A DNA stretch of 64,000 nt, from positions 248,001 through 312,000 of the forward strand of contig JAHBSI010000001.1 in assembly GCA_019639195.1 (NCBI GenBank), read 5' to 3'. Both the position numbers and the translations under genes were made by a program. Shown here one piece after another: positions 1-64,000 of the stretch (position 1 is its first letter; each line of letters starts with the position of its first letter). Under the pieces are notes generated by a model that was not told the origin of the DNA, searched no databases, and saw only the letters and a program-made list of their open reading frames with translations. Origin of the DNA: Acidobacteriota bacterium. GTDB taxonomy: Bacteria > Acidobacteriota > Blastocatellia > Pyrinomonadales > Pyrinomonadaceae.

Positions 1-294
1 CTATCGCCAACTCTCGCCTATGGCGGACACGGGGAGCCGATCAGCGACTTCGACGAGATCTTCCACCGTTATGTCCGCTCGATAGACGAAAGGCAAAAGA
101 AGGTCATCTCGCTCGTAGGCGGCGGCTCGACCGCATTCGAGGTCGCAAAACGGCTCTTTCCGGATTCCTTTGGGCATGGGGTCCATCGTTTTCTTGCGAT
201 CTCTGAGGCGATCGCTCACCTCGACTACGCTCATGCGAATGGCCGCCTCTCTGTTGAAATGAGCTCCGGTGTCGAGGTTTACGCGGCCGCGTAA
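1..294 (+). CDS. MBL-fold metallo-hydrolase, C-terminal part (5' end outside window)
   Basis: An open frame runs from base 1 to a TAA at 292-294 and gives about 97 residues. It begins with a YGGHGEP-like stretch, resembling the PGHG/E loop near the end of metallo-beta-lactamase-fold hydrolases. A helical segment follows, ending in a pattern (E-A-I-A-H-L near the end) common in the C-terminal winged-helix extension of the GloB/LACTB2-like subgroup. The metal-binding HxHxDH motif would lie upstream of the window, so substrate cannot be judged. The end overlaps the convergent gene's stop by 16 bp. Family assignment is by eye and moderate. Confidence 0.6.
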   Translation, partial: LSPTLAYGGHGEPISDFDEIFHRYVRSIDERQKKVISLVGGGSTAFEVAKRLFPDSFGHGVHRFLAISEAIAHLDYAHANGRLSVEMSSGVEVYAAA

Positions 295-1136
295 CGGGCA
301 TTCATATCGACGAGTCGCCCGGTTCGTATACACTTCTCGGCAGTCTCGTTGATCGTCGTGATGCCCGCAAAGCCGGGAAACCCAGCGAGTCGCTGGGTCA
401 CACTGGCGTCAATAGAACGCCGGCCTTCTTCGTCACCAAAAAGCTGAGCGATAGCGTAATCAGACCGTTCGCGACCGAGAGCTCCTCCACCAACGGGCTC
501 CCAGAAATGATCGATCACGAATCGGGCCAACTTGCGTGACATCGGATGTCGCTTTAGTTCCAGCCGCGCTACACTCGCGTAAAAATTCGTATGAAGAGAT
601 TCCTCACGGAGGATCGCGCGGAGCAGCTTAGTGAGGATCGGGTGATCCGCCTTTTTCATCAGGGCACGGTAGGCCTGCCCGGTGGTCATCTCATTTATGG
701 CTCCGAAGACCATATGCGTCGCCGTGAATTTCGTCCCGATCAGATTCGTGAGCGTCGTGATCGCGTAAGCATGTGCCTTGTAAAAACGGCTGACCGAAGA
801 TCGGACTCCTTCATGCCACGTTTTGCTCGTTTCGTAGCCTAGCTCATTCAAGAAGCGGTCCAGGATCTCACCATGGACCATCTCCTCTTCGCCCCATCTG
901 GCCATAAACTTGCGGATATCAGGGTCGCGACCGGTTGGCGTCCGCTTTAGCTCTCGATAATACATATCGGTCAGACTTTCGACATCGCGCATATAGAAAA
1001 GCACGGGCACGAATCTCTTATCGAAAGGATATTTCCGCACCGACGTCCAGTCTATGGTTGAACGAAATTCAGCAGTAAGGCTGGCAGGCTGGGCCTCATA
1101 CCAGTTCAGAACATCTCTCTTGGTCTCGAAGGTCAT
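279..1136 (-). CDS. Ferritin-like di-iron protein, acyl-ACP desaturase-like
   Basis: The 285-residue protein has the ligand pattern of soluble di-iron desaturases: an E in MRDVESLTD (about 53), EExxH (E85, H88), an isolated E in the INEMT segment (about 149) and a second EExxH (E179, H182). This supports a ferritin-like fold with a carboxylate-bridged di-iron centre, as in acyl-ACP desaturase (type 2 fatty acid desaturase) relatives. No signal peptide is seen, so it is probably cytoplasmic. It is somewhat short for a classical plant desaturase, and the substrate is unknown. The ATG at 1134-1136 is the only plausible start; upstream lies a 93-bp divergent promoter region shared with the propeller gene. 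Confidence 0.75.
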   Translation of the reverse strand: MTFETKRDVLNWYEAQPASLTAEFRSTIDWTSVRKYPFDKRFVPVLFYMRDVESLTDMYYRELKRTPTGRDPDIRKFMARWGEEEMVHGEILDRFLNELGYETSKTWHEGVRSSVSRFYKAHAYAITTLTNLIGTKFTATHMVFGAINEMTTGQAYRALMKKADHPILTKLLRAILREESLHTNFYASVARLELKRHPMSRKLARFVIDHFWEPVGGGALGRERSDYAIAQLFGDEEGRRSIDASVTQRLAGFPGFAGITTINETAEKCIRTGRLVDMNARYAAA

Positions 1137-1229
1137 AATATTAGCCGGCCTCGCTAGCTTCCTGCGGTACGGCTTATAACCTAATTTCGCCTAACTTATC
1201 ATTTCGGTTTCACCCTACGGCCACTCAGA

Positions 1230-2294
1230 ATGCTATATTCACGGTATATGTACTATTTCTGTTTATTGTCCGCATTTTTACTGACCTTCAACCTCGGTCT
1301 ATTCGCGCAAAACAACTCGCTGCATGTCGCCGGCGAAAAGCACCTCGCCAACATCAAGCAATTGACGTTTGGCGGTGAGAACGCCGAAGCTTACTTCTCC
1401 TCGGACGGTAAACGGCTGATCTTTCAGTCGAAACGTGGCGAGCATAAATGTGACCAGATCTACACGATGAATATCGACGGATCGAACGTAAAACAGGTCT
1501 CGGATGGCGAAGGCCGAACGACATGCTCGTATTTCTTCATGGGCGGCAAGAAGATCCTTTATGCATCGACTCGCGGAGGCTCTAAAGAATGCCCGCCGAA
1601 TCCCGATTTCTCGAAGGGATACGTTTGGGCGGTCTATCCCGATTACGACATCTACACGGCAAATGTGGACGGCAGCGGTCTTAAGAAGCTGACCAACACG
1701 CCCGGTTATGACGCAGAAGCGACCATCAGCCCGGACGGCAAGAAGATCATCTTCACTTCCGAACGCGACGGTGACCTTGAGCTGTATTCGATGGACATCA
1801 ACGGCAAGAACGTGAAGCGTCTGACGCACGAACCCGGCTACGACGGCGGTGCTTTCTTCTCACCGGACAGCAAGATGATCGTTTATCGCGGCTCGCATCC
1901 CACCGATCCACAACTGATCGAACGCGATAAACAGTACTTGAAAGAGCACCTGATCGTTCCGATGGTTTTTGAAGTTTGGGTTATGAACGCTGACGGCACG
2001 AATAAACGCAGGGTGACCGATCTTGGCGTTGCAAGCTTTGCCCCTTATTTCACCCCGGACGGTAAGAGGATCATCTTCTGCACGAACTACTTCGCGACTG
2101 ACCCGAAGAAACGCAATTTTGACCTCGCCGTGATCAACATCGACGGAACCGGCCTTGAGCGCGTCACTTTCAATGACTCGTTCGACGGGTTTCCGATGTT
2201 CTCACCCGACGGCAAGAAGCTCGTATTCGGCTCGAATCGCAACGCCGTTCATCCGGGCGATACGAATGTTTTTATCGCCGACTGGGTGGATTAG
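1230..2294 (+). CDS. Secreted TolB-like PD40 beta-propeller protein
   Basis: The 354-residue protein has a hydrophobic N-terminal signal ending near LFAQ, followed by at least five PD40-type blades with the signature SPDGKKIIF or TPDGKRIIF. The N-x-D-G-(T/S)-turns between blades (INGKN, NADGTN, NIDGTG) are also typical. TolB-like propellers bind proteins or peptides in the periplasm; here there is no TolB N-terminal domain and no Pal/Tol neighbour, so it should not be called TolB. ATG codons at 1230 and 1248 are both possible, and 1248 gives a cleaner signal peptide. It stands alone, divergent from the di-iron gene. Confidence 0.8.
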   Translation: MLYSRYMYYFCLLSAFLLTFNLGLFAQNNSLHVAGEKHLANIKQLTFGGENAEAYFSSDGKRLIFQSKRGEHKCDQIYTMNIDGSNVKQVSDGEGRTTCSYFFMGGKKILYASTRGGSKECPPNPDFSKGYVWAVYPDYDIYTANVDGSGLKKLTNTPGYDAEATISPDGKKIIFTSERDGDLELYSMDINGKNVKRLTHEPGYDGGAFFSPDSKMIVYRGSHPTDPQLIERDKQYLKEHLIVPMVFEVWVMNADGTNKRRVTDLGVASFAPYFTPDGKRIIFCTNYFATDPKKRNFDLAVINIDGTGLERVTFNDSFDGFPMFSPDGKKLVFGSNRNAVHPGDTNVFIADWVD

Positions 2295-2439
2295 AGTACC
2301 TACGGCAAAATATCTCCCACTCGATCTTGGCTGCGGCAAGATGAAGCCCGGCGAGACTTATGAGACAAGTTTTTTCCTCGCGAAAGCGGACCTAAGACGC
2401 TAAATTATCAAGCAGGGCGGTGTTTCCCAACGAACCAGG

Positions 2440-3321
2440 ATGATGGATATCCCTTTCACCAAATTTCACGGTTTTAAGAACGACTACATAATCGTGGAAC
2501 GAACATCGGCGATCGGTGAGGACACGACTCGATTCGTAAAGGCCATCTGCTCACGCCACGTTGGGGCCGGAGCAGACGGAGTCGCTCTATTGACGAAACT
2601 CGACGGCGATATTGCTGATTTCGATTGCGAGATCATCAATCCCGACGGCTCGATCGCTACCTTCTCCGGGAATGGCACGCGGTGCGCTGCGGCACATCTT
2701 GTCAGGAGCGGTCTTTCAAGCGGCGAAGGGCTGCGACTTCGCACTCGCTCAGGTGTCAAGAGCTTTAACCTCCTCGAGAATGATCGGGATCTCTCCTTTC
2801 ACTTCGCTTCTGAGATCGGCAAACCTAAATTTGCAAGCAGCGAGATCCCAATGATCACCGCTCGACAGGCTGAAGCGGTCGTCAATGAGCCGATACTGGT
2901 TGATGATTCGACCTACACGATCTCGGCTGTCAACGTCGGCAATCCGGTCGCTTGTATGTTCGTGCCTGATTTCGAACTTGATTGGCGCAGCATCGGACCG
3001 AAGATCGAAAGCCACGAACGCTTTCCGAGCAGGGTTAACGTCGTGTTTGTTCGTATCTTCGACCGCGAGAATATTGAGATACGCATATGGGAACGCGGCG
3101 CCGGCGAAACAGCTGCCTCAGGAACTTGTTCGGTCGGTGCAGCGGTCCTTTCAGCCCTTCAGCTAAAAACAGAACGTCGGGTGGATGTTCACTCGCCCGG
3201 CGGCGTGACAAAGGTCGACTGGCGGACCGCTGACGATGAGGTCGTGATCACCGGAAGTGCGGAATTCGTGTACTCAGGGCTTTGGCCGTCGGCTGCATCT
3301 TTGATCGCCGGTAAATCTTGA
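2440..3321 (+). CDS. dapF: Diaminopimelate epimerase
   Basis: DapF interconverts LL- and meso-diaminopimelate for lysine and peptidoglycan synthesis. The 293-residue length suits the family (about 270-290). The first catalytic cysteine is C82 in GNGTRC and the second is C230 in the AASGTC turn after ERGAGET, giving the two-thiol acid/base pair of cofactor-independent racemases. The N-terminal FHGFKND matches the substrate-binding HGxxND motif. Two adjacent ATGs (2440, 2443) follow an AGGA-like sequence, so the start is uncertain by one codon. No other lysine gene is nearby. Confidence 0.93.
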   Translation: MMDIPFTKFHGFKNDYIIVERTSAIGEDTTRFVKAICSRHVGAGADGVALLTKLDGDIADFDCEIINPDGSIATFSGNGTRCAAAHLVRSGLSSGEGLRLRTRSGVKSFNLLENDRDLSFHFASEIGKPKFASSEIPMITARQAEAVVNEPILVDDSTYTISAVNVGNPVACMFVPDFELDWRSIGPKIESHERFPSRVNVVFVRIFDRENIEIRIWERGAGETAASGTCSVGAAVLSALQLKTERRVDVHSPGGVTKVDWRTADDEVVITGSAEFVYSGLWPSAASLIAGKS

Positions 3322-3394
3322 CTTATTTCGAGAGCCAATGGATACTTTCTCTCGCATCACCACGAACTTAGAAATAGGCAGAACAAAGAAAATT

Positions 3395-4057
3395 ATGAAA
3401 AAAATTGGTTTGCTACTCACCGTATTCTTACTGTTTGCCGTTGGCATTTCAGCTCAGGATACGGGAACTCCCGCAACAGCTGCTTCCACGACCAAGACGG
3501 CGAGATCAAAGCCCCGAGGGCCTGTGTTTAGGCCCACTGCGGCTCAGGTAAAGGCAGGTCAGCAGGCTCTGATCGATGCAAAACTCCTGACCGGCGAAGC
3601 GACCGGCAAATACACCAAAGAAACGCGCGACGCGATTCGCAGCTACCAGAAGGCGAACGACCTCGAAGTGAATGGCAAATTCGATAAAGCGACGCTCGAA
3701 AAAATGAACATCCCGCTCACCGATCATCAGCTCGGAAAAGCCACGGAAAAGAAGGCCGATACCGAGAGTTCGGCTCATGACGGCCACAAACGGCCGGCTC
3801 CGTTCCGTGCGAATGCGGATCAGATCAAAGCCGCTCAGAAGATACTGCAGGACCAGAAACTCTTCACAGGCGAGGTCGACGGTAAATTTAGCGACGCCTT
3901 TCGCACTGCTCTGGGTGAATACAAAAAGGCCAATGGCCTCGGCGAATCAAAGACCCTGAATGCCGCTACGCTCGAAAAAATGGGCATTGCACTCACTGAC
4001 GAGCAGAAAGCGAATGTTGAGGCTCAAAAGGCTTATAACGAGTCGAAAAAAGACTAG
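3395..4057 (+). CDS. Secreted protein with two peptidoglycan-binding-like repeats
   Basis: The start at 3395 gives MKKIGLLL and a signal peptide ending near GISAQ; an upstream ATG at 3338 would bury it. The mature part holds two related units of about 65 residues (about 45-110 and 140-205). Each has the PG_binding_1 pattern: an A-Q-K/A-x-L helix, then L-x-G-E-x-x-G-K-(Y/F), then a Y-K/Q-K-A-N helix and a T-L-E-K-M-x-I end. The linker is Lys/His rich. Such domains usually anchor to murein, but there is no catalytic domain. It lies close to dapF and could share its transcript. Confidence 0.75.
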   Translation: MKKIGLLLTVFLLFAVGISAQDTGTPATAASTTKTARSKPRGPVFRPTAAQVKAGQQALIDAKLLTGEATGKYTKETRDAIRSYQKANDLEVNGKFDKATLEKMNIPLTDHQLGKATEKKADTESSAHDGHKRPAPFRANADQIKAAQKILQDQKLFTGEVDGKFSDAFRTALGEYKKANGLGESKTLNAATLEKMGIALTDEQKANVEAQKAYNESKKD

Positions 4058-4076
4058 GCTCGCCGTTTATTGATAT

Positions 4077-4511
4077 ATGAAGCGTCTGCTATTTGGAACA
4101 ACCATCATTCTCCTTCTGGCAGGCGCTTCTTTTGCGCAAAATTCCTCTGCTGCCGAGGCCGCCATTCGCAAGGTAATGGACGCACAGGCTGCCGCCTGGA
4201 ACAAGGGCGATATAGAAGGCTATATGCAGGGATATTGGATCTCGGACAAGCTCACTTTTGTCTCGGGCGACACCATAACCCGCGGTTGGCAGGCAACACT
4301 TGATCGATACAAGAAAGGCTACGATACCCGCGAAAAGATGGGTACGCTCACCTTTTCCGACCTTGAGATCACGGTTCTCTCAAAGGATGCGGCGATCGTC
4401 CTCGGTTCCTGGCACCTAAAGCGTGCAAAAGACGACCCGCACGGAAAATTCACTCTCGTCTTCAGAAAACTGAAAGAAGGCTGGCGGATCACACTCGACC
4501 ATACCAGCTGA
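4077..4511 (+). CDS. Secreted SnoaL/DUF4440-like (NTF2 fold) protein
   Basis: The 144-residue protein has a signal peptide (MKRLLFGT to ASFAQ) and then the DUF4440 pattern: an A-A-x-x-K-V-x-x-x-Q-x-x-A-W-N-K-G-D helix followed by a short G-Y-M-x-G-Y helix. The domain ends in strands F-x-D-L-E-I, A-A-I-V-L-G and F-T-L-V-F-R-K-x-x-x-G-W-R-I. NTF2-fold proteins of this type are found as ligand-binding or isomerase-like domains, usually of unknown substrate. It lies 19 bp after the peptidoglycan-binding-like gene and is probably cotranscribed with it. Confidence 0.8.
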   Translation: MKRLLFGTTIILLLAGASFAQNSSAAEAAIRKVMDAQAAAWNKGDIEGYMQGYWISDKLTFVSGDTITRGWQATLDRYKKGYDTREKMGTLTFSDLEITVLSKDAAIVLGSWHLKRAKDDPHGKFTLVFRKLKEGWRITLDHTS

Positions 4512-4559
4512 ACACTCAGGTAAGTGCATTTTTCACCGCTTCGCATTACGATATAACCC

Positions 4560-5591
4560 GTGAATATTCTCCTCGTCCGCTTAAGCGCGATCGGCGATAT
4601 AGTTCATTCTCTTCCGACGCTTGCGGCGATAAAAAGGCATCTTCCCGACGCTCGGATCTCGTGGGTGGCGGAAAAACGCTCTGCAGAGATCTTGCGGGAC
4701 AATCCGATGATCGACGACCTGATCGAGGTCGATACACGCTCGTTCAAGGGCGGCCGGAGGATCGAAGATATTCTGATCGATATGTCGCGCCAGGCCCGGC
4801 TGATACGGCGCGCGAAGTACGACATTGCGATTGATCTGCAAGGCCTGATCAAATCCGCGGTCGCAACTCAGGTATCCGGCGCAAAAAGACGTTGGGGCTT
4901 CGATAAGAATGGACTTCGGGAACCGGCTGGACGCTTTTTTTACACCGACAGTGTAAAGACCGAACCTAAGATCCACGTCATCCGGAAGAATCTTTCCCTC
5001 GCCGCAGCGGCGCTCGGATCTGACGAACCGAAAGAGCTCGAATTCCCGATAGCGACCAACGAACTACACAAGGCCGAGGCAGCCGACCTGGTCAGCAAGG
5101 CAGATGGCCGCCCGATCGCTATGCTTAATCCAGCTGGCGGTTGGGTAACGAAGCTTTGGCGCGCTGCGGATTTTGGCCGCCTTGCCGACAGGCTCGATCA
5201 CGAACTTGGCCTTACGCCGATCGTCGTAACCGGTCCGAACGAAAGCGAACTCGCAAGCGTCGTCCGTGCAAATTCTCGGTCTGAAAGCGTCGTTTTCGCC
5301 GAGCCAAGCCTGAAAGGCTTTTATGAGCTCGCCAAGCTGGTGACGGTCTATGTCGGCGGTGACACGGGCCCCACACATCTTGCCATCGCCGCAGGCGCAC
5401 CCGTCGTAGGCGTCTTCGGGCCGACGGAATGGTGGCGCAACGGGAGTCTGAACGACGCTGACATCTGTGTCGAACGAACCGATATTGACTGTCGGATCAA
5501 CTGTCACCGCCGCACTTGCTCGAACTGGATCTGTATGGACATTCCCGTTGAAACCGTGTTTGAGGCGGTAAAGAAGCGCATCCGTTCCTGA
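4560..5591 (+). CDS. waaC: LPS heptosyltransferase (GT9 family)
   Basis: The 343-residue GTG-start protein opens with the GT9 signature ILLVRLSAIGDIVHSLP. The C-terminal half holds the donor-site motif GGDTGPTHLAIAAG followed by VGVFGPT, typical of ADP-heptose:LPS heptosyltransferases. The family adds heptose to the Kdo-lipid A inner core on the cytoplasmic face. WaaC (type I) is the closest match from the N-terminal motif, but the exact acceptor cannot be read from sequence. The presence implies an LPS outer membrane. The GTG at 4560 fits the family N-terminus exactly; an ATG would be too far in. Confidence 0.85.
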   Translation: MNILLVRLSAIGDIVHSLPTLAAIKRHLPDARISWVAEKRSAEILRDNPMIDDLIEVDTRSFKGGRRIEDILIDMSRQARLIRRAKYDIAIDLQGLIKSAVATQVSGAKRRWGFDKNGLREPAGRFFYTDSVKTEPKIHVIRKNLSLAAAALGSDEPKELEFPIATNELHKAEAADLVSKADGRPIAMLNPAGGWVTKLWRAADFGRLADRLDHELGLTPIVVTGPNESELASVVRANSRSESVVFAEPSLKGFYELAKLVTVYVGGDTGPTHLAIAAGAPVVGVFGPTEWWRNGSLNDADICVERTDIDCRINCHRRTCSNWICMDIPVETVFEAVKKRIRS

Positions 5592-5711
5592 ACAAAAGCA
5601 ACGAGACGCTGATATATCGCGTCAATATACTTTGAGACGGATCACACCCAAATCCGCTATACTCAAACGTGCGGTAATGTTGAAAGATTCGGCCCGAGGG
5701 ACTTTTGCTTG

Positions 5712-6497
5712 ATGAACAAATTATTCGCGAAAGCGACTTCCGTCATCCTTATTTCGATAGTTTTATGCGGTATCGCTGCGGCTCAGGAGCTTCCGACCGC
5801 GGAATCTTTCGTTGGCGAAAAGCTTCTTTTCGAGGGTAAGGTCAGCAAGATCATCCAGGGCATAGCCGTCGCGGATATCACGTTTGCCTTTGAAAAGGTG
5901 GGCGACAAATATGTCATTAAGTCGAAAGCAAATTCAAAAGGGACGCTTGCCCGCCTATTCCGGTTCTCTTTTCTGCAGGACTACGAGACGACCGTCGATC
6001 CGGCCACATTCAATGTGCTCGCGACAAAGAAACATGATGTTCAGCGTGAAAGGATCCGCGATAGCATAGCCGACTTCAACTATCCGGAAAAACGCGTAAC
6101 TTTCATTGAGAACGACCCGAACAATCCGACACGCCCGCCCAGACGTATCGCATCCGACCTAAGCTCACCAATGAACGATCTTGCATCCGCAGCCTATCGC
6201 GTACGGATGATGCCCCTCAAGGTCGGGGATAAATTCAATGTCGAGATCAGCGATTCTGGCCTGATCTATACGATCCCGGTCGTCGTCGCAAAACGCGAAA
6301 GACAAAAAACTGCGATCGGCAAAGTTTGGTGCTTCCGAATTGAACCCGAGATATTCGGCCCGAACCGCCTGATCGAAGGCGATGGCGGGATGTCTATCTG
6401 GATCGCAGACAATCCGCAGCGGACACCTGTTCGAGCCGTCGTAAAGTTCAAATACGGCAAATTCGACATTAGAATTCAGGATCCGAACGACGACTAG
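5712..6497 (+). CDS. Secreted DUF3108 family protein
   Basis: A TTG at 5709 immediately precedes ATG 5712; the ATG is chosen. The protein of 261 residues has a signal peptide ending in GIAAAQ. The body matches DUF3108: GEKLLFEGKVSK near the start, a V-A-D-I-T-F strand, a central Y-E-T-T-V-D-P segment, and a C-terminal strand pattern ending R-A-V-V-K-F-K-Y-G-K-F-D-I. The fold is believed to be periplasmic and beta-rich and its function is unknown. It lies downstream of the heptosyltransferase with a 120-bp gap that probably carries its own promoter. Confidence 0.8.
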   Translation: MNKLFAKATSVILISIVLCGIAAAQELPTAESFVGEKLLFEGKVSKIIQGIAVADITFAFEKVGDKYVIKSKANSKGTLARLFRFSFLQDYETTVDPATFNVLATKKHDVQRERIRDSIADFNYPEKRVTFIENDPNNPTRPPRRIASDLSSPMNDLASAAYRVRMMPLKVGDKFNVEISDSGLIYTIPVVVAKRERQKTAIGKVWCFRIEPEIFGPNRLIEGDGGMSIWIADNPQRTPVRAVVKFKYGKFDIRIQDPNDD

Positions 6498-6567
6498 AAT
6501 ATCCAAAAACTCACACCTTTCTTGAATCTCGGCGTAAAGAACCGCATACTGTTTTTTTGTTGTTCGT

Positions 6568-7872
6568 ATGCCGAAGAAAGCTAAAAGCTCTGTCTCAGAG
6601 GAATCTAAAGTAAGCGTCATTGACCCTTTTGAATCGACCGTCGATGCTCCGGCACCCCGTAAAAAGGTGGCGGCTCCGCGTAAGCCACGGACAGCGAAGT
6701 CCGTAAAGGCCGCAGCTGAAGCACCTGCATTTGCCGAACCGGCGGAAAAAGTTGCTCCGGCGACGAGAAAGGTCAAGGTTATCAAAGCAAAAGACAGGAC
6801 GGCAGAAGAAGTTCAGGCCCCTGCTCTGGATGTGAAGCCGAAACTTGTTGAGGCAACACCAGCAAAGAAAGCTGCTAAACCGAAGGCGAAAGCGAAACCG
6901 AAGACAGCGGCAGTTGCGAAAAAGCCTGCGCGTGCGAAAAAAGCTGCGGTAGCCACCGTTGCTAGTTTGGAAAAGGCCGACGACGCGCCGGTTATCGAAG
7001 AACGTTCAAGGGCTTTTAGCATCCTCGCAGACGTTGAGCTTCCCAAACGACAGCGGCAGAATCGGGCGCGATTGTTAATGCAGTCGCCGACCCGACTTTA
7101 CTTCTATTGGTCGCTCAGAGAAGATCCGTGGCAGCAGCTCCACAAGGCCTTTGGCGATGCCGGAGCGGCCGGCTATATGCTCGTCCTTAAACTCAAGGAC
7201 CTTTCGCGTGATGTCGAGGAGATCCATCGAGTCGAACGCGAAGGCAATTGGTGGTTTGAGGTCGAACCTGATGGCAGGTACTCGGCGGAGATCGGTTTCT
7301 ATTCCCCAAGCCGAACATATTTCCGCGTCGTCTATTCCAATCAGATCGAGACGCCTCGGCGTGGTCCGAGCGCGTTGCCGGCCCGCGAGGCTGATTGGCG
7401 GATCTCGGCAAACAAATTCGCACAGGTCCTCGACGTCTCAGGTTTTCAGCGCGATGCCTTCGATGTCGCAATGGTAGGCGACGATCACTATGGTGCCATG
7501 GATCGCAGTGAACGCGCTCTTGCGGGATTGATAGGTGACCAGCATTCCTCATTCAACGGAATTTCTGCGGAGGATATTCGCTATGCCTTGCTGTCGCTCG
7601 CTTCGGGAACCACTCTGAAACAATTGAAGAGCCGCATTGGCAGTTCACTCTTTAACTTGCTTCAAGCGAGCAGTTCAAAGATCGATCCGAACTCGGCTCG
7701 CGATGTTCTAGCCGAACATTTTGAGATCGATGAGGCCGAGTGGGCGGACGACGAACCTGAGGTCATGTCGTTCGGCGGCAGCCGTGTGAGTTTTCCCAAA
7801 CGCTTGCGTGCAAAACGTTTGCCTGCATACTCGCCGCGATATAACCCTGTGAGTTCATTCGCCCTACGCTAA
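6568..7872 (+). CDS. DUF4912 protein with a long Lys/Ala/Pro-rich N-terminal tail
   Basis: Residues 1 to about 140 are low complexity, rich in K, A and P (A-K-P-K-A-K-A-K-P-K type), resembling a histone-H1-like tail and probably disordered. Residues about 165-275 form the DUF4912 domain, recognised by SPTRLYFYW, the W-x-F-E-V-x-P-x-G-R-Y turn and the ADWRIS end. A helical tail follows. DUF4912 genes are often next to GH57 branching enzymes, as here (12 bp before the next gene), so a role in glycogen or alpha-glucan handling is inferred. The tail could bind nucleic acid or polyphosphate, but that is not shown. Confidence 0.8.
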   Translation: MPKKAKSSVSEESKVSVIDPFESTVDAPAPRKKVAAPRKPRTAKSVKAAAEAPAFAEPAEKVAPATRKVKVIKAKDRTAEEVQAPALDVKPKLVEATPAKKAAKPKAKAKPKTAAVAKKPARAKKAAVATVASLEKADDAPVIEERSRAFSILADVELPKRQRQNRARLLMQSPTRLYFYWSLREDPWQQLHKAFGDAGAAGYMLVLKLKDLSRDVEEIHRVEREGNWWFEVEPDGRYSAEIGFYSPSRTYFRVVYSNQIETPRRGPSALPAREADWRISANKFAQVLDVSGFQRDAFDVAMVGDDHYGAMDRSERALAGLIGDQHSSFNGISAEDIRYALLSLASGTTLKQLKSRIGSSLFNLLQASSSKIDPNSARDVLAEHFEIDEAEWADDEPEVMSFGGSRVSFPKRLRAKRLPAYSPRYNPVSSFALR

Positions 7873-7883
7873 GGCGTCAGTCT

Positions 7884-9494
7884 ATGCCGCTTGGATATTT
7901 CAGCCTGATCCTGCACGCGCACCTTCCGTTTGTGCGGCATCCGGAATATCCTGAATTCCTTGAGGAAGATTGGCTCTACGAGGCGATAACGGAAGTCTAT
8001 CTTCCGCTCATCTTTATCTTCCAAACGCTGCATGAGAGCGGCGCGAGCCCGCGTCTTGCGATAAATATCTCTCCACCGCTTTGCGAGATGCTGGCGGATG
8101 AGCTTCTTCAGACGCGCTACACCGCTCATCTCGAAAACCTGATCGAACTCGCGAAAAAAGAGGAGGTCCGCACTCGCAGCGAGGCCGCGGAATTCCACGA
8201 TGTCGCACAGATGTATGTCGAGAACCTAACGGCGTCTCACGCATTGTGGAATGATCGCTATAAGCGAAATCTTCTCAACGCCTTTCGCGAGCTGAATGAC
8301 GAGGGTGTGATCGAGATCATAACTTGTGCAGCTACGCACGGTTTTTTGCCGCTGATCTCTACGCCGGAAGCAAAGAACGCGCAGATCGAGATCGCAGTTA
8401 ACAACTACCGCAAGCATTTCGGCCGTCAGCCTCGCGGCATTTGGCTTGCCGAATGCGCTTACGAGAAAGGTGCGGAGGATCTCTTAAAGGCGAACGGCAT
8501 CGAATATTTCGTCTCAGACACGCACGCCATCCTTTACGGCAGTCCGAGGCCGAAATACGGTGTTCACGCACCGATCGTTTGCCCTAATGGAGTCGCTGTA
8601 TTCGCCCGTGATGTCGATACGAGCCGACAGGTCTGGTCGGCGGAGAGCGGCTATCCGGGCAATGAACTTTATCGAGAGTTCTATCGAGATATTGGTTGGG
8701 ATGCGCCTATCGAATATTTGCTGCCGCACCTGCATTCGGACGGTGCGCGCCGCCATTTAGGGTTGAAATACCACCGCATTTCGCCAAAGGGCACTCCGCA
8801 GGATCGCAAACTCCCGTATATTCCATCGCTCGCCAGACAGCAGGCAGCGGACGATGCCGCAGACTTTATCGGCAAGCGGATCGAACAGGCAAAGAAACTC
8901 CGTGAAACATTCGAGGGCCATCCGCCGCTTGTTGTCTCCCCTTACGATGCAGAGCTCTACGGTCATTGGTGGTATGAAGGCCCGCAGTTTCTCGATTTTT
9001 TCTTCAAGAAGATGCACTTTGACCAGGAAGATATACGATGTGTCACGCCGGGCGACTTCCTTGACTCCGAACTGCCGATCCAGGTTCAGGAACCGATCGC
9101 ATCATCCTGGGGTGAATCCGGCTATTACAAGGTCTGGCTGAACGAAGGCAATTCCTGGATGTACCCTTATCAGCACGATGCCGAAAGGCGAATGACCGCT
9201 CTCGCAGATCGATTCGGAGGCGACGACTCATCTGTCTCGGAACGGGAAATTCAACTCCTTGACCAAATGGCCCGTGAACTCCTGCTTGCGCAATCTTCTG
9301 ACTGGGCGTTCCAGATCTACCAAGGGACGACCGTACAGTATTCGACACGTCGCTTTGAATCGCATATTCAGCGGTTCGGGCTCATCGCCGATATGCTCGA
9401 GTCGGGAAATGTCGATGACGAACTCTTCGCGGAGATCGCCGGCCGCGACAATATCTTCCAAGAGGTCGATTTCCGCGTTTATCGGTCGCGCTGA
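7884..9494 (+). CDS. GH57 (DUF1957) 1,4-alpha-glucan branching enzyme
   Basis: The 536-residue protein starts with YFSLILHAHLPFVRHP, the first conserved region of GH57. The nucleophile is E190 in GIWLAECAY and the acid/base Asp is D355 in SPYDAELYGHWWYEG, spaced as in characterised archaeal GH57 branching enzymes. A HSDGARR segment lies between them. Family members form alpha-1,6 branches in glycogen. A DUF1957 C-terminal helical domain (about 420-536) completes the usual architecture. Cytoplasmic, with no signal peptide. Close spacing to the DUF4912 gene suggests a two-gene operon. Confidence 0.9.
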   Translation: MPLGYFSLILHAHLPFVRHPEYPEFLEEDWLYEAITEVYLPLIFIFQTLHESGASPRLAINISPPLCEMLADELLQTRYTAHLENLIELAKKEEVRTRSEAAEFHDVAQMYVENLTASHALWNDRYKRNLLNAFRELNDEGVIEIITCAATHGFLPLISTPEAKNAQIEIAVNNYRKHFGRQPRGIWLAECAYEKGAEDLLKANGIEYFVSDTHAILYGSPRPKYGVHAPIVCPNGVAVFARDVDTSRQVWSAESGYPGNELYREFYRDIGWDAPIEYLLPHLHSDGARRHLGLKYHRISPKGTPQDRKLPYIPSLARQQAADDAADFIGKRIEQAKKLRETFEGHPPLVVSPYDAELYGHWWYEGPQFLDFFFKKMHFDQEDIRCVTPGDFLDSELPIQVQEPIASSWGESGYYKVWLNEGNSWMYPYQHDAERRMTALADRFGGDDSSVSEREIQLLDQMARELLLAQSSDWAFQIYQGTTVQYSTRRFESHIQRFGLIADMLESGNVDDELFAEIAGRDNIFQEVDFRVYRSR

Positions 9495-9579
9495 CGAGCT
9501 CTGAGTCCAATTTTCTAAAGGTTACTTGCCTTACGTTTTTGCGGGCTATATCATTTTTTTAGACCGATAGGAGAAATTC

Positions 9580-10896
9580 ATGACAGAGAACGGCGTTGAG
9601 ATCACGCCCGCAGAAGGAAAACTTGGTATTTTGCTCGTTGGCCTTGGTGCCGTGAGCACGACGCTTGTCGCCGGGGTTGAAGCTGTAAAACGAGGGCTCT
9701 CACAACCGGTCGGCAGCCTTACTCAGATGGGCACGATCCGACTCGGAAAACGGACCGACGCCAATTCCCCACTTATCAAAGACTTTGTCCCGCTTGCCTC
9801 GCTCGATGACATTGTATTCGGCGCTTGGGATATTTTTACGGACAATGCTTTCGATTCGGCAACGAACGCGGGCGTTCTCGACCGTACGCTTCTGGACCAG
9901 ATCGGCGAACCACTTGCCGCTTTGAAACCGATGCCGGCCGTCTTTGAACAATCATGGGTCAAACGGCTGCATGGAAATAACGTGAAGACCGGCAAGTCAA
10001 AAATGGATCTTGCCGAACAGCTCATCGCCGACATCGCGCGTTTTAAGGCTGAGAAGAACTGCTCGCGGCTCGTAATGGTGTGGGCCGCATCGACAGAGAT
10101 ATTCATCGAGGAGAGCGATGTGCATCGTTCGATAGAAGCCTTTGAAAAAGGCCTTTACGACAGCGATCCGAACATCGCCCCTTCGATGATATATGCATAC
10201 GCGGCCATTCGATCGGGCGTTCCGTTCGCTAACGGCGCGCCAAATTTGACCGTAGATATCCCTGCGATCGTAGAGCTTGCCGAAAAGAACAATGTTCCGA
10301 TCTGCGGTAAAGATTTCAAGACCGGGCAGACCTTGATGAAGACCATCATCGCTCCTGGCCTGAAAGCGAGAATGCTCGGCCTCGACGGTTGGTATTCAAC
10401 AAATATACTCGGCAATCGTGATGGCGAAGTGCTCGACGACCCTGAGAACTTTAAGACGAAGGAAGAATCGAAGCTTTCGGTCCTCGAGCACATTCTGCAG
10501 ACCGAGGTCTATCCGGATCTCTACGGGGATTTTTCACACGTTGTCCGGATCAACTATTACCCGCCGCGAGGCGACAACAAAGAAGGCTGGGACAATATCG
10601 ACATCTTTGGCTGGCTTGGCTATAAGATGCAGATCAAGATCGATTTCCTCTGTCGCGATTCGATCCTTGCGGCGCCACTCGCTCTTGACCTCGCGATCTT
10701 TATGGATCTTGCACAGCGGTCGGGAATGAAAGGCATACAGGAATGGCTTTCATTCTACTTCAAAGCTCCGCAGACGGCGCCTGGACTGTATCCGGAACAC
10801 GATCTATTTATCCAGTTGATGAAGCTCAAGAATACTCTGCGGCATCTCCGCGGCGAGGATATGATCACCCATCTCGGACGCGAGTACTACGGATAG
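9580..10896 (+). CDS. ino1: Inositol-3-phosphate synthase
   Basis: It converts glucose-6-phosphate to 1D-myo-inositol-3-phosphate using internal NAD recycling. The 438-residue protein shows the Rossmann start GILLVGLGAVSTT, a central NGAPN segment, the G-K-D-x-K-T-G-Q-T motif (about 245-255), the W-Y-S-T-N-I-L-G-N loop and the C-terminal K-I-D-F-L-C-R-D-S-I-L-A-A-P-L region. Length and motifs match the bacterial/archaeal subtype. A clear AGGAGAAA ribosome site precedes ATG 9580. The product could feed inositol lipids or compatible solutes; no partner gene is adjacent. A hairpin follows the stop. Confidence 0.93.
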   Translation: MTENGVEITPAEGKLGILLVGLGAVSTTLVAGVEAVKRGLSQPVGSLTQMGTIRLGKRTDANSPLIKDFVPLASLDDIVFGAWDIFTDNAFDSATNAGVLDRTLLDQIGEPLAALKPMPAVFEQSWVKRLHGNNVKTGKSKMDLAEQLIADIARFKAEKNCSRLVMVWAASTEIFIEESDVHRSIEAFEKGLYDSDPNIAPSMIYAYAAIRSGVPFANGAPNLTVDIPAIVELAEKNNVPICGKDFKTGQTLMKTIIAPGLKARMLGLDGWYSTNILGNRDGEVLDDPENFKTKEESKLSVLEHILQTEVYPDLYGDFSHVVRINYYPPRGDNKEGWDNIDIFGWLGYKMQIKIDFLCRDSILAAPLALDLAIFMDLAQRSGMKGIQEWLSFYFKAPQTAPGLYPEHDLFIQLMKLKNTLRHLRGEDMITHLGREYYG

Positions 10897-10904
10897 CTAA
10901 TGCA

Positions 10905-10934
10905 GGGAGCAATAGTTTGATTGCTCTCTTGTTT
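10905..10934 (+). terminator. Rho-independent-type terminator after inositol-phosphate synthase
   Basis: Seven-bp perfect arms GAGCAAT (10907-10913) and ATTGCTC (10920-10926) with a 6-nt loop are followed by TCTTGTTT. It lies 10 bp after the ino1 stop. Confidence 0.6.
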
Positions 10935-11201
10935 CCACAAAAATCGTACAACGTGCTTGCGCTGATTTTACGTTGTATGTTAATTCTAGGAATGGAACGG
11001 GTCTTCATGCCTGTTCCATAAACTCTTTTGATCGTGCAGGATGCTAGCCCTGCGTTTGATCAGCCAACTAATTACAAATTGAAATCATCATTAGTGAGGA
11101 CGGAAATCGTCTTGCTCAGCTAATGTAGTGAGACGAACTTCCGGGAGCGGAGTTTCTCCGGATCTTTATCGCCGATAAGGCATTGTGGAGCTATACAGCA
11201 A
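10935..11201. other. Intergenic block with further hairpins, no gene seen
   Basis: After the terminator come three more inverted repeats. TACAACGT (10947-10954) pairs with ACGTTGTA (10970-10977). TGGAACGGG (10994-11002) pairs with CCTGTTCCA (11011-11019) with one G-T wobble, followed by a T-rich stretch. TGATC..GCAGG pairs with CCTGC..GATCA (11030-11063). No convincing reading frame or tRNA was found. It could be a structured leader of the AAA+ gene, an unannotated small RNA, or stacked terminators. Confidence 0.5.
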
Positions 11202-11231
11202 ATGAATAAGGAAGGAGCCAGGAAGAAAACC

Positions 11232-12419
11232 ATGGAGGAAAAAGGCGTCTTACTTGACCCCGATCGTAAGAGTCCAAAAGCGGCGGACTTCGAAGATCGC
11301 CTCTCGCGTCTCATTGTTGGTCAGGAGAGGGCAGTTAGGCGGATGAGCGGCCTTTTCCAGATATATCTCGCCGGTATGAACAACCCGTCGAGGCCGATCG
11401 GCACAATGCTTTTCCTCGGGCCAACAGGCTCGGGAAAGACTCGCGTCGTTGAGGCAGCAAGCGAGGTGCTGTTCAATGACCCGCACGCGGTCGTTAAGAT
11501 CGATTGTGCGGAGTTCCAACACTCGCACGAGATCGCTAAGCTCATCGGCTCACCTCCGGGATACCTCGGCCATCGCGAGACATCTCCAATGCTTACCCAG
11601 GAGAATATCGATAAGGCCCACACCGAGGAGAACAAGCTCACTTTTGTTCTTTTTGACGAGATCGAAAAAGCTTCCGATTCGCTCTGGCAGCTTCTGCTCG
11701 GCATCCTCGATAAGGCGACCCTTACGTTGGGTGACAATCGACGGGTCGATTTTTCGAAGACCGTCGTCATCTTGACGTCGAACCTGGGAGCCCGCGAGAT
11801 GTCCGAGATGATCTCCGGCGGAATAGGCTTTGCTCCTACCAAGCAGGATAAGACGAAAGAAGACAACGAGATCGACACCAAGATCTACCGGACGGCGCTC
11901 GAGGCCGCGAAGCGAAAGTTCTCGCCGGAGTTTATGAACCGCATCGACAAGGTCGTTGTGTTCCGCAGTTTGAAGGAACACCACCTTCGTCAGATCCTGG
12001 ACATAGAACTCGCGGCAGTGCAGGACCGCATCACGGAATCTGCGGGAACGAAATTCATATTTGAATGTTCAGACAAGGCCAAAGAATTTTTGCTCAATGA
12101 GGGCATCGACCTTAAGTACGGAGCCCGTCACCTCAAGCGTGCGATAGAACGATACCTTGTCTATCCGCTCTCAAACCTCGTCGCGACCGAGCAGGTCGAG
12201 ACCGGCGATCTTGTTCTGGTCGATTTTGACGAGGAGAAGGACGGCCTGATCTTCACCAAGCAGTCCGGCAAGATGATCATCGCCGAACCTGAGGAAGAGC
12301 GAGAGGACGATATGGCCCCGCTCGTCAGCGCGGACGGTGTTGGCGTTCCGCTGCCTTCGGTGGCGGCCGCTCCGCAAATGAGCCGGTCAAAGGACGGTGA
12401 CGGCACGCAGGAAGCTTAA
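11232..12419 (+). CDS. AAA+ ATPase resembling the ClpB/ClpA D2 module
   Basis: The start at ATG 11232 is preferred because AGGAAG sits 6 nt upstream; ATG 11202 is an alternative adding 10 residues. The protein has a single AAA+ module: a VGQERAV box, Walker A GPTGSGKT (about 62-70), a GSPPGYLGH pore-type loop, Walker B LFDEIEK (about 140), sensor LTSNLG and an arginine-finger FMNRID. A ClpB-small D2 domain with sensor-2 KYGARHLKRAIE follows. It lacks the N-domain, D1 and coiled-coil of ClpB and no zinc finger of ClpX is seen. The Pro/Ala tail (about 350-395) is poorly conserved looking. Partner protease or substrate is unknown. Confidence 0.85.
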   Translation: MEEKGVLLDPDRKSPKAADFEDRLSRLIVGQERAVRRMSGLFQIYLAGMNNPSRPIGTMLFLGPTGSGKTRVVEAASEVLFNDPHAVVKIDCAEFQHSHEIAKLIGSPPGYLGHRETSPMLTQENIDKAHTEENKLTFVLFDEIEKASDSLWQLLLGILDKATLTLGDNRRVDFSKTVVILTSNLGAREMSEMISGGIGFAPTKQDKTKEDNEIDTKIYRTALEAAKRKFSPEFMNRIDKVVVFRSLKEHHLRQILDIELAAVQDRITESAGTKFIFECSDKAKEFLLNEGIDLKYGARHLKRAIERYLVYPLSNLVATEQVETGDLVLVDFDEEKDGLIFTKQSGKMIIAEPEEEREDDMAPLVSADGVGVPLPSVAAAPQMSRSKDGDGTQEA

Positions 12420-12452
12420 CGGGTCAGCGTTAACGATATCTCCAAACCGGCC

Positions 12453-12485
12453 AAAGGCGGCTCTCGATGAGCCGCCTTTCTTTTG
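12453..12485 (+). terminator. Strong Rho-independent terminator
   Basis: AAAGGCGGCTC (12453-12463), loop TCGAT, GAGCCGCCTTT (12469-12479), then CTTTT. It ends the AAA+ gene and lies between it and the convergent PLP-enzyme gene. Confidence 0.9.
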
Positions 12486-12535
12486 GCCAACATATATGCG
12501 TTGTCATATATAAGCGGCATTCCCATTTCTTTGGC

Positions 12536-13714
12536 CTAAAGAACGTCTAAAGCCTGCAATATGTCGTGCCTGATATCTTCGAGGTCTTCGACGCCAACTG
12601 AGAATCGTATGAGGCCTTCGCCGATCCCAGCGGCGCGCCTTTCTTCAGGCGACAGCGTTGCGTGCGTCATCGACGCGGAATGTTGAACGATAGATTCGAC
12701 GCCGCCAAGCGAAGTCGCTAACGCACAGAGTTTTAAGCCGTTTACAAACTTTTGCCCCCGTTCGCTCGTTCCCAGATCGAATGAGATCATCCCGCCAAAG
12801 CCTGGAGACATCTGCTGCACGGCGACCGCGTAATTCTGATGCATGGCTAGTCCCGGATAATAGACTCTCTCGACTTTGTCATCGGCCGCTAACATATTCG
12901 CTAAGGCATATGCGTTCGCGTTATGCCGCTCCATCCGCAAAGCCAGTGTTTTAATACCGCGTAGAACGAGCCATGCGACCTGCGGGGCAATATTGCCGCC
13001 AAAAAGCTTGCCGCCTTTCTGCCGAGCTCGCTCGATCAGGTCAGCTCGCCCCGCAAGAAGTCCGGCCGTGAGGTCACTATGCCCGCCCAAGTACTTGGTC
13101 GCACTGTGGACAATAAGGTCGATCCCGAATTCAGAAGGTCGTTGGTTGAATGGGGTTGCGAAAGTATTGTCGGCGAGCGTTATGATACCGCGAGCTTTAG
13201 CTATCTCCGCCACTGCTTTGAGATCTGTTATCTGCAGCAACGGGTTGGACGGGGACTCGATCAAGAACAATCTTGTGTTGCTCTTTGCCGCATTTGCGTA
13301 TGCTGTTGCGTCCGACGCATCAACAAATATGGTCTCAATACCAAATTCCGACTCGATGAACTTCAGAAAGGTCTGTGTGGTCGAATATCCCGAGACGGGA
13401 GCGACAAGGCTCTCACCGGCCTTAACATTCGTAAGTACAGCCGCAGAGATCGCCGCCATCCCGGAAGCGAACGACAGGCCTGCCTCGGCATTCTCAAGCT
13501 CGGCGATACACTGATCAAGAGCATCTGTTGTCGGATTTCCGACCCTTCCATAGTAAAAGCCAGGCTTTATCTCGTTATGAATCGCAGCTGCTTCGTCGGC
13601 ATCCGGAAAAGCATAGACCGAAGCGTTATAGATCGGGACGGACAAGGCCCCATGGTCCTCAGACCGATCGATCCCCGCGTGGACCACCTTAGTGAAAATT
13701 GAATTCTTACTCAT
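12536..13714 (-). CDS. PLP-dependent Cys/Met metabolism enzyme (cystathionine gamma-synthase/lyase family)
   Basis: The 392-residue protein has the family signature with the PLP lysine K207 in SATKYLGGHSD. YGRVGNPT, the F-A-S-G-M-A-A-I loop and a SLGGVES segment are typical of cystathionine gamma-synthase, cystathionine gamma-lyase, O-acylhomoserine sulfhydrylase and methionine gamma-lyase. These cannot be separated by eye. The divergent ArsR-type gene 71 bp away may control it. Cytoplasmic; the start ATG is at 13712-13714. A sulfur role would fit the sulfide genes 22 kb away, but linkage is only suggestive. Confidence 0.9.
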   Translation of the reverse strand: MSKNSIFTKVVHAGIDRSEDHGALSVPIYNASVYAFPDADEAAAIHNEIKPGFYYGRVGNPTTDALDQCIAELENAEAGLSFASGMAAISAAVLTNVKAGESLVAPVSGYSTTQTFLKFIESEFGIETIFVDASDATAYANAAKSNTRLFLIESPSNPLLQITDLKAVAEIAKARGIITLADNTFATPFNQRPSEFGIDLIVHSATKYLGGHSDLTAGLLAGRADLIERARQKGGKLFGGNIAPQVAWLVLRGIKTLALRMERHNANAYALANMLAADDKVERVYYPGLAMHQNYAVAVQQMSPGFGGMISFDLGTSERGQKFVNGLKLCALATSLGGVESIVQHSASMTHATLSPEERRAAGIGEGLIRFSVGVEDLEDIRHDILQALDVL

Positions 13715-13730
13715 AATATTGGGATTCCGG

Positions 13731-13760
13731 TTGCAATAATATATTCGTCTAACGTAATAT
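13731..13760 (+). promoter_or_regulatory. Candidate promoter and operator of the ArsR gene
   Basis: TTGCAA (13731-13736), an 18-bp spacer and TAATAT (13755-13760) look like a sigma-70 promoter. An inverted repeat ATATT-N10-AATAT (13741-13760) overlaps the spacer and -10. A start site near 13767 would exclude the upstream ATG at 13759. Sites are read by eye only. Confidence 0.4.
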
Positions 13761-13785
13761 GTTTACGAGGGAGGCATCATTCTCA

Positions 13786-14166
13786 ATGGCGAACAATGCA
13801 GATAACGCTCTTTGCTCTCTTTTTCTTGCCCTTTCCGACCCAACTCGTCTCAAACTTATTCGTTTAATGGCCGGCGACGAACGATCTGTCGGATTCCTCG
13901 CCGAACATCTGGGTGAAAGCCAGCCAAAGATCTCGCGCCACCTCGCATTTCTCCGTGACCACAGTGTCGTAACAACACGTCGTGAAGGCAAACACATCTA
14001 TTACCGCATAAATGACGCGTCAGCGGAAGACTCTGCCGTGCTGTGCGTTGTCACCGGCGAGCGGCCCATAAGCTCGCTTCAATCGAATCCGGATGGACCA
14101 TCACAACATATTCGCCCATACGCATATGTTACATCCGACGATGAGCTTCCTGTTTTTCTGCTTTGA
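13786..14166 (+). CDS. ArsR-family winged-helix transcriptional regulator
   Basis: Start 13786 is chosen because GAGGGAGG lies 11 nt upstream and the candidate promoter's -10 covers the ATG at 13759. The 126-residue protein has the ArsR core: ALSDPTRLKLIRLM, the recognition-helix turn GESQPKISRHLAFLRD and the wing REGKHIYYRI. After about residue 90 the tail departs from usual ArsR proteins and shows no metal-binding cysteine pair. It is divergent from the Cys/Met PLP gene, so control of sulfur amino acid metabolism is inferred. The ligand is unknown. Confidence 0.85.
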   Translation: MANNADNALCSLFLALSDPTRLKLIRLMAGDERSVGFLAEHLGESQPKISRHLAFLRDHSVVTTRREGKHIYYRINDASAEDSAVLCVVTGERPISSLQSNPDGPSQHIRPYAYVTSDDELPVFLL

Positions 14167-14170
14167 AGGC

Positions 14171-14923
14171 CTATTGCTTAGGACCTTCGGGTAAATAACA
14201 CGCCAGAAACTCTTTATTGCCTTCGGCCCCAAGGATCGGCGATGGGATCGTCCCGAGCACACGCAACCCCAGGCTCTCTGCACAGGAGTTCACCTCATTT
14301 ACGACCCTTTGATGCTTTTCTTCCTCGCGAACTATCCCGCCCTTACCGACTTCGCCCTTCCCAACTTCGAACTGCGGTTTGATGAGAACCACCGCTTTCC
14401 CATACGGTTTCAACAGTCCGGAGAATACCGGCAGGATCTTTGTGGCGGAAATGAACGATACGTCCATCACGATCAGGTCAAAGTCATGACCGCCGGCGTC
14501 CGCAAGGCTAAGGGTACGGGCATTCGTATTCTCAAGCACGGCAACACGCTCATCGCTCCGCAAGCGCCAATCGAGTTGGTTAGTGCCGCTATCGACTGCG
14601 ACCACCTTATGGGCACCGTGCTGCAAAAGGCAATCAGTAAAACCGCCCGTAGATGAACCGATGTCCAGGCAATTATATCCGGTAGGATCGATCGCGAAAT
14701 ATTCGAGGGCGGCCTCGAGTTTCAAGCCGCCTCGGCCGACGTAACGCATTGTTGCCGCGTCTTTAAGCCTAATTGCCGAGTCGAGCGTGACCCGCTCGGA
14801 CGGCTTCTCGATCCTCCGCTCATTGACCAGCACTACACCTGCCATTACGAGGGCTTGTGCTTTAGTCCGCGAGGCCGCGAGGCCGCGTTCGGTCAAGAGA
14901 ATGTCGATCCGTTCCTTTTGCAC
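14171..14923 (-). CDS. tlyA: TlyA family rRNA 2'-O-methyltransferase (S4 + FtsJ-like)
   Basis: Residues 1-62 form an S4 RNA-binding domain (IDILLTERGLAASRTKAQAL). The methyltransferase domain follows with K68 in GRGGLKLE, SAM-binding DIGSSTGGFTDCLL (about 87-100), VMDVSFIS and LIKPQFEVGK, which supply the K-D-K-type catalytic residues. TlyA methylates 2'-O of cytidines in 16S and/or 23S rRNA. The 250-residue length is normal. It is convergent with the ArsR gene, 4 bp apart. Which rRNA positions are modified cannot be read from this. Confidence 0.92.
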   Translation of the reverse strand: MQKERIDILLTERGLAASRTKAQALVMAGVVLVNERRIEKPSERVTLDSAIRLKDAATMRYVGRGGLKLEAALEYFAIDPTGYNCLDIGSSTGGFTDCLLQHGAHKVVAVDSGTNQLDWRLRSDERVAVLENTNARTLSLADAGGHDFDLIVMDVSFISATKILPVFSGLLKPYGKAVVLIKPQFEVGKGEVGKGGIVREEEKHQRVVNEVNSCAESLGLRVLGTIPSPILGAEGNKEFLACYLPEGPKQ

Positions 14924-14998
14924 TTAAACACCTGAAAGACTGATTCTATCCTAACTTTCGTATCGAGCGGGATGTCGTGATAACTTTAAATCAGGGAA

Positions 14999-15973
14999 AT
15001 GGATCGGTCGCCAAAGGCATTTGTTCGTTATGCGTGGTTCACGCTCGGCTATAACGTCCTCGTTATTTTGTGGGGCGTTTTCTTGCGTGCGTCAAAATCA
15101 GGCGATGGCTGTGGACAGCATTGGCTCACTTGCAACGGCGAGGTCATCCCGAGCGCTCCTGAGCTAAAGGCCGCGATCGAGTTCTCACACAGAATGATGA
15201 GCGCGATCGACGGGGGCGTCGTCTTTATTCTGTTTATTTGGGCCCTAATGCTTTGGCGAAAAGGGCGAACCGAGCAACTGCGTTCAACTTTCCTATTGAC
15301 GACGGGCGGAATGTTCTTTGTTATCACCGAAGCTCTTGTCGGAGCCGGTCTTGTACTTACGGGCAATACGGCAGAAAATCTGACCGCTGCTCGGCCCTTT
15401 TGGATGGCCGGACATTTGATAAACACCTTCATCCTACTTGCTTTCCTTGCGCTTGCAGCAAGACGAGCGGCGGGCGGGGCGGAGCTAAACTTCAAGATCG
15501 AGCGGAAGGTGCTCATAATGCTGAGTTTGTGCCTTGCCGCGATTCTCATCGTTGGAACAAGCGGTTCGGTCGCTGCCTTGGCAAATATGCTGTTCCCAAG
15601 CAAGAGCCTGCTTGGCGGTCTCGAGCAGGACCTTTCGTCAGATTCAAATATTTTGGTCCTACTCCGACCGCTTCACCCGCTGATCTCGATAGCGACGATC
15701 ATATTCCTTGTTTTTGCTGCGGATTGGCTCAAACGAAGGTCTGCCCAAGACGGGCAAATTGTCCGCTGGTCAAAGATATTGTCGTGGCTCGCCATCGTGC
15801 AGTTCTTCTTTGGGGCCCTGACTTTGCTGACCCATATGCCGATCTTGATGCAGATCGGGCACCTTTTGTTGGCGGACCTATTGTGGATCAGCTTTGTGAT
15901 ACTCTCCGCTAACGCTTTATCGCCGCAGGCTGTTACGTTAAAATCTGCAACAAGGATACTCGAAGCGACGTAA
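14999..15973 (+). CDS. ctaA: Heme A synthase-like (CtaA/COX15) membrane protein
   Basis: The 324-residue protein has about eight hydrophobic segments and the extracytoplasmic loop GDGCGQHWLTCNGE, whose cysteine pair is a hallmark of one COX15/CtaA subtype. Heme ligands are candidate His residues in IEFSHRMMSAIDG, WMAGHLINTF and in the second half (LHPLISIA, MQIGHLLLADLLW), matching the duplicated four-helix arrangement. CtaA oxidises heme O to heme A for aa3 oxidases. No ctaB or cox gene is adjacent. GGGAA precedes the ATG. Confidence 0.88.
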   Translation: MDRSPKAFVRYAWFTLGYNVLVILWGVFLRASKSGDGCGQHWLTCNGEVIPSAPELKAAIEFSHRMMSAIDGGVVFILFIWALMLWRKGRTEQLRSTFLLTTGGMFFVITEALVGAGLVLTGNTAENLTAARPFWMAGHLINTFILLAFLALAARRAAGGAELNFKIERKVLIMLSLCLAAILIVGTSGSVAALANMLFPSKSLLGGLEQDLSSDSNILVLLRPLHPLISIATIIFLVFAADWLKRRSAQDGQIVRWSKILSWLAIVQFFFGALTLLTHMPILMQIGHLLLADLLWISFVILSANALSPQAVTLKSATRILEAT

Positions 15974-16030
15974 AGCATTATTGCCCAGGCGTCCCGGGGG
16001 ATTTTCGCCCTTTTGTCTCCTTGATCTTTT

Positions 16031-16840
16031 ATGCAGCGGCGAATACTAATAATTGACGACCACGACGACCTTGCAAGTGCCCTCGGTGAAGTCTTTTCCC
16101 ACGTCGGACACGAGGTTCGATGTCTTGGAAGCCGTGAAGAGGCAATAAAACTCGGCCCGCTCGAAACTTTCGATGTCGTCATATCCGATCTTGACGTCAA
16201 GGCCGGGGTTGACCGTCCACCTGCTGACTGCGGGATCGCGACCTGCCTTCCCGATCCAGTGTTTGTTGATGGAACCGACCGTTTGAAGGTGTTTAAGCTC
16301 TGTGCTGCTCTCTTTAGACAGGAGGAATTCGTTGAAGAAGAGTTGCGTCAGATCGTAGCGACGGTCCTTGATTACAAGATTCGCTTTGTCGATAAGGCGG
16401 ACGAGGTCCAGAGGCTTGTTGAACATATCGAATTCGAGCTGCCGAGCGTCATCTCGCTGATGCACATAGTCCTCGAATATCTGATGAAGCGCGTCGAGAA
16501 ACTCGGCGTCGTAAAGCCCGAGCAATCGAACCTCTTCGTCGCCCTGGATGAGGCGTTTGTGAACGCCGTAAAGCACGGCAATAAGTTCGATCCCACGAAG
16601 ATCGTGCGCATCGTCGCGGAGATCTCGCCTTCGGAGGCAAAGTTCACCGTTGAGGATGAAGGCGACGGATTCGACGTCAACACGATCCCGGACCCGCTCG
16701 ACCCCGAAAACCTGTTCAAGACCAGCGGCCGAGGTGTTCTTTTCATTTACAACATCATGGACGAGGTCAAATACAATGAACGCGGCAACCGCCTCACTAT
16801 GGTCAAGAAAGCGATCGAGCCCTCGGACCAGCCATCCTGA
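16031..16840 (+). CDS. Receiver-like domain fused to an RsbW-type HATPase
   Basis: Residues 1-55 begin like a response regulator (RILIIDDHDDLASALGEVF with the acidic pair, and VISDLDVK with the phosphoacceptor Asp). The remainder of the receiver is replaced by an odd Cys/Pro-containing segment (about 60-90). Residues about 125-255 form an HATPase_c domain of the anti-sigma RsbW/SpoIIAB type: DEAFVNAVKHGN (N-box), VEDEGDGFD (G1) and SGRGVLFIYNIMD (G2). The partner may be an STAS anti-anti-sigma factor or a sigma factor, but none is adjacent. The start is ATG 16031. Confidence 0.8.
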   Translation: MQRRILIIDDHDDLASALGEVFSHVGHEVRCLGSREEAIKLGPLETFDVVISDLDVKAGVDRPPADCGIATCLPDPVFVDGTDRLKVFKLCAALFRQEEFVEEELRQIVATVLDYKIRFVDKADEVQRLVEHIEFELPSVISLMHIVLEYLMKRVEKLGVVKPEQSNLFVALDEAFVNAVKHGNKFDPTKIVRIVAEISPSEAKFTVEDEGDGFDVNTIPDPLDPENLFKTSGRGVLFIYNIMDEVKYNERGNRLTMVKKAIEPSDQPS

Positions 16841-16861
16841 AAGTAGCGACACAAGCCCGAT

Positions 16862-18529
16862 ATGAAAGTAACGATCGCGCAGATCAACACGACGAACGGC
16901 GATGTCGCAGGCAATACCGCGAAGATAATCGATGCGATCGAGAAGGCAAGGGCTCAGGGCTCGGACCTTGTTGTCTTTCCCGAGGTCGCAACGCACGGCT
17001 ACACCTCTCAGGATTGGTTCCAGGACCGCGACATCATCGCTCGCGTAAGCGAGCCCCTTTCCGAGATAGTTTCCGCGACCAAAGGCATAACAGCGATCGT
17101 CGGCACCGTAAGACAAAATGAGGATAACGATGGCCGACGCCTGTATAACTCGGCCGCTGTCATCTCGAACGGTGAATTACTCGGTTTTGCAGACAAGTCG
17201 CTTTTGCCCGAATACGACGTTTTTGATGATCCGCGTTGGTTCGAACCCGCAGAACCGGGCACCCATCGACTTTTTGAGATCGCGGGGAAGAAGGTTGGGA
17301 TCGTCGTCTGCGAAGATTTCTGGAACGACAAGACCTTCTGGAAAGACCGTCTTTACGAAACAGATCCGACCGACGAGGTCATTTCGCTTGGTGCCGAAGT
17401 TCTGGTATCGATCAATGCGTCGCCATACAACAAGGGCAAAATTCGACTTCGCTGCGACATGGTCGCGCATCGTGCAAAACTGCAGAAGATCCCGATCGTC
17501 TTTGTGAATCTGGTCGGCGGCAACGACGGGATCGTCTTTGACGGCGCAAGTCTGATCGCCGATGAAGAAGGCGACATCATCCTTCAAGCACCGGCTTTTG
17601 AAGAGTTCGTAGAGACCGTCGAGTTGGATGTTCGCAAACCCGACGCACGCGGTATTACGGGCGGCGAGATATCCTCGATCCATCGAGCACTCGTGCTCGG
17701 GATCCGCGACTATGCGAGGAAGAACGGCTTCGAAAAGGTGCTCCTTGGCCTTTCCGGTGGGATGGATTCCGCGCTTGTCGCTGCCCTCGCGACGGAGGCT
17801 CTCGGCCCCGACAATGTGCTCTGCGTGATGATGCCGTCGCCGTATTCATCGCAAGGAAGCATCTCGGACAGCGAAGAACTTGTTGCGAATCTTGGCTGCG
17901 AATCAAGGATCGAACCGATCTCCGAGGCGTTCGACTTGCTTGCAAAACAGCTTCGCCTCGACAAACCGACACGCGGCGGCGAGTCGCTCGCTGCCGAGAA
18001 TATGCAGTCTCGCCTTCGCGGGCTGATTCTGATGGCGATCTCAAACGCCGAGAAGCGTCTCCTGCTGTCCACCGGCAACAAGAGCGAGCTGGCCGTCGGC
18101 TACTGCACCCTTTATGGCGACACGAACGGCGGTCTGGCGGTGCTCGGGGACGTTTTGAAGACGGAGGTTTGGGCGATCGCCCGCGAATTCAATGAGCGAG
18201 CCGGACGCGAGATCATTCCTGTTCGCATCATCGAAAAGCCGCCGTCCGCCGAACTTGCCCCAAACCAAAAGGACGAGGACAGCCTGCCGCCGTATCCGGT
18301 AATGGACCCGATCCTCGAAATGTATTTTGAGCAGAAAGCCTCGCCGGAAGAGATCATTTCGGCAGGCCACGACCGAGATCGCGTATTCTGGATACTGAAC
18401 AAGGTCGAGCATCCCGCGAACGAATTCAAACGCCAGCAGCTTCCGCCTACGATCATCGTCTCAAAGAACGCGATCGGCATCGGCCGCCGCCGCCCGATCA
18501 CACATAAGTACCGTCGTGCAACCAATTGA
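16862..18529 (+). CDS. nadE: Glutamine-dependent NAD+ synthetase
   Basis: It makes NAD from nicotinate adenine dinucleotide using glutamine-derived ammonia. The N-terminal nitrilase domain carries the E41-K112-C150 triad (FPEVATHGY, ADKSLLPEYDVFDD, VGIVVCEDFW). The C-terminal ATP-PPase domain has the P-loop SGGMDSALV at about 297. The 555-residue length is normal. It begins 22 bp after the receiver-HATPase gene, so an operon is possible. The start ATG matches the domain start (MKVTIAQIN). Confidence 0.95.
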   Translation: MKVTIAQINTTNGDVAGNTAKIIDAIEKARAQGSDLVVFPEVATHGYTSQDWFQDRDIIARVSEPLSEIVSATKGITAIVGTVRQNEDNDGRRLYNSAAVISNGELLGFADKSLLPEYDVFDDPRWFEPAEPGTHRLFEIAGKKVGIVVCEDFWNDKTFWKDRLYETDPTDEVISLGAEVLVSINASPYNKGKIRLRCDMVAHRAKLQKIPIVFVNLVGGNDGIVFDGASLIADEEGDIILQAPAFEEFVETVELDVRKPDARGITGGEISSIHRALVLGIRDYARKNGFEKVLLGLSGGMDSALVAALATEALGPDNVLCVMMPSPYSSQGSISDSEELVANLGCESRIEPISEAFDLLAKQLRLDKPTRGGESLAAENMQSRLRGLILMAISNAEKRLLLSTGNKSELAVGYCTLYGDTNGGLAVLGDVLKTEVWAIAREFNERAGREIIPVRIIEKPPSAELAPNQKDEDSLPPYPVMDPILEMYFEQKASPEEIISAGHDRDRVFWILNKVEHPANEFKRQQLPPTIIVSKNAIGIGRRRPITHKYRRATN

Positions 18530-18580
18530 CGCGTGCCCGGCACCTAAAACCTAGATCTTTTTTTACCTGGAGGAACTACT

Positions 18581-19315
18581 ATGAGATCAATTCTTTCCCT
18601 GTTGGTACTTGTGTGCGTTTGCGTTGTCGGCCTTAGTGCGCAAGCCCCCGAGAAACCTGAGCCGCGCGTCATTCAGGTTTCTGGCTCCGCCGAGCAGATG
18701 GTCACTCCTGACGAATTCATTTTCAAGATCACGCTTGCCGAACGGATCGAAAAGAAGGAAAAGGTCACGATCGAGGCCCAGGAAGCCGCCCTTCGCGATG
18801 AACTCCAGAAGATCGGCATCAATTCTGCGAAAGACCTCTCGATCTACGATATTTCTGCGGCCTATTTTCGCCATAAGAAGGTTACGGACGTCCTGGCCAC
18901 GAAAAACTACCGTTTGGTGATCCGTGACCTTACGAAGATAATTCCGCTGCAGGACCTCGCAGATAGACTGAATGTATCAAAACTCGACCTTGTAGATACG
19001 AAAAATTCTCGTATGACCGAGATACGCCGCGAGGTAAAGATCGAAGCGATCAAGGCCGCAAAGGCAAAGGCCGAGTACCTCCTTAGTGCAATAGGCGAAA
19101 AACTTGGCAAGGCGATAAGCGTCAGCGAGGGTAGTGAGCGGACGGAGAATTCTTGGATCATTGACGGGCAGGAAGTGTCCAACTTCAGATCGGGAGCGCT
19201 CAATTCAAATAACACCTTGCCCTCAACCGCCGGCTCAACGTCCGACGAACCTTCAATCGGCTTTGCCGCAGCAAAGGTCCGATTCGAGATCACCGTAAAA
19301 TTTGAGATCCAGTAA
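18581..19315 (+). CDS. Secreted SIMPL (DUF541) domain protein
   Basis: The signal peptide ends at LSAQ. The mature part shows the SIMPL/DUF541 pattern: I-Q-V-S-G-S-A-E-x-M-V-T-P-D-E at the start, E-A-A-L-R-D-E-L-Q-K-I-G-I, a Y-R-L-V-I-R-D strand and the I-K-A-A-K-A-K-A-E-Y-L helix near residue 168. The domain is beta-rich, self-associating and found in the envelope of many bacteria. GGAGG sits close to the ATG. The function here is unknown. Confidence 0.85.
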   Translation: MRSILSLLVLVCVCVVGLSAQAPEKPEPRVIQVSGSAEQMVTPDEFIFKITLAERIEKKEKVTIEAQEAALRDELQKIGINSAKDLSIYDISAAYFRHKKVTDVLATKNYRLVIRDLTKIIPLQDLADRLNVSKLDLVDTKNSRMTEIRREVKIEAIKAAKAKAEYLLSAIGEKLGKAISVSEGSERTENSWIIDGQEVSNFRSGALNSNNTLPSTAGSTSDEPSIGFAAAKVRFEITVKFEIQ

Positions 19316-19336
19316 ATTTTCTGCAAGAAGGCAAAT

Positions 19337-19396
19337 ATAGCTCCGTTCCTAACGCATAGGCCCTAACTAAGGGATTTTTGTAAGGGACGGAGCTAT
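19337..19396 (+). promoter_or_regulatory. Long hairpin covering the ribosome site of the Cys-rich membrane gene
   Basis: ATAGCTCCGT (19337-19346) is exactly complementary to ACGGAGCTAT (19387-19396). A T-G wobble and a further CCT/AGG extend the stem. The 3' arm contains GGAG just before ATG 19398. Inside the loop, CCCTAACTAAGGG followed by TTTTT (19370-19379) looks like a weak terminator of the SIMPL gene. This gives a layout like a translational or attenuation switch; no ligand is implied. Confidence 0.55.
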
Positions 19397-19397
19397 T

Positions 19398-19928
19398 ATG
19401 ACCAAATTCAACGATCCACTGAAAAATGTACGTGTCGCGAGCCCGTGTTCCGCTGATTGGGAACAGATGTTCGGCGACGAACGCAAGCGATTCTGCGGCG
19501 ACTGTAAACTCAATGTTTACAATCTTTCATCAATGACCCGCGAAGAGGCTGAAAGGTTTGTCTCTGCCGCAGAAGGTCGTGTATGTGTACGGTATTTTGC
19601 ACGTCCCGACGGGACGATAATTACACAGGATTGCCCTGTCGGCTGGGCAAAGTTCAAGCAGCGAACCCGTTTGATGGCGGCTGCTTTGGCATCGGTTCTG
19701 GCGACATTTATCGCTGGGCTCTTCGCGGTCAGCATTTTCACCAAACGCTCGGAGGCCACGGTCGGCACGCTCTATGTTCCGTACGCTACGCCTACCCCGA
19801 AACCTCGAACAAAACCGACACCCGACGGTCAAGTGATAATGGGCGACATCTCACCGGCGCCAACGCCCACGCCAAAGGAAGTAAAGCCGCTAATGGGCAA
19901 AATGGTGGCTCCAAAGGACCGAAACTAA
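19398..19928 (+). CDS. Cys-rich cytoplasmic domain with one TM helix, function unknown
   Basis: The first 75 residues are Cys-rich: PCSADWEQM, GDERKRFCGDCKLNVYNLS, CVRYFARPDG and DCPVGW, giving six cysteines that could bind a metal. One membrane helix follows (about 93-115), then a Pro/Thr-rich tail of about 60 residues. I do not recognise a named domain; proteins with the W-x-x-M-x-G-D-E-R-x-R-F-C-x-x-C pattern seem common in this lineage but I cannot verify that here. The upstream hairpin may control it. It is convergent with the VWA gene, 2 bp apart. Confidence 0.7.
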   Translation: MTKFNDPLKNVRVASPCSADWEQMFGDERKRFCGDCKLNVYNLSSMTREEAERFVSAAEGRVCVRYFARPDGTIITQDCPVGWAKFKQRTRLMAAALASVLATFIAGLFAVSIFTKRSEATVGTLYVPYATPTPKPRTKPTPDGQVIMGDISPAPTPTPKEVKPLMGKMVAPKDRN

Positions 19929-19930
19929 CT

Positions 19931-21052
19931 TTACTTCACAAAGTAGCCTTGCCTTGCCCTAAGGGTTCGTCCCGCGGGGTCGGTCAAGGTTACGTTTAGT
20001 TTAACGAAGCTGCCGTTCGGAAACTCGCCATCGGAGTAGAACTGTATCAGGTACTGTGAACGGAGCTCGTTCGTCAATTGAGTGAATATGCGGTCAAGCA
20101 CCTGGGCGTTGCGCTTCATATTCAAGCCATTAGCGAGCTCATCCTTTGTGTCGATCGGCTGGAATTTCGGCAGGAAGGCCGTGCCGCCTGTGTCATCGGC
20201 AAACCGTGCCATATTCTCCTGCCCGAAGACACTGATCGTGTTCAGCTGATAGGAACTTCCCGCCGGGTTGATCGAATAAAATACCGTGTCCGCATCCTGC
20301 AGAAGCTTCAGAACGCGTGCACGCTCTTTCTTTGCGGCGTTATCACGAGCATCCGCAGTCATCTTTCTGAGAGTCTTCGAATCGATGGAATCGATCTTCT
20401 TGCCGATCGTCCGGTAAAGGTCCTGAATGCTTTTCGCGATGCGGTCGCTGTTCGTATCTTCCCCGTCCGAGATAACAACGATCACGCGGCGGGAAGTCTC
20501 CGGCGCGTTTCGTTTTAGATAGTCAACAGCAGCGCCGACCGTATCGTAAAAGGCCGTATATTGTTTTGTGGGCTGAATAGACTTGACGGCAGCAGCAGCG
20601 ACCGCGGCCGTATCGCGTCCGTGGATCATCAACGGCGTATCTCCGATCGAGAATACAGATGCTCGATCCTCGGGCCGCATCACCTGTTCAAGGAACTTCG
20701 CGGCCGTCTCCTGCTGGAACTTGTACATCGTGCTCGTCGTCGCAGATACGTCAAAGAGCAAAGCGATCTCGAGCGGCACTTTATCCGCCGAACTGACAGT
20801 TTCGATGGTCTGCGGCTTCCCTGCTTCCAGGATCTTGAAGCTCGTCTTGTCCAGGCCCATCACTGGCTCTCCTGCCGCATCTGTAACCGCTGCGGGTACG
20901 ACGATCAGGCGCGATTCGACACGTATCACTTCATCGTCGTCAGCAGGATTCGGAGTAGGCGTTGGTTTTGGCGTTTGAGCGAACGCGATCGAAGCAAACA
21001 GAAGAAGTATCGTCGAGAAAACAGCAGGAATACGTGAAGGAAGGTGAGTCAT
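19931..21052 (-). CDS. Secreted VWFA-related domain protein (acidobacterial type)
   Basis: The 373-residue protein has a signal peptide ending SIAFAQ and a short Pro/Thr linker. A conserved VESRLIVVPAAVTD pre-domain precedes the VWFA domain with MIDAS DxSxT-like LLFDVSATTS (about 98-105) and VVISDGEDTNSD. A C-terminal R-S-Q-Y-L-I-Q-F-Y segment ends the domain. This architecture matches the TIGR03436 'acidobacterial VWFA-related' family. It is probably a surface or periplasmic ligand-binding protein with unknown partner. It lies downstream of ompA-like gene across a strong hairpin. Confidence 0.85.
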   Translation of the reverse strand: MTHLPSRIPAVFSTILLLFASIAFAQTPKPTPTPNPADDDEVIRVESRLIVVPAAVTDAAGEPVMGLDKTSFKILEAGKPQTIETVSSADKVPLEIALLFDVSATTSTMYKFQQETAAKFLEQVMRPEDRASVFSIGDTPLMIHGRDTAAVAAAAVKSIQPTKQYTAFYDTVGAAVDYLKRNAPETSRRVIVVISDGEDTNSDRIAKSIQDLYRTIGKKIDSIDSKTLRKMTADARDNAAKKERARVLKLLQDADTVFYSINPAGSSYQLNTISVFGQENMARFADDTGGTAFLPKFQPIDTKDELANGLNMKRNAQVLDRIFTQLTNELRSQYLIQFYSDGEFPNGSFVKLNVTLTDPAGRTLRARQGYFVK

Positions 21053-21089
21053 TGTCTTGGCCCGCGAAACGTTCTAAGGGGAAAAGAAT

Positions 21090-21143
21090 GCGTTGACGGA
21101 AGCGTCGAGCTCATGTTGCTGGCTCACGGCGCTCCGTCAACGC
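21090..21143 (-). terminator. Terminator hairpin of the OmpA gene
   Basis: Eleven-bp perfect arms GCGTTGACGGA (21090-21100) and TCCGTCAACGC (21133-21143), with an inner GAGC/GGCTC pairing. Read on the minus strand it follows the OmpA stop and is followed by ATTCTTTTCC. Confidence 0.7.
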
Positions 21144-21162
21144 TAAAAAATGACAACGAAGC

Positions 21163-22140
21163 TTACTCGTTGTCCGGGCTTGGTGAATCGGTCGCTGCCG
21201 ATTTCACTTCAACGTTCGTGTTGATACCACGGCTGACGAGGAGCTTCACCTCGACACGGCGATTCTGCTCACGGCCTTCACGAGTGGCATTGTCCGCAAC
21301 TGCCTGTAGTTCACCGAAGCCATACGAAGTGCCGATGCGGCGAAGCGGTACGCTGCCGTTCTCGACCAAATAGTCAATGACCGCCTGTGCACGACGCTGG
21401 CTGAGGACCTTGTTCTTTGCGGTGCTTCCGTCAGAAGATGCAAAACCAGTGACTTCGATCGTGTAGCCCTTGAGGTTACGAGTTGCGTTCGCGACCTGGT
21501 CGAGAGCAGCCTTGCCTTCTTCTGAGAGACGTGAGCTGTTGACCTTAAAGTTGATGGTCGCGGTCGTCTGAACAACGTAGTCATCGATGTCCGTGATGCG
21601 CTTGTTGGTTGCATTCACACCGGCAACTGCGGCATCAGCGGTCTCTTGTGCAGCCTTCGCACCGCCTTTGGCGGCATTCGAGATGGCCATCAGTTCATCG
21701 ATCTGTCCCGATAGGCGCTGTGCGTTCTGCTCGGTGGCCGTGATGCGGTCCTCAGCCGGCGAAACGCGGGCATCGATCGATTGAGCCGTCATCAGATTAC
21801 TCTTATCGAAGCGGATCTTGCTTGCTGACAATGCACCGGAGCTATCGCCCACGCCTTCGACCTTGAGATTAAGGCCGCGAACGAGAGCCGATGCCGGGAA
21901 CCTGTCACCGCCCCAAAAACTATTGTTCTTAATGCTCGTATTTGGCGAGACAACAACGCGGGTGTTTACACCGACGCCGTCGCGTACGACGAAGGTATTA
22001 GCATCCTCCATCTGAACGATCACGCCCTTGATCTCATACTTCTGCCCGCTCGCGAGGTTGCGTGTCTGTGCTTCTTGAGCAAGGACACCAACGGCCGCGA
22101 ACGCAAACAAAAGACCTGTTGCAAATATTCTCTTTAACAT
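21163..22140 (-). CDS. OmpA-family outer-membrane/periplasmic protein
   Basis: The signal peptide ends at GVLAQ. Residues about 30-110 form a beta-rich domain (IKGVIVQMEDANTFVVRD) resembling an OB-like or DUF5666-like unit. A coiled-coil linker (about 120-185) is followed by an OmpA C-terminal domain with IEVTGFASSDGSTAKNKVLS and QRRAQAVIDYLV. The last residue block ends N-R-R-V-E-V-K. OmpA domains bind peptidoglycan. A very strong GGAGGAGT ribosome site precedes ATG 22140. It is a stand-alone gene with its own terminator. Confidence 0.85.
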   Translation of the reverse strand: MLKRIFATGLLFAFAAVGVLAQEAQTRNLASGQKYEIKGVIVQMEDANTFVVRDGVGVNTRVVVSPNTSIKNNSFWGGDRFPASALVRGLNLKVEGVGDSSGALSASKIRFDKSNLMTAQSIDARVSPAEDRITATEQNAQRLSGQIDELMAISNAAKGGAKAAQETADAAVAGVNATNKRITDIDDYVVQTTATINFKVNSSRLSEEGKAALDQVANATRNLKGYTIEVTGFASSDGSTAKNKVLSQRRAQAVIDYLVENGSVPLRRIGTSYGFGELQAVADNATREGREQNRRVEVKLLVSRGINTNVEVKSAATDSPSPDNE

Positions 22141-22345
22141 GAATTACTCCTCCAGTTCCGTATCTTAAACTTTCAACGGGGAGTTGTCGGCTTTGACGCC
22201 TCATCCCGCTTGCCGGGTTGTAAAAAGATCCCGGTCGAATTCAAAAAAGACTGACGGCATATTCCGATCACGGAGTAAAACCCGTGTTAAACACAGAATA
22301 TACCACTAACTTTTCGACCGACTCAATCTTTTTTTTCCAAGATCT
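22141..22345 (-). other. Intergenic leader between sucB and the OmpA gene
   Basis: On the minus strand this 205-base stretch holds two small hairpins (CACGG..CCGTG and CCGGG..CCCGG) and poly-T stretches after the sucB stop, then the OmpA ribosome site. No gene is seen. It may contain the sucB terminator and the OmpA promoter. Confidence 0.4.
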
Positions 22346-24091
22346 CTATACAGAAAACTCAGCATTTTCAAGATAGTTCTTCAAGTAGGAGAGAAACTTC
22401 TCTGCGTCGGCACCATCTACGATACGATGGTCATAGGTGAGCGCAAAGTATGCCATATTACGTATAGCGATAAAATCTTCACCATCCGCGGATGTCATTA
22501 CTTTTGTGCGTTTTTCGATGGTTCCGACACAAAGTATCGCAACCTGGGGCTGATTGATGATCGGCGTGCCGAAAAGGCCGCCAAATACGCCGGGATTCGT
22601 GATCGTGAAGGTTCCGCCCTGAACCTCGTCCGGGTTGAGTTTTTTGGTGCGTGCCCGATCGGCAAGATCGTTGGCCGTGACCGCCAATTCTGCAAGCGAA
22701 AGATTGCCCGCACCCTTTATTACAGGCACGATCAGGCCCCAATCGAGTGCAACGGCCATCCCGAGATTGATATCGCCCTTGTAGATGATCTCGTCGCCAT
22801 TAACCTGCGAATTCACGATTCGATGTTCACGGATGGCGGCAACGACCGCTTCAAAGATGAACGGCATGAAAGTGAGTTTTGTGCCGTATTTTGCGTGAAA
22901 TTCCGCCTGATGTGCCTTGCGGAACTTGGCGACGTTCGTCATATCGATCTCGTACACGCTCGTGACGTGTGCCGAGGTCTGCTTTGAGAGCGTCATATGC
23001 TCCGCGATCTTCTTCCGCATCACCGACATCTTTTCAATGCGGTCATCCATCGAGATCGGTGCTGATGACGGTGTGAATGTCGGAGCTGTCGCAGGAACCG
23101 TGGCCTTTGCCACGCGCGTTCCCTGCGAAGCCGGAAAGGCGGGCGCACCTTTGACAAGCAGATCCTCCGGATGGAGTGCCGCTCCCGTTTCGATAAAGCT
23201 CAGAATGTCGTTCTTTGTAACACGGCCGCTTAGTCCGCTGCCGGGGATCCGCGTGATGTCAACGCCGTGCTCTTTTGCGATATTTCGCACGAGTGGGCTG
23301 GATTTTGCACGCCGCAGCTCATCCACCGTACTGTTTCCGGCCTTTGCCGAAGCGGCCGCGGCGGCAGCAACGGGTGCGGCCGGTTGAGCAGGTGCCACCG
23401 GTGGAGCCGCAGGAACTTCAGCCTTGGTGGCCGGTGTAGGCTCAGACGGCTGTTGGGCGGCGGCCTGAGATCCAGCTCCCGATGCACTTCCAACCGTTGC
23501 CAGAACCGAGCCGACCTCGACCGTTTCGCCTTCTTTTACATTGATCGCGAGCACATTGCCCGCCGCAGGCGACGGCACTTCGGCATCGACCTTGTCCGTC
23601 GAGATCTCAAGGAGCGGTTCATCTTTATCAACGTGATCGCCGACGGCCTTAAGCCATTTGGACACAGTACCTTCCGTGATGGATTCGCCCATTTGCGGCA
23701 TCACGACATCGACGGACGGACCGCCGCTGGCCGCACTTGAGCTTGCAGGTGCAGGAGCCGCGCTAACCTCCACGGCTTTCTCCACGACAGGAGCGGCCGC
23801 CGGGGCGCTCACCGCTTCAGGTGCAGCTGCCAGTTTCGAAGTCGTCGTTTCGCCCGCTTGGCCAACGACAGCGAGGGCAGTGCCAACTTCGACCGTCTCA
23901 CCTTCCGGCACGTTGATCGCTAGCAGAACGCCCGCCGCTGGACTCGGAACCTCGGCATCGACCTTGTCCGTCGAGATCTCAAGGATCGGCTCGTCCTTCT
24001 CGATCTTGTCGCCGACGGCCTTCAGCCAGCGGGAAACAGTACCCTCGGTGATCGATTCGCCCATCTGGGGCATTACAACTTCAACGCTCAT
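22346..24091 (-). CDS. sucB: Dihydrolipoamide acyltransferase (E2) with two lipoyl domains
   Basis: Two lipoyl domains (about 1-77 and 127-203) each carry the lipoylated lysine in STDKVDAE, separated by an Ala/Pro linker. A peripheral subunit-binding domain (about 260-297, SSPLVRNIAKEHGVDI) and the catalytic domain follow. The catalytic His is H555 in YDHRIVDG, with D559. E2 transfers acyl groups from lipoate to CoA in 2-oxoacid dehydrogenase complexes. It could serve 2-oxoglutarate and/or pyruvate dehydrogenase; substrate is undecided. The lipoyl domains are nearly identical, suggesting internal duplication. Partner genes are kgd (57103) and lpdA (34184). Confidence 0.92.
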   Translation of the reverse strand: MSVEVVMPQMGESITEGTVSRWLKAVGDKIEKDEPILEISTDKVDAEVPSPAAGVLLAINVPEGETVEVGTALAVVGQAGETTTSKLAAAPEAVSAPAAAPVVEKAVEVSAAPAPASSSAASGGPSVDVVMPQMGESITEGTVSKWLKAVGDHVDKDEPLLEISTDKVDAEVPSPAAGNVLAINVKEGETVEVGSVLATVGSASGAGSQAAAQQPSEPTPATKAEVPAAPPVAPAQPAAPVAAAAAASAKAGNSTVDELRRAKSSPLVRNIAKEHGVDITRIPGSGLSGRVTKNDILSFIETGAALHPEDLLVKGAPAFPASQGTRVAKATVPATAPTFTPSSAPISMDDRIEKMSVMRKKIAEHMTLSKQTSAHVTSVYEIDMTNVAKFRKAHQAEFHAKYGTKLTFMPFIFEAVVAAIREHRIVNSQVNGDEIIYKGDINLGMAVALDWGLIVPVIKGAGNLSLAELAVTANDLADRARTKKLNPDEVQGGTFTITNPGVFGGLFGTPIINQPQVAILCVGTIEKRTKVMTSADGEDFIAIRNMAYFALTYDHRIVDGADAEKFLSYLKNYLENAEFSV

Positions 24092-24352
24092 AATCGTGCT
24101 TTTTATTAAAAGGATCTCAAATAGGTAGAATACAAGAAATTTATGCAGTTAAGAAACAAGCAGCTTGTCCCAACTCACCCTAAACGGCTCTCAGGCACAT
24201 AACTTCCTTATTGGCAACACTTACAGCTCCGACGCCCCGATCTCTATAAGACTTTGCAAAGTATTCACTACGACCTTTGCAACTCTCCCTTTCTTGCCGT
24301 GCTACAAACATCACGCTCCTACGGAGCGAAACGTGCATTCGCAGCTATTCAG

Positions 24353-24400
24353 CCCTTTGTGTTCTTTGCGTCTTCGCTTCTTTGCGGTTTTTGCGGTTTT
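24353..24400. repeat. CTTTG/CTTCG-rich repeat tract
   Basis: The tract reads as imperfect copies of CTTTGYG-TTCTTTGCG-TCTTCG. Similar 'AACCGCAAAGACGCAAAG'-type sequences, on the other strand, are common intergenic repeats in diverse bacteria; that comparison is from memory. It could be part of a dispersed repeat. Confidence 0.4.
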
Positions 24401-24429
24401 CTCTTATGAAACGCGGTCCTCCGGACGCC

Positions 24430-24605
24430 ATGCCCTTACTGTCGTGCGGGCTTCTGCAACGTAGCACTCCTTGTCGCAGCCTTCTCCACCGGAGCGTCTC
24501 ATCAAGATTGGGAATAAATGCCCTTACTGTCGTGCGGGCTTCTGCAACGTAGCACTCCTTGTCGCAGCCTTCTCCACCGGAGCGTCTCATCAAGATTGGG
24601 AATAA
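24430..24605. repeat. Perfect 88-bp tandem duplication
   Basis: Copy 1 (24430-24517) and copy 2 (24518-24605) start with ATGCCCTTACTGTC and end with GATTGGGAATAA and look identical by direct reading. Left and right flanks diverge at once. No gene lies inside; short frames crossing it are repetitive artefacts. Confidence 0.9.
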
Positions 24606-24736
24606 AGGAGATGTAAAAGGGAAGTGATAATAAGTCGGCCAGTTGGATAACTTTTTTCCGTGAATTACGTTAATATGAATGAATTCCGGAATTTTAGACC
24701 ACAGAGACGATTTTTGCTTCTCTAATAAGAACGAAG

Positions 24737-26950
24737 ATGAAAAAATTTGCCATTCTATCACTCTGTCTTGCTCTTTTGAGCATTTCGGTTGCGGCCCAGC
24801 GCACTCATCGAGTGCCTGCTCCTACCGAGCATCCTTCCGTTACGGCGGCCGACTATGAACGCGCCGAGAGCCGTCTGAGCTACAAAACTAATCCGCTGAT
24901 CGACCGAAACGGCGTTCGAGCGACCTGGCTGCCGGACGGAACGTTTTGGTATATGGTGCTGACGCCAACCGGACGTGAATTCGTCCATATTGACCCGAAG
25001 ACCGGTGCCCGCAAAACGGGAGCTACGCCCGCTGAGATCGGTGTCGAGGGTGGCGCGCCGAATATGAATGGATTTGCCAGGTTTGCTGGCGGTGTGAATC
25101 TTCCGTCGCCGGATGGCAAGCTCGAAGCGTTCATCAAGGATTGGAATCTCTGGGTTCGCGACCTGTCAACCAAGAAGGAAACTCAGTTGACGACCGACGG
25201 CCAGGAGAATTACGGCTACGCTACCGACAACGCCGGTTGGAAGCACAGCCCGCGGCCGATCCTGATCTGGTCGCCGGATTCCAAAAAGATCGCGACATTC
25301 CAGCAGGACGAGCGTCATGTCAAGGATATGTATCTTGTGACAACAAACGTCGGTGCTCCGAAACTCGAGAAGTGGAAATATCCGCTTCCCGGTGATGAGA
25401 AGATCGCAATGATCGAGCGCGTTATCATCGACGTCGCTTCGGCAAAGGTCACTCGGTTGAAAATGGCACCGGACGCTCACCGCTCAACGCAGTGCGATGA
25501 TATCGCCTGTGATGGCGGTTGGAGCGATGTCTATTGGGCAAATGACAGCAACTCGCTTGCTTTTGTCTCAACCTCGCGTGATCACAAGATCGAAGATCTG
25601 CGGGTTGCAAACCCGGAGACGGGCGACATACGGCAGGTCTATCACGAAGAAAGCCCGACGCAGTTCGAATCCGGCCAGGGCGGCACAAGCTGGCGCTATC
25701 TGCCCGAAACCAACGAATTTATCTGGTACACGGAACGCAGCGGTTGGGGCCATCTTTATCTCTACGATCTCAAGAGCGGCCAGCTTAAGAATGCGATCAC
25801 GAGCGGCAATTGGCCCGTTTGGAACATCGAGGATGTCGATACAAAGGATCGCGTCATATTCTTTAATGCCGGCGGCCGCGAACCGGGCGTCGACCCGTAT
25901 TTTGGGCACTTCTACCGTGTGAATTTTGATGGCTCGGGCTTGAAACTTCTTACTCCCGAGAATGCGAATCACAATGTTGCCATCTCGCCCGACGGCAACT
26001 ACTTCATCGACAACTTTTCAACGCCGAACACGCCGACCGTTGCCGTGCTTCGTGATATGACGGGCAAGAAGATCGCCGATCTTGAGAAGGCCGATGTCTC
26101 ACGCCTCGAAAAGACTGGATGGAAGGCGCCCACACCGATCACAGTAAAGGCTCGCGACGGCAAGACCGATCTTTACGGGCTGATCTACTTCCCTTCGAAG
26201 ATCGTTCCCGGCCGCAAGTATCCGGTCGTCGATTATATTTATCCGGGCCCGCAGGGAGGCGGTGTCGGCACGCGGTCATTTGTTGCGTCGCGTAACGACA
26301 ACTCCGCTCTTGCCGATCTCGGTTTCGTCGTCGTCACGATCGACGGAATGTGCAATCCGCTGCGGTCAAAGGCGTATCACGATTCATGCTACGGTGATAT
26401 GGCCGATAACACGCTCGAAGATCAGATAACGGGCATCAAACAGCTTGCGAAGAAATATCCTTTCATGGATCTTGATCGCGTCGGGATATGGGGCCATTCG
26501 GGCGGCGGTTTCGCGACTGCGGCTGCGATGTTCCGCTATCCGGACTTCTTCAAGGTCGGCATCTCTGAATCCGGCAACCATGACAATCGCAACTACGAGG
26601 ACGATTGGGGCGAACGCTATATCGGCCTTCTCAAGGGCGATAGCTATGAGAAGCAGGCCAATCAGGTCTATGCAAAGAATCTGAAAGGCAAACTGCTCCT
26701 TGCACACGGCACGATGGACGATAACGTTCCGCCGTACAACACGCTTCTGGTCGTCGATGCGCTCATCAAAGCGAACAAGAGCTTTGACCTGATCCTCATA
26801 CCGAACGCCCGCCATGGTTACGGCCAGGCGAGCCCGTATATGATGCGGAGACGTTGGGATTACTTCGTTAAGAATCTTCTCGGTGCGGAACCGCCGAAGG
26901 ATTATGAGCTGAAGGCAACACCGGACTCGCGCATGGCTCAGCCGCGATAG
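24737..26950 (+). CDS. Secreted S9 family peptidase (dipeptidyl peptidase IV type)
   Basis: The 737-residue protein has a signal peptide (ending SVAAQ). A DPP-IV N-terminal beta-propeller follows, with SPDSKKIATFQQDERHV and NDSNSLAFVS blades. The C-terminal alpha/beta hydrolase carries the triad: S588 in GHSGGGF, Asp about 661 in HGTMDDNVP and H693 in NARHGYG. S9B enzymes remove X-Pro dipeptides or have related oligopeptidase roles in the periplasm. Two cysteines near residue 255 (QCDDIACDGG) may form a disulfide. A strong bidirectional terminator follows. Confidence 0.9.
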   Translation: MKKFAILSLCLALLSISVAAQRTHRVPAPTEHPSVTAADYERAESRLSYKTNPLIDRNGVRATWLPDGTFWYMVLTPTGREFVHIDPKTGARKTGATPAEIGVEGGAPNMNGFARFAGGVNLPSPDGKLEAFIKDWNLWVRDLSTKKETQLTTDGQENYGYATDNAGWKHSPRPILIWSPDSKKIATFQQDERHVKDMYLVTTNVGAPKLEKWKYPLPGDEKIAMIERVIIDVASAKVTRLKMAPDAHRSTQCDDIACDGGWSDVYWANDSNSLAFVSTSRDHKIEDLRVANPETGDIRQVYHEESPTQFESGQGGTSWRYLPETNEFIWYTERSGWGHLYLYDLKSGQLKNAITSGNWPVWNIEDVDTKDRVIFFNAGGREPGVDPYFGHFYRVNFDGSGLKLLTPENANHNVAISPDGNYFIDNFSTPNTPTVAVLRDMTGKKIADLEKADVSRLEKTGWKAPTPITVKARDGKTDLYGLIYFPSKIVPGRKYPVVDYIYPGPQGGGVGTRSFVASRNDNSALADLGFVVVTIDGMCNPLRSKAYHDSCYGDMADNTLEDQITGIKQLAKKYPFMDLDRVGIWGHSGGGFATAAAMFRYPDFFKVGISESGNHDNRNYEDDWGERYIGLLKGDSYEKQANQVYAKNLKGKLLLAHGTMDDNVPPYNTLLVVDALIKANKSFDLILIPNARHGYGQASPYMMRRRWDYFVKNLLGAEPPKDYELKATPDSRMAQPR

Positions 26951-26974
26951 TACGCTGCTGCTTACAGGACCGAA

Positions 26975-27015
26975 CAAAAAAGGCTGCAGAATTCCTCGGA
27001 TCTCTGCAGCCTTTT
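26975..27015. terminator. Bidirectional Rho-independent terminator
   Basis: AAAAGGCTGCAGA (26978-26990) pairs with TCTGCAGCCTTTT (27003-27015), with A and T tracts on both sides. It serves the S9 peptidase (plus) and the convergent unknown gene ending at 27021 (minus). Confidence 0.9.
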
Positions 27016-27020
27016 GCTAA

Positions 27021-27521
27021 TTATTCTGCGAGCTTCTTGGTGTCTTTCTCTGATACCTCGTCGAGAAAAAGCTCGCTTACCGAAGCTTGCGGCGGCGGCA
27101 GGGCGGCCTCCAATTCGGCCTTATCGTTTTCGAGTTTGGCAACGGCTTCGCGGGCTCGGTCCGCGTCCTCGCGTGCGATCTTCAGGACGATCTTGCCGCT
27201 GTCGTTCGGTAGTTGCGAAGCTTGGGCGATGGAATTGAGCCGTAGAATGATCTTTGGCGCGACAAACAAGAAACCTTGCTTGAATTTGATCAAATGAATG
27301 TCTGCGAACGAGACGCGAACCTCTTTTACACCATTAGAAAACAATCCGAGAAACTTTGACTCGAATTCAAGTATGATGCCGGCACGCGAGAATTTTGCGA
27401 TGCCGTTTGCATACGTAAGACCGTGACCGCTCTCGGCCTTGAAATGGATCACCGTAAAGCCCTGATTCATACGCGAGTGAATTTTAACACGCGGCGAGCC
27501 TATATCTACCTCAGTCATCAA
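27021..27521 (-). CDS. Unknown protein with PilZ- or PH-like N-part and coiled-coil tail
   Basis: The 166-residue protein overlaps the nhaA stop by 4 bp (ATGA), indicating translational coupling. Residues 1-105 are strand-rich (V-K-I-H-S-R, V-I-H-F-K-A, I-I-L-E-F-E-S-K-F, V-R-V-S-F-A-D-I), which could be a small beta-barrel. Residues 115-145 form a charged helix (D-R-A-R-E-A-V-A-K-L-E-N-D-K-A-E-L) typical of a coiled coil. I do not recognise a family. It could associate with the antiporter, but that is only from context. Confidence 0.6.
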   Translation of the reverse strand: MMTEVDIGSPRVKIHSRMNQGFTVIHFKAESGHGLTYANGIAKFSRAGIILEFESKFLGLFSNGVKEVRVSFADIHLIKFKQGFLFVAPKIILRLNSIAQASQLPNDSGKIVLKIAREDADRAREAVAKLENDKAELEAALPPPQASVSELFLDEVSEKDTKKLAE

Positions 27522-28714
27522 TTTTCCGCGAATTCTGCGGCTACCTTCTCAGACCGGCTGAACGCATACAGATACACAAGCCCGATGACGGCCGAGATCA
27601 ACGACCCGCCGAAGATCGCAAGCTTCGACTCATCGATCAGCGATTGCCTGCCGGGGAACGCAAGATTTGTGATAAAGATCGACATTGTGAAGCCGATCCC
27701 GCCAAGCATTCCGATCCCGAGAACTTGCCGCCACCCGAGGCCCTTTGGCAGAGCACAAAATCCGGTCGCTACCGCCAGATAACTTGCGATGAAGATCCCG
27801 AGCGGCTTGCCGATGACAAGCCCGAGGCCGATGCCGAGGGTGTTTGGCGATGCAAGGTCGGCTGCCCAGTTCGACTCGATCACAAGGCCCGTGTTCGCAA
27901 GGGCAAAAATTGGAAGGACGAAGAATGCGACCGGAGCGTGCAGCCAATTCTCGAGTTTCTCCGATGGCGATTCGGTGTCGTCATCATCGCTTGAAAGGAA
28001 CGGGATCGTAAATGCGAGAATGACGCCCGCGATCGTCGCGTGAACGCCGGACAGAAGCATCGCCCACCACATAAAAACTCCGCCGATCAAGTACGGAACG
28101 AGTGACTTAACGCGAAAGATGAAATTCAACGCAAAGAGGACTCCCGCCAAGGCAAGGGCGAGAAGCAGATACAGGATCGAGAGTTTTGCCGTGTAAAAAA
28201 CTGCGATGACGACTATGGCGGCAAGATCATCGATGACGGCGAGCGCAACGAGAAAGACCTTGAGCGAGCTGCTCGCACGCGAACCGAGCAAAGCCAACGC
28301 CCCAATTGCGAACGCGATGTCCGTCGCCATCGGGATCCCGACACCGTCCTGTGTCTCGTGTCCGTGATTGAAAATGAAGTGGATCGCTGCCGGAACAATG
28401 ATGCCGCCAAGTGCGGCAAAGATCGGCAGCATCGCGGACTTGAGGTTCGAAAGTTTTCCGACGAGGATCTCGCGTTCAAGTTCGAGTCCGACGAGCAGGA
28501 AGAAGATGGCCATCAAGCCGTCGTTCACCCAGAGTTCGATGCTGAGCGGCCCGAGCTTCTTATGCCAGAACGCAATGTAGTCGGCTCCCGAAGCTGAGTT
28601 TGCGATCAGGAGCGATGCGACCGTGCATGCGATGAGAAGAGCCGCTCCGGCACGCTCCGAACGCATAAAGTCGCCGAAGAGACGCACCAATCGAATACCA
28701 CGTTTATTCGCCAA
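27518..28714 (-). CDS. nhaA: Na+/H+ antiporter NhaA
   Basis: The 398-residue protein has about 11-12 hydrophobic segments. It keeps ATDIAFAIGALALLG and the ion-binding aspartate pair in LAVIDDLAAI (equivalent to D163/D164 of E. coli NhaA), plus FALANTGLV. NhaA exchanges Na+ or Li+ for protons in the inner membrane and controls cytoplasmic pH and sodium. It is the second-last gene of a minus-strand group from the YCF48-like gene onward. The start is ATG 28714. Confidence 0.93.
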   Translation of the reverse strand: MANKRGIRLVRLFGDFMRSERAGAALLIACTVASLLIANSASGADYIAFWHKKLGPLSIELWVNDGLMAIFFLLVGLELEREILVGKLSNLKSAMLPIFAALGGIIVPAAIHFIFNHGHETQDGVGIPMATDIAFAIGALALLGSRASSSLKVFLVALAVIDDLAAIVVIAVFYTAKLSILYLLLALALAGVLFALNFIFRVKSLVPYLIGGVFMWWAMLLSGVHATIAGVILAFTIPFLSSDDDDTESPSEKLENWLHAPVAFFVLPIFALANTGLVIESNWAADLASPNTLGIGLGLVIGKPLGIFIASYLAVATGFCALPKGLGWRQVLGIGMLGGIGFTMSIFITNLAFPGRQSLIDESKLAIFGGSLISAVIGLVYLYAFSRSEKVAAEFAEN

Positions 28715-28723
28715 ACTTCCTCC

Positions 28724-28987
28724 TTAATTCGCCGCACCCGGCCGTCTTCGCATCAAAAATTTCACGAGCCCGAAAAGGCTGATCAAAAGCCAAAAGAACT
28801 CAACGATGAATGCCGACAAGTTGAATTCGAAATACAGTGAAACGATGATGAGCGCCGCACCAGCAGCATTCAGGAACGAATACCAAAGGCTGTCGCTCGA
28901 GATACGCTCGAACTGCAGCAACAGGTAAGTTCCGATGATGAGAGCGACGCCGATCCCACCAACGATGTCGAACCACTGGACTGTCAT
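28724..28987 (-). CDS. Small CBU_0592-like membrane protein
   Basis: The 87-residue protein has three hydrophobic helices. The pattern W-x-D-I-V-G-G-I-G, L-N-A-A-G-A-A-L-I-I-V-S-L-Y-F-E-F-N and E-F-F-W-L-L-I-S-L-F-G-L matches the CBU_0592 family of small inner-membrane proteins of unknown role. It overlaps the upstream YCF48-like gene by 4 bp (28984-28987) and is 9 bp from nhaA, so the group may be one operon. Confidence 0.75.
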   Translation of the reverse strand: MTVQWFDIVGGIGVALIIGTYLLLQFERISSDSLWYSFLNAAGAALIIVSLYFEFNLSAFIVEFFWLLISLFGLVKFLMRRRPGAAN

Positions 28988-29991
28988 TTCAGCTTATAGA
29001 CCGCACCGTTTTCGCCGACGGCCCAGACCGCATTCCTGCCTTTTGCGGCGACGGCATTCAGACTTTGGTCGCCAACCTTCGTCCAGGTCTTGCCGCCATC
29101 GCGTGAGATGTCTGTGCCGTTGGTGCCGACCGCAATGATCGTTCTTGCGTTGATGTATGCGACGCCCGATCTGTATCCGCCAAGGCCTTTGGCAGACTGC
29201 CAGGTCTTGCCGCCATCGGTCGTAAAAGCGAGGTTATCGGCCGTCTCATCCGGCTTTTCGTAGTTCCCGCCGACGATCACGCCCGCCTTCGCACTATTCA
29301 TCGCGATCGAGAAGATACCGCTGCCCGACGTGCCCCTGACGATCGGCGTCTTCACCCATTCCCAACTCTCGCCGCGATCATTCGACATAAAAACGCGTGC
29401 GTCCGCTCCGCCCGAGATCAGCATTGCGCCCATTGCCCCGTGCGTGATCAGGCAAGTTCCGCTCGCCGCGAATGCCGCCTCGCCGTCCTTTGCAGCAGGC
29501 ATTCTGTTGCTGACGATCGGCTCCCAGGAGGTTCCGTCGGTCGTTCTGATCAGCCGATAATGTCCTTCGACCGGGTCGCTCATTGCGACGCAATTAGTGC
29601 GATCCCAGCAGGCAAGAGCGTCAAAGAATTTTCTCTGATCCTTATTCCTGAACTGCTCCGTCCATGTCTTTCCGCCATCGGTCGTCTTATAGATCCGCGA
29701 ACTGTCGCCGTTCCCGATCGAGAGAATGTATGCCGTATTCGCATCGAACGCCTCGATGTCGCGAAAATCGAGCCGTTCCGCGCCCGGAACGCTGATCAGG
29801 TCCCAGCTCTTCCCTCCGTCGGTCGTCCGGATCACTGTGCCGCGAGTGCCGCTCGCCCAGACGACATTGCGATTGACTACCGCCAAGCCGCGAAACGACG
29901 CCTCCGTCGCCACGTTGCGTTTCACCCACTGAGCTTCACAAACACCGGCAAACAAAAACAGCGATACGATCAGAACAAGGATCTTGGACAT
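28984..29991 (-). CDS. Secreted YCF48/BNR-repeat beta-propeller protein
   Basis: The signal peptide ends at GVCEAQ. The protein holds five to six BNR/YCF48-type blades with T-D-G-G-K-(S/T)-W turns and V-W-A-S-G or V-V-G-G-N strands. The YCF48 family includes a photosystem II assembly factor, but here it is only a propeller relative of unknown role, probably periplasmic. It lies upstream of the CBU_0592-like gene with a 4-bp overlap. Confidence 0.85.
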   Translation of the reverse strand: MSKILVLIVSLFLFAGVCEAQWVKRNVATEASFRGLAVVNRNVVWASGTRGTVIRTTDGGKSWDLISVPGAERLDFRDIEAFDANTAYILSIGNGDSSRIYKTTDGGKTWTEQFRNKDQRKFFDALACWDRTNCVAMSDPVEGHYRLIRTTDGTSWEPIVSNRMPAAKDGEAAFAASGTCLITHGAMGAMLISGGADARVFMSNDRGESWEWVKTPIVRGTSGSGIFSIAMNSAKAGVIVGGNYEKPDETADNLAFTTDGGKTWQSAKGLGGYRSGVAYINARTIIAVGTNGTDISRDGGKTWTKVGDQSLNAVAAKGRNAVWAVGENGAVYKLK

Positions 29992-30051
29992 ATAAGTTAA
30001 GGATATAGAGAGAAAGGATTTCTACAAAATCGGCAGATTCACCCGCGGACA

Positions 30052-30069
30052 CGAGCCAAAAATGGCTCG
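30052..30069 (-). terminator. Possible weak terminator hairpin after the epimerase gene
   Basis: CGAGCC (30052-30057) pairs with GGCTCG (30064-30069), with an A-rich loop. It lies 12 bp after the epimerase stop on the minus strand but has no T-tract. Confidence 0.35.
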
Positions 30070-30080
30070 ATCTAACGCTG

Positions 30081-31022
30081 CTACCGCCATCGCGTAACAA
30101 GATCGCGTGCGGCGTCGGCCCAATGCGGGAATTCAAACTCGAAGCCGGAATCGACCAGGAGTTTCGGCACCACACGCCGGCTTTTCAGGATCAGCTCGGT
30201 CTCGGTCCGCATAAAGAACGCACCGATAGCAAGCTGCCATTCCATTGCCGGAAGTCCAACGCGTACGCCGGCCGCATCGCGAAGGATGCGCATGAACTCT
30301 CGATTCGGAAGAGGCTCGGGTGCAGAGAGATTTATCGGGCCGCTAAGCTCTTCGTGTTCGATGAGCCAATAGATCGAGCGTATGAAGTCGTGATCGTGTA
30401 TCCACGAGATGTATTGCCGGCCGCTTGCCGCCGTGCCGCCAAGGCCTTTTCGGACAAGGCCTAACAGTGTGTCGAAAATGCCGTCGACATCCGGACTCAT
30501 CGTCATCGCCGAACGCATCAGCACCTTGCGCGTCGCCGGCGTGTCGGCCTCATTCGCCGTACGTTCCCACGCGGTTGCAACATCGATACTAAAATTCCAC
30601 GTATCAGGCGCGTCCTTCTCATATCCGCCGATGATCCCGGTAACATCGTCGTTCGGCGCGTCGAAGCGATGTGCGTAGATCGTCGCGGTGCTCGCCTGCA
30701 GCCAGACTTTCGGCGGGTTCGTCGCCTTACTTATCGCTTCGCCGATAACACGAGTAGAATCCACTCGCGAATCCATCATCTGGCGACGGTTTTCTTCGTT
30801 GTATCGGCAGTTTACGCTTCGTCCGGCGAGGTTGATCACAACATCCGCACCGTCGATCTCATCGGCCCAATCGCCAACCGTTTTGCCGTCCCATTTCACC
30901 GTCCGCCATTCGCGTTTATCAGGCGAACGGCCAAGCACGACGACATCGTGGCCATCGGCGTGAAATGTTCGAGCCAGCACGGTGCCAACTTGTCCGCGTC
31001 CACCCGGAATTACGATCTTCAT
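30081..31022 (-). CDS. TIGR01777-type NAD(P)-dependent epimerase
   Basis: The 313-residue protein has a Rossmann start IVIPGGRGQVGTVLA and the family segment VVINLAGRSVNCRYNEENRR near residues 62-81. SASTATIYA-like VWLQASTATIY and an ISWIHDHDFIRSIYWLI segment also match the TIGR01777 (YfcH/SulA-like) group. The C-terminal part ends with L-L-x-S-G-F-x-F-x-F-P. The substrate is unknown. Cytoplasmic. It follows serA by 58 bp of AT-rich DNA. Confidence 0.85.
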   Translation of the reverse strand: MKIVIPGGRGQVGTVLARTFHADGHDVVVLGRSPDKREWRTVKWDGKTVGDWADEIDGADVVINLAGRSVNCRYNEENRRQMMDSRVDSTRVIGEAISKATNPPKVWLQASTATIYAHRFDAPNDDVTGIIGGYEKDAPDTWNFSIDVATAWERTANEADTPATRKVLMRSAMTMSPDVDGIFDTLLGLVRKGLGGTAASGRQYISWIHDHDFIRSIYWLIEHEELSGPINLSAPEPLPNREFMRILRDAAGVRVGLPAMEWQLAIGAFFMRTETELILKSRRVVPKLLVDSGFEFEFPHWADAARDLVTRWR

Positions 31023-31030
31023 AGACCAGC

Positions 31031-31068
31031 AATAATTACAAATCAGTAATTTGCTAATTACTAATTAG
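31031..31068. repeat. AT-rich tract with perfect small palindrome
   Basis: AGTAATT-TGCT-AATTACT (31045-31062) lies inside an AT-rich run between the epimerase gene and serA. It could be a weak terminator of serA or a promoter for the epimerase gene. Confidence 0.35.
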
Positions 31069-31080
31069 AGTGTTCGAACT

Positions 31081-32316
31081 TCAATAGACCATCCTCGTTT
31101 TTACCGTTCCGGGCACATCTCTCAGCAATTCGAACGCCTCTTTTGACAGCTTCGATTCCACGTCAAGTATCACGTAGCCGATCTCATCATTCGTCTTGAG
31201 ATACTGGCCGAGAATGTTGATGCCACGGCCGGAGAGACGCGAGTTGATCTCGCCGAGCACACCGGGAACGTTTCGGTGAATGTGCAGAATGCGGTGCGTC
31301 GCTGCCTGAGGCGGGAGATTGACCGGCGGCACGGTATGTGAGCCTTCGCTCGTACCGAGTTCGAGATATTTGATGAGCTTTGCGGTGACATCAAGCCCGA
31401 TGTTCGCCTGGGCTTCTTCGGTGGAACCTCCGATGTGCGGTGTGAGGATCACGTTCGGAAGATTTTGCAACACGCTGGAGAACGGATCGCCATTCTTCTC
31501 CGGTTCTTCGGGAAAAACATCGACGGCCGCACCGGCCAGCTTGCCGCTCTTCAACGCTTTTGCGACCGCATCTAGATCAACCACATCGCCGCGGCTGTAG
31601 TTGACGAGGATCGCACCCTTCCGCATCGACTTGATCGCGTCGGCATCGATCATATTTCGCGTAGTGCGGTCCGATGGAACGTGAAGCGTAACAATGTCGG
31701 AATTTCGCAGAAGTTCGCGGAGCTCACGCGTTTGCTGCGCGTTGCCGAGCGGCAATTTTGTCGCCGCGTCGTAATAGATCACGTGCATTCCCATCGATTC
31801 GGCCATTGTCGAAACCTGCGAACCGATGTTGCCGTAGCCAATTATTCCGAGCGTCTTTCCGCGAAGCTCAAAACTCCCCTTCGCCTCTTTCAGCCACTCG
31901 CCCCGATGCGCTGCCGCATTCTTATCCGGTATCTTGCGTATCAGCATCACGCAAAGCCCGATGATGAGTTCTGCGACCGAACGCGTGTTCGAATACGGTG
32001 CGTTGAAGACCGCGACACCTTTTGCCGTCGCCGCCGCAAGATCGACCTGATTCACGCCGATGCAAAAACAGCCGACAGCGAGCAGCTTGTCCGCAGCAGT
32101 AAGTACCGTCCCGGTGATCTGCGATTTCGAGCGTATCCCGAGCACGTGAACGCCTTTGACCGCGTTGCACAACTCAGCCTCGCTCAAGGCACCACCGAGC
32201 TTCTCCACGCCCGAATAGCCGCTGGCACGCAACTCCGCAACCGCCGCATCCGAGATATTCTCAAGCAGCAGGATCCTTATCTTGTTTCGAGGATATGAAG
32301 TCTTTGTGATCGCCAT
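31081..32316 (-). CDS. serA: D-3-phosphoglycerate dehydrogenase
   Basis: It catalyses the first step of serine synthesis. The 411-residue protein has the 2-hydroxyacid dehydrogenase core: GVNQVDLAAATAKGVAVFNAPYSNTRSVAEL, nucleotide-binding LGIIGYGNIGSQ (about 157-168) and NYSRGDVVD with a catalytic Arg. The catalytic E and H lie in the VDVFPEEP and LTPHIGGST segments. A C-terminal ACT domain (about 340-411, VPGVLGEINSRLSGRGINILGQYL) makes it the E. coli-type serine-inhibited form. Length and domain order match E. coli SerA. Confidence 0.93.
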   Translation of the reverse strand: MAITKTSYPRNKIRILLLENISDAAVAELRASGYSGVEKLGGALSEAELCNAVKGVHVLGIRSKSQITGTVLTAADKLLAVGCFCIGVNQVDLAAATAKGVAVFNAPYSNTRSVAELIIGLCVMLIRKIPDKNAAAHRGEWLKEAKGSFELRGKTLGIIGYGNIGSQVSTMAESMGMHVIYYDAATKLPLGNAQQTRELRELLRNSDIVTLHVPSDRTTRNMIDADAIKSMRKGAILVNYSRGDVVDLDAVAKALKSGKLAGAAVDVFPEEPEKNGDPFSSVLQNLPNVILTPHIGGSTEEAQANIGLDVTAKLIKYLELGTSEGSHTVPPVNLPPQAATHRILHIHRNVPGVLGEINSRLSGRGINILGQYLKTNDEIGYVILDVESKLSKEAFELLRDVPGTVKTRMVY

Positions 32317-32344
32317 TCAGGGACGATTATAGCAAGCCGCAGCC

Positions 32345-32366
32345 AAAAGAGAGGCCGAAGCCTCTC
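32345..32366 (-). terminator. UUCG-capped terminator
   Basis: On the minus strand GAGAGGC-TTCG-GCCTCTC (32366 to 32349) is followed by TTTT. It ends the small secreted gene at 32396 before serA begins. Confidence 0.85.
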
Positions 32367-32395
32367 GTTCGTTATTTTGCCTTAAGTCGCTAAAG

Positions 32396-32764
32396 CTATT
32401 GTTTCGCGTCGTAACTTCGACTGGAGTATTGAAATTCGTCACCTCCGACTGTGGTGATCGTGGCCGGCCGCCGTCGAGGGCTAAGCCATGTGAAAGTACA
32501 GTAACCGACGCCGGTGCCGGAGCACGTGTTCAGCTCAGGGTACGTCGAGCGAATCTGCTTTCCATTCGCATCGAGCGAGTCGTCGTAATAGGTATCGGCA
32601 TCATCCCGCCGATATGGCGTCCATCCAGCCTTTTCCAGTTTCTTGCGAACGCTCGAATAGTCTTCGCCTTTCTTAAATACAGGCCATTCGGATCTTTGTG
32701 CGTACGCGGCGGAAGCCAGGCCAATGACCAAAACTATCGAATAGAACAGGAATCGACTTCGCAT
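32396..32764 (-). CDS. Small secreted protein of unknown function
   Basis: The 122-residue protein has a signal peptide (ends A-A-Y-A-Q) and a mature part of about 100 residues. It starts R-S-E-W-P-V-F-K-K-G-E-D-Y-S-S-V-R-K-K-L-E-K-A-G-W and has two Cys in TCSGTGVGYC that could form a disulfide. No known domain was recognised. It lies 10 bp after the lpdA stop, suggesting cotranscription, and is followed by a strong terminator. Confidence 0.65.
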   Translation of the reverse strand: MRSRFLFYSIVLVIGLASAAYAQRSEWPVFKKGEDYSSVRKKLEKAGWTPYRRDDADTYYDDSLDANGKQIRSTYPELNTCSGTGVGYCTFTWLSPRRRPATITTVGGDEFQYSSRSYDAKQ

Positions 32765-32774
32765 ATTTCTTTTG

Positions 32775-34184
32775 TTACATGTGGATCGTCAGGTCGTGCA
32801 CACCCTCGGCGGCTTCCATCACGGATTCGCTTACCGTCGGGTGAGCGTGCATTATTCTGCCGAGTTCGTCGGCTGTGGTCTCAAGGGCCATACCGACGCA
32901 GGCTTCGGCGAGCAGTTCGGTGGCGTGCGGGCCGATAATGTGGACGCCGAGGACCTCATCGTATTTCTTTTCGGCGACGATCTTCACGAAACCGTCCGTT
33001 TCGCCGAGGATACGTGCCTTGCCTGAGGCCGAGAAAGGGAATTTGCCGACCTTTACGTCATAGCCCGCCTCTTTCGCTTTTGCCTCGGTTAGCCCGACGC
33101 TCGCGACCTCCGGGTCGCAGTAGGTGCAGTTCGGAACGAGATTATGCTTGATCGGCTCGACCTTTTTGCCAGCGATCTTCTCGACAACAAGGATCCCTTC
33201 CTTTGAGGCAAGGTGCGCGAGCCAGGCCGTATCGATCACATCTCCTATGGCATATATGTTTGGTTCATCTGTCTCGCAATACTCGCTGACCTTGATCGTA
33301 CCGCGGGGATTCACCTTGACCTTTGTCTTATCGAGGCCCAGGTTTTCGATGAACGGCATACGGCCGACGGCAACAAGCAGCATTTCCGCCTCGAAAGCAA
33401 CATCTTCGCCTTTAGCGTTCTTGCCTGAGACCTTTACGCCCTTCTTATCCTTTGAGAGGTTGTCGAGTTTGATGCCCGTTTCGCACTTGATACCCTGCTT
33501 TTTGAAGGCCCGGGCAAGTTCCTTCGAAACATCCGCATCCTCGATAGGCACGATGCGGTCCATTAGTTCGACGACGGTCGTCTCGCAGCCAAAGCGATGA
33601 TAAACGCTCGCAAATTCAACACCAACGGCACCCGAACCCATTACGATCATCGACTTCGGCACGCGGTCGAGCTCGAGGATCTGATCGGAATTCACGACCT
33701 GTTTTCCGTCCACTTCAAATCCGGGGATCGGCCGAACGACGGAACCCGTCGCAATGATGATGTTCTTCGTGTCGATCGTCTCTTTCTTGCCGTCTGCTAG
33801 ATCGACCTCGACCTTACCTTTGCCGGCGATGCGGCCAAAGCCGTTGAAGACCGTAACCTTGTTCTTTTTCATCAGATAGGTCACGCCGGCCGAGTTCTTG
33901 GTAACGATATCGGACTTGTATTTTTGAACGCCCGTCCAGTCGTATTCAAGGCCTTTCACCTTTAGCCCGAAATTCTCGAAATGCGACGCCTTGTCATAAA
34001 GATGAGCCGCATTGAGCAATGCCTTGGTCGGAATGCAGCCGCGCAAGCCGCACGTGCCGCCTAGGCGCGCATCCTTTTCCTTCTCGACGATCGCGACCTT
34101 CAAACCAAGTTGTCCCGCTCGGACCGCCGCGACATAGCCGCCGGGCCCCGAACCGATAATAGTTACGTCAAATTGTTCAGCCAC
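32775..34184 (-). CDS. lpdA: Dihydrolipoyl dehydrogenase (E3)
   Basis: The 469-residue flavoprotein has an FAD-binding GSGPGGYVAAVRAGQLG, the redox-active pair in GGTCGLRGCIPTK (C-x4-C), the NAD-binding GSGAVGVEFA and the C-terminal HAHPTVSE segment that supplies the catalytic His-Glu pair. E3 reoxidises dihydrolipoamide in 2-oxoacid dehydrogenase complexes and the glycine cleavage system. E1 and E2 genes lie elsewhere in this window (kgd, sucB), not in an operon with it. The start ATG is at 34184. Confidence 0.94.
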   Translation of the reverse strand: MAEQFDVTIIGSGPGGYVAAVRAGQLGLKVAIVEKEKDARLGGTCGLRGCIPTKALLNAAHLYDKASHFENFGLKVKGLEYDWTGVQKYKSDIVTKNSAGVTYLMKKNKVTVFNGFGRIAGKGKVEVDLADGKKETIDTKNIIIATGSVVRPIPGFEVDGKQVVNSDQILELDRVPKSMIVMGSGAVGVEFASVYHRFGCETTVVELMDRIVPIEDADVSKELARAFKKQGIKCETGIKLDNLSKDKKGVKVSGKNAKGEDVAFEAEMLLVAVGRMPFIENLGLDKTKVKVNPRGTIKVSEYCETDEPNIYAIGDVIDTAWLAHLASKEGILVVEKIAGKKVEPIKHNLVPNCTYCDPEVASVGLTEAKAKEAGYDVKVGKFPFSASGKARILGETDGFVKIVAEKKYDEVLGVHIIGPHATELLAEACVGMALETTADELGRIMHAHPTVSESVMEAAEGVHDLTIHM

Positions 34185-34320
34185 AGTCTATTTCCTCGTT
34201 AATATAAGTTCGATACTAAAAGCGAACTAAGTATTATACGATTTGCCTTCTTGCTAAGCCAATCAACCGTCCGAGGCCGCTAAAAGGTTGCTCTGCGCCG
34301 ATCTGGCAGCCAAGGCCCCA

Positions 34321-34346
34321 AAATGCACGAAAGGCACTGTGCATTT
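34321..34346 (-). terminator. Candidate terminator hairpin
   Basis: AAATGCAC (34321-34328) pairs perfectly with GTGCATTT (34339-34346) with a 10-nt loop. On the minus strand it follows the small secreted gene ending at 34383 and is trailed by TTTT-like sequence. Confidence 0.5.
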
Positions 34347-34382
34347 GCACAGCGCCCTCAATTGGTTCGGCATTTCGCCGGC

Positions 34383-34811
34383 TCATTTCGTTACCGCTAT
34401 TTCAATCGAATAGGGTGCACGCGAAGCGGTGCCTCCAACCTCACCGACACCATAGATCTGAATGCTGTAGTCGCCATTTACCGGCATTTTCCCTGAAAAC
34501 TCCGCTGAATCGGTTCTGCTGTCATAGATGAGGTCTTCTGAAGGATCGAGAACTTCCGTTTCGAAGATCATAAAATATGCGGCTTCGTCGTTGGCAGTTA
34601 GCTTCACCGATAGGCGCTGCCCTTTCTTCAGCCTGATCAAATAGGCGTTGTAGTTTGCATAGGCTCCCGGCAATTTTCCTTTGTAAACTACCGAGTTCTT
34701 GCCTTTCGGAAAGACAACTCGTTTTACCGGGTCGCCGGCCGAGACATCAGCGATCAGAATTGTAAGCAGCATAGCCGCAGCAAAGAAAGCTCTAAGTCTA
34801 TGTTGACGCAT
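34383..34811 (-). CDS. Small secreted beta-rich protein, PPC-like
   Basis: The 142-residue protein has an N-terminal signal (ends near VSAGD) and a beta-rich body: Y-N-A-Y-L-I-R-L-K-K-G-Q-R-L-S-V-K-L, Y-F-M-I-F-E, E-F-S-G-K-M-P-V-N-G-D-Y-S-I-Q-I-Y. The last pattern resembles the bacterial pre-peptidase C-terminal (PPC) domain, which is often secreted and binds ligands or acts as an inhibitor-like domain. Assignment is tentative. It stands alone and is divergent from the methyltransferase gene. Confidence 0.6.
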   Translation of the reverse strand: MRQHRLRAFFAAAMLLTILIADVSAGDPVKRVVFPKGKNSVVYKGKLPGAYANYNAYLIRLKKGQRLSVKLTANDEAAYFMIFETEVLDPSEDLIYDSRTDSAEFSGKMPVNGDYSIQIYGVGEVGGTASRAPYSIEIAVTK

Positions 34812-34875
34812 AACTGTGCACCCTCGATTCGATGTAGTATCGTTCCTTTAAGAACATTGCTAAAACTAACATTTT

Positions 34876-35553
34876 ATGGATAACGACTCAATTGAAAAGG
34901 CGCGCGAACGCGTACAGCAACTACAGACTGATTTCGCCGCACGCGGAGACGCATTTGGCTGGTTCGACGCTCTTTATCAGGAGGCCGCAGGAAATAACGA
35001 AACGATCCCGTGGGCGGATCTCGAGCCGAATGCTTATTTCAAGCAGTGGGCGGAAAAGAACGAACTAAAGGGCGATGGGCGAACGGCACTCGTCGTCGGT
35101 TGCGGACTCGGCGATGATGCGAACTATCTCAGCGAACTTGGGTTCAAGGTTACGGCGTTTGACCTTTCGCCAACCGCGATCGAGTGGGCAAAGAAGCTTT
35201 ACGGCGGCGATAAGACAGCTTTTGAGGTCGCAAACCTTTTCGAGCCCCCGTCAGAATGGATCGGAGCGTTTGACTTCGTGCTTGAGATCTACACGATCCA
35301 ACCTTTGCCGCTCGAGATGCGTGAAGATGCGATCGACGCAGTGTCGCGTTTCGTAACCGCCGGCGGCAAACTTGTGGTGGTAACACGTGGTCGTGAGGAT
35401 GATGAACCGGTCGGCGAGGTTCCCTGGCCGCTATCTCGCAGAGATCTTTCGCGTTTTGTTGCAAACGGCCTCCGACAGACCGAGTTTGTCGTATTCCCAC
35501 CTGAAAATGAAGGCGAGGCCGACCGCTGGGTCGTCACCTACAAGAGGAACTGA
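34876..35553 (+). CDS. Class I SAM-dependent methyltransferase
   Basis: The 225-residue protein has motif I ALVVGCGLGDDANYLSELG (about 72-90), motif II VTAFDLSPTAIEWAK and a LEIYTIQPLPLEMR segment where motif IV/post I usually lies. The arrangement is closest to thiopurine methyltransferase-like or generic type 11/25 methyltransferases. The N-terminal helix (about 1-60) and the WADLEPN segment may bind substrate. The substrate is unknown. It abuts the convergent ArsR stop without a gap. Confidence 0.85.
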   Translation: MDNDSIEKARERVQQLQTDFAARGDAFGWFDALYQEAAGNNETIPWADLEPNAYFKQWAEKNELKGDGRTALVVGCGLGDDANYLSELGFKVTAFDLSPTAIEWAKKLYGGDKTAFEVANLFEPPSEWIGAFDFVLEIYTIQPLPLEMREDAIDAVSRFVTAGGKLVVVTRGREDDEPVGEVPWPLSRRDLSRFVANGLRQTEFVVFPPENEGEADRWVVTYKRN

Positions 35554-35880
35554 TCAAGCAAAGATCGCGGCCTGCTCCTCGAATTTGCTCTTGAGGCTGC
35601 CGCAAACAACGTCACAGAGCTTGAAGACCGTTTTATCCGAGATGCGGTAGTAGACGTTGGTCCCGACCTGTCGCCGCGAGACAAGATCCTCGTCCTGAAG
35701 GACGCGCAGATGCTTGCTAACGTTCGGCTGTGTCGAGGACACGGCCTCGGTCAATTCGTTAACGCTCGCCTCGCCGTTCTTTAGAACCTGCAGTATCTGC
35801 AGGCGCATCGGTTCGGCAAGAACCTTGAATCGAGAGGCGACCAGTATTAAGGCTTCGGGTGACATTGATGTTCTATTCAT
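35554..35880 (-). CDS. ArsR-family repressor of the sulfane-sulfur operon
   Basis: The 108-residue protein shows LAEPMRLQILQVLKNGE, the recognition-helix segment TQPNVSKHLRVLQDE and the wing QVGTNVYYRIS. Two cysteines, C89 and C93 (LCDVVC), sit in the C-terminal helix and could act as a thiol sensor or metal site; this differs from the Cys pair of BigR/SqrR. It is divergent from the rhodanese operon and shares its promoter region, in which a palindrome lies between -35 and -10. Repression by binding this palindrome, relieved by reactive sulfur, is inferred. Confidence 0.85.
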   Translation of the reverse strand: MNRTSMSPEALILVASRFKVLAEPMRLQILQVLKNGEASVNELTEAVSSTQPNVSKHLRVLQDEDLVSRRQVGTNVYYRISDKTVFKLCDVVCGSLKSKFEEQAAIFA

Positions 35881-35887
35881 TCTGCAT

Positions 35888-35935
35888 TTGCCAATATAAC
35901 TATATAGTTATATACTCACATTAAGTTAGAGTATA
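35888..35935 (+). promoter_or_regulatory. Sulfur-operon promoter with two operator palindromes
   Basis: -35 TTGCCA (35888-35893), a 17-bp spacer and -10 TATACT (35911-35916) form a near-consensus sigma-70 promoter. A perfect 20-bp palindrome (35894-35913, arms ATATAACTAT) fills the spacer. A second inverted repeat TATACTC-N11-GAGTATA (35911-35935) covers the -10 and start region. Confidence 0.75.
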
Positions 35936-35942
35936 TTTTACG

Positions 35943-36494
35943 ATGATCAAACAAGCAACAGTACAGGAAATAAATTCTTTGCTAAGCGGCGATGGTGAAT
36001 GTCAGGTGATCGACGTACGGGAGTTCTCTGAGTTTAACAGCGAGAGGATCGCCGAGGCCAAGTTGATGCCGCTCTCGAATTTTGAGAGGCATGCGGCCGA
36101 TATCGACCATTCAAAGCCCGTGTATCTGATGTGCCGCTCGGGGAACCGCGCAACAAAGGCCGCCGAGCGGCTTGCCGCAAAAGGCTTTACGGACATTCAC
36201 GTAATCAAGGGCGGAATGCAGGCGTGGGCAGCCGCGGATCTTCCCGTCGTGATCGGAGAATCAAAGGTCTGGTCGCTCGAACGACAGGTCCGCTTCACGG
36301 CGGGGATCCTGATCCTGACGAGCGTCATTCTCGGCTTCGCGGTATCACAATATTTCTTTATAGTTGCCGGGCTCCTCGGCGCGGGGCTCACCTTCGCCGG
36401 AGCGACAGATTGGTGCGGAATGGCGATGGTCCTGGCAAGAATGCCGTGGAACAAAGCGCGCGGCAACGCGTGCTGTAATGTGGAGGCAAGCTAA
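35943..36494 (+). CDS. Rhodanese fused to a DUF2892 membrane domain
   Basis: Residues 1-110 are a rhodanese domain with the catalytic C64 in LMCRSGNRA and the CH2-type D-V-R-E-F-S-E-F start. Residues about 118-175 form a DUF2892 unit with two TM helices and the conserved DWCGMAMVLARMPWN end. Rhodanese transfers sulfane sulfur; the DUF2892 tail anchors it to the inner membrane. It is first in an operon with the persulfide dioxygenase (TAATG overlap). Cys residues near the C-terminus (CC) may be lipid- or metal-related, but this is open. Confidence 0.9.
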   Translation: MIKQATVQEINSLLSGDGECQVIDVREFSEFNSERIAEAKLMPLSNFERHAADIDHSKPVYLMCRSGNRATKAAERLAAKGFTDIHVIKGGMQAWAAADLPVVIGESKVWSLERQVRFTAGILILTSVILGFAVSQYFFIVAGLLGAGLTFAGATDWCGMAMVLARMPWNKARGNACCNVEAS

Positions 36495-37870
36495 TGCATT
36501 TCAAACAATTCTATCTCGGATGTCTTTCGCATGCGTCGTACTATCTTGGGTCGGACGGCGAAGCCGCTATCATCGACCCTCAGCGTGACGTCCAACAATA
36601 CCTGGACGAAGCGACCGCCGACGGCGCAAAGATCAAATACATCATAGAGACACATTCACATGCTGATTTTGTGAGCGGGCATAAAGAGCTCGCCGCAAGG
36701 ACCGGTGCACAGATCGTCTTTGGGCAAAAGGCCGAAACCGGCTTTGAAGCACTTAAGGTAAAAGACGGCGATATGTTAAATGTCGGACATATTTGCTTAC
36801 GCGTATATGAAACGCCGGGACATACACCCGAAGGCATTAGCATCCTTGCAACCGCGAATGGCGAACCTGACAGGCTCTTTACCGGCGACACGCTGTTCGT
36901 CGGCGACGTTGGGCGTCCAGATCTTGTTGGATCTAAAGGTTTTACTGCTGACCAAATGGCCGGAATGCTTTACGATTCTCTGTATGAGAAGATCCTGCCG
37001 CTCGGCGATGAGACCCTAGTTTTCCCTGCGCATGGCGCAGGAAGCCTTTGCGGACGTTCGCTTTCCAAAGAAACCTTTTCAACGCTCGGCGAGCAGCGAA
37101 AATTCAATTACGCTCTCCAGCCAATGACGAAAGACGAGTTCGTCCGTATCGTAACGGCGGATCAGCCGCCGGCACCCGCCTACTTTGCCGAAAGTGCTGC
37201 AAAGAACCTTGCGGGTGCGTCGGCACTTTCTGAGATACCTGAGCCCAGGCAGCTCTCTGCTGAAGAGGCGGCAGCCTTCGACGGCGTTGTTATCGATGTG
37301 CGTTCCGTCGCCGAATATGGCGAAGGGCATATTCAAAATTCGATCAATATCGGCCTGGGCGGACAGTTTGCGTCATGGACGGGCCAAATGATCCCGGTTG
37401 GGACCCCAATTGCGGTGGCTGCTGCGAATCGATCGCAGGTCGAGGAGGCCGTTATGCGCCTCGCCCGCGTCGGGTTTGAGACCGCATCGAATTTCGTCAT
37501 TCTCGACAAAACTTCGCACTTGAAGGCAACGCCGCAGGTTTCGGTTGAGGCAGCGGCAAGGTTCGTGGCCGATAATCCGAATGCTCAGCTTATTGACGTG
37601 CGACGGCCCGCGGAATTCAACGCGGAGCATGCAAAAGGAGCTCTAAATATACCTCTCGATACCCTTTTGCGAGCGATCGACCGTATCGACCCGAACCGGC
37701 CGACTTTCGTGATCTGCCAGAGCGGCTATCGTTCAAGTCTTGCAAGCGGTATGCTTGAGAATGCCGGCGTGAAGGACCTAAGCAACATCACGGGCGGCAC
37801 AAAAGCGTGGATCGACGCGGGCCTGGAAACTGAGTCCGCGGTCGCTGCCACTGCTTGTGACAGGAGGTAA
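36494..37870 (+). CDS. MBL-fold persulfide dioxygenase with two rhodanese domains
   Basis: Residues 1-240 are an ETHE1/BLH-like metallo-hydrolase: H54, H56, D58 and H63 in THSHADFVSGH, H108 in PGHTPEG and D130 in FTGDTLF. Such enzymes oxidise glutathione persulfide to sulfite. Two rhodanese domains follow. The first (about 262-350) lacks the catalytic Cys (AAANRS instead), so it is probably structural; the second (about 360-450) has C408 in VICQSGYRS. The gene overlaps its upstream neighbour by one base. A CNC-like fusion of oxygenase and sulfurtransferase in one chain is inferred to couple sulfur steps. Confidence 0.92.
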   Translation: MHFKQFYLGCLSHASYYLGSDGEAAIIDPQRDVQQYLDEATADGAKIKYIIETHSHADFVSGHKELAARTGAQIVFGQKAETGFEALKVKDGDMLNVGHICLRVYETPGHTPEGISILATANGEPDRLFTGDTLFVGDVGRPDLVGSKGFTADQMAGMLYDSLYEKILPLGDETLVFPAHGAGSLCGRSLSKETFSTLGEQRKFNYALQPMTKDEFVRIVTADQPPAPAYFAESAAKNLAGASALSEIPEPRQLSAEEAAAFDGVVIDVRSVAEYGEGHIQNSINIGLGGQFASWTGQMIPVGTPIAVAAANRSQVEEAVMRLARVGFETASNFVILDKTSHLKATPQVSVEAAARFVADNPNAQLIDVRRPAEFNAEHAKGALNIPLDTLLRAIDRIDPNRPTFVICQSGYRSSLASGMLENAGVKDLSNITGGTKAWIDAGLETESAVAATACDRR

Positions 37871-37875
37871 GACGA

Positions 37876-38298
37876 ATGAAAAAGCTCTTGATACTCGCGG
37901 CCTTTGCGCTTGCGATCGCTGCATGCAACGAAGCACGGACGCCGCAGACACCGGTTGCGGCCAAGGCCCTGACAATTACGGATATGTCGCCGATCGAAGC
38001 TCGGCCCGGCACTGAGCAGCCCGGTTCGCAGTTCATTGATGTTCGAACCGAAGCGGAATTTGCTGGCGAACACGCTAAAGGCGCGCAGAATATTCCGCTC
38101 GACACACTCGAACAGAGGTCGTCAACTTTGAAAAAAGACGAGCCGGTTTACGTGATCTGTGAAACGGGACGACGCTCGCTTGCGGCCTCAGAAATGCTCG
38201 AGAAGGAAGGATTTACGCGCATTATTAATATTACCGGCGGCACACGTGCCTGGGCCGATGCGGATCTTCCAATGGTCGAGCCGGCCGCGGCGAAGTAG
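37876..38298 (+). CDS. Lipoprotein rhodanese
   Basis: The 140-residue protein has a lipobox AIAAC with C17 as lipid site, so it is likely exported and membrane-anchored. A rhodanese domain (about 35-135) carries catalytic C95 in VICETGRRS. It starts 5 bp after the dioxygenase stop. It would handle sulfane sulfur in the periplasm, complementing the cytoplasmic and membrane rhodaneses upstream. Confidence 0.9.
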   Translation: MKKLLILAAFALAIAACNEARTPQTPVAAKALTITDMSPIEARPGTEQPGSQFIDVRTEAEFAGEHAKGAQNIPLDTLEQRSSTLKKDEPVYVICETGRRSLAASEMLEKEGFTRIINITGGTRAWADADLPMVEPAAAK

Positions 38299-38325
38299 TG
38301 CACGGATCGAAAGGGTAGGATAGCT

Positions 38326-38508
38326 ATGCGAGATCTGATCGTAATGTTATCGATAGTCGGAATTTGGTTGCTGCTGCAGCTCGTGATCCTGCCGCGGCTT
38401 GGCTTCAACACCTGAATGCGCGGAGCCTGTGACACCGGTCGGCGTCGCAAGACCACAGCATCCAATGCCGCCGCGAACACTACGGATAAAGCTGATCGAG
38501 GCAGGTGA
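38326..38508 (+). CDS. Tiny membrane ORF with in-frame TGA, candidate selenoprotein
   Basis: ATG 38326 after AGGAT (38317-38321) encodes 29 residues: a short N-terminus, one hydrophobic helix (LIVMLSIVGIWLLLQLVIL), then PRLGFNT and a TGA at 38413-38415. Reading TGA as selenocysteine continues 30 more codons to TGA 38506. The join reads N-T-(U)-M-R-G-A-C, a U-x4-C pattern, followed by a basic tail. It lies 27 bp after the lipoprotein rhodanese and within the same run. TGA is a normal stop elsewhere in this window, so readthrough is not proved; a 29-residue peptide is the alternative. Confidence 0.5.
38416..38461 (+). promoter_or_regulatory. SECIS-like stem-loop just after the TGA
   Basis: Hand folding gives AUGC/GCAU or CUGU/ACAG outer pairing, a GACACC bulge, GGUC (38437-38440) pairing with GACC (38451-38454), and a 10-nt loop starting GG. 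The apical loop begins 25 nt after the TGA, within the range of bacterial SECIS elements, and a G at loop position 1-2 fits their consensus. Strength is not computed. Confidence 0.35.
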
Positions 38509-38519
38509 TCCGAACATTA

Positions 38520-39134
38520 CTATTGGTTCCGTTTAAAGTTCCGTATGTAGCCGGTTATCTCGTCATACGGCGGCCGAGCGACGACCTTTTCATCGATGGG
38601 TAACACTTTTCGGTCGGGCTCGATCGTCGAGTTTCGAAATGCCCGTTGCGAGAAAGCCGTCGCACTCTTGTAATCGATCATCTCAACGAGGCACTCGATC
38701 GCATAGGCCGGAACGGGAGCTCGTCTTTCGACCTTAAAGTCCGCGATACGTGCCCCGTTCGTGCATCCGATGCGGACCAGCGTTTCGATCTCGCTCGGCT
38801 TGGTCGGCACCGTATCCGGCTTAAGACCCCAAATATTCAGCACCTTTGCGGGCGCGATACCGTCGAAATACTGGGTGAAGCCTTCGATCCGGAAATCTTC
38901 CGGTTTTTCCAGGTCGCTGTTGTTCCAATGTTCGACGATCGCCGTCTTGCCGGTTATCGCCTTCGATGGGTCGAGAGCGACTTTGACCTGCAACGCACCG
39001 AGCTCGTTCGCCCTTTCCTGCATTATGTGATAGACGCGAGCGTCAGGCGGCGGCACATTCTCACCCAAGCCGCATCCCAGCCACACAATGCAGAAAAGTA
39101 AGAACACTACGATCACCGGAAAACGTTTAGCCAT
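38520..39134 (-). CDS. Lipoprotein of unknown function
   Basis: Start 39134 is chosen because GGAGAAAAT precedes it and it gives MAKRFPVIVVFLLF then the lipobox WLGC (Cys near residue 21); an upstream ATG at 39191 would add 19 residues. The remaining body of about 180 residues is mixed alpha/beta with a central V-E-H-W-N-N, I-E-G-F-T-Q-Y-F-D-G segment and no recognised domain. It is likely anchored to the outer membrane and may be cotranscribed with the two small genes upstream (39191-39568). Confidence 0.65.
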   Translation of the reverse strand: MAKRFPVIVVFLLFCIVWLGCGLGENVPPPDARVYHIMQERANELGALQVKVALDPSKAITGKTAIVEHWNNSDLEKPEDFRIEGFTQYFDGIAPAKVLNIWGLKPDTVPTKPSEIETLVRIGCTNGARIADFKVERRAPVPAYAIECLVEMIDYKSATAFSQRAFRNSTIEPDRKVLPIDEKVVARPPYDEITGYIRNFKRNQ

Positions 39135-39190
39135 ATTTTCTCCAATACCATTTGCAGCCTGAAGACATATACAGGCCGTCCAATTCGTCA

Positions 39191-39307
39191 TTATCTGAAT
39201 GTTCCTGCAAGCTCATTGAACATTTTGATCGGAAATTGAGCGTATGCCGCAGTGTAAAGTGCGACCACGAACGCAAACGCGAGTATTGATGTTATTGTCT
39301 TTTTCAT
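39191..39307 (-). CDS. Very small secreted peptide
   Basis: This 38-residue frame (ATG at 39305-39307, stop 39191) has AGGAAG upstream and encodes a signal peptide (MKKTITSILAFAFVV to AYA) followed by a 15-residue mature peptide starting QFPIK. It is too short for most gene callers. A possible upstream start of the lipoprotein gene would overlap its stop (TAATG). It may be real, but conservation is untested. Confidence 0.45.
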   Translation of the reverse strand: MKKTITSILAFAFVVALYTAAYAQFPIKMFNELAGTFR

Positions 39308-39322
39308 AATGTCTTCCTTTGC

Positions 39323-39568
39323 TTACTTGTCTTCCGTCTTAGGTGTACAAACTTCGGCCTGCGGCAGAATTGAACACGCAAGTTTCGTAAGTTCGTCGAT
39401 CTTCTTCAGCTGTTCCTTTATCTGCACAAAGTAGCAGCAGCGATGATATGCGTGCGTGCCCGCAAAAATCCTTGAAAAAACTTCTTTTTTTGTTCTCTTT
39501 TTTTTCTTGATTCCTTCTTTGGTAGCTGTGAGCGAGGAAATTCGGCCGTTTTTACGAAACTGCGGCAA
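39323..39568 (-). CDS. Possible small Cys-containing protein
   Basis: The 81-residue frame has a basic low-complexity N-terminal half overlapping poly-T DNA, but its C-terminal half (about 35-81) looks coding: RCCYFVQIKEQLKKIDELTKLACSILPQAEVC with amphipathic helix and several Cys. It lies 15 bp before the small peptide gene on the same strand. Start is uncertain; only the C-terminal half may be translated. Family unknown. Confidence 0.35.
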   Translation of the reverse strand: MPQFRKNGRISSLTATKEGIKKKKRTKKEVFSRIFAGTHAYHRCCYFVQIKEQLKKIDELTKLACSILPQAEVCTPKTEDK

Positions 39569-39630
39569 TTCGGCGAAAACCTTGACAACATTCAGCGTTT
39601 TCGTCCATCTTCTTATACAAGGACATATTC

Positions 39631-41640
39631 ATGACCTCACAGAACCGAAACATTTATGAGTTCGGGGAGTTCCGACTTCATCCCGCCGAAAATGCTCTTG
39701 ACCGAGGCGGCGACCCGGTCGCTCTTAAGCCGAAAGCGTTCTCGACCCTGGTTCGTCTAGTGGAAAATCACGGACAGCTTGTCGAAAAGGCAGAGCTGCT
39801 CGATTCTGTGTGGAATGGCTCATTCGTTGAGGAGGCTGCTGTCTCGAAATGCATTTGGGAGATCCGAGCCGCTCTAGGAGACGATTCGAAGGAAGGCGGC
39901 TATATTCAGACCATTCCTAAACGAGGTTATCGCTTCGTTGCCGATGTCGCTGTCACTGAAGCGCATTATGGCACGGGCGATGATGGCGAGATCTTCGGCG
40001 GGACGTCGATAACCACCATTGGAACTGACCCTCTGTCGGTGCAAGATGAATCGACCGATGTTGTAACGAGTCTCGCACCGCTGGCCGATGTGGGTGAGGA
40101 AACCGCTATCGCGGCAGAGTCTGCAACCTCCGCCGCTCCGGCGAAATCGCGAAAACGGCGCGTTCTTTTTCTTAGTGTGCTCGGTCTCGCGATCGCTGTC
40201 ATCGCGGGCTCTTTGGTCTATGCCTACTATCGGCGATCATATCCGCAGACCGCGGCCGCAACCAGCATTGCTGTACTGCCTTTGCGCCCTGTGGTATCAA
40301 ATAACCGCGATCAGGACCTTGAGTTCGCTCTTGCAGACTCACTGATCCTCAAGTTGAGCGAGGCAAAGGATCTTAACGTCAAGCGCCTATTCGCTGTGCG
40401 TAAGTTCATTGACATTGATACGGACCCTGTCGCCGCCGGACGTGAACTCGGTGTCAAATATGTTCTTGCATCGACATATCAGATCTTCGAAGGGCGAATA
40501 CGCGTGACATCGCAGCTAGTAAATGTCGAGACCGGGACCTCCGAGCAAACCTTTCGCTCGGAGACCGGTGCCGGAAATATCTTCACCGTACAGGATACGA
40601 TCGCAAGAGAGATAGGCAGCGGGCTGTTTGCAAGATTCGACATCCTGCCGACCAGCAGTGCGAACCCGACGCATGGTACGAACAACGAAACTGCCTACAC
40701 GCTTTACAACGAAGCCATTTTCCTCTTGGATAAATATGACCAGAAAGACACGTTAAAAGCGATGGGTCTGCTCGATCAAGCGATCAGTTTGGATTCTAAG
40801 TATGCTGCCGCCTGGGCGGCAAAGGCTCAAGCATATTGCCAGATTGCCCATCAGGGCGGAGGCACCCCTGTGGAGCTTTTTTCACAAGCCGAGCCGAATC
40901 TGGCAAAGGCTCTAATGATCGACAACGATAACGTGGTCGCATTGACGATCCGAGGGATGATAAACCGCGATTACAAATGGAACCTGCCGGCTGCTTATCA
41001 AGACCTCAATCGGGCGATCGCACTTGATCCGGATTTCACCCTCGCGCATCGCATCCTGGCCGGCGCATATTACCAAGACGGAAAGTTTTCGGAAGCTCTT
41101 ACCGAGGGGCGAAAGGCGGTTGACCTGAACCCTACGGGGCGTTGGGATAAGTGGTTTCTCGCCGATTATCAGGCCGCCACCGGAGACCCGGAAGAAGGCA
41201 TCGCAACGTTGAAGCACCTTGCCGAAATTGTTCCCGATTTTCAACCGACCTATTATTCATTGTGGAGAGCGTGTTACCTTCGAGGTAAGAAAGACGAGGC
41301 CTTTGAATATTTCATAGAGAATAAAAAGATCTGGGAGGCAGATCCGAAAGAGATCCAGCAGTTTCAGCACATCTACGCAAGCTCCGGCTGGCCCGGGGTC
41401 CTGCACGCAGAATTCGATCTGATGCGATCTTACGATCGGCCTGATACCTATTCGACCAGGAAGATGTATATCGCCGATCTGGCTGCACAGGTTGGCAATG
41501 CCGACGTGGCATTTCAATATCTTGAGGAAGCTCGGAAGTTCCGCGTTCTCCAATTTTCGAATGTCCGGGTGGATCCAATGCTCGAACCAATCCGCAACGA
41601 CCCACGATTCGCCCAGATCGCTTCGACAACCGCATTTTAA
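39631..41640 (+). CDS. CadC-like winged-helix regulator with TM helix, TolB-like domain and TPRs
   Basis: Residues about 8-107 are an OmpR-type winged helix (YEFGEFRLHP, LKPKAFSTLVRLVENHGQLV, QTIPKRGYRFVADV). A linker precedes one TM helix (about 174-197). An extracytoplasmic TolB-N/adenylate-cyclase-like domain (SIAVLPLRP to FARF, about 208-345) follows, then TPR-like repeats (about 350-600). Such one-component membrane regulators bind DNA while sensing periplasmic input. The signal is unknown. It is preceded by a poly-T-rich region (39478-39512) and is the only gene in its transcript by spacing. Confidence 0.88.
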   Translation: MTSQNRNIYEFGEFRLHPAENALDRGGDPVALKPKAFSTLVRLVENHGQLVEKAELLDSVWNGSFVEEAAVSKCIWEIRAALGDDSKEGGYIQTIPKRGYRFVADVAVTEAHYGTGDDGEIFGGTSITTIGTDPLSVQDESTDVVTSLAPLADVGEETAIAAESATSAAPAKSRKRRVLFLSVLGLAIAVIAGSLVYAYYRRSYPQTAAATSIAVLPLRPVVSNNRDQDLEFALADSLILKLSEAKDLNVKRLFAVRKFIDIDTDPVAAGRELGVKYVLASTYQIFEGRIRVTSQLVNVETGTSEQTFRSETGAGNIFTVQDTIAREIGSGLFARFDILPTSSANPTHGTNNETAYTLYNEAIFLLDKYDQKDTLKAMGLLDQAISLDSKYAAAWAAKAQAYCQIAHQGGGTPVELFSQAEPNLAKALMIDNDNVVALTIRGMINRDYKWNLPAAYQDLNRAIALDPDFTLAHRILAGAYYQDGKFSEALTEGRKAVDLNPTGRWDKWFLADYQAATGDPEEGIATLKHLAEIVPDFQPTYYSLWRACYLRGKKDEAFEYFIENKKIWEADPKEIQQFQHIYASSGWPGVLHAEFDLMRSYDRPDTYSTRKMYIADLAAQVGNADVAFQYLEEARKFRVLQFSNVRVDPMLEPIRNDPRFAQIASTTAF

Positions 41641-41791
41641 GTACACACGGGTTGGTTTGCTTTGACTCTTGCGCGGGCCCGTAGATCTGCAAGATGCTCG
41701 TACTAATATGCCATCTTGCGGCAACCGCCTTGTTGAACAACATAACTCGGCGAGTTTTTTTGCGCGTGCGATTCGGAGTAGAATTTAAGGG

Positions 41792-43210
41792 ATGAGCGAG
41801 ACAAGAATCGAAGCAGCAGAAAAGGCAGTGAAACAGCGTATCGAGACGGATTCGATGGGCGAAATAGGCGTGAACGCGGATGTTTATTGGGGTGCACAGA
41901 CCCAAAGGTCGCTGCTGCACTTCAACATCGGGTTTGATGTAATGCCGCGGGAGATGATCCGCGCGTTAGGCATTTTGAAAAAAGCCGCCGCGATCGTGAA
42001 TTTTGACCTCGGCAAGCTGCCTGAAGACAAGAAGGATCTCATTGTGCGAGCCGCAGACGAGGTGATCGAGGGCAAACTCGATGCACATTTTCCGCTGCGT
42101 GTTTGGCAGACGGGTTCGGGAACGCAGACGAATATGAACGCGAACGAGGTGATCTCGAATCGCGCTATCGAGCTTGCCGGCGGCGAGATGGGTTCGAAGT
42201 CGCCTGTTCACCCGAATGACGACGTCAACAAGTCACAGTCATCAAACGATACCTTTCCAACGGCGATGTACATCGCGGCCGCCGAACGTTTGAATGCCCT
42301 TATCCCCGAGGTCGAGAAGATCAGCTCGACGATAAAGGCAAAAGCCAAGGAATTCGAGGGCGTCGTCAAGATCGGCCGTACGCATCTTCAGGACGCTACG
42401 CCGGTAACCATCAGCCAGGAGTTTGGCGGCTGGGCGAATCTGATCGATCGCGACATCGAGCGGTTAAGGCTCGTGATGCCGGGTCTGCTTGACCTTGCGA
42501 TCGGCGGAACGGCTGTCGGCACCGGCCTGAACGCTCATCCGGAATTTGCCGACCGAGCGGCGGCAAAGATCGCGGAACTCACGGGGTTTCCGTTCAAGTC
42601 GCATCCCGACAAATTCGCGGCGCTTTCGGCCCACGACGAGATCGTTTTTGCTTCCGGTGCTTTGAAAACGCTTGCCGCAAGCCTGATGAAGATCGCGAAC
42701 GATATTCGCTGGCTCGCTTCAGGACCGCGTTGCGGTCTCGGTGAGATCTCCTTGCCGGAGAATGAGCCGGGTTCGTCAATAATGCCGGGCAAGGTCAATC
42801 CGACGCAGTCAGAAGCGATGACAATGGTCGCAGTTCAGGTCTTTGGAAACGATGCCGCGATCGGCTTTGCGGGTTCACAGGGAAATTTCGAACTGAACGT
42901 TTTTAAGCCCGTGATGATCCACAATTTCCTTCACTCGGTGCGGCTTATTCACGACGCTTCGCACGGCTTTGTCGATTACTGCATCGCGGGCATCGAGCTC
43001 AACCGCGAGAGGATCGACCATTACCTTCGCGATTCCCTGATGCTCGTCACCGCTCTCAACCAGCACATCGGATACGACAACGCGGCGAAGATCGCAAAGA
43101 ACGCTCACAAGAAGGGCATCAGCCTGAAGGAATCTGCGGTGTCGCTCGGGCTGCTGACGGCGGAGAAATTCGACGAGCTTGTTATCGCCGAGAATATGAC
43201 GCACCCGTAA
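41792..43210 (+). CDS. fumC: Class II fumarate hydratase
   Basis: The 472-residue protein interconverts fumarate and malate. It has the SSxxPxKxN signature in [16 protein letters not shown] (about 327-342), [14 protein letters not shown] (about 109-122) and [13 protein letters not shown]. The catalytic loop lies in the [11 protein letters not shown] region. It belongs to the homotetrameric, iron-free class. Its TAA overlaps the ATG of the downstream hydrolase (TAATG), so the two are coupled. TCA cycle partner kgd is 14 kb away. Confidence 0.95.
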
Positions 43211-44220
43211 TGCTCAAAAGATACATGCACGCGAAAGAGCGGTATTTTGCGATGCGCGACGACAACCGCATCGTGCAGCCGTTCGATTGGGGCATCGAGT
43301 TCATCGAACCTGAAGCGACCGGGTGCGACCCACGCACATTCTTTGACGAGTTCTCTAAGCGGGCGATCGAGAAGAGCGATGAATTCTTTTTCTCGCCCGA
43401 GGTCACGGACTTTCACCTCGACGGCGACAATCTTACGTGGACGAGCGGCGTCGCGACCCCGTCAAAAGAAAATAGTCTGGTCAGAGCGACGTATTTCCCA
43501 AAAGACGGTGCCAAGGCCGCAGTGCTCGTCCTGCCGCATTGGAATGCGAAGGCAGGAACATATTTCGATCTTTGTAAGGTCTTCAACGACCGGGGTTTTT
43601 CGGCACTGCGGCTGACGCTGCCGTATCACGAAGATCGAATGCCGCCGGAGCTTGAGCGTGCCGATTACCTTGTCGCACCAAACATCGGACGCACTTTGCA
43701 ATCATTGCGGCAATCTGTCGTCGATACGCGGTCGGCGGTTCGTTGGCTCAAGGCACAAGGCTACGAGAAGATCGGGCTTGTTGGCACGAGTATCGGATCG
43801 TGCGTCGGTTTTTTTGCGTTCGTGCACGATCTTGCGATCGACGCCGCGGTCTTCAATCACGTTTCAGGCTACGTCGCAGACGTCGTCTGGGAAGGTCTTT
43901 CGACCTATCACGTAAAAGCTGGTCTCGGCGACAATGTCGGGCTTGATGAACTTCGGCGCTACTGGCTGCCGATCTCGCCGATGGCGTATATGGATAGGCT
44001 GGCGGCCTTGCCCGAGAGGCCGCAGCGGTACATCTACACGCTGTATGACCTGAGCTTTCCGGTCGATCTTTCACGCGACACGCTTGCGGCGCTTCGGCGA
44101 AACAAGATCCCTCACAGCCGCGTTGCGATCCCCTGCGGACATTACACGCTCGGTGAAAAACCATGGGTCTATTACGACGGCTTCAAGATCGTGAATTTCC
44201 TCCGAAAGCATCTGAAATAG
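43210..44220 (+). CDS. Alpha/beta hydrolase of unknown substrate
   Basis: The 336-residue protein has the nucleophile elbow GTSIGS (Ser about 199) within LVGTSIGSCVGFF, an oxyanion-side VLPHWNAKAG, and a catalytic-His candidate in CGHYTLGEKPWV near residue 306. The central fold is a standard hydrolase, with an N-terminal extension of about 85 residues that could cap the site. It resembles ABHD18-like members. Substrate unknown. It is translationally coupled to fumC by one base. Confidence 0.8.
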   Translation: MLKRYMHAKERYFAMRDDNRIVQPFDWGIEFIEPEATGCDPRTFFDEFSKRAIEKSDEFFFSPEVTDFHLDGDNLTWTSGVATPSKENSLVRATYFPKDGAKAAVLVLPHWNAKAGTYFDLCKVFNDRGFSALRLTLPYHEDRMPPELERADYLVAPNIGRTLQSLRQSVVDTRSAVRWLKAQGYEKIGLVGTSIGSCVGFFAFVHDLAIDAAVFNHVSGYVADVVWEGLSTYHVKAGLGDNVGLDELRRYWLPISPMAYMDRLAALPERPQRYIYTLYDLSFPVDLSRDTLAALRRNKIPHSRVAIPCGHYTLGEKPWVYYDGFKIVNFLRKHLK

Positions 44221-44295
44221 GAATGTTCGCGGATGCACCGCATACGTAAAACGGTGTAAGATTCAGCGTTTGGCTTTGTTGGAACGAGCCGTTTG

Positions 44296-45246
44296 ATGGC
44301 AGAGATACCTTCAAAATTTGACCGAACCATCGATGAGGCGATCGCACATCTGCTCGCGAAGTGCGCGGATGCCCGCGGCTGTTCAACGGACGATGTTCGC
44401 GGGCGAGTTGGTCGCGCACTCTCAAAATACCTTTTTGTCGAAGGAACGGCTGTCGAACACGCGGATGTGATCGCGTTCATCGAATGGATACGCGTTGACG
44501 AACTATGTCTTGTGCTTGCCTGCGAACGAAGCGATGAGAAGGCTTGGACCGACATTGTGCGGGATTTCGACTCGACGGTTAAGTCCGCCGCCCGAAAGAT
44601 CGCCGCGAACCCGGAAGATGCAGACGACCTTGCAAGCTCGATCTGGGCCGAACTTTACGGGCTTCGCACAGACAAAGACGGTGTGCGCAAGTCAAAACTC
44701 GCATATTACAGCGGACGCGGAAGTTTGGGCGGCTGGCTGCGGGCCGTCACCGCTCAGCTCGCGGTCGATCGACATCGAAAGCTCTCAAAGCTCGTTCAGG
44801 TCGAGGAAGACCGCGATCTTGAAGTACTTGCTGAGGAAGCCGGCAGTTCCGGCGAGAACGGTATCGTCTCTCACGCGGAAAGCAGCGAAGAGATGCTTAT
44901 CCAGAAGGATTCATCGGACGCTGTCACTGCTGCGTTACGAGCGGCCGTTGATTCGCTGGATGACGAAAGCCGGCTGATCCTTAAGCTCTACTATTTCGAT
45001 GACAGAAAATTGAAAGATATCGGCGCGGCCTTCGGCTATCATGAGGCGACCGCGAGCCGTCGCCTGGCGAAGATCCAGGGCGACATCCGCAAACGGGTCG
45101 AGGCGGCCCTAAAACGCGAACATGGCTGGACGGACGGCGATATTCAGCGAAATCTGGCAGATGTTGCGGCAAAAATGGGCGTGGATCTTGAGAAAATGCT
45201 CGCGGGGCTTGCGATCGTCATTATGCTGCAAGTTTTGGCTCTTTAG
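44296..45246 (+). CDS. ECF-like sigma-70 family factor with C-terminal hydrophobic segment
   Basis: ATG 44296 follows TTG 44293 directly and is preferred. Residues about 95-185 resemble a sigma-2 region (IVRDFDSTVKSAARKI, ADDLASSIWAELYG, GWLRAVTAQLAVDRHRK). Residues about 215-275 form a sigma-4 region with DDESRLILKLYYFDDRKLKDIG and ATASRRLAKI. An N-terminal extension of about 70 residues and a C-terminal hydrophobic stretch (about 300-316, MLAGLAIVIMLQ) are unusual. It precedes an anti-sigma-type gene. Confidence 0.8.
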   Translation: MAEIPSKFDRTIDEAIAHLLAKCADARGCSTDDVRGRVGRALSKYLFVEGTAVEHADVIAFIEWIRVDELCLVLACERSDEKAWTDIVRDFDSTVKSAARKIAANPEDADDLASSIWAELYGLRTDKDGVRKSKLAYYSGRGSLGGWLRAVTAQLAVDRHRKLSKLVQVEEDRDLEVLAEEAGSSGENGIVSHAESSEEMLIQKDSSDAVTAALRAAVDSLDDESRLILKLYYFDDRKLKDIGAAFGYHEATASRRLAKIQGDIRKRVEAALKREHGWTDGDIQRNLADVAAKMGVDLEKMLAGLAIVIMLQVLAL

Positions 45247-45361
45247 GGCGTTCTAAAGACGGTCACGAAACCTGCCGCCGTCAGGTTCGCGGTTTGAGAA
45301 GTTGGAGGATTTTTCGAACAGCCGAACAAATTCGAGCCTGCGGCGGTATTAACAAGTAGTA

Positions 45362-46414
45362 ATGGAGCACGAATTCGACAAGGAAATTGATGGTTTGCTG
45401 CGAGGCCTTGGCCGAGCGAAAAGCGACCTTCCCGCGCCAAGCGGACCGCATGTTGATGCGGATCAGCTCGCCGCTTTCCTTGAAGATGCGCTTCCAAGCC
45501 AGGCCCGTGCTGCATTCGTCGCTCATACGGCAAACTGTGACCCTTGCCGCGAACTTCTTGCGGCAGGCGTAACTCTAAATGAACAACCGGCACGTGCTGC
45601 CTCGGCCGCCGCTGCCCCTGTTTTTGAACCAAAACGGCGTTGGCGTTTTCTCGGAATGCCCGCATTTGCGGCCGCACTGTCGGGCCTGCTCGTCGTTGTC
45701 TTTGCGGGATTGATCGGCGTTCGATACTTCTCAGAGCAGAGTAGTGGCGATACCGTCGCTGTAAAGACCGAGCAAAAGCAGCCAGAGCCCGCTGTTTCAC
45801 AAGGAGCGACGTCGAATAGCCCTGTTCCGGCTGACGGGATCCCGATGCCCGCAAATTCAAATGCTGCTTCGGCTGCAAATTCTGCAGTCACTGCAAAACG
45901 GGGCGAGGCTCCAGCAGAAGCGCCCGTCGTCATCCCGCAACCATTCTCCGAGGCTCCGCGTGAACGAGTTCCGTCCGATGAGCTTGCCGAAAAGGCGGAC
46001 AAAGAGGATGAATCGAAACTTTCGCGGCCGATGATGTCGTCTGCCCCACCGGTCCCGAAGAAAGTGGAACCCGAATTTCAGATCGACGGTGCTCAGGGCA
46101 ATGAAAACGTACGCGCCGACGACTCTGTCGGAATGGGCTCTGTGGCTGCCAAGGCCAAACGGGGACAAGCTGAAATAACCGCAAAGGACCGAGCCTTGGA
46201 ATCGCCGCCGCCAACTCGTTCGGTCAGCGGGAAGACGTTCACTCAACGCGACGGCATCTGGTATGACGCGGCCTACAAAGGCGGAAAAACCACCGATCGG
46301 GCAAAACGGTGCGATACGTGCGGAGTGTTGGAGCCGAGCCTTCAAAAGATCATTGACACATTGCCGGGAACGGTCGTTGTCGTTTGGAAGGGCAGTAACC
46401 TTAAGTTCTATTAA
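45362..46414 (+). CDS. Anti-sigma factor with zinc-finger-like N-terminus and TM helix
   Basis: The 350-residue protein has a zf-HC2-like segment (H30 in PHVDADQLAAFLED, then C-x2-C in CDPCRELLA) typical of ZAS anti-sigma factors. One TM helix (about 98-118) separates it from a long Ala/Pro/Glu-rich periplasmic part and a C-terminal domain ending R-C-D-T-C-G. The two C-terminal Cys could sense redox or bind metal. It lies 115 bp after the sigma gene and probably inhibits it. Confidence 0.8.
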   Translation: MEHEFDKEIDGLLRGLGRAKSDLPAPSGPHVDADQLAAFLEDALPSQARAAFVAHTANCDPCRELLAAGVTLNEQPARAASAAAAPVFEPKRRWRFLGMPAFAAALSGLLVVVFAGLIGVRYFSEQSSGDTVAVKTEQKQPEPAVSQGATSNSPVPADGIPMPANSNAASAANSAVTAKRGEAPAEAPVVIPQPFSEAPRERVPSDELAEKADKEDESKLSRPMMSSAPPVPKKVEPEFQIDGAQGNENVRADDSVGMGSVAAKAKRGQAEITAKDRALESPPPTRSVSGKTFTQRDGIWYDAAYKGGKTTDRAKRCDTCGVLEPSLQKIIDTLPGTVVVVWKGSNLKFY

Positions 46415-46453
46415 ACTCACGGGGCCGCTCAACTCTTACACTTACCGGCCGCT

Positions 46454-46482
46454 TTGTGTTACAAATCTATATTACGTAGAAT
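46454..46482 (+). promoter_or_regulatory. Candidate promoter of the secreted nuclease genes
   Basis: TTGTGT (46454-46459), a 17-bp spacer and TAGAAT (46477-46482) resemble a sigma-70 promoter 65 bp before ATG 46547. Read by eye only. Confidence 0.45.
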
Positions 46483-46546
46483 ATTTCGCCCGCAGTTTTT
46501 GCGTTCGTCGCTCTCGGGCGCTTCGGTTTTTGCTTTAAATTTTAAG

Positions 46547-48253
46547 ATGAAGAAGTTTTTTGTTTTGTTCTCGCTTGCGGCCATTTCCGCATTTGCGTTC
46601 TGGGCTCTCAGCCCGAGAGTTGAGGCCGATGTTCAGAAAGCCGTTGCTGCCTCACCGCATCTTGTCATCAGCCAATTCCAGGCCGGCGGCACGTCGAATG
46701 CGAACGACGAGTTTATCGAGATCCACAATACGAGCGCTGCGCCTGTCGATCTGAATGGCTACCGCGTCGTGTATCGTTCAGCGAATGGGTCGAATGACGT
46801 CGGCCCGATGGCCGTCTGGACGACCTCGACTATCCTGCAGCCGGGACAGTTCTATTTGATCGCGGCTACATCTTACACCGGCTCGGTTACGCCGGATATG
46901 ACGTACAACCCGAGCTCCTGCAGCTGTTCGATGTCGGCGACTGCCGGCGGACTTGCGATACGGCAAGGCGATAACAACACGGGCGCCGTGATCGATACCG
47001 TTGGCTGGGGTGGCGCAACAAACATCTTCTTTGAGGGGACGCGAACAACCGCTCCGCCAAATTCGACAAGCCAGGGACGTAAGAATTCCGGCTGCAAAGA
47101 CACGGACGATAACGCCTCGGACTTTGAGAATCTGAACCCGTCTGCACCGCGTTCAACGGGCACGACGTCCTCTTGCGGAACAAGCGGCACTGAGCTCTTT
47201 GCGACCATCAACGCGAATCCGACCACGGTCGCACCCGGCGGCAATACGCTCATCTACGTGACGACGGTTCCCGCGACCACGCCGCCAAGTACCAGCATCA
47301 CGGTCGTCGCGAATCTTGCGCAGATTAACGGCTCGGGAACGCAAACGCTTTTTGACGACGGTACAAATGGTGATGTCACGGCCGGGGATAACGTATTTTC
47401 GTACAATGCCGCGATACCGCCGGAGGTCACAGGCGGCTCAAAACTGATCCCCGCCGTCGCGGCAGACGCTCAAGGCCGTCTCGTCAACATGCAGTTGACG
47501 CTGACGGTCAATGCCCCGAACCCGAACGAAGATCCGCTGCTTTTCGGCAATCCATCGGGTGCAACGGCGGATATTCAGAACGAGAACAACTATCTGATGT
47601 CGAAGCCTCAATACACGCTCTCGTATAACCGTTCGAAGGCGACGCCGAATTGGGTCGCGTGGCGGCTCGACAGCTCGTGGCTCGGTTCAACACCGCGGCA
47701 GGACGACTATCGGCCCGATCCTGCGCTCCCGGCAGCGTGGTATCACGTTCAGGACAACGATTATTCGGGCTCCGGTTATGACCGAGGTCACATGTGCCCC
47801 TCGGGCGATCGGACGAATTCTGTCGCGAACAATTCGGCGACGTTTCTAATGACGAATTTCGTCCCGCAGCTTGGTGCAAACAATCAGGGCCCTTGGAACG
47901 ATTTTGAGAACTATTGCCGCTCGCTTGCCAACCAGGGCAATGAGATCTACATCATCACCGGCCCGGTCGGAAATATCGGTACCATCGCGGGCGGACGCAT
48001 CGTCGTGCCGCAATACACTTGGAAGGTGGTGCTGATCCTGCCTAACGGTTCGAATGACCTGCAGCGTGTTACTCGATCGACAAGGGCGTTCGGGATCGTC
48101 GTTCCGAACTTCCCGCCGCTCAACTCAAATACGCCTTGGCGGCAATTCCGTGTATCGGTCGATGCCGTCGAGAATATTACGGGATACAACTTTTTCTCGG
48201 CCATACCCATCAACACTCAGGCGATCATCGAGCGTCGGCACGATGTTCAATAG
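46547..48253 (+). CDS. Secreted lamin-tail plus DNA/RNA non-specific endonuclease
   Basis: ATG 46547 gives MKKFFVLFSLA and a signal peptide; earlier starts would hide it. Residues about 37-165 form a lamin-tail-like domain (LVISQFQAGG, NDEFIEIHNTS, DLNGYRVVYRS). A spacer with a CalX/Big-like strand pattern follows. Residues about 340-560 carry the NUC endonuclease with active-site GYDRGHM near 417 and the TNFVPQ segment. NUC enzymes cut DNA and RNA using Mg2+. It is secreted and probably degrades extracellular nucleic acid. The next gene is 6 bp away. Confidence 0.9.
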   Translation: MKKFFVLFSLAAISAFAFWALSPRVEADVQKAVAASPHLVISQFQAGGTSNANDEFIEIHNTSAAPVDLNGYRVVYRSANGSNDVGPMAVWTTSTILQPGQFYLIAATSYTGSVTPDMTYNPSSCSCSMSATAGGLAIRQGDNNTGAVIDTVGWGGATNIFFEGTRTTAPPNSTSQGRKNSGCKDTDDNASDFENLNPSAPRSTGTTSSCGTSGTELFATINANPTTVAPGGNTLIYVTTVPATTPPSTSITVVANLAQINGSGTQTLFDDGTNGDVTAGDNVFSYNAAIPPEVTGGSKLIPAVAADAQGRLVNMQLTLTVNAPNPNEDPLLFGNPSGATADIQNENNYLMSKPQYTLSYNRSKATPNWVAWRLDSSWLGSTPRQDDYRPDPALPAAWYHVQDNDYSGSGYDRGHMCPSGDRTNSVANNSATFLMTNFVPQLGANNQGPWNDFENYCRSLANQGNEIYIITGPVGNIGTIAGGRIVVPQYTWKVVLILPNGSNDLQRVTRSTRAFGIVVPNFPPLNSNTPWRQFRVSVDAVENITGYNFFSAIPINTQAIIERRHDVQ

Positions 48254-48259
48254 TTCTTT

Positions 48260-50176
48260 ATGAAAAAGTTCTTCGTTCTGGCGGCTCTTGCGGCCGCCTT
48301 CTTTTCATTCGGTCAGGCGAGCGTCTTTGCTCAGAAAGAGCTTGCGATCTCAGCGATACAGGGCGACGGCATCGTGTCGCCTTATGAACGCGAACAAGTA
48401 AAAACATCCGGTGTTGTGACCGCACGGCGCCGAGACGGCTTTTTCCTGCAGACGCCGGATGACAAAGTCGACAAGGACCCAAAGACGTCCGAGGGAATTT
48501 ACGTTTTCACAAAGAACGCTCCTTCCGAAGATGCCGCGATCGGCAGTCTCATCTCGATAACGGGACAAGTGCAGGAGTTCCGACCGCGAGCAGCAAACGG
48601 CGCGACACTGCCGCTTACCGAGATCTCAATGTTCGCCGACCGCGATCGGATTCAGGTGCTCGAAAAGAGTGTGCCGCTGCCAAAGCCTGTCGAGATCACC
48701 GAAGCTGATCTCAAGGAGAATTCGATCACCGAACTTGAAAAATACGAGGGAATGCGTGTCGTTGTCCGCGAGCTTTTTGTAACGGCACCGACCGGCGGCC
48801 GCGTGAACAACATCGAGAATACGACCGAATCGAACGGGACTTTCTTTGGTGTTGTTAAAGGCGTCCAGAAACCGTTCCGCGGTGCGGGCTACGATATTTT
48901 TGAGTACGTCTTCCTGAGCAAGAGCGAAAAGGAGAAGTTTCAGAAGGAATATCCGGAAGTAAAGCTTTTTGACGGCAATCCCGAACGCCTTCGCATCGAA
49001 AGCCTCGGGCTCGACGGCGGAACGCCGCTGGATGTCGCGGCCGGCACGACGCTAAAAGACGTTACCGGCGTGATGCACTACTCGTACAACACCTATACGA
49101 TCCTCGCCGACCCGACCGCGCGGCCGTCGGTTGCTGGATATGAATCGACCGTTGTGCACCTTCCCGCGGCGACTGAGCGGCAGTTCAGCGTGGCCGGAAT
49201 GAACCTCGAAAACTTCTTTGATGATGTTGATGATCCCGGGATCAAGGAGGACATCGTAAAAACGGACGCCTTGAACGCGAGAATGAACAAGATCTCGCTC
49301 ACGATCCGCGACCGCATGCAGATGCCGGACGTGATCGGAGTTGTCGAAGCGGAGAATCTTGCCGTACTAAAACGGCTTGCCGAAAAGGTAAATCGTGATG
49401 CAGTCGCCGCAGGCAAACCCAACCCGCAATACACCGCGTATCTGGACGAAGGAAATGACGGCCGCGGCATAGATTCCGGCTTTTTGGTAAAGGCCAGTCG
49501 CGTGAAGGTGGTTGAGACAAAGCAGTACGGAAAGGACGACAAATTCTCAAGCCCCGGTTCGCCCGAACCGATCTATCTGAACGACCGCCCGCCGCTGATG
49601 CTTCGTGCATCGATCGCAGACCCAAAAAGCGGCGAACCGTTCGCATTTACTGTCATCGTCAATCATCTGAAATCCTTCCTGGGCTACAACGACCCGAAGC
49701 GGCAGGATGCCGTTCGCCTCAAGAAACGACTTCAGGCGGAGTTTCTTGCAAAGCTCGTCGAGACACGGCAAAAGGCTGATCCGAATGAGAGAATGATCCT
49801 GCTCGGCGATTTCAACGCTTATCAATTCAGCGATGGCATTGTCGATGTCATCGGAACGATCAAAGGAACGCCGGCGGCAAAAGGTGCCGTTCTGAACCCG
49901 TCAGAAGATCTCGTGAATCCCGATCTTGTGAACCTTGTCGATCTGATCACGGAAAAACAGCGATATTCCTACAACTACGACGGCAATGGCCAGGTGCTCG
50001 ATCACATGATCGTCACGGCAAACCTCGTCCCGTACGTCAGCGGTTTTGGCTACGCTCGCGTAAATGCTGATTTTCCGGAGAGTTATCGTTCTGACGCCGC
50101 AAGGCCTGAACGGTATTCGGATCATGACGCGGCAATCGGATATTTTTCGTTTGATGCTGTCAAGAAACCGAAATAG
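48260..50176 (+). CDS. Secreted ExeM/XNPEP-like endonuclease/exonuclease/phosphatase
   Basis: The 638-residue protein has a signal peptide (ends SVFAQ). An OB-like part (about 25-130, VKTSGVVTARRRDGFFLQTP) precedes an EEP domain (about 305-625): FSVAGMNLENFF, IGVVEAENLAVL, VNHLKSF, LLGDFNAY and RYSDHDAAIGYF. These carry the catalytic Glu, His and Asp residues of the DNase I/exonuclease III family. It resembles secreted ExeM-type nucleases. Together with the NUC gene it makes a two-nuclease operon. Confidence 0.9.
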   Translation: MKKFFVLAALAAAFFSFGQASVFAQKELAISAIQGDGIVSPYEREQVKTSGVVTARRRDGFFLQTPDDKVDKDPKTSEGIYVFTKNAPSEDAAIGSLISITGQVQEFRPRAANGATLPLTEISMFADRDRIQVLEKSVPLPKPVEITEADLKENSITELEKYEGMRVVVRELFVTAPTGGRVNNIENTTESNGTFFGVVKGVQKPFRGAGYDIFEYVFLSKSEKEKFQKEYPEVKLFDGNPERLRIESLGLDGGTPLDVAAGTTLKDVTGVMHYSYNTYTILADPTARPSVAGYESTVVHLPAATERQFSVAGMNLENFFDDVDDPGIKEDIVKTDALNARMNKISLTIRDRMQMPDVIGVVEAENLAVLKRLAEKVNRDAVAAGKPNPQYTAYLDEGNDGRGIDSGFLVKASRVKVVETKQYGKDDKFSSPGSPEPIYLNDRPPLMLRASIADPKSGEPFAFTVIVNHLKSFLGYNDPKRQDAVRLKKRLQAEFLAKLVETRQKADPNERMILLGDFNAYQFSDGIVDVIGTIKGTPAAKGAVLNPSEDLVNPDLVNLVDLITEKQRYSYNYDGNGQVLDHMIVTANLVPYVSGFGYARVNADFPESYRSDAARPERYSDHDAAIGYFSFDAVKKPK

Positions 50177-50557
50177 CTAGACGCATTCGAGAATGACCTG
50201 TGCGATCGCGTGTTCGCTTGTGTGCGACAGCGAGATGTGGATGCGGTTCGCACCGCTTGCAGCAAAAAGCTCGGCGGCCCTTCCCCTGAGCAAGATCTCA
50301 GGTGCGCCGAGTTCCGTTACGGCAATCTCTACGTCCTGCCACGATAGTTCGCCTCGCCAACCGGTCTTAAGAGACTTAAAGACAGCTTCTTTAGCCGCAA
50401 AACGTGCCGCAAAGCTCTCCCCGGCCGCTGCACCTTTTGCGTCGCAATAGGCACGCTCATCCTCGGTAAATACGCGTTCACGAAAACGTGGGGTTCTCGT
50501 CATCGTTTCGCGGATGCGATAAACTTCCACAATGTCGATGCCTGTTGAAACGATCAT
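50177..50557 (-). CDS. acpS: Holo-[acyl-carrier-protein] synthase
   Basis: Start ATG 50557 gives MIVSTGIDIVEVYRI, the family N-terminus; a longer frame to 50659 is unlikely. The 126-residue protein has the Mg-binding GIDIVEV and FAARFAAKEAVFKSL motifs and ends ISLSHTSEHAIAQVIL. AcpS attaches 4'-phosphopantetheine to ACP. It is head-to-head with pgeF, and their first codons overlap by 26 bp. Confidence 0.92.
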   Translation of the reverse strand: MIVSTGIDIVEVYRIRETMTRTPRFRERVFTEDERAYCDAKGAAAGESFAARFAAKEAVFKSLKTGWRGELSWQDVEIAVTELGAPEILLRGRAAELFAASGANRIHISLSHTSEHAIAQVILECV

Positions 50558-51383
50558 AGACGAAGACGAAATTCTAGCCGATTCCGGGTTCTTTTGGCGA
50601 GAGGCGGATGGTGTAAAGGCGCTCATCTCGCGGCAGCTCGAGGATGCCGGCTTCCTCAACGCGTTCTCAACACGGCTGGGCGGAGTCTCGGATTTTCAGA
50701 AAGACAGCCTTAATCTTGCAGGTTTCAGCGAAGACAGCCGCGAGAATATCTACGAGAATCGGCGGCGTTTTCTGCAGCTTTTCCCCAAGGAAATGCGTCT
50801 TGCTGCTGTCTTTCAATGTCACGGTTCGGCCGTCAAGGCGATCAGGGCCGAAGCTGACATTACGGATTCCGATGACCGTGCGGATGCGATGGCGTCAAAC
50901 CTCGAAGGTGTTCTGCTCGGCGTCAAGACGGCCGACTGCGTGCCCGTTCTGATAGCGGACGCAAAGACCGGTGCGTTTGCCGCGGCACACGCGGGCTGGC
51001 GAGGAACGGTCGCATCGATCGTCGTCAAAACGGTCGAAATGCTGAAGGCGAATTTTGGTGCAGATCCTTCGCGGATGCTCGCGGCTATCGGGCCTGCGGC
51101 GACGGTTCGTCAATACGAGATCGGCGAAGACGTATTAAAAGCCTTTGCAGAGAATTTTCAAGATCCGGAACGATACTTTGTCCCGACAAGACCGGGGCAC
51201 GCACGTGTTGACCTTCACGCAGCAAATCGAGACCAGCTTCTTTCCTGCGGCCTCTACCCGGCAAATATCTCGATCGCCCCTTTCTGTACGATGGAGCGAA
51301 CCGACCTCTTCTTTTCGTATCGCCGCGAGAAAAAGCAATTTGGAAAGACCGGAAGGCTGCTTTCCGTCATCGGGAAAGCCTAG
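50532..51383 (+). CDS. pgeF: PgeF-like (YfiH) laccase-domain enzyme
   Basis: The 283-residue protein shows the laccase-domain fold: FSTRLGGVSDF, CHGSAVKAI, ADAMASNLEGVLLGVKTADCVPVLIAD, AHAGWRGTVASIV and IGPAA. The H-C-H metal ligands are in CHGS, TADCVPV and HAGWRG. In E. coli YfiH/PgeF removes misincorporated serine from a peptidoglycan precursor. ATG 50532 overlaps the start of acpS on the other strand. A later start at 50538 is possible. Confidence 0.9.
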   Translation: MSMPVETIIDEDEILADSGFFWREADGVKALISRQLEDAGFLNAFSTRLGGVSDFQKDSLNLAGFSEDSRENIYENRRRFLQLFPKEMRLAAVFQCHGSAVKAIRAEADITDSDDRADAMASNLEGVLLGVKTADCVPVLIADAKTGAFAAAHAGWRGTVASIVVKTVEMLKANFGADPSRMLAAIGPAATVRQYEIGEDVLKAFAENFQDPERYFVPTRPGHARVDLHAANRDQLLSCGLYPANISIAPFCTMERTDLFFSYRREKKQFGKTGRLLSVIGKA

Positions 51384-51844
51384 CGAACCCTGGCCGAAAG
51401 ATTGATCCGCTTTGTCTTCGGCGGATAACAAACTTCGTCCGTGCAAGCCTGATATCGCACAGCAACGCGAAAATCCGCAGAATTACCCTTAAATCCCGAG
51501 GGAACAGTGACGAGGAACGAAAATGTGACGCGGCCTTCGTAAACATTCAACGCATTCCGCGAGAAGCCAAACGTCTTGTCGTGCCCTGCAGGATAGCGCA
51601 CCGCACCAAATCGCAGACCGCCGCCTGTTGGGGTAACGACGGTCGCGATAAGGTTCTCACCTTTTGGCCGATTTGAATTCACGTGCAGGCCGTCGGGAAT
51701 ATCCAGCGTGACGGTAACGCGCACGCTTTTTCCGCGTGTTAGCGAGCCATTCGGCACCGAGCCGGAAACCTCCTGGGCGTTGGCTGCGGACCCAAACATC
51801 ATAATCGCGAGGAGCAATGCCCCAAAGAAAAGACTTCGTTTCAT
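51380..51844 (-). CDS. DsbD-alpha-like secreted domain
   Basis: The 154-residue protein has a signal peptide (ends AANAQ) and a beta-rich body with C-x4-C in ACTDEVCYPP near residue 137, the characteristic pair of the DsbD N-terminal (PF11412-type) domain. It lacks the DsbD transmembrane and thioredoxin domains, so it is a stand-alone module or helper in periplasmic thiol exchange. Its stop overlaps the pgeF stop by 4 bp (convergent). Confidence 0.8.
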   Translation of the reverse strand: MKRSLFFGALLLAIMMFGSAANAQEVSGSVPNGSLTRGKSVRVTVTLDIPDGLHVNSNRPKGENLIATVVTPTGGGLRFGAVRYPAGHDKTFGFSRNALNVYEGRVTFSFLVTVPSGFKGNSADFRVAVRYQACTDEVCYPPKTKRINLSARVR

Positions 51845-51848
51845 AAAT

Positions 51849-52382
51849 TCAAGCTGCAGCCTCGGCGTTCCTTACAACAAAGCTTTCGAGCATCACGTCG
51901 AGCTTTTCAAATACAGTTTCTCCGACCTCTTCTAGGGCCTTGATCTTGAGCACATATACGCCGTCATCCGCCTCGCCGATCTTATATTTGATGCGGCTCG
52001 GCACCTTCGTGCCGCCCTCTTCGATCTCAATAACGTGATAAGTTCGCCCGTCGATCACCTCTTTTCGGTCGTCCGCAACGCGTCCGCTTTTCTTGATCTC
52101 GGCTAGCTTGGCCGCAAGGCCGGTCGGATGGAGTTTCTTGATCTCAGCCCGAAAAAGCCTCATTTTCGACATCACGCCGGTTCCGAACTCTTTAGAGTAG
52201 GCCTCAAATTCGAGTTCCGGATTCCCGTTCAGAACGTGAAGCATCCCTTCGGGCTTATCGATCGTGAACGCTGGTGTCGTGACCGTCTCACGGTCAAAAG
52301 CCGCCGCAGCATTCTTCTTGATGCGCGTCGATGCCCACGCCATTAGAGCTACGAGTATGATGCCAAGGATAAGTATTTCCAT
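51849..52382 (-). CDS. Membrane-anchored protein of unknown function
   Basis: The 177-residue protein has one N-terminal TM helix (about 3-18, ILILGIILVALMAWAST) and a soluble alpha/beta part with N-P-E-L-E-F-E-A-Y-S-K-E, a G-R-T-Y-H-V-I-E-I-E-E-G-G strand and D-G-V-Y-V-L-K-I-K. No family was recognised. It lies between the DsbD-alpha gene and rlmN, 4 and 10 bp apart, suggesting a shared transcript. Confidence 0.65.
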   Translation of the reverse strand: MEILILGIILVALMAWASTRIKKNAAAAFDRETVTTPAFTIDKPEGMLHVLNGNPELEFEAYSKEFGTGVMSKMRLFRAEIKKLHPTGLAAKLAEIKKSGRVADDRKEVIDGRTYHVIEIEEGGTKVPSRIKYKIGEADDGVYVLKIKALEEVGETVFEKLDVMLESFVVRNAEAAA

Positions 52383-52392
52383 CTAGAAGATC

Positions 52393-53454
52393 TTAGGCCG
52401 CCTTTGCCGCCAACTGCCCGCAGGCCGCGTAAATGTCCCGTCCTCTCGGCGTACGGACATACGCATCAACGCCAAGCGATTCGAGCGTGTCCTTGAATGC
52501 CGCGACGGCCTCGGGTGACGACGAGCTGTAATCGAGCTGTTCGGCTCCGTTGTGCGGGATCAGGTTGATCTTGCACCGGCGAAGTTTATATCGCTTTAGA
52601 AGTTCTGCAAGGGTTCGGGCGTCTTCCGTCGAATCATTAACGCCGCCGAGCATCACATACTCGAAAGTGAACCGCTCGCCGCGTTTCAGGCTCCGTTCAA
52701 AATTCCTTGCCGCCTTCATCAAGGCGTCGAGATCCCATTTGCGATTGATCGGCATCAGGCGGTCGCGAAGTTCGTCCGTAGCGGCAGACAAAGAGATCGC
52801 AAGATGCGGCCGATCTTCCAACTGAGCAAGGTCGTCGATACGCGGAACGATGCCGGCGGTCGAGACGGTTACGCGGTTCGGGACAATGAACAAGCCTTTT
52901 TCGTCCGCCATCAGGCGAAGAGCAGCGATCAAATTCTCAAAATTCAGGAACGGTTCGCCTGCACCCATCCCGACAAGGTTCGTACCGTGCGGCGTTTCGG
53001 CCCCGACACCGTAAACATCGTTGAGTACTATCACGATCTGCTCGACGATCTCGCCCGCAGTAAGATTCCCGAGCAGGCCGAGCTTTGCGGTAAGGCAAAA
53101 ATCGCATTTGAGCGGACAACCGCTCTGGGATGAGAAACAGATCGTGTCTCGATTCTCCGTCGGCAGATAGACCGTCTCGACCGGCTTGCCCGCACCCGTT
53201 TTCATCAAATAACGACGCGTCCCATCGGTCGAGAGGAACCGCGATTCGACCGACATTTGCGAAATATCGGCGACCTCAGCAAGCTTTGCCCGAAAGGCCT
53301 TCGGGAGATTCGTGATCTCATCAAAGGAACGCAAACGCTGTTCGTGTACTGCCCTGAAAACCTGGTCGGCGCGATACTTCGGCTCACCGAGGCCTGTCAC
53401 AAGCTCGGCGAGTTCGGCGCGCGTCATCCCTAAGATATGAGCCTTCTGCGTCAC
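52393..53454 (-). CDS. rlmN: 23S rRNA (adenine-2503-C2)-methyltransferase
   Basis: It is a radical SAM enzyme that makes 2-methyladenosine in 23S rRNA and some tRNAs. The CxxxCxxC cluster motif is in SGCPLKCDFC, and GMGAGEPFLNF and SLSAATDELRDRLMPINRK also match. The C-terminal catalytic Cys lies near the end in the YAACGQL segment. GTG 53454 fits the usual N-terminus (TRAELAELV follows 9 residues later) and avoids the 34-bp overlap that an ATG at 53526 would make with the epimerase gene. Confidence 0.93.
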   Translation of the reverse strand: MTQKAHILGMTRAELAELVTGLGEPKYRADQVFRAVHEQRLRSFDEITNLPKAFRAKLAEVADISQMSVESRFLSTDGTRRYLMKTGAGKPVETVYLPTENRDTICFSSQSGCPLKCDFCLTAKLGLLGNLTAGEIVEQIVIVLNDVYGVGAETPHGTNLVGMGAGEPFLNFENLIAALRLMADEKGLFIVPNRVTVSTAGIVPRIDDLAQLEDRPHLAISLSAATDELRDRLMPINRKWDLDALMKAARNFERSLKRGERFTFEYVMLGGVNDSTEDARTLAELLKRYKLRRCKINLIPHNGAEQLDYSSSSPEAVAAFKDTLESLGVDAYVRTPRGRDIYAACGQLAAKAA

Positions 53455-53492
53455 AATGCCTATTTTAGCGTAAGCCGGCGGGTTTTGCTCTC

Positions 53493-54464
53493 TCAGGCGT
53501 TCGCGGATCGGTGGGATCGGAACCACTCAACGAATTTCGGGATGCCGTCCTCGATCTTAGTTTTCGGGTCGTAGCCAAGCATTCTGCGGGCCTTTGAAAT
53601 ATCGGCAAAGGTTATTGGAACGTCGCCCGGCTGCGATGGCTGGCGGTCAATGATCGCCTTTTTGCCCAAGCTGGATTCGAGCATCTCAATGAGGCGTGAC
53701 AATTCCGTCGTCTCCGACTCGCCGAGATTAAATACCTCGTGCATCGAGCCTTCGAACGACATCGCGGCACGGACGCCGCCGATAATATCGTCGATATACG
53801 TGTAATCCCGCCGTGTCGAGCCGTCGCCAAAAACCGGGATCGGCTTGTCGTCATCGATCAGTTTTGCAAATTTGTGAATGGCAAGATCGGGCCGCTGCCG
53901 TGCACCATAGACCGTAAAGAAACGCAGGCAGACCGTGCGGATACCAAACAAATGCGAGTATGTGTGGCAGATGAGCTCACCTGCCGCTTTTGTCGCCGCG
54001 TACGGTGAGATCGGGTTGAAGATCGGGTCGTCCTCTGCAAAGGGCACCTTCTCATTCTCGCCGTAAACCGAACTTGATGAGCCGAATACGAACTGCTTCA
54101 CATCATACTTGCGAGCAAGTTCGAGCAGGTTCGTCGTCCCGTTGATGTTCGTCTCGATATAGAGCTGCGGCTCAAGCAGCGACGGCCGAACGCCGGCACG
54201 TGCGGCGAGGTGAACGATCGTGTCAAACCGCCGCCCTTCAAAGACTGCCTCCAGGGCCGCCAAATTGCGAATATCGGCCTCGACAAACTCTACATCCGGC
54301 GAGTCTTGAAAGAGTGCGAGATTCGCATGCTTAATAGCCGGCGAGTAAAAGTCGTTGAGGTCGTCAACGATCGTTATATGCCAGGCACCTTCGGCGAGAA
54401 GCTTCCCGACGAGATGCGAACCGATAAATCCGGCCCCGCCGGTAACCAATACGTTTTTCTTCAC
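53493..54464 (-). CDS. NAD-dependent nucleotide-sugar epimerase
   Basis: The 323-residue SDR protein has the NAD motif VTGGAGFIGSHLV, the DDLNDFY turn, the VHLAARAGVRPS segment, the catalytic Y-x3-K in YAATKAAGE with S-S-S-V-Y-G before it and LRFFTVYGARQRPDLAIHKF. These features fit UDP-glucuronate or UDP-glucose 4-epimerase-like enzymes (UDP-GlcA 4-epimerase most likely from the RPD segment). It may feed LPS or exopolysaccharide. Substrate unproved. Confidence 0.85.
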   Translation of the reverse strand: MKKNVLVTGGAGFIGSHLVGKLLAEGAWHITIVDDLNDFYSPAIKHANLALFQDSPDVEFVEADIRNLAALEAVFEGRRFDTIVHLAARAGVRPSLLEPQLYIETNINGTTNLLELARKYDVKQFVFGSSSSVYGENEKVPFAEDDPIFNPISPYAATKAAGELICHTYSHLFGIRTVCLRFFTVYGARQRPDLAIHKFAKLIDDDKPIPVFGDGSTRRDYTYIDDIIGGVRAAMSFEGSMHEVFNLGESETTELSRLIEMLESSLGKKAIIDRQPSQPGDVPITFADISKARRMLGYDPKTKIEDGIPKFVEWFRSHRSANA

Positions 54465-54541
54465 AGAGCATTAAAAAAGGGAGATAGGGTCGCGTAAACA
54501 TAGCATCGCAAGGCTCGCATCGGCAAGCCTCCGCTTCACAT

Positions 54542-55375
54542 TTAGTTGGCAAACCTTTGTCTCGCCTCGAATCGGGCAAGCAGTTCCTCAAGGAATCCTT
54601 CGTAACTAAAGTCGGTTTCGCTGTATCGCGGCTTGAGTTTGTACATCAGCGGCAACGCAATGCGCCACGCCATCCATAGGCGTTGGCGTTCGCTAAGGTC
54701 CCAGCGACGTCGCAGGAATATCTCCACAACCTCGATCTCGTCCTCGGTGATCTTCGAAATATCGGCTGTAAAAGTTACGGGTTTTTGTACTCGCGTCAGA
54801 GCCGGATCGGCGATCCGTTTCGAGAACGTGTCTGCAAATGTCGGAGCCTGATCGATCCGCTCGCGGATGACGACCGTGCCGGCAAAAATGTCCCCAAGCC
54901 GCTGATCCCTGCGATTCAGAAAGATCGTTATCAACCCAACGGAATAGATCGGGACTATGAATCCGGGCGCTGCATCTGCGATGCGGAGCAAATTCCTCAC
55001 GATAGCTTCCCAGAGCGTGAGCGGACGGCCGTCCTCGCGCACGACCCGCAGCTTCATCAAACGTTTGCCGGGCGTCTGGCCATTCCAAAGCCATTCGAAA
55101 ACGGCGAAATACGATGCAAAAAGTGCGAACACGACGAGGATCATGATCGCGGTCACCCATTTCGGCGAATCCTCGAAAAGGCCTTCCGCATTGTCGGCGC
55201 TCGCGACCCAGGCAAATATCCATGCGATCAGGAAAATGCTCAGAAACTGAATGAAGTGGTCGATCCCGACCGCCATGAACCGATTGCCGATCGAAGCGAG
55301 GGAGAACTCGAGCTCGACACGCTCGGGCGTTTCGATGATAAGAGTTTCTTCGGCGGCGAGGACGGTTTCGGGCAT
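54542..55375 (-). CDS. RDD family membrane protein
   Basis: The 277-residue protein has an RDD-type membrane region (about 20-165) with three hydrophobic helices. F-M-A-V-G-I-D-H, Q-T-P-G-K-R-L-M-K-L-R-V-V and R-D-Q-R-L-G-D-I-F-A-G-T-V-V-I match the family pattern. A charged cytoplasmic tail of about 110 residues follows (D-L-S-E-R-Q-R-L-W-M-A-W-R). RDD proteins are inner-membrane proteins of mostly unknown transport role. It is divergent from ribH with a 148-bp gap. Confidence 0.82.
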   Translation of the reverse strand: MPETVLAAEETLIIETPERVELEFSLASIGNRFMAVGIDHFIQFLSIFLIAWIFAWVASADNAEGLFEDSPKWVTAIMILVVFALFASYFAVFEWLWNGQTPGKRLMKLRVVREDGRPLTLWEAIVRNLLRIADAAPGFIVPIYSVGLITIFLNRRDQRLGDIFAGTVVIRERIDQAPTFADTFSKRIADPALTRVQKPVTFTADISKITEDEIEVVEIFLRRRWDLSERQRLWMAWRIALPLMYKLKPRYSETDFSYEGFLEELLARFEARQRFAN

Positions 55376-55523
55376 TTCAGCGTTCGAATATTATCTTTCA
55401 ATGCCGCACCCTTGTCCATCGAAGATCGAGCTGGGCTCAACATTCACAATTCTCACTCGTGTGACCTTGTAAACCGCGTCAGCGGTTATCTATACTCTAG
55501 CTATCGGCAGTATCGCCGTTTGA

Positions 55524-56018
55524 ATGAAAACGGATCTTGAAAATAAAGGCCTTTCAGCCGACTCCTTCCGGTTCGCGATCATCGTGAGCCGCTGGAATAG
55601 CCATATCACTTCGCAATTGCTGTCCGGAGCGCATCGCGCACTAAGAGAAGCGAACGCTTCCGGCGTTGATGTATTTGAAGTTCCTGGTGCGTTCGAACTT
55701 CCACTTGCCAGCCTAAAGGCCGCTCAAACAAAAAAATATGATGCCGTTATCGCCCTTGGGACGGTAATTCGCGGTGAGACCGTGCACTTTGATCTTGTTG
55801 CGGAGAATGCGGCACGCGGTCTTACGGATGCGAGTCTGAATACCGGTGTGCCGATCCTTTTTGGCGTGCTCGCTGTTGAGAACATCGACCAGGCAAATGC
55901 GCGTTCGGGGGATGGAGACGATAACGCAGGCTATATGGCCGCGATTTCCGCGATCGAAATGGCCACTGTACTGACCGAGATAGATTCGAGGACCGCTCGC
56001 AGTTCTTCCGCAAAATGA
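55524..56018 (+). CDS. ribH: 6,7-dimethyl-8-ribityllumazine synthase
   Basis: It catalyses the penultimate step of riboflavin synthesis. The 164-residue protein shows SRWNSHITSQLLSGA, VPGAFELPLA, IALGTVIRGETVHFDLVAENAARGL and FGVLAVENIDQANARS. The usual G-N-K-G segment is replaced by D-D-N-A-G near residue 137, a variant of the substrate-side loop. It overlaps nusB by 4 bp (ATGA), a common pairing in bacteria. Confidence 0.93.
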   Translation: MKTDLENKGLSADSFRFAIIVSRWNSHITSQLLSGAHRALREANASGVDVFEVPGAFELPLASLKAAQTKKYDAVIALGTVIRGETVHFDLVAENAARGLTDASLNTGVPILFGVLAVENIDQANARSGDGDDNAGYMAAISAIEMATVLTEIDSRTARSSSAK

Positions 56019-56491
56019 CGACCGAAAACCACGAAACAGCCCAAGCCAATCGCCATAAGGCCCGCGAATGTGCCCTTCAGATACTATTTGCGGCCGATAT
56101 GGTCGCGATGTCGTCGGACGACCAGATCGCGGCCTATTGGCGCGAACTTGGCGATGAAACTCTCGATGAGGCAACGCGTGATTTCGGGACGCAATTGGCC
56201 GCCGGCTGCCTTCAGAATCGGGACGCGATCGACGAAAGGATTCGGCTGCGTGCCGAACATTGGCGCATCGAACGAATGGCGATCGTTGATCGAAACGTTC
56301 TTCGTCTCGCGGTCTTTGAGTTCGTCTATATGGACACGCCGAATGCTGTCGTCATCAATGAAGCCCTTGAGATCGCCCGCCGTTTCTCAACGTACGAGGC
56401 AACGCAATTCATAAACGGGATACTTGACGCGATCCGCCAGGATATCGAGGGCAAGGCCCCGGAAATGACCCACGCATCTTCCAATCCATGA
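56015..56491 (+). CDS. nusB: Transcription antitermination factor NusB
   Basis: The 158-residue all-helical protein has RHKARECALQILFAAD, WRIERMAIVDRNVLRLAVFEF, TPNAVVINEALEIARRFS and FINGILDAI, all typical of NusB. It binds boxA RNA with NusE in rRNA antitermination. It overlaps both neighbours by 4 bp (ATGA), so ribH, nusB and the next gene are a tight operon. Confidence 0.94.
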   Translation: MTTENHETAQANRHKARECALQILFAADMVAMSSDDQIAAYWRELGDETLDEATRDFGTQLAAGCLQNRDAIDERIRLRAEHWRIERMAIVDRNVLRLAVFEFVYMDTPNAVVINEALEIARRFSTYEATQFINGILDAIRQDIEGKAPEMTHASSNP

Positions 56492-57033
56492 AAGCCGGTA
56501 CAGCTCTGATCTTCGTCCTTCTCGCGGCCGTTGCGGTGTTTGGGCAGGAGTATCCGGACCGTATCGACGGCTATAAAGTGCACAAGAAGCCGATCGTCGT
56601 CCGTTCGATCGGCAAACATGACGACGACCGCGACGTAGATCTCACTTTCACCGACCCAAAGTTTGTTGGAGCCTCGCTAACTGCGGTTAAGTTCGAGCTT
56701 GGGGCACAGGTGAGTTCCAAAAGGTCGGCTTCTATCGACAAGATCCGCATCGACAGCCTTACAGTCAACGGGATCTCGGTCAAGGTCAAGGATCTTGAGC
56801 GCGCATTTGAGCTAAAGGCCAATGAGCCGGTAAAACTGCCCGAACCGTTCGCCGCGGAGGTCTCATCCTTTGGCGCCGCAAAAGCCGCATGGTCAGAACT
56901 CACTGATCCGAAGAAAATGTGGCAGGTAAAAGGTCGAGCGTATATTTTCGGGCGTTTCAAGCGATTTGGAATGACATTTCTGCGGGCGATCCCGGTCGAG
57001 TTCGACGTTTTGGTCAAAAATCCGATGCGATAG
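56488..57033 (+). CDS. Secreted protein of unknown function, LEA14-like possible
   Basis: The 181-residue protein has a signal peptide (ends VAVFGQ). The body is beta-rich with S-L-T-A-V-K-F-E-L-G-A, I-D-S-L-T-V-N-G-I-S-V-K-V and a V-K-G-R-A-Y-I-F-G-R-F-K-R-F-G segment, a pattern a little like water-stress LEA14 domains. No confident family. It is coupled to nusB by ATGA. Confidence 0.6.
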   Translation: MKAGTALIFVLLAAVAVFGQEYPDRIDGYKVHKKPIVVRSIGKHDDDRDVDLTFTDPKFVGASLTAVKFELGAQVSSKRSASIDKIRIDSLTVNGISVKVKDLERAFELKANEPVKLPEPFAAEVSSFGAAKAAWSELTDPKKMWQVKGRAYIFGRFKRFGMTFLRAIPVEFDVLVKNPMR

Positions 57034-57102
57034 CTTTCGACTGTCAAATTCTATCGGGCTAAGTTAAAATGGAGATTTACGTGAGGTTAAGTTAAACGAA
57101 CC

Positions 57103-60100
57103 GTGAACAGCAATACAAAAGAGTTATCCGCGTTTTTTGAAGAAAGTTTTGGCTCGAACGCCGCTTATGTCGAAGGCCTGTTAAACCGCTATCAGCAGGA
57201 CCCGAAACTTGTTGATGATGCGTGGCAGACGTATTTTAGCGATCTGCTGAACGGCGTTGTGCCTCAGGATGCGACCAATGCTTCAGGTACGGCACCGGTT
57301 TCGGCACCAGCGGCAACGGCAACCGCTGCACCGCCGAAGGCTCCTGCCGCGCCTGTGGTTTCGCTCGGCGCGGACACCGAACCGACGCCGCTCACCGGCG
57401 TTGCGAAAAAGATCGTCGAGAATATGGAGGCGAGCCTTTCTGTTCCGACCGCAACGAGCTTCCGCAATATTCCGGTCAAGGTTCTTGAAGAGAATCGCCG
57501 GATCATCAATGACTATCTCGCAACACGCAGCCGCGGAAAGGCCTCATTCACGCACATGATCGCGTGGGCGATCGTCTGTGCGGCAAAAGAGATACCGAGT
57601 ATGAACGTCGGCTTTGGTGTTGTGGACGGCAAGCCTTCGCGTCTCGAACACGAGCACATCAACCTCGGCATCGCCATCGATATCGAGAAGAAAGACGGTT
57701 CCCGCTCGCTGCTTGTCCCAAACATCAAAGCCGCCGAGTCGATGAACTTTGCGGAGTTTTTCGCCGCCTATAACGAGCAGGTGAAGAAAGCCCGCGACGG
57801 CAAACTCGAGATAGCAGATTTTCAGGGTACGACGATCTCGCTCACAAATCCGGGGACGATCGGCACCGCCGCCTCAAACCCGCGTTTGATGGCCGGACAG
57901 AGTGCGATCATCGCGACCGGAGCGATCGAATATCCTGCGGAATATCAGGCGATGACCGATGCCGCCCTCTCGATGATGGGCATCAGCAAGACGATCACCC
58001 TCACCAGCACTTACGATCATCGTGTGATCCAGGGTGCCGAAAGCGGCCTTTTCCTTGCAAGGATCCACGAGTATCTCAAGGGTGAACACGGTTTTTACGA
58101 TTCGATATTCACGTCGCTCGACCTTCATTATCCGCCGCTTCGCTGGGCCGAGGATCACAACCCGACGCTCTTTGGCGATGCAAGCGAACAGGCCGAAAAG
58201 CAGGCGAACGTCCTGCAGCTGATCGACGCCTACCGCAGCCGCGGGCACTTGCTCGCCGACATCGATCCGCTGAATATGACATCGCACATGGCATCGGATC
58301 TCGACCTTGAAAATTTTGGACTGACGATCTGGGACCTCGACCGCGAATTCATTACGGGCGGCCTTCACGGCGAGAACACCGCAACACTTCGCCGAGTTCT
58401 TGAGATCCTGCGGCGTGCATACGCCGGAAAGGTCGGTATCGAATACCGCCACATTCGCAGCCGTGAGGCAAAGGAATGGATCCGGCACCAGATCCGCGAG
58501 CATTTTGTTGATGCCACCCCGATCAGCGACGACGTAAAGAAAGAGCTGCTCCAGAAGCTCATTGAGGCGGAACAGTTCGAGCAGTTCCTGCACAAGAAAT
58601 ATCTTGGCCAAAAGCGTTTTTCGCTCGAAGGCACCGAAACGATCATTCCAGTACTCGATCAGCTTCTTGAAGGAGCCTCGGCACGCGGCGTCGAAGAGAT
58701 CTATATGGGGATGGCCCATCGCGGCCGTCTGAACGTGCTGTCGAATATCGTCGGCGACCCAGAGACCGGCGATATGGCCGAGCGCATCTTCGCCGTTTTT
58801 GAGGGCACGTCGCACCCAAGCTTCCCTGCGGATGAAGGCGATGTGAAATATCACCAGGGTGCGATCGGCCAGCGAAAGATGAGATCCGGCAAGGACCTGC
58901 TTGTCCAGCTTTCCTGCAACCCGAGCCATCTCGAGACCGTCGATCCGGTCGTCGAAGGAATGGCGAGGGCCCGACAGGACGAACTTCGCAATGGCGAAGG
59001 CCACACTCGTGAGGAAGTTTACGGCCGCATCCTGCCCGTTCTGCTGCACGGCGACGCCGCGTTTGCAGGCCAGGGCGTTGTGATGGAAACATTGCAGCTC
59101 GCGAATCTTCCCGGCTATCGAACCGGCGGCACGATCCATATCGTCATCAATAACCAGATCGGCTTTACGACATCGCCCGATCAGGCCCGCTCGTCGATCT
59201 ATTCGACCGACGCTGCACAGATCACGCAAACGCCGATCTTCCACGTGAATGGTGACGCTCCTGAGGCCGCATACCGCGTACTTCAGATCGCAATGGATTA
59301 CCGACGCGAGTTTATGAGCGACGTCGTGCTCGACCTCGTTGGCTTCCGCCGCCTCGGCCATAACGAGGGCGACGAACCCAGCTACACGCAGCCGGTGATG
59401 TACGCTCGCGTGAAAGCTCATCCCGGAACGCGTCACCTTTACGCCGACAAACTTGTTCGCGAAGGTGTTCTTACCGAGCAGGACGTTGAAGCGATGACCG
59501 AACGAACCGTCGCAAAATACGAAGGCGTACTTGCAAAGGCTAAGCAGATCGCGACCGAGAAGCCGCCGCGTGCGGTCGTTCCCGATCCGATCGTCGAAGA
59601 GGACGGCTCCGAGGTCTTTGAGACTGGTGTTCCGGCAAGCACTTTGAAGATCGTCGCGGACAAGATCTCGCTTGTCCCGGACGGATTTCACATCAACCCG
59701 AAGATGGTGAGCCAGCTTGCCCGCCGTGCAAAGATGGGCGAAGGTGAGATCCCGATGGATTGGGCGTTTGGCGAGGCAATGTCGTTCGGCTCGATGGTGC
59801 TTGAGGGTTATCCCGTTCGCGTCAGCGGACAAGATTCGGGCCGTGGAACGTTCTCGCAGCGTCACGCTTCGATGTACGACACAATGACGGGTGAGCGCTG
59901 GACGCCGCTCTCGGAGCTAAAGAATGATGCGAATCCGAAAGCAAGATTCTACGTCTATGACAGCTCGCTCTCGGAATACGCCGTTCTCGGTTTCGAATAC
60001 GGCTATTCGGTCATCTCTCGAAAGGAATTGATCGCGTGGGAAGCCCAGTTCGGAGATTTCTCAAACGGCGCTCAGATCGTCATCGACCAATACATTTCCT

Positions 60101-60819
60101 CGAGCGAAGACAAGTGGCAGCAAAGGAGCCGCGTTGCGATGCTTCTGCCGCACGGATTCGAAGGACAAGGCCCCGAGCATTCATCGGCACGTCTCGAGCG
60201 ATACTTGCAGCTTTGTGCTGAGAACAATATGCAGGTCTGTTATCCGACGACGCCGGCACAGTATTTTCACCTGCTTCGGCGTCAGGTGATGCAGGAAACC
60301 CCGCGTCCGCTGATCGTGATGACGCCAAAGAGCCTCCTGCGTTTGCCGGCGGCCACATCCACGATGGCCGAGCTCGAAACCGGCGGATTCAAACCCGTGA
60401 TCGACGATCATCGCATCACGGACAAGACAAAAGTTCGACGGCTTGCCCTGTGTAGCGGAAAGGTCTATTACGACCTTGAACACGCACGCGACAATGGCTT
60501 CAACCCCGAGATCGCGGTCGCTCGAGTTGAGCAGTTCTATCCGTTCCCGGGCAAGGCGATCGCCGAACTCTTTGCGAGCTATCCGAACGCAAGCGAGATC
60601 GTCTGGACGCAGGAAGAGCCCGAAAATATGGGCGGATGGACGTTCATGGCACCACGTTTGAACGAGATCGCGGGTTCCGGCAGAACGGTTCGCTATATCG
60701 GCCGCGTGCCATCGGCGTCGCCTGCGACGGGTTCGTACGCGATCCATCATCTTGAGCAGGACCAGCTTGTTAACCAAACGCTGGAGATGTCAGCAGGCGA
60801 AAGCGTCGCCGCAAAATAA
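57103..60819 (+). CDS. kgd: Kgd-type 2-oxoglutarate dehydrogenase (E2-like domain fused to E1)
   Basis: GTG 57103 opens a 1238-residue chain. Residues 1-50 are the SucA-type N-terminal segment (FFEESFGSNAAYVEGLL). An Ala/Pro linker is followed by an E2-like acyltransferase domain (about 95-330) with H306 in TYDHRVIQGAESG, and then the ThDP-dependent E1 (about 355-1238) with HGDAAFAGQG near 650. The fusion order matches mycobacterial Kgd/OdhA. The catalytic Asp after the His motif is replaced by Gln in the E2-like part, as in Kgd relatives. No lipoyl domain is present, so SucB must supply it. Confidence 0.93.
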   Translation: MNSNTKELSAFFEESFGSNAAYVEGLLNRYQQDPKLVDDAWQTYFSDLLNGVVPQDATNASGTAPVSAPAATATAAPPKAPAAPVVSLGADTEPTPLTGVAKKIVENMEASLSVPTATSFRNIPVKVLEENRRIINDYLATRSRGKASFTHMIAWAIVCAAKEIPSMNVGFGVVDGKPSRLEHEHINLGIAIDIEKKDGSRSLLVPNIKAAESMNFAEFFAAYNEQVKKARDGKLEIADFQGTTISLTNPGTIGTAASNPRLMAGQSAIIATGAIEYPAEYQAMTDAALSMMGISKTITLTSTYDHRVIQGAESGLFLARIHEYLKGEHGFYDSIFTSLDLHYPPLRWAEDHNPTLFGDASEQAEKQANVLQLIDAYRSRGHLLADIDPLNMTSHMASDLDLENFGLTIWDLDREFITGGLHGENTATLRRVLEILRRAYAGKVGIEYRHIRSREAKEWIRHQIREHFVDATPISDDVKKELLQKLIEAEQFEQFLHKKYLGQKRFSLEGTETIIPVLDQLLEGASARGVEEIYMGMAHRGRLNVLSNIVGDPETGDMAERIFAVFEGTSHPSFPADEGDVKYHQGAIGQRKMRSGKDLLVQLSCNPSHLETVDPVVEGMARARQDELRNGEGHTREEVYGRILPVLLHGDAAFAGQGVVMETLQLANLPGYRTGGTIHIVINNQIGFTTSPDQARSSIYSTDAAQITQTPIFHVNGDAPEAAYRVLQIAMDYRREFMSDVVLDLVGFRRLGHNEGDEPSYTQPVMYARVKAHPGTRHLYADKLVREGVLTEQDVEAMTERTVAKYEGVLAKAKQIATEKPPRAVVPDPIVEEDGSEVFETGVPASTLKIVADKISLVPDGFHINPKMVSQLARRAKMGEGEIPMDWAFGEAMSFGSMVLEGYPVRVSGQDSGRGTFSQRHASMYDTMTGERWTPLSELKNDANPKARFYVYDSSLSEYAVLGFEYGYSVISRKELIAWEAQFGDFSNGAQIVIDQYISSSEDKWQQRSRVAMLLPHGFEGQGPEHSSARLERYLQLCAENNMQVCYPTTPAQYFHLLRRQVMQETPRPLIVMTPKSLLRLPAATSTMAELETGGFKPVIDDHRITDKTKVRRLALCSGKVYYDLEHARDNGFNPEIAVARVEQFYPFPGKAIAELFASYPNASEIVWTQEEPENMGGWTFMAPRLNEIAGSGRTVRYIGRVPSASPATGSYAIHHLEQDQLVNQTLEMSAGESVAAK

Positions 60820-60823
60820 CTTT

Positions 60824-61954
60824 ATGATCCGTCCTTTTGTCGTCTCAAAACTGGTCTGCTTCGGCGTTTTGACAATGCTGGTCTTCGCCGCTCTTGCGTG
60901 CGGTCGCTCGACCGATGCTCAGGAGACAGCAGCAACGCCTGCACCTTCCGCAACACCTACGCCGGAGGTATCCAAGAGTTCGATCAAGATCGCGGCGGTC
61001 GGCGACATTATGCTCGGTTCGACGTATCCAAACGAATCGCGTATGCCGCCCGAGGATGGTGCAAAACTCCTCGAACCGGTGACCCCGATCCTTTCCGCCG
61101 CTGACATCGCCTTTGGAAATCTTGAAGGCCCAATGGCGGATTCCGGTGCGTCAACAAAATGCAGCCCGACGTCAACGCGGTGTTTCGCCTTCCGGGTTCC
61201 AACTCGCTACGGAAAATACCTGAAAGCCGCGGGCTTTGACGTGCTAAGCCTTGCGAACAACCACGCGGGCGACTTCGGTGACAGCGGCCGTGCGAGCACA
61301 CGCAAAACACTTGACGACCTGGACATCAAACACGCCGGCAGCGACCGCCATACCTACTCGACCACCATCTTGACCGTGAAAGGCAAGAAGATCGCGTTCA
61401 TCGGATTCGCTCACAACGCGATCACGCCGAACGTGAACGATCTCGATGAGGCCGAGCGTCTCGTGCGCGAAGCAAAGAAGAAGGCAGACCTCGTCGTCGT
61501 CTCATTTCACGGTGGCGCCGAGGGCACGGACCGGCAGCACGTCCCGAATGCGACCGAGATCTTTGCGGGTGAACGTCGCGGCAACCTTCCCGCTTTTGCA
61601 CATCGAGTCATTGATGCCGGAGCCGCACTTGTGCTCGGCCACGGCCCGCACGTGATGCGTGGAATGGAGCTCTACAAGGGCCACCTGATCGTCTATTCGC
61701 TTGGGAATTTCGCGACCTACGGCTGGTTTTCGCTCGCCGCGGAGACGGCGTTGAGCGAGATCGTTGAGGTAGAGATCGGACCTGACGGCAAGTTTCTCGA
61801 AGGCAAGATCACCGCTCTCAAGCAGGAAGGACGAGGCGGGCCCGTGCTCGATCCGACAAACAGATCGATCGAGGTCGTGCGTTCCCTTTCCCAGGCCGAT
61901 TTTGGGCAAAATTCTCCAAAGATAGCCGACGACGGCAAAATTACGCTAAAATAA
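60824..61954 (+). CDS. CapA/PGA-type lipoprotein
   Basis: ATG 60824 gives a signal with lipobox ALAC (Cys about residue 26). The mature part has the CapA (poly-gamma-glutamate synthesis) domain: AAVGDIMLGS, AFGNLEGPM, FDVLSLANNHAGDFGDSG, VVSFHGGAEG and VLGHGPHVMRGMELYKGHLIVYSLGNF. These carry the calcineurin-like metallophosphoesterase ligands. The family acts in PGA production or related cell-surface chemistry; no CapB/C is near. It is 4 bp after kgd. Confidence 0.85.
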   Translation: MIRPFVVSKLVCFGVLTMLVFAALACGRSTDAQETAATPAPSATPTPEVSKSSIKIAAVGDIMLGSTYPNESRMPPEDGAKLLEPVTPILSAADIAFGNLEGPMADSGASTKCSPTSTRCFAFRVPTRYGKYLKAAGFDVLSLANNHAGDFGDSGRASTRKTLDDLDIKHAGSDRHTYSTTILTVKGKKIAFIGFAHNAITPNVNDLDEAERLVREAKKKADLVVVSFHGGAEGTDRQHVPNATEIFAGERRGNLPAFAHRVIDAGAALVLGHGPHVMRGMELYKGHLIVYSLGNFATYGWFSLAAETALSEIVEVEIGPDGKFLEGKITALKQEGRGGPVLDPTNRSIEVVRSLSQADFGQNSPKIADDGKITLK

Positions 61955-61978
61955 CTTCCTCTCGGAGGTTCATTTTGT

Positions 61979-62590
61979 ATGGCCCGTCCGCTCGTACTCG
62001 TGCTCGACGGCGTTGAATTCCCCGTCGGCATAACGAAGGTCGATCGTGACAAACTCTACGGCAGGATCGAGATCGAGGCTTTCGATGAAAAAGGCCGCGA
62101 GGCGGAGTTGCGTATTTTGGCGGCCGACGGCAAGACCCTGATCAACAAGGGCGGCACTGCGCTTGCCACGATCACCGACAAAGGCGACTCGGTCGATCGC
62201 AATGAGTTGATCCCGATCACCGAAGACGGTGACGAGATCGAACAAGTTCCTTCGTCATTCAATCAAAACAACATCCTCGAAAAAGCCAAAGTTGACGACT
62301 ATCTGCTCCAGATCGTAAAAAGCGTGTATCTCGTCAGTCCGTTCGAAGACGCTGATATTTCGCCGCTGATCGATCAGGTCTCGGCCGGGCAGATATACGG
62401 ATTTCCGTTCAGTTATCGCGGCGGCGTTGAATACGACAGCGCATATCTTATCGGCAGCGGAAAGGACGCTTTCATCGTCACCGGCAAGCAGGCCGAGCTT
62501 GATTTCATCAAGCTGAACGAGATCGCCGTACTAAACAACGACGAAGAAGACGAGATCTCGGTCGATGATCTTGATTTTGACCTGATGTAG
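61979..62590 (+). CDS. Conserved-looking unknown protein with acidic tail
   Basis: The 203-residue protein has GGAGG 10 nt before ATG 61979. The N-terminal half (MARPLVLVLDGVEFPVGITKV then G-R-I-E-I-E-A-F-D-E) is strand-rich. The C-terminal half has Y-D-S-A-Y-L-I-G-S-G-K-D-A-F-I-V-T and ends with an acidic run (EEDEISVDDLDFDL). No domain was recognised. It precedes the unknown 235-residue gene and the ligase-like gene, all same strand with small gaps, so it is probably part of that system. Confidence 0.6.
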   Translation: MARPLVLVLDGVEFPVGITKVDRDKLYGRIEIEAFDEKGREAELRILAADGKTLINKGGTALATITDKGDSVDRNELIPITEDGDEIEQVPSSFNQNNILEKAKVDDYLLQIVKSVYLVSPFEDADISPLIDQVSAGQIYGFPFSYRGGVEYDSAYLIGSGKDAFIVTGKQAELDFIKLNEIAVLNNDEEDEISVDDLDFDLM

Positions 62591-62602
62591 TTTTTAATCG
62601 CG

Positions 62603-63310
62603 ATGTCGATAAATATCAACAACCAGAAGAACCGTGATGCAGTCGTTGCGACCGAGGCCTTGATGCCGCGGCGTTCAGTGCGGTATCTGAACGAAAAGGG
62701 CCGTCCGACCTCGACAAAAAAACTCCTGAAGACCGACGTCGAACACGACCTGCCCGAGCTTCTGAAAAAGAGCAAGAAGATCGAAAAGGTCGCGTCAGCC
62801 TTGATAAAAGGCGACCCGGAAATAGACATCGAATCTTTCGGGATGTTCCTATCCGACCTTTCGCGCGTTTATGTGACGGCAAAAGGAATCGTCCATTTGA
62901 TCGAGGAGATCGAGGTCGTTTACAACCCCGACGGAACTGAACGGGAACGTCGTCCCCGCATCAAAGAACCGCAAAATATGAACGGCGAGTTCCCGATGCG
63001 TTGGACCGGCAAGTTCATCAAAAAGGACGAAGCGATTCACAAGTTCGTCTTTACGAACAAGAAACAGCTCGTTCACGTAAACGGCCTGACGTTCGATTTT
63101 CTATACGAGATGGCAAAGGAACTTGCCGAAAAGAACGCTCTTTTACTTCTTCGCGGCGGCGAGAAAGGGAATGAGGCGCTAATCATGAACCGCGGCGGCA
63201 AACCGTATAACGCGTTCCTAGAGGGCCGGATCAAGGGAGATGCTTATTGCCTTATCCTGCACCTCTCAAACATGGAGCTAAAGCGGCCGGCGATGCTTGC
63301 AGATGCATAA
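62603..63310 (+). CDS. Unknown protein in the ligase operon
   Basis: The 235-residue protein has a basic N-terminal third (R-R-S-V-R-Y-L-N-E-K-G-R-P-T-S-T-K-K-L-L) and a second half with F-P-M-R-W-T-G-K-F-I-K-K-D-E and G-G-K-P-Y-N-A-F-L-E-G-R. It has no recognised domain, no signal and no cysteine cluster. Its stop overlaps the start of the ligase-like gene by 8 bp, indicating translational coupling. It could be a nucleic-acid-binding partner of that enzyme, on context alone. Confidence 0.55.
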   Translation: MSININNQKNRDAVVATEALMPRRSVRYLNEKGRPTSTKKLLKTDVEHDLPELLKKSKKIEKVASALIKGDPEIDIESFGMFLSDLSRVYVTAKGIVHLIEEIEVVYNPDGTERERRPRIKEPQNMNGEFPMRWTGKFIKKDEAIHKFVFTNKKQLVHVNGLTFDFLYEMAKELAEKNALLLLRGGEKGNEALIMNRGGKPYNAFLEGRIKGDAYCLILHLSNMELKRPAMLADA

Positions 63311-64000
63311 ACTCGACTTCAACAAAAAGAAATTCACCTGCAAGCACGGCTATTGCACCGGAAAGGCGATCGACCTTGCCGATCCGTCGCTCCACGTAAA
63401 AGCACAAGAATACAAACGGCGCGTCAGCAATATGATGCGTGCGATCTCGCCCGAAGATATCGCCCGCATCCCAAAAGCGAGGAATTATTCCGTATCGAGA
63501 AAATACGACGGCGAGAACGCGATGCTGTTCTTTGACGGCAGCCGGATGCTTTCGGTAAATGCCGGCGGGACGGTTCGCGTGGGGCTTCCGGCCTTTGATG
63601 AGGCTGCGGAATTGTTGAAGAAAGCGAAGGTAAGGTCCTGCACACTAGCCGCCGAGATCTACGTTCAAAAGGGAGCGTCCAAGGCGCATCCCGTGCAGCA
63701 GGTCGTGCGTGTACTTCGAAATCCGCCGTCAAAGGAAAAGCTCGAGGACCTCGGCGTTGCGGTATTCGACGTGATAGAGGCGGACGGCGAACAGGCTTCG
63801 AGCGTTGTCGAGGTCTATTCGCTCCTTGCAAAATGGTTCGGTAAGGCGAAGCGGATCCATCCTGCTGAAAATCGCTTCGTTGATAAAACGGAAGCCCTTA
63901 TGCTGGCCTTCACCGAATGGGTCGTTGGCGACGGAGCCGAAGGCCTCGTCGTCCGCAACGATCAGACCGGTTGGTTCAAGATCAAGCTCCGACACAACCT
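63303..64000 (+). CDS. ATP-dependent DNA/RNA ligase-like nucleotidyltransferase (3' end outside window)
   Basis: ATG 63303 opens a frame of at least 232 residues with no stop before the window end. Nucleotidyltransferase motifs in order: motif I SRKYDGEN (the adenylated Lys, K-x-D-G form), a LAAEIYV segment (motif III-like), VFDVIE (motif IIIa-like), EGLVVRN (motif IV) and WFKIKLR (motif V). Two Cys near residues 13 and 18 (TCKHGYC) are odd. Whether DNA or RNA is sealed cannot be told. It overlaps the upstream unknown gene by 8 bp. Confidence 0.75.
   Translation, partial: MHKLDFNKKKFTCKHGYCTGKAIDLADPSLHVKAQEYKRRVSNMMRAISPEDIARIPKARNYSVSRKYDGENAMLFFDGSRMLSVNAGGTVRVGLPAFDEAAELLKKAKVRSCTLAAEIYVQKGASKAHPVQQVVRVLRNPPSKEKLEDLGVAVFDVIEADGEQASSVVEVYSLLAKWFGKAKRIHPAENRFVDKTEALMLAFTEWVVGDGAEGLVVRNDQTGWFKIKLRHN

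Follow-up and report, generated by a model that had tools for sequence, protein, structure and literature searches.

Evidence for a new family of tiny one-helix membrane selenoproteins, often encoded beside rhodanese genes in Acidobacteriota

RESULTS

A tiny gene with an in-frame TGA

The window (the whole 64,000-nt stretch of DNA that was analysed) contains a series of genes with rhodanese domains, followed by a very short reading frame and flanked on the other side by a divergent ArsR-type gene (Table 1). The short frame begins with an ATG at 38326, 27 nt after the stop of the lipoprotein rhodanese gene, and reads MRDLIVMLSIVGIWLLLQLVILPRLGFNT-UGA-MRGACDTGRRRKTTASNAAANTTDKADRGR-UGA. With its internal UGA taken as selenocysteine (Sec30), it gives 60 amino acids and ends at a TGA at 38506-38508, as read from the sequence. 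The order of elements in the product is one transmembrane helix, the internal UGA, M-R-G-A-C and a short tail. AlphaFold2 modelled a helix at residues 2-29 followed by a disordered tail, with a pLDDT of about 88 in residues 1-20. A sequence-only reading had described here a tiny membrane ORF with a good ribosome site, one helix, an in-frame TGA and a U-x4-C arrangement, and had proposed a possible new selenoprotein in a sulfur operon. Its coordinates and content proved right, including the probable ribosome site, and the arrangement of helix, TGA and U-x4-C was confirmed in the sequence.

Table 1. Features of the selenoprotein gene and its upstream neighbours (positions in the window)
Feature	Position	Strand	Basis
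Divergent ArsR-type gene, probably regulating the operon	35554..35880	-	By eye from translation
Rhodanese fused to YgaP-like transmembrane domain	35943..36494	+	PF00581 and PF11127
Metallo-beta-lactamase (persulfide dioxygenase-like) with rhodanese repeats	36494..37870	+	PF00753 and PF00581
Lipoprotein rhodanese, directly upstream of the selenoprotein	37876..38298	+	PF00581
Probable ribosome binding site AGGA, 5 nt before ATG	38317..38320	+	Read from sequence
Tiny selenoprotein coding region	38326..38508	+	Sequence and homologues
Single membrane-spanning helix, residues 2-29, ending in conserved ILPRLG-x-x-T motif	38329..38412	+	AlphaFold2 and conservation
In-frame TGA read as selenocysteine (Sec30)	38413..38415	+	Homologue codon; Cys form in G187
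Cys35 codon, U-x4-C, candidate resolving thiol	38428..38430	+	Cys here in 107/134 members
Bacterial SECIS-type hairpin, apical loop GGUC at 38437-38440	38428..38449	+	Fold and covariation in two independent sets

Homologues read through the TGA

In an initial scan, two Acidobacteriota contigs and one deltaproteobacterial contig were found to read on through the TGA. These three and the window member formed a four-sequence profile, which matched in 89 of 396 genomes of the same (Acidobacteriota-like) phylum; the motif G-x-x-T/G-U was read in frame in 82 of the 396. A 44-row profile (A3) was run against 395 genomes of a second, Deltaproteobacteria-type phylum and matched in 166, and relatives were present in 3 of 301 genomes of a third phylum. 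In total, about 250 other bacterial genomes carry relatives with TGA at the same codon. Among the second-phylum matches listed, all but one contain the TGA, and in the exception it lies just outside the matched span. The homologues thus do not end before the TGA but run through it, with U-x4-C conserved.

The family motif was deduced to be [IVL]LP[RK]-x-G-[VI]-x-T-U-[ML]-[SRA]-x-[SA]-C, with residues kept on both sides of U; in the A3 profile the Pro, Gly, Thr and U/C positions are invariant. Cys at +5 from Sec was found in 107 of the 134 motif-bearing members, about a fifth being without it. A minority of the own-phylum members (11/87) reads U-[AG]-V-P and has no Cys at +5. Several candidates were rejected: a Chloroflexota sequence (L020) was a chance match with no motif at the position, and five weak profile matches labelled 'none' (L097, L100, L102, L108 and L109) did not combine a transmembrane helix with the in-frame motif. 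A tblastn search of plasmids with the selenoprotein sequence gave no match.

The codon and the selenocysteine machinery

The Sec codon is TGA in all 134 motif-bearing members examined, a figure to be read with the fact that the pattern used for this collection itself required TGA. The unbiased figure is that for profile matches with any stop read through, among which TAA or TAG occurred in only four, always alongside TGA. The true terminators of the motif-bearing members were mixed (TGA/TAA/TAG, 60/39/34).

The source genome (3.2 Mb, 98.7% complete) encodes selA (538 bits), selB (390 bits), selD (359 bits) and a tRNA-Sec with anticodon UCA that scored 61.9 bits, over the Rfam cut-off. The selD gene has one in-frame TGA in the standard SelD context NCAG-U-VAK. 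From this full set, together with the TGA in selD, the source organism was deduced very probably to decode UGA as Sec elsewhere too. The genes selA, selB, selC and selD, for which the sequence-only reading had suggested looking, are thus all present in the rest of the genome. The SelD of this genome (L023, C1:712778-713701) is itself a selenoprotein, with a hairpin directly 3' of its in-frame TGA.

The distribution of selA was compared with that of the family. Within the own phylum, selA was present in 77 of 82 motif-bearing genomes versus 175 of 314 others (Fisher p 2.5e-12). Four of the five motif-bearing genomes without selA have a tRNA-Sec over the cut-off (69-78 bits), and their lack of selA is probably explained by missing contigs. 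The remaining genome, G373, has the TGA form with neither selA nor tRNA-Sec above the cut-off, probably through assembly loss. In the second phylum the split, counted by hand from two lists, was 159/166 versus 196/229 (p 5e-4), weaker and in the same direction, selA being nearly universal there.

Only one Cys form was seen, in G187 (...WVLPAMGIGTCMSGACKVP...). This 99%-complete genome gave no selA match and no tRNA-Sec scoring over the cut-off, and there is no hairpin where the SECIS would lie. The Cys-bearing homologue that the sequence-only reading expected of a selenoprotein therefore exists, in a genome that has neither selA nor a convincing tRNA-Sec.

A covarying hairpin downstream of the TGA

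A stem-loop with a GG-starting loop had been folded by hand about 25 nt after the TGA. Such a hairpin is present, beginning 12 nt after the UGA and with its apical loop GGUC at 22 nt, and it covaries in relatives; its folding energy taken alone was unexceptional, since 20 of 200 shuffles folded as well (z -1.5, not significant). An Rfam search of the 64,000-nt window gave no match.

Covariation was scored in a first set of 58 non-redundant members, drawn almost entirely from the own phylum and including L017-L019, for every possible six-pair helix (469) within 51 nt from the TGA. The best helix was 21-26/30-35 (1 = T of TGA), which scored 0.199 versus 0.060+-0.013 for shuffled columns, and the top six helices share one diagonal. 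At several positions of the stem G-C, C-G, A-T and T-A pairs interchange in this set. The same helix was again the best, of 565, in a second set of 39 non-redundant second-phylum members (0.158 versus 0.059+-0.012 shuffled). The window member is one codon shorter in the hairpin stretch, and its stem register is consequently slightly different. The family hairpin occupies the position usual for bacterial SECIS elements.

Gene neighbourhoods

At 36 of 87 own-phylum loci, rhodanese or YgaP-like sequences were found on the same strand in the 1.5 kb upstream, as against 1/87 for same-strand downstream and 0/87 for opposite-strand controls. By rank, the genus had such neighbours at 9 of 12 loci and the family at 4 of 4; beyond that family a frequent neighbour is a YgaP-like transmembrane protein that stands alone and is 60-90 residues long, for which PF11127 was confirmed in four examples. 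At five own-phylum loci (L177-L179, L182 and L188) an RND efflux operon precedes the selenoprotein gene, mostly with a YgaP-like transmembrane gene between. The ArsR-type regulator of the window has a C-terminal CDVVC motif and may control the rhodanese-selenoprotein operon as a BigR/SqrR/YgaV-like persulfide sensor.

In the second phylum, rhodanese neighbours were found at 0 of 48 loci and PF11127 neighbours at only 1 of 67. The neighbours there are diverse, with thioredoxin immediately upstream in L167 and L193 and AhpC/TSA in L200; gltX, sensor kinases and S11 peptidases were rejected as partners because they were too diverse and often on the opposite strand. The description of the locus as part of a sulfur operon therefore holds for the own phylum and does not extend to the second. 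As a clue to function, sulfur chemistry applies at the level of the clade and does not define the family. From a sulfur linkage in one phylum and none in the other, it was deduced that the family probably has a general function, which one phylum attached to sulfur-transfer genes.

DISCUSSION

Assignment of the gene as a selenoprotein

The comparison of homologues makes it very nearly certain that the tiny gene encodes a selenoprotein with its UGA read as selenocysteine. This was supported by the Sec machinery of the genome, the homologues that continue through the TGA, the covarying hairpin and the Cys form. If the codon were an ordinary stop, the product would be a membrane peptide of 29 residues, and any similarity beyond the codon would be due to chance or to another element. 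Such a one-helix peptide is plausible in itself and other genes here end in TGA, but the residues after the codon are conserved across phyla (with Cys at +5 in most members), the codon is always TGA whereas the true terminators of the same genes vary, the hairpin covaries in two independent sets, and both the selA association and the Cys form in a selA-less genome go against termination. An ordinary stop was accordingly judged very improbable. Reading of the UGA as tryptophan or by nonspecific suppression is favoured by the open frame and nothing more, and its probability is negligible: the tRNA-Sec has a UCA anticodon, selD uses UGA at the standard Sec position, and the only alternative residue seen is Cys, never Trp.

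Relation to known selenoproteins

The family is in all probability new. Pfam-A and NCBIfam (June 2026) gave only chance-level matches to 44 diverse members (best E 0.016), and none of the 119 prokaryotic selenoprotein families of a 2026 review (PMC13188914) has the one-helix architecture or LP-x-x-G-x-x-T-U-M-S-x-x-C. A text search of the literature for the motif returned unrelated words only, and otherwise general selenoprotein papers; a record that is unpublished or goes by another name may exist, as subscription papers, preprints and GenBank annotations lay outside its scope. The new family has in common with the 119 known ones UGA recoding, an in-frame SECIS hairpin, selABCD and a small redox-type motif. 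The nearest in spacing is TsoB (UxxxxU), a rhodanese/DsbD fusion whose model has about 570 positions and which gave no match to the new family. The rhodanese-like forms 1-5 of the same review likewise bring selenium and sulfane-sulfur chemistry together, but they hold Sec within a rhodanese or rhodanese-related protein, whereas here it belongs to a tiny membrane protein of its own, encoded next to rhodanese genes. YgaP-type rhodaneses with the PF11127 transmembrane domain resemble the new family as membrane proteins of sulfur-transfer operons and are often its own-phylum neighbours; by Pfam search the two are not homologous, the selenoprotein matching neither PF11127 nor PF00581.

The eukaryotic SELENOK and SELENOS are likewise small selenoproteins that cross the membrane once and have Sec outside it, toward the C terminus, a likeness of architecture only. 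Their SECIS elements lie in the 3' UTR, whereas here the element is inside the coding region of a protein of about 60 residues whose Sec is close to the membrane surface.

The family was presumably overlooked because its unrecoded frame ends at 29 codons and because searches for Sec/Cys pairs need Cys homologues. The search methods described in both the review (PMC13188914) and the deep-Sep paper (PMC12013277) rest on Cys homologues, and by its own statement deep-Sep may miss selenoproteins without them. With one Cys form seen, this family breaks the working rule of finding selenoproteins via their cysteine homologues, and the case suggests that such genes go unseen in ordinary annotation, as 29-residue frames below the threshold. 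As about a fifth of the genomes sampled in one phylum and two fifths of those in another carry the family, it may rank among the more widespread selenoproteins there.

Proposed function

Taken as a whole, a one-pass membrane selenoprotein of about 60 residues with a candidate redox or sulfur role is a highly probable explanation of the data. Codon 30 would be decoded by SelB and tRNA-Sec under the direction of the downstream hairpin, a step strongly supported by comparison. As the sequence shows, Sec sits at the membrane surface, a few residues past the helix-ending LP[RK] motif and with Cys at +5; the basic residues after the helix weakly point to a cytoplasmic location of this side. The membrane-anchored selenol could then be oxidised or sulfur-loaded by a substrate (a persulfide, sulfane sulfur, another oxidised thiol or a peroxide), form a reversible Se-S bond with the Cys at +5 and regain its reduced state through a thiol partner. 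In the own phylum the likely partners would be the products of the genes just upstream, rhodanese and YgaP-like membrane proteins; a thioredoxin gene takes that place in two Deltaproteobacteria-type loci.

A redox-relay role in general is slightly favoured. The rhodanese/YgaP linkage suggests a membrane-anchored selenol that handles sulfane sulfur or thiol redox, while sulfane sulfur in particular as the substrate is put forward tentatively. The same reserve applies to the fuller picture of widespread one-helix selenoproteins, nearly never in a Cys form, that might work with YgaP-like and rhodanese partners and provide the selenol relay in a membrane pathway for sulfane sulfur or thiol redox. 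The tie between selenium use and a membrane rhodanese/YgaP sulfur operon is a directly testable link.

Two other roles for a selenoprotein were weighed. Sec and Cys might bind a metal or metalloid, as in an efflux-pump accessory or in metal sensing, with no redox or sulfur transfer. Several own-phylum loci adjoin AcrB-type RND pump genes, some upstream genes are MerR or ArsR regulators, and metal links are common among known selenoproteins (PMC13188914). This role was nevertheless considered unlikely, as the commonest neighbour class is rhodanese or YgaP-like rather than metal genes, and the protein offers one Sec and one Cys only, the Cys being absent in a fifth of members. It is quite unlikely that the protein serves as a small subunit, structural or regulatory, in a membrane complex where UGA decoding would make the full-length form a sensor of selenium status. 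Small single-helix proteins are often subunits, the 29-residue form would span the membrane even without Sec, and neighbourhoods differ between clades; against this, no part of the protein is better conserved than the motif flanking Sec, and the finding of a Cys form where selA is absent suggests that the chalcogen side chain is what is kept, not UGA recoding.

For the selenol relay, the absence of Cys at +5 from about a fifth of members means that an intramolecular Se-S bond is not universal. A subfamily without this Cys (L066, L072, L079, L092, L110, L111 and L113-L115) reads U-[AGS]-V, mostly U-[AGS]-V-P-[DN]-P, and may work with an external thiol. Most of its members carry their own downstream hairpin. 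One second-phylum genome, G552, has two copies of the family (L120 and C25:95469-95585), with TGA in both.
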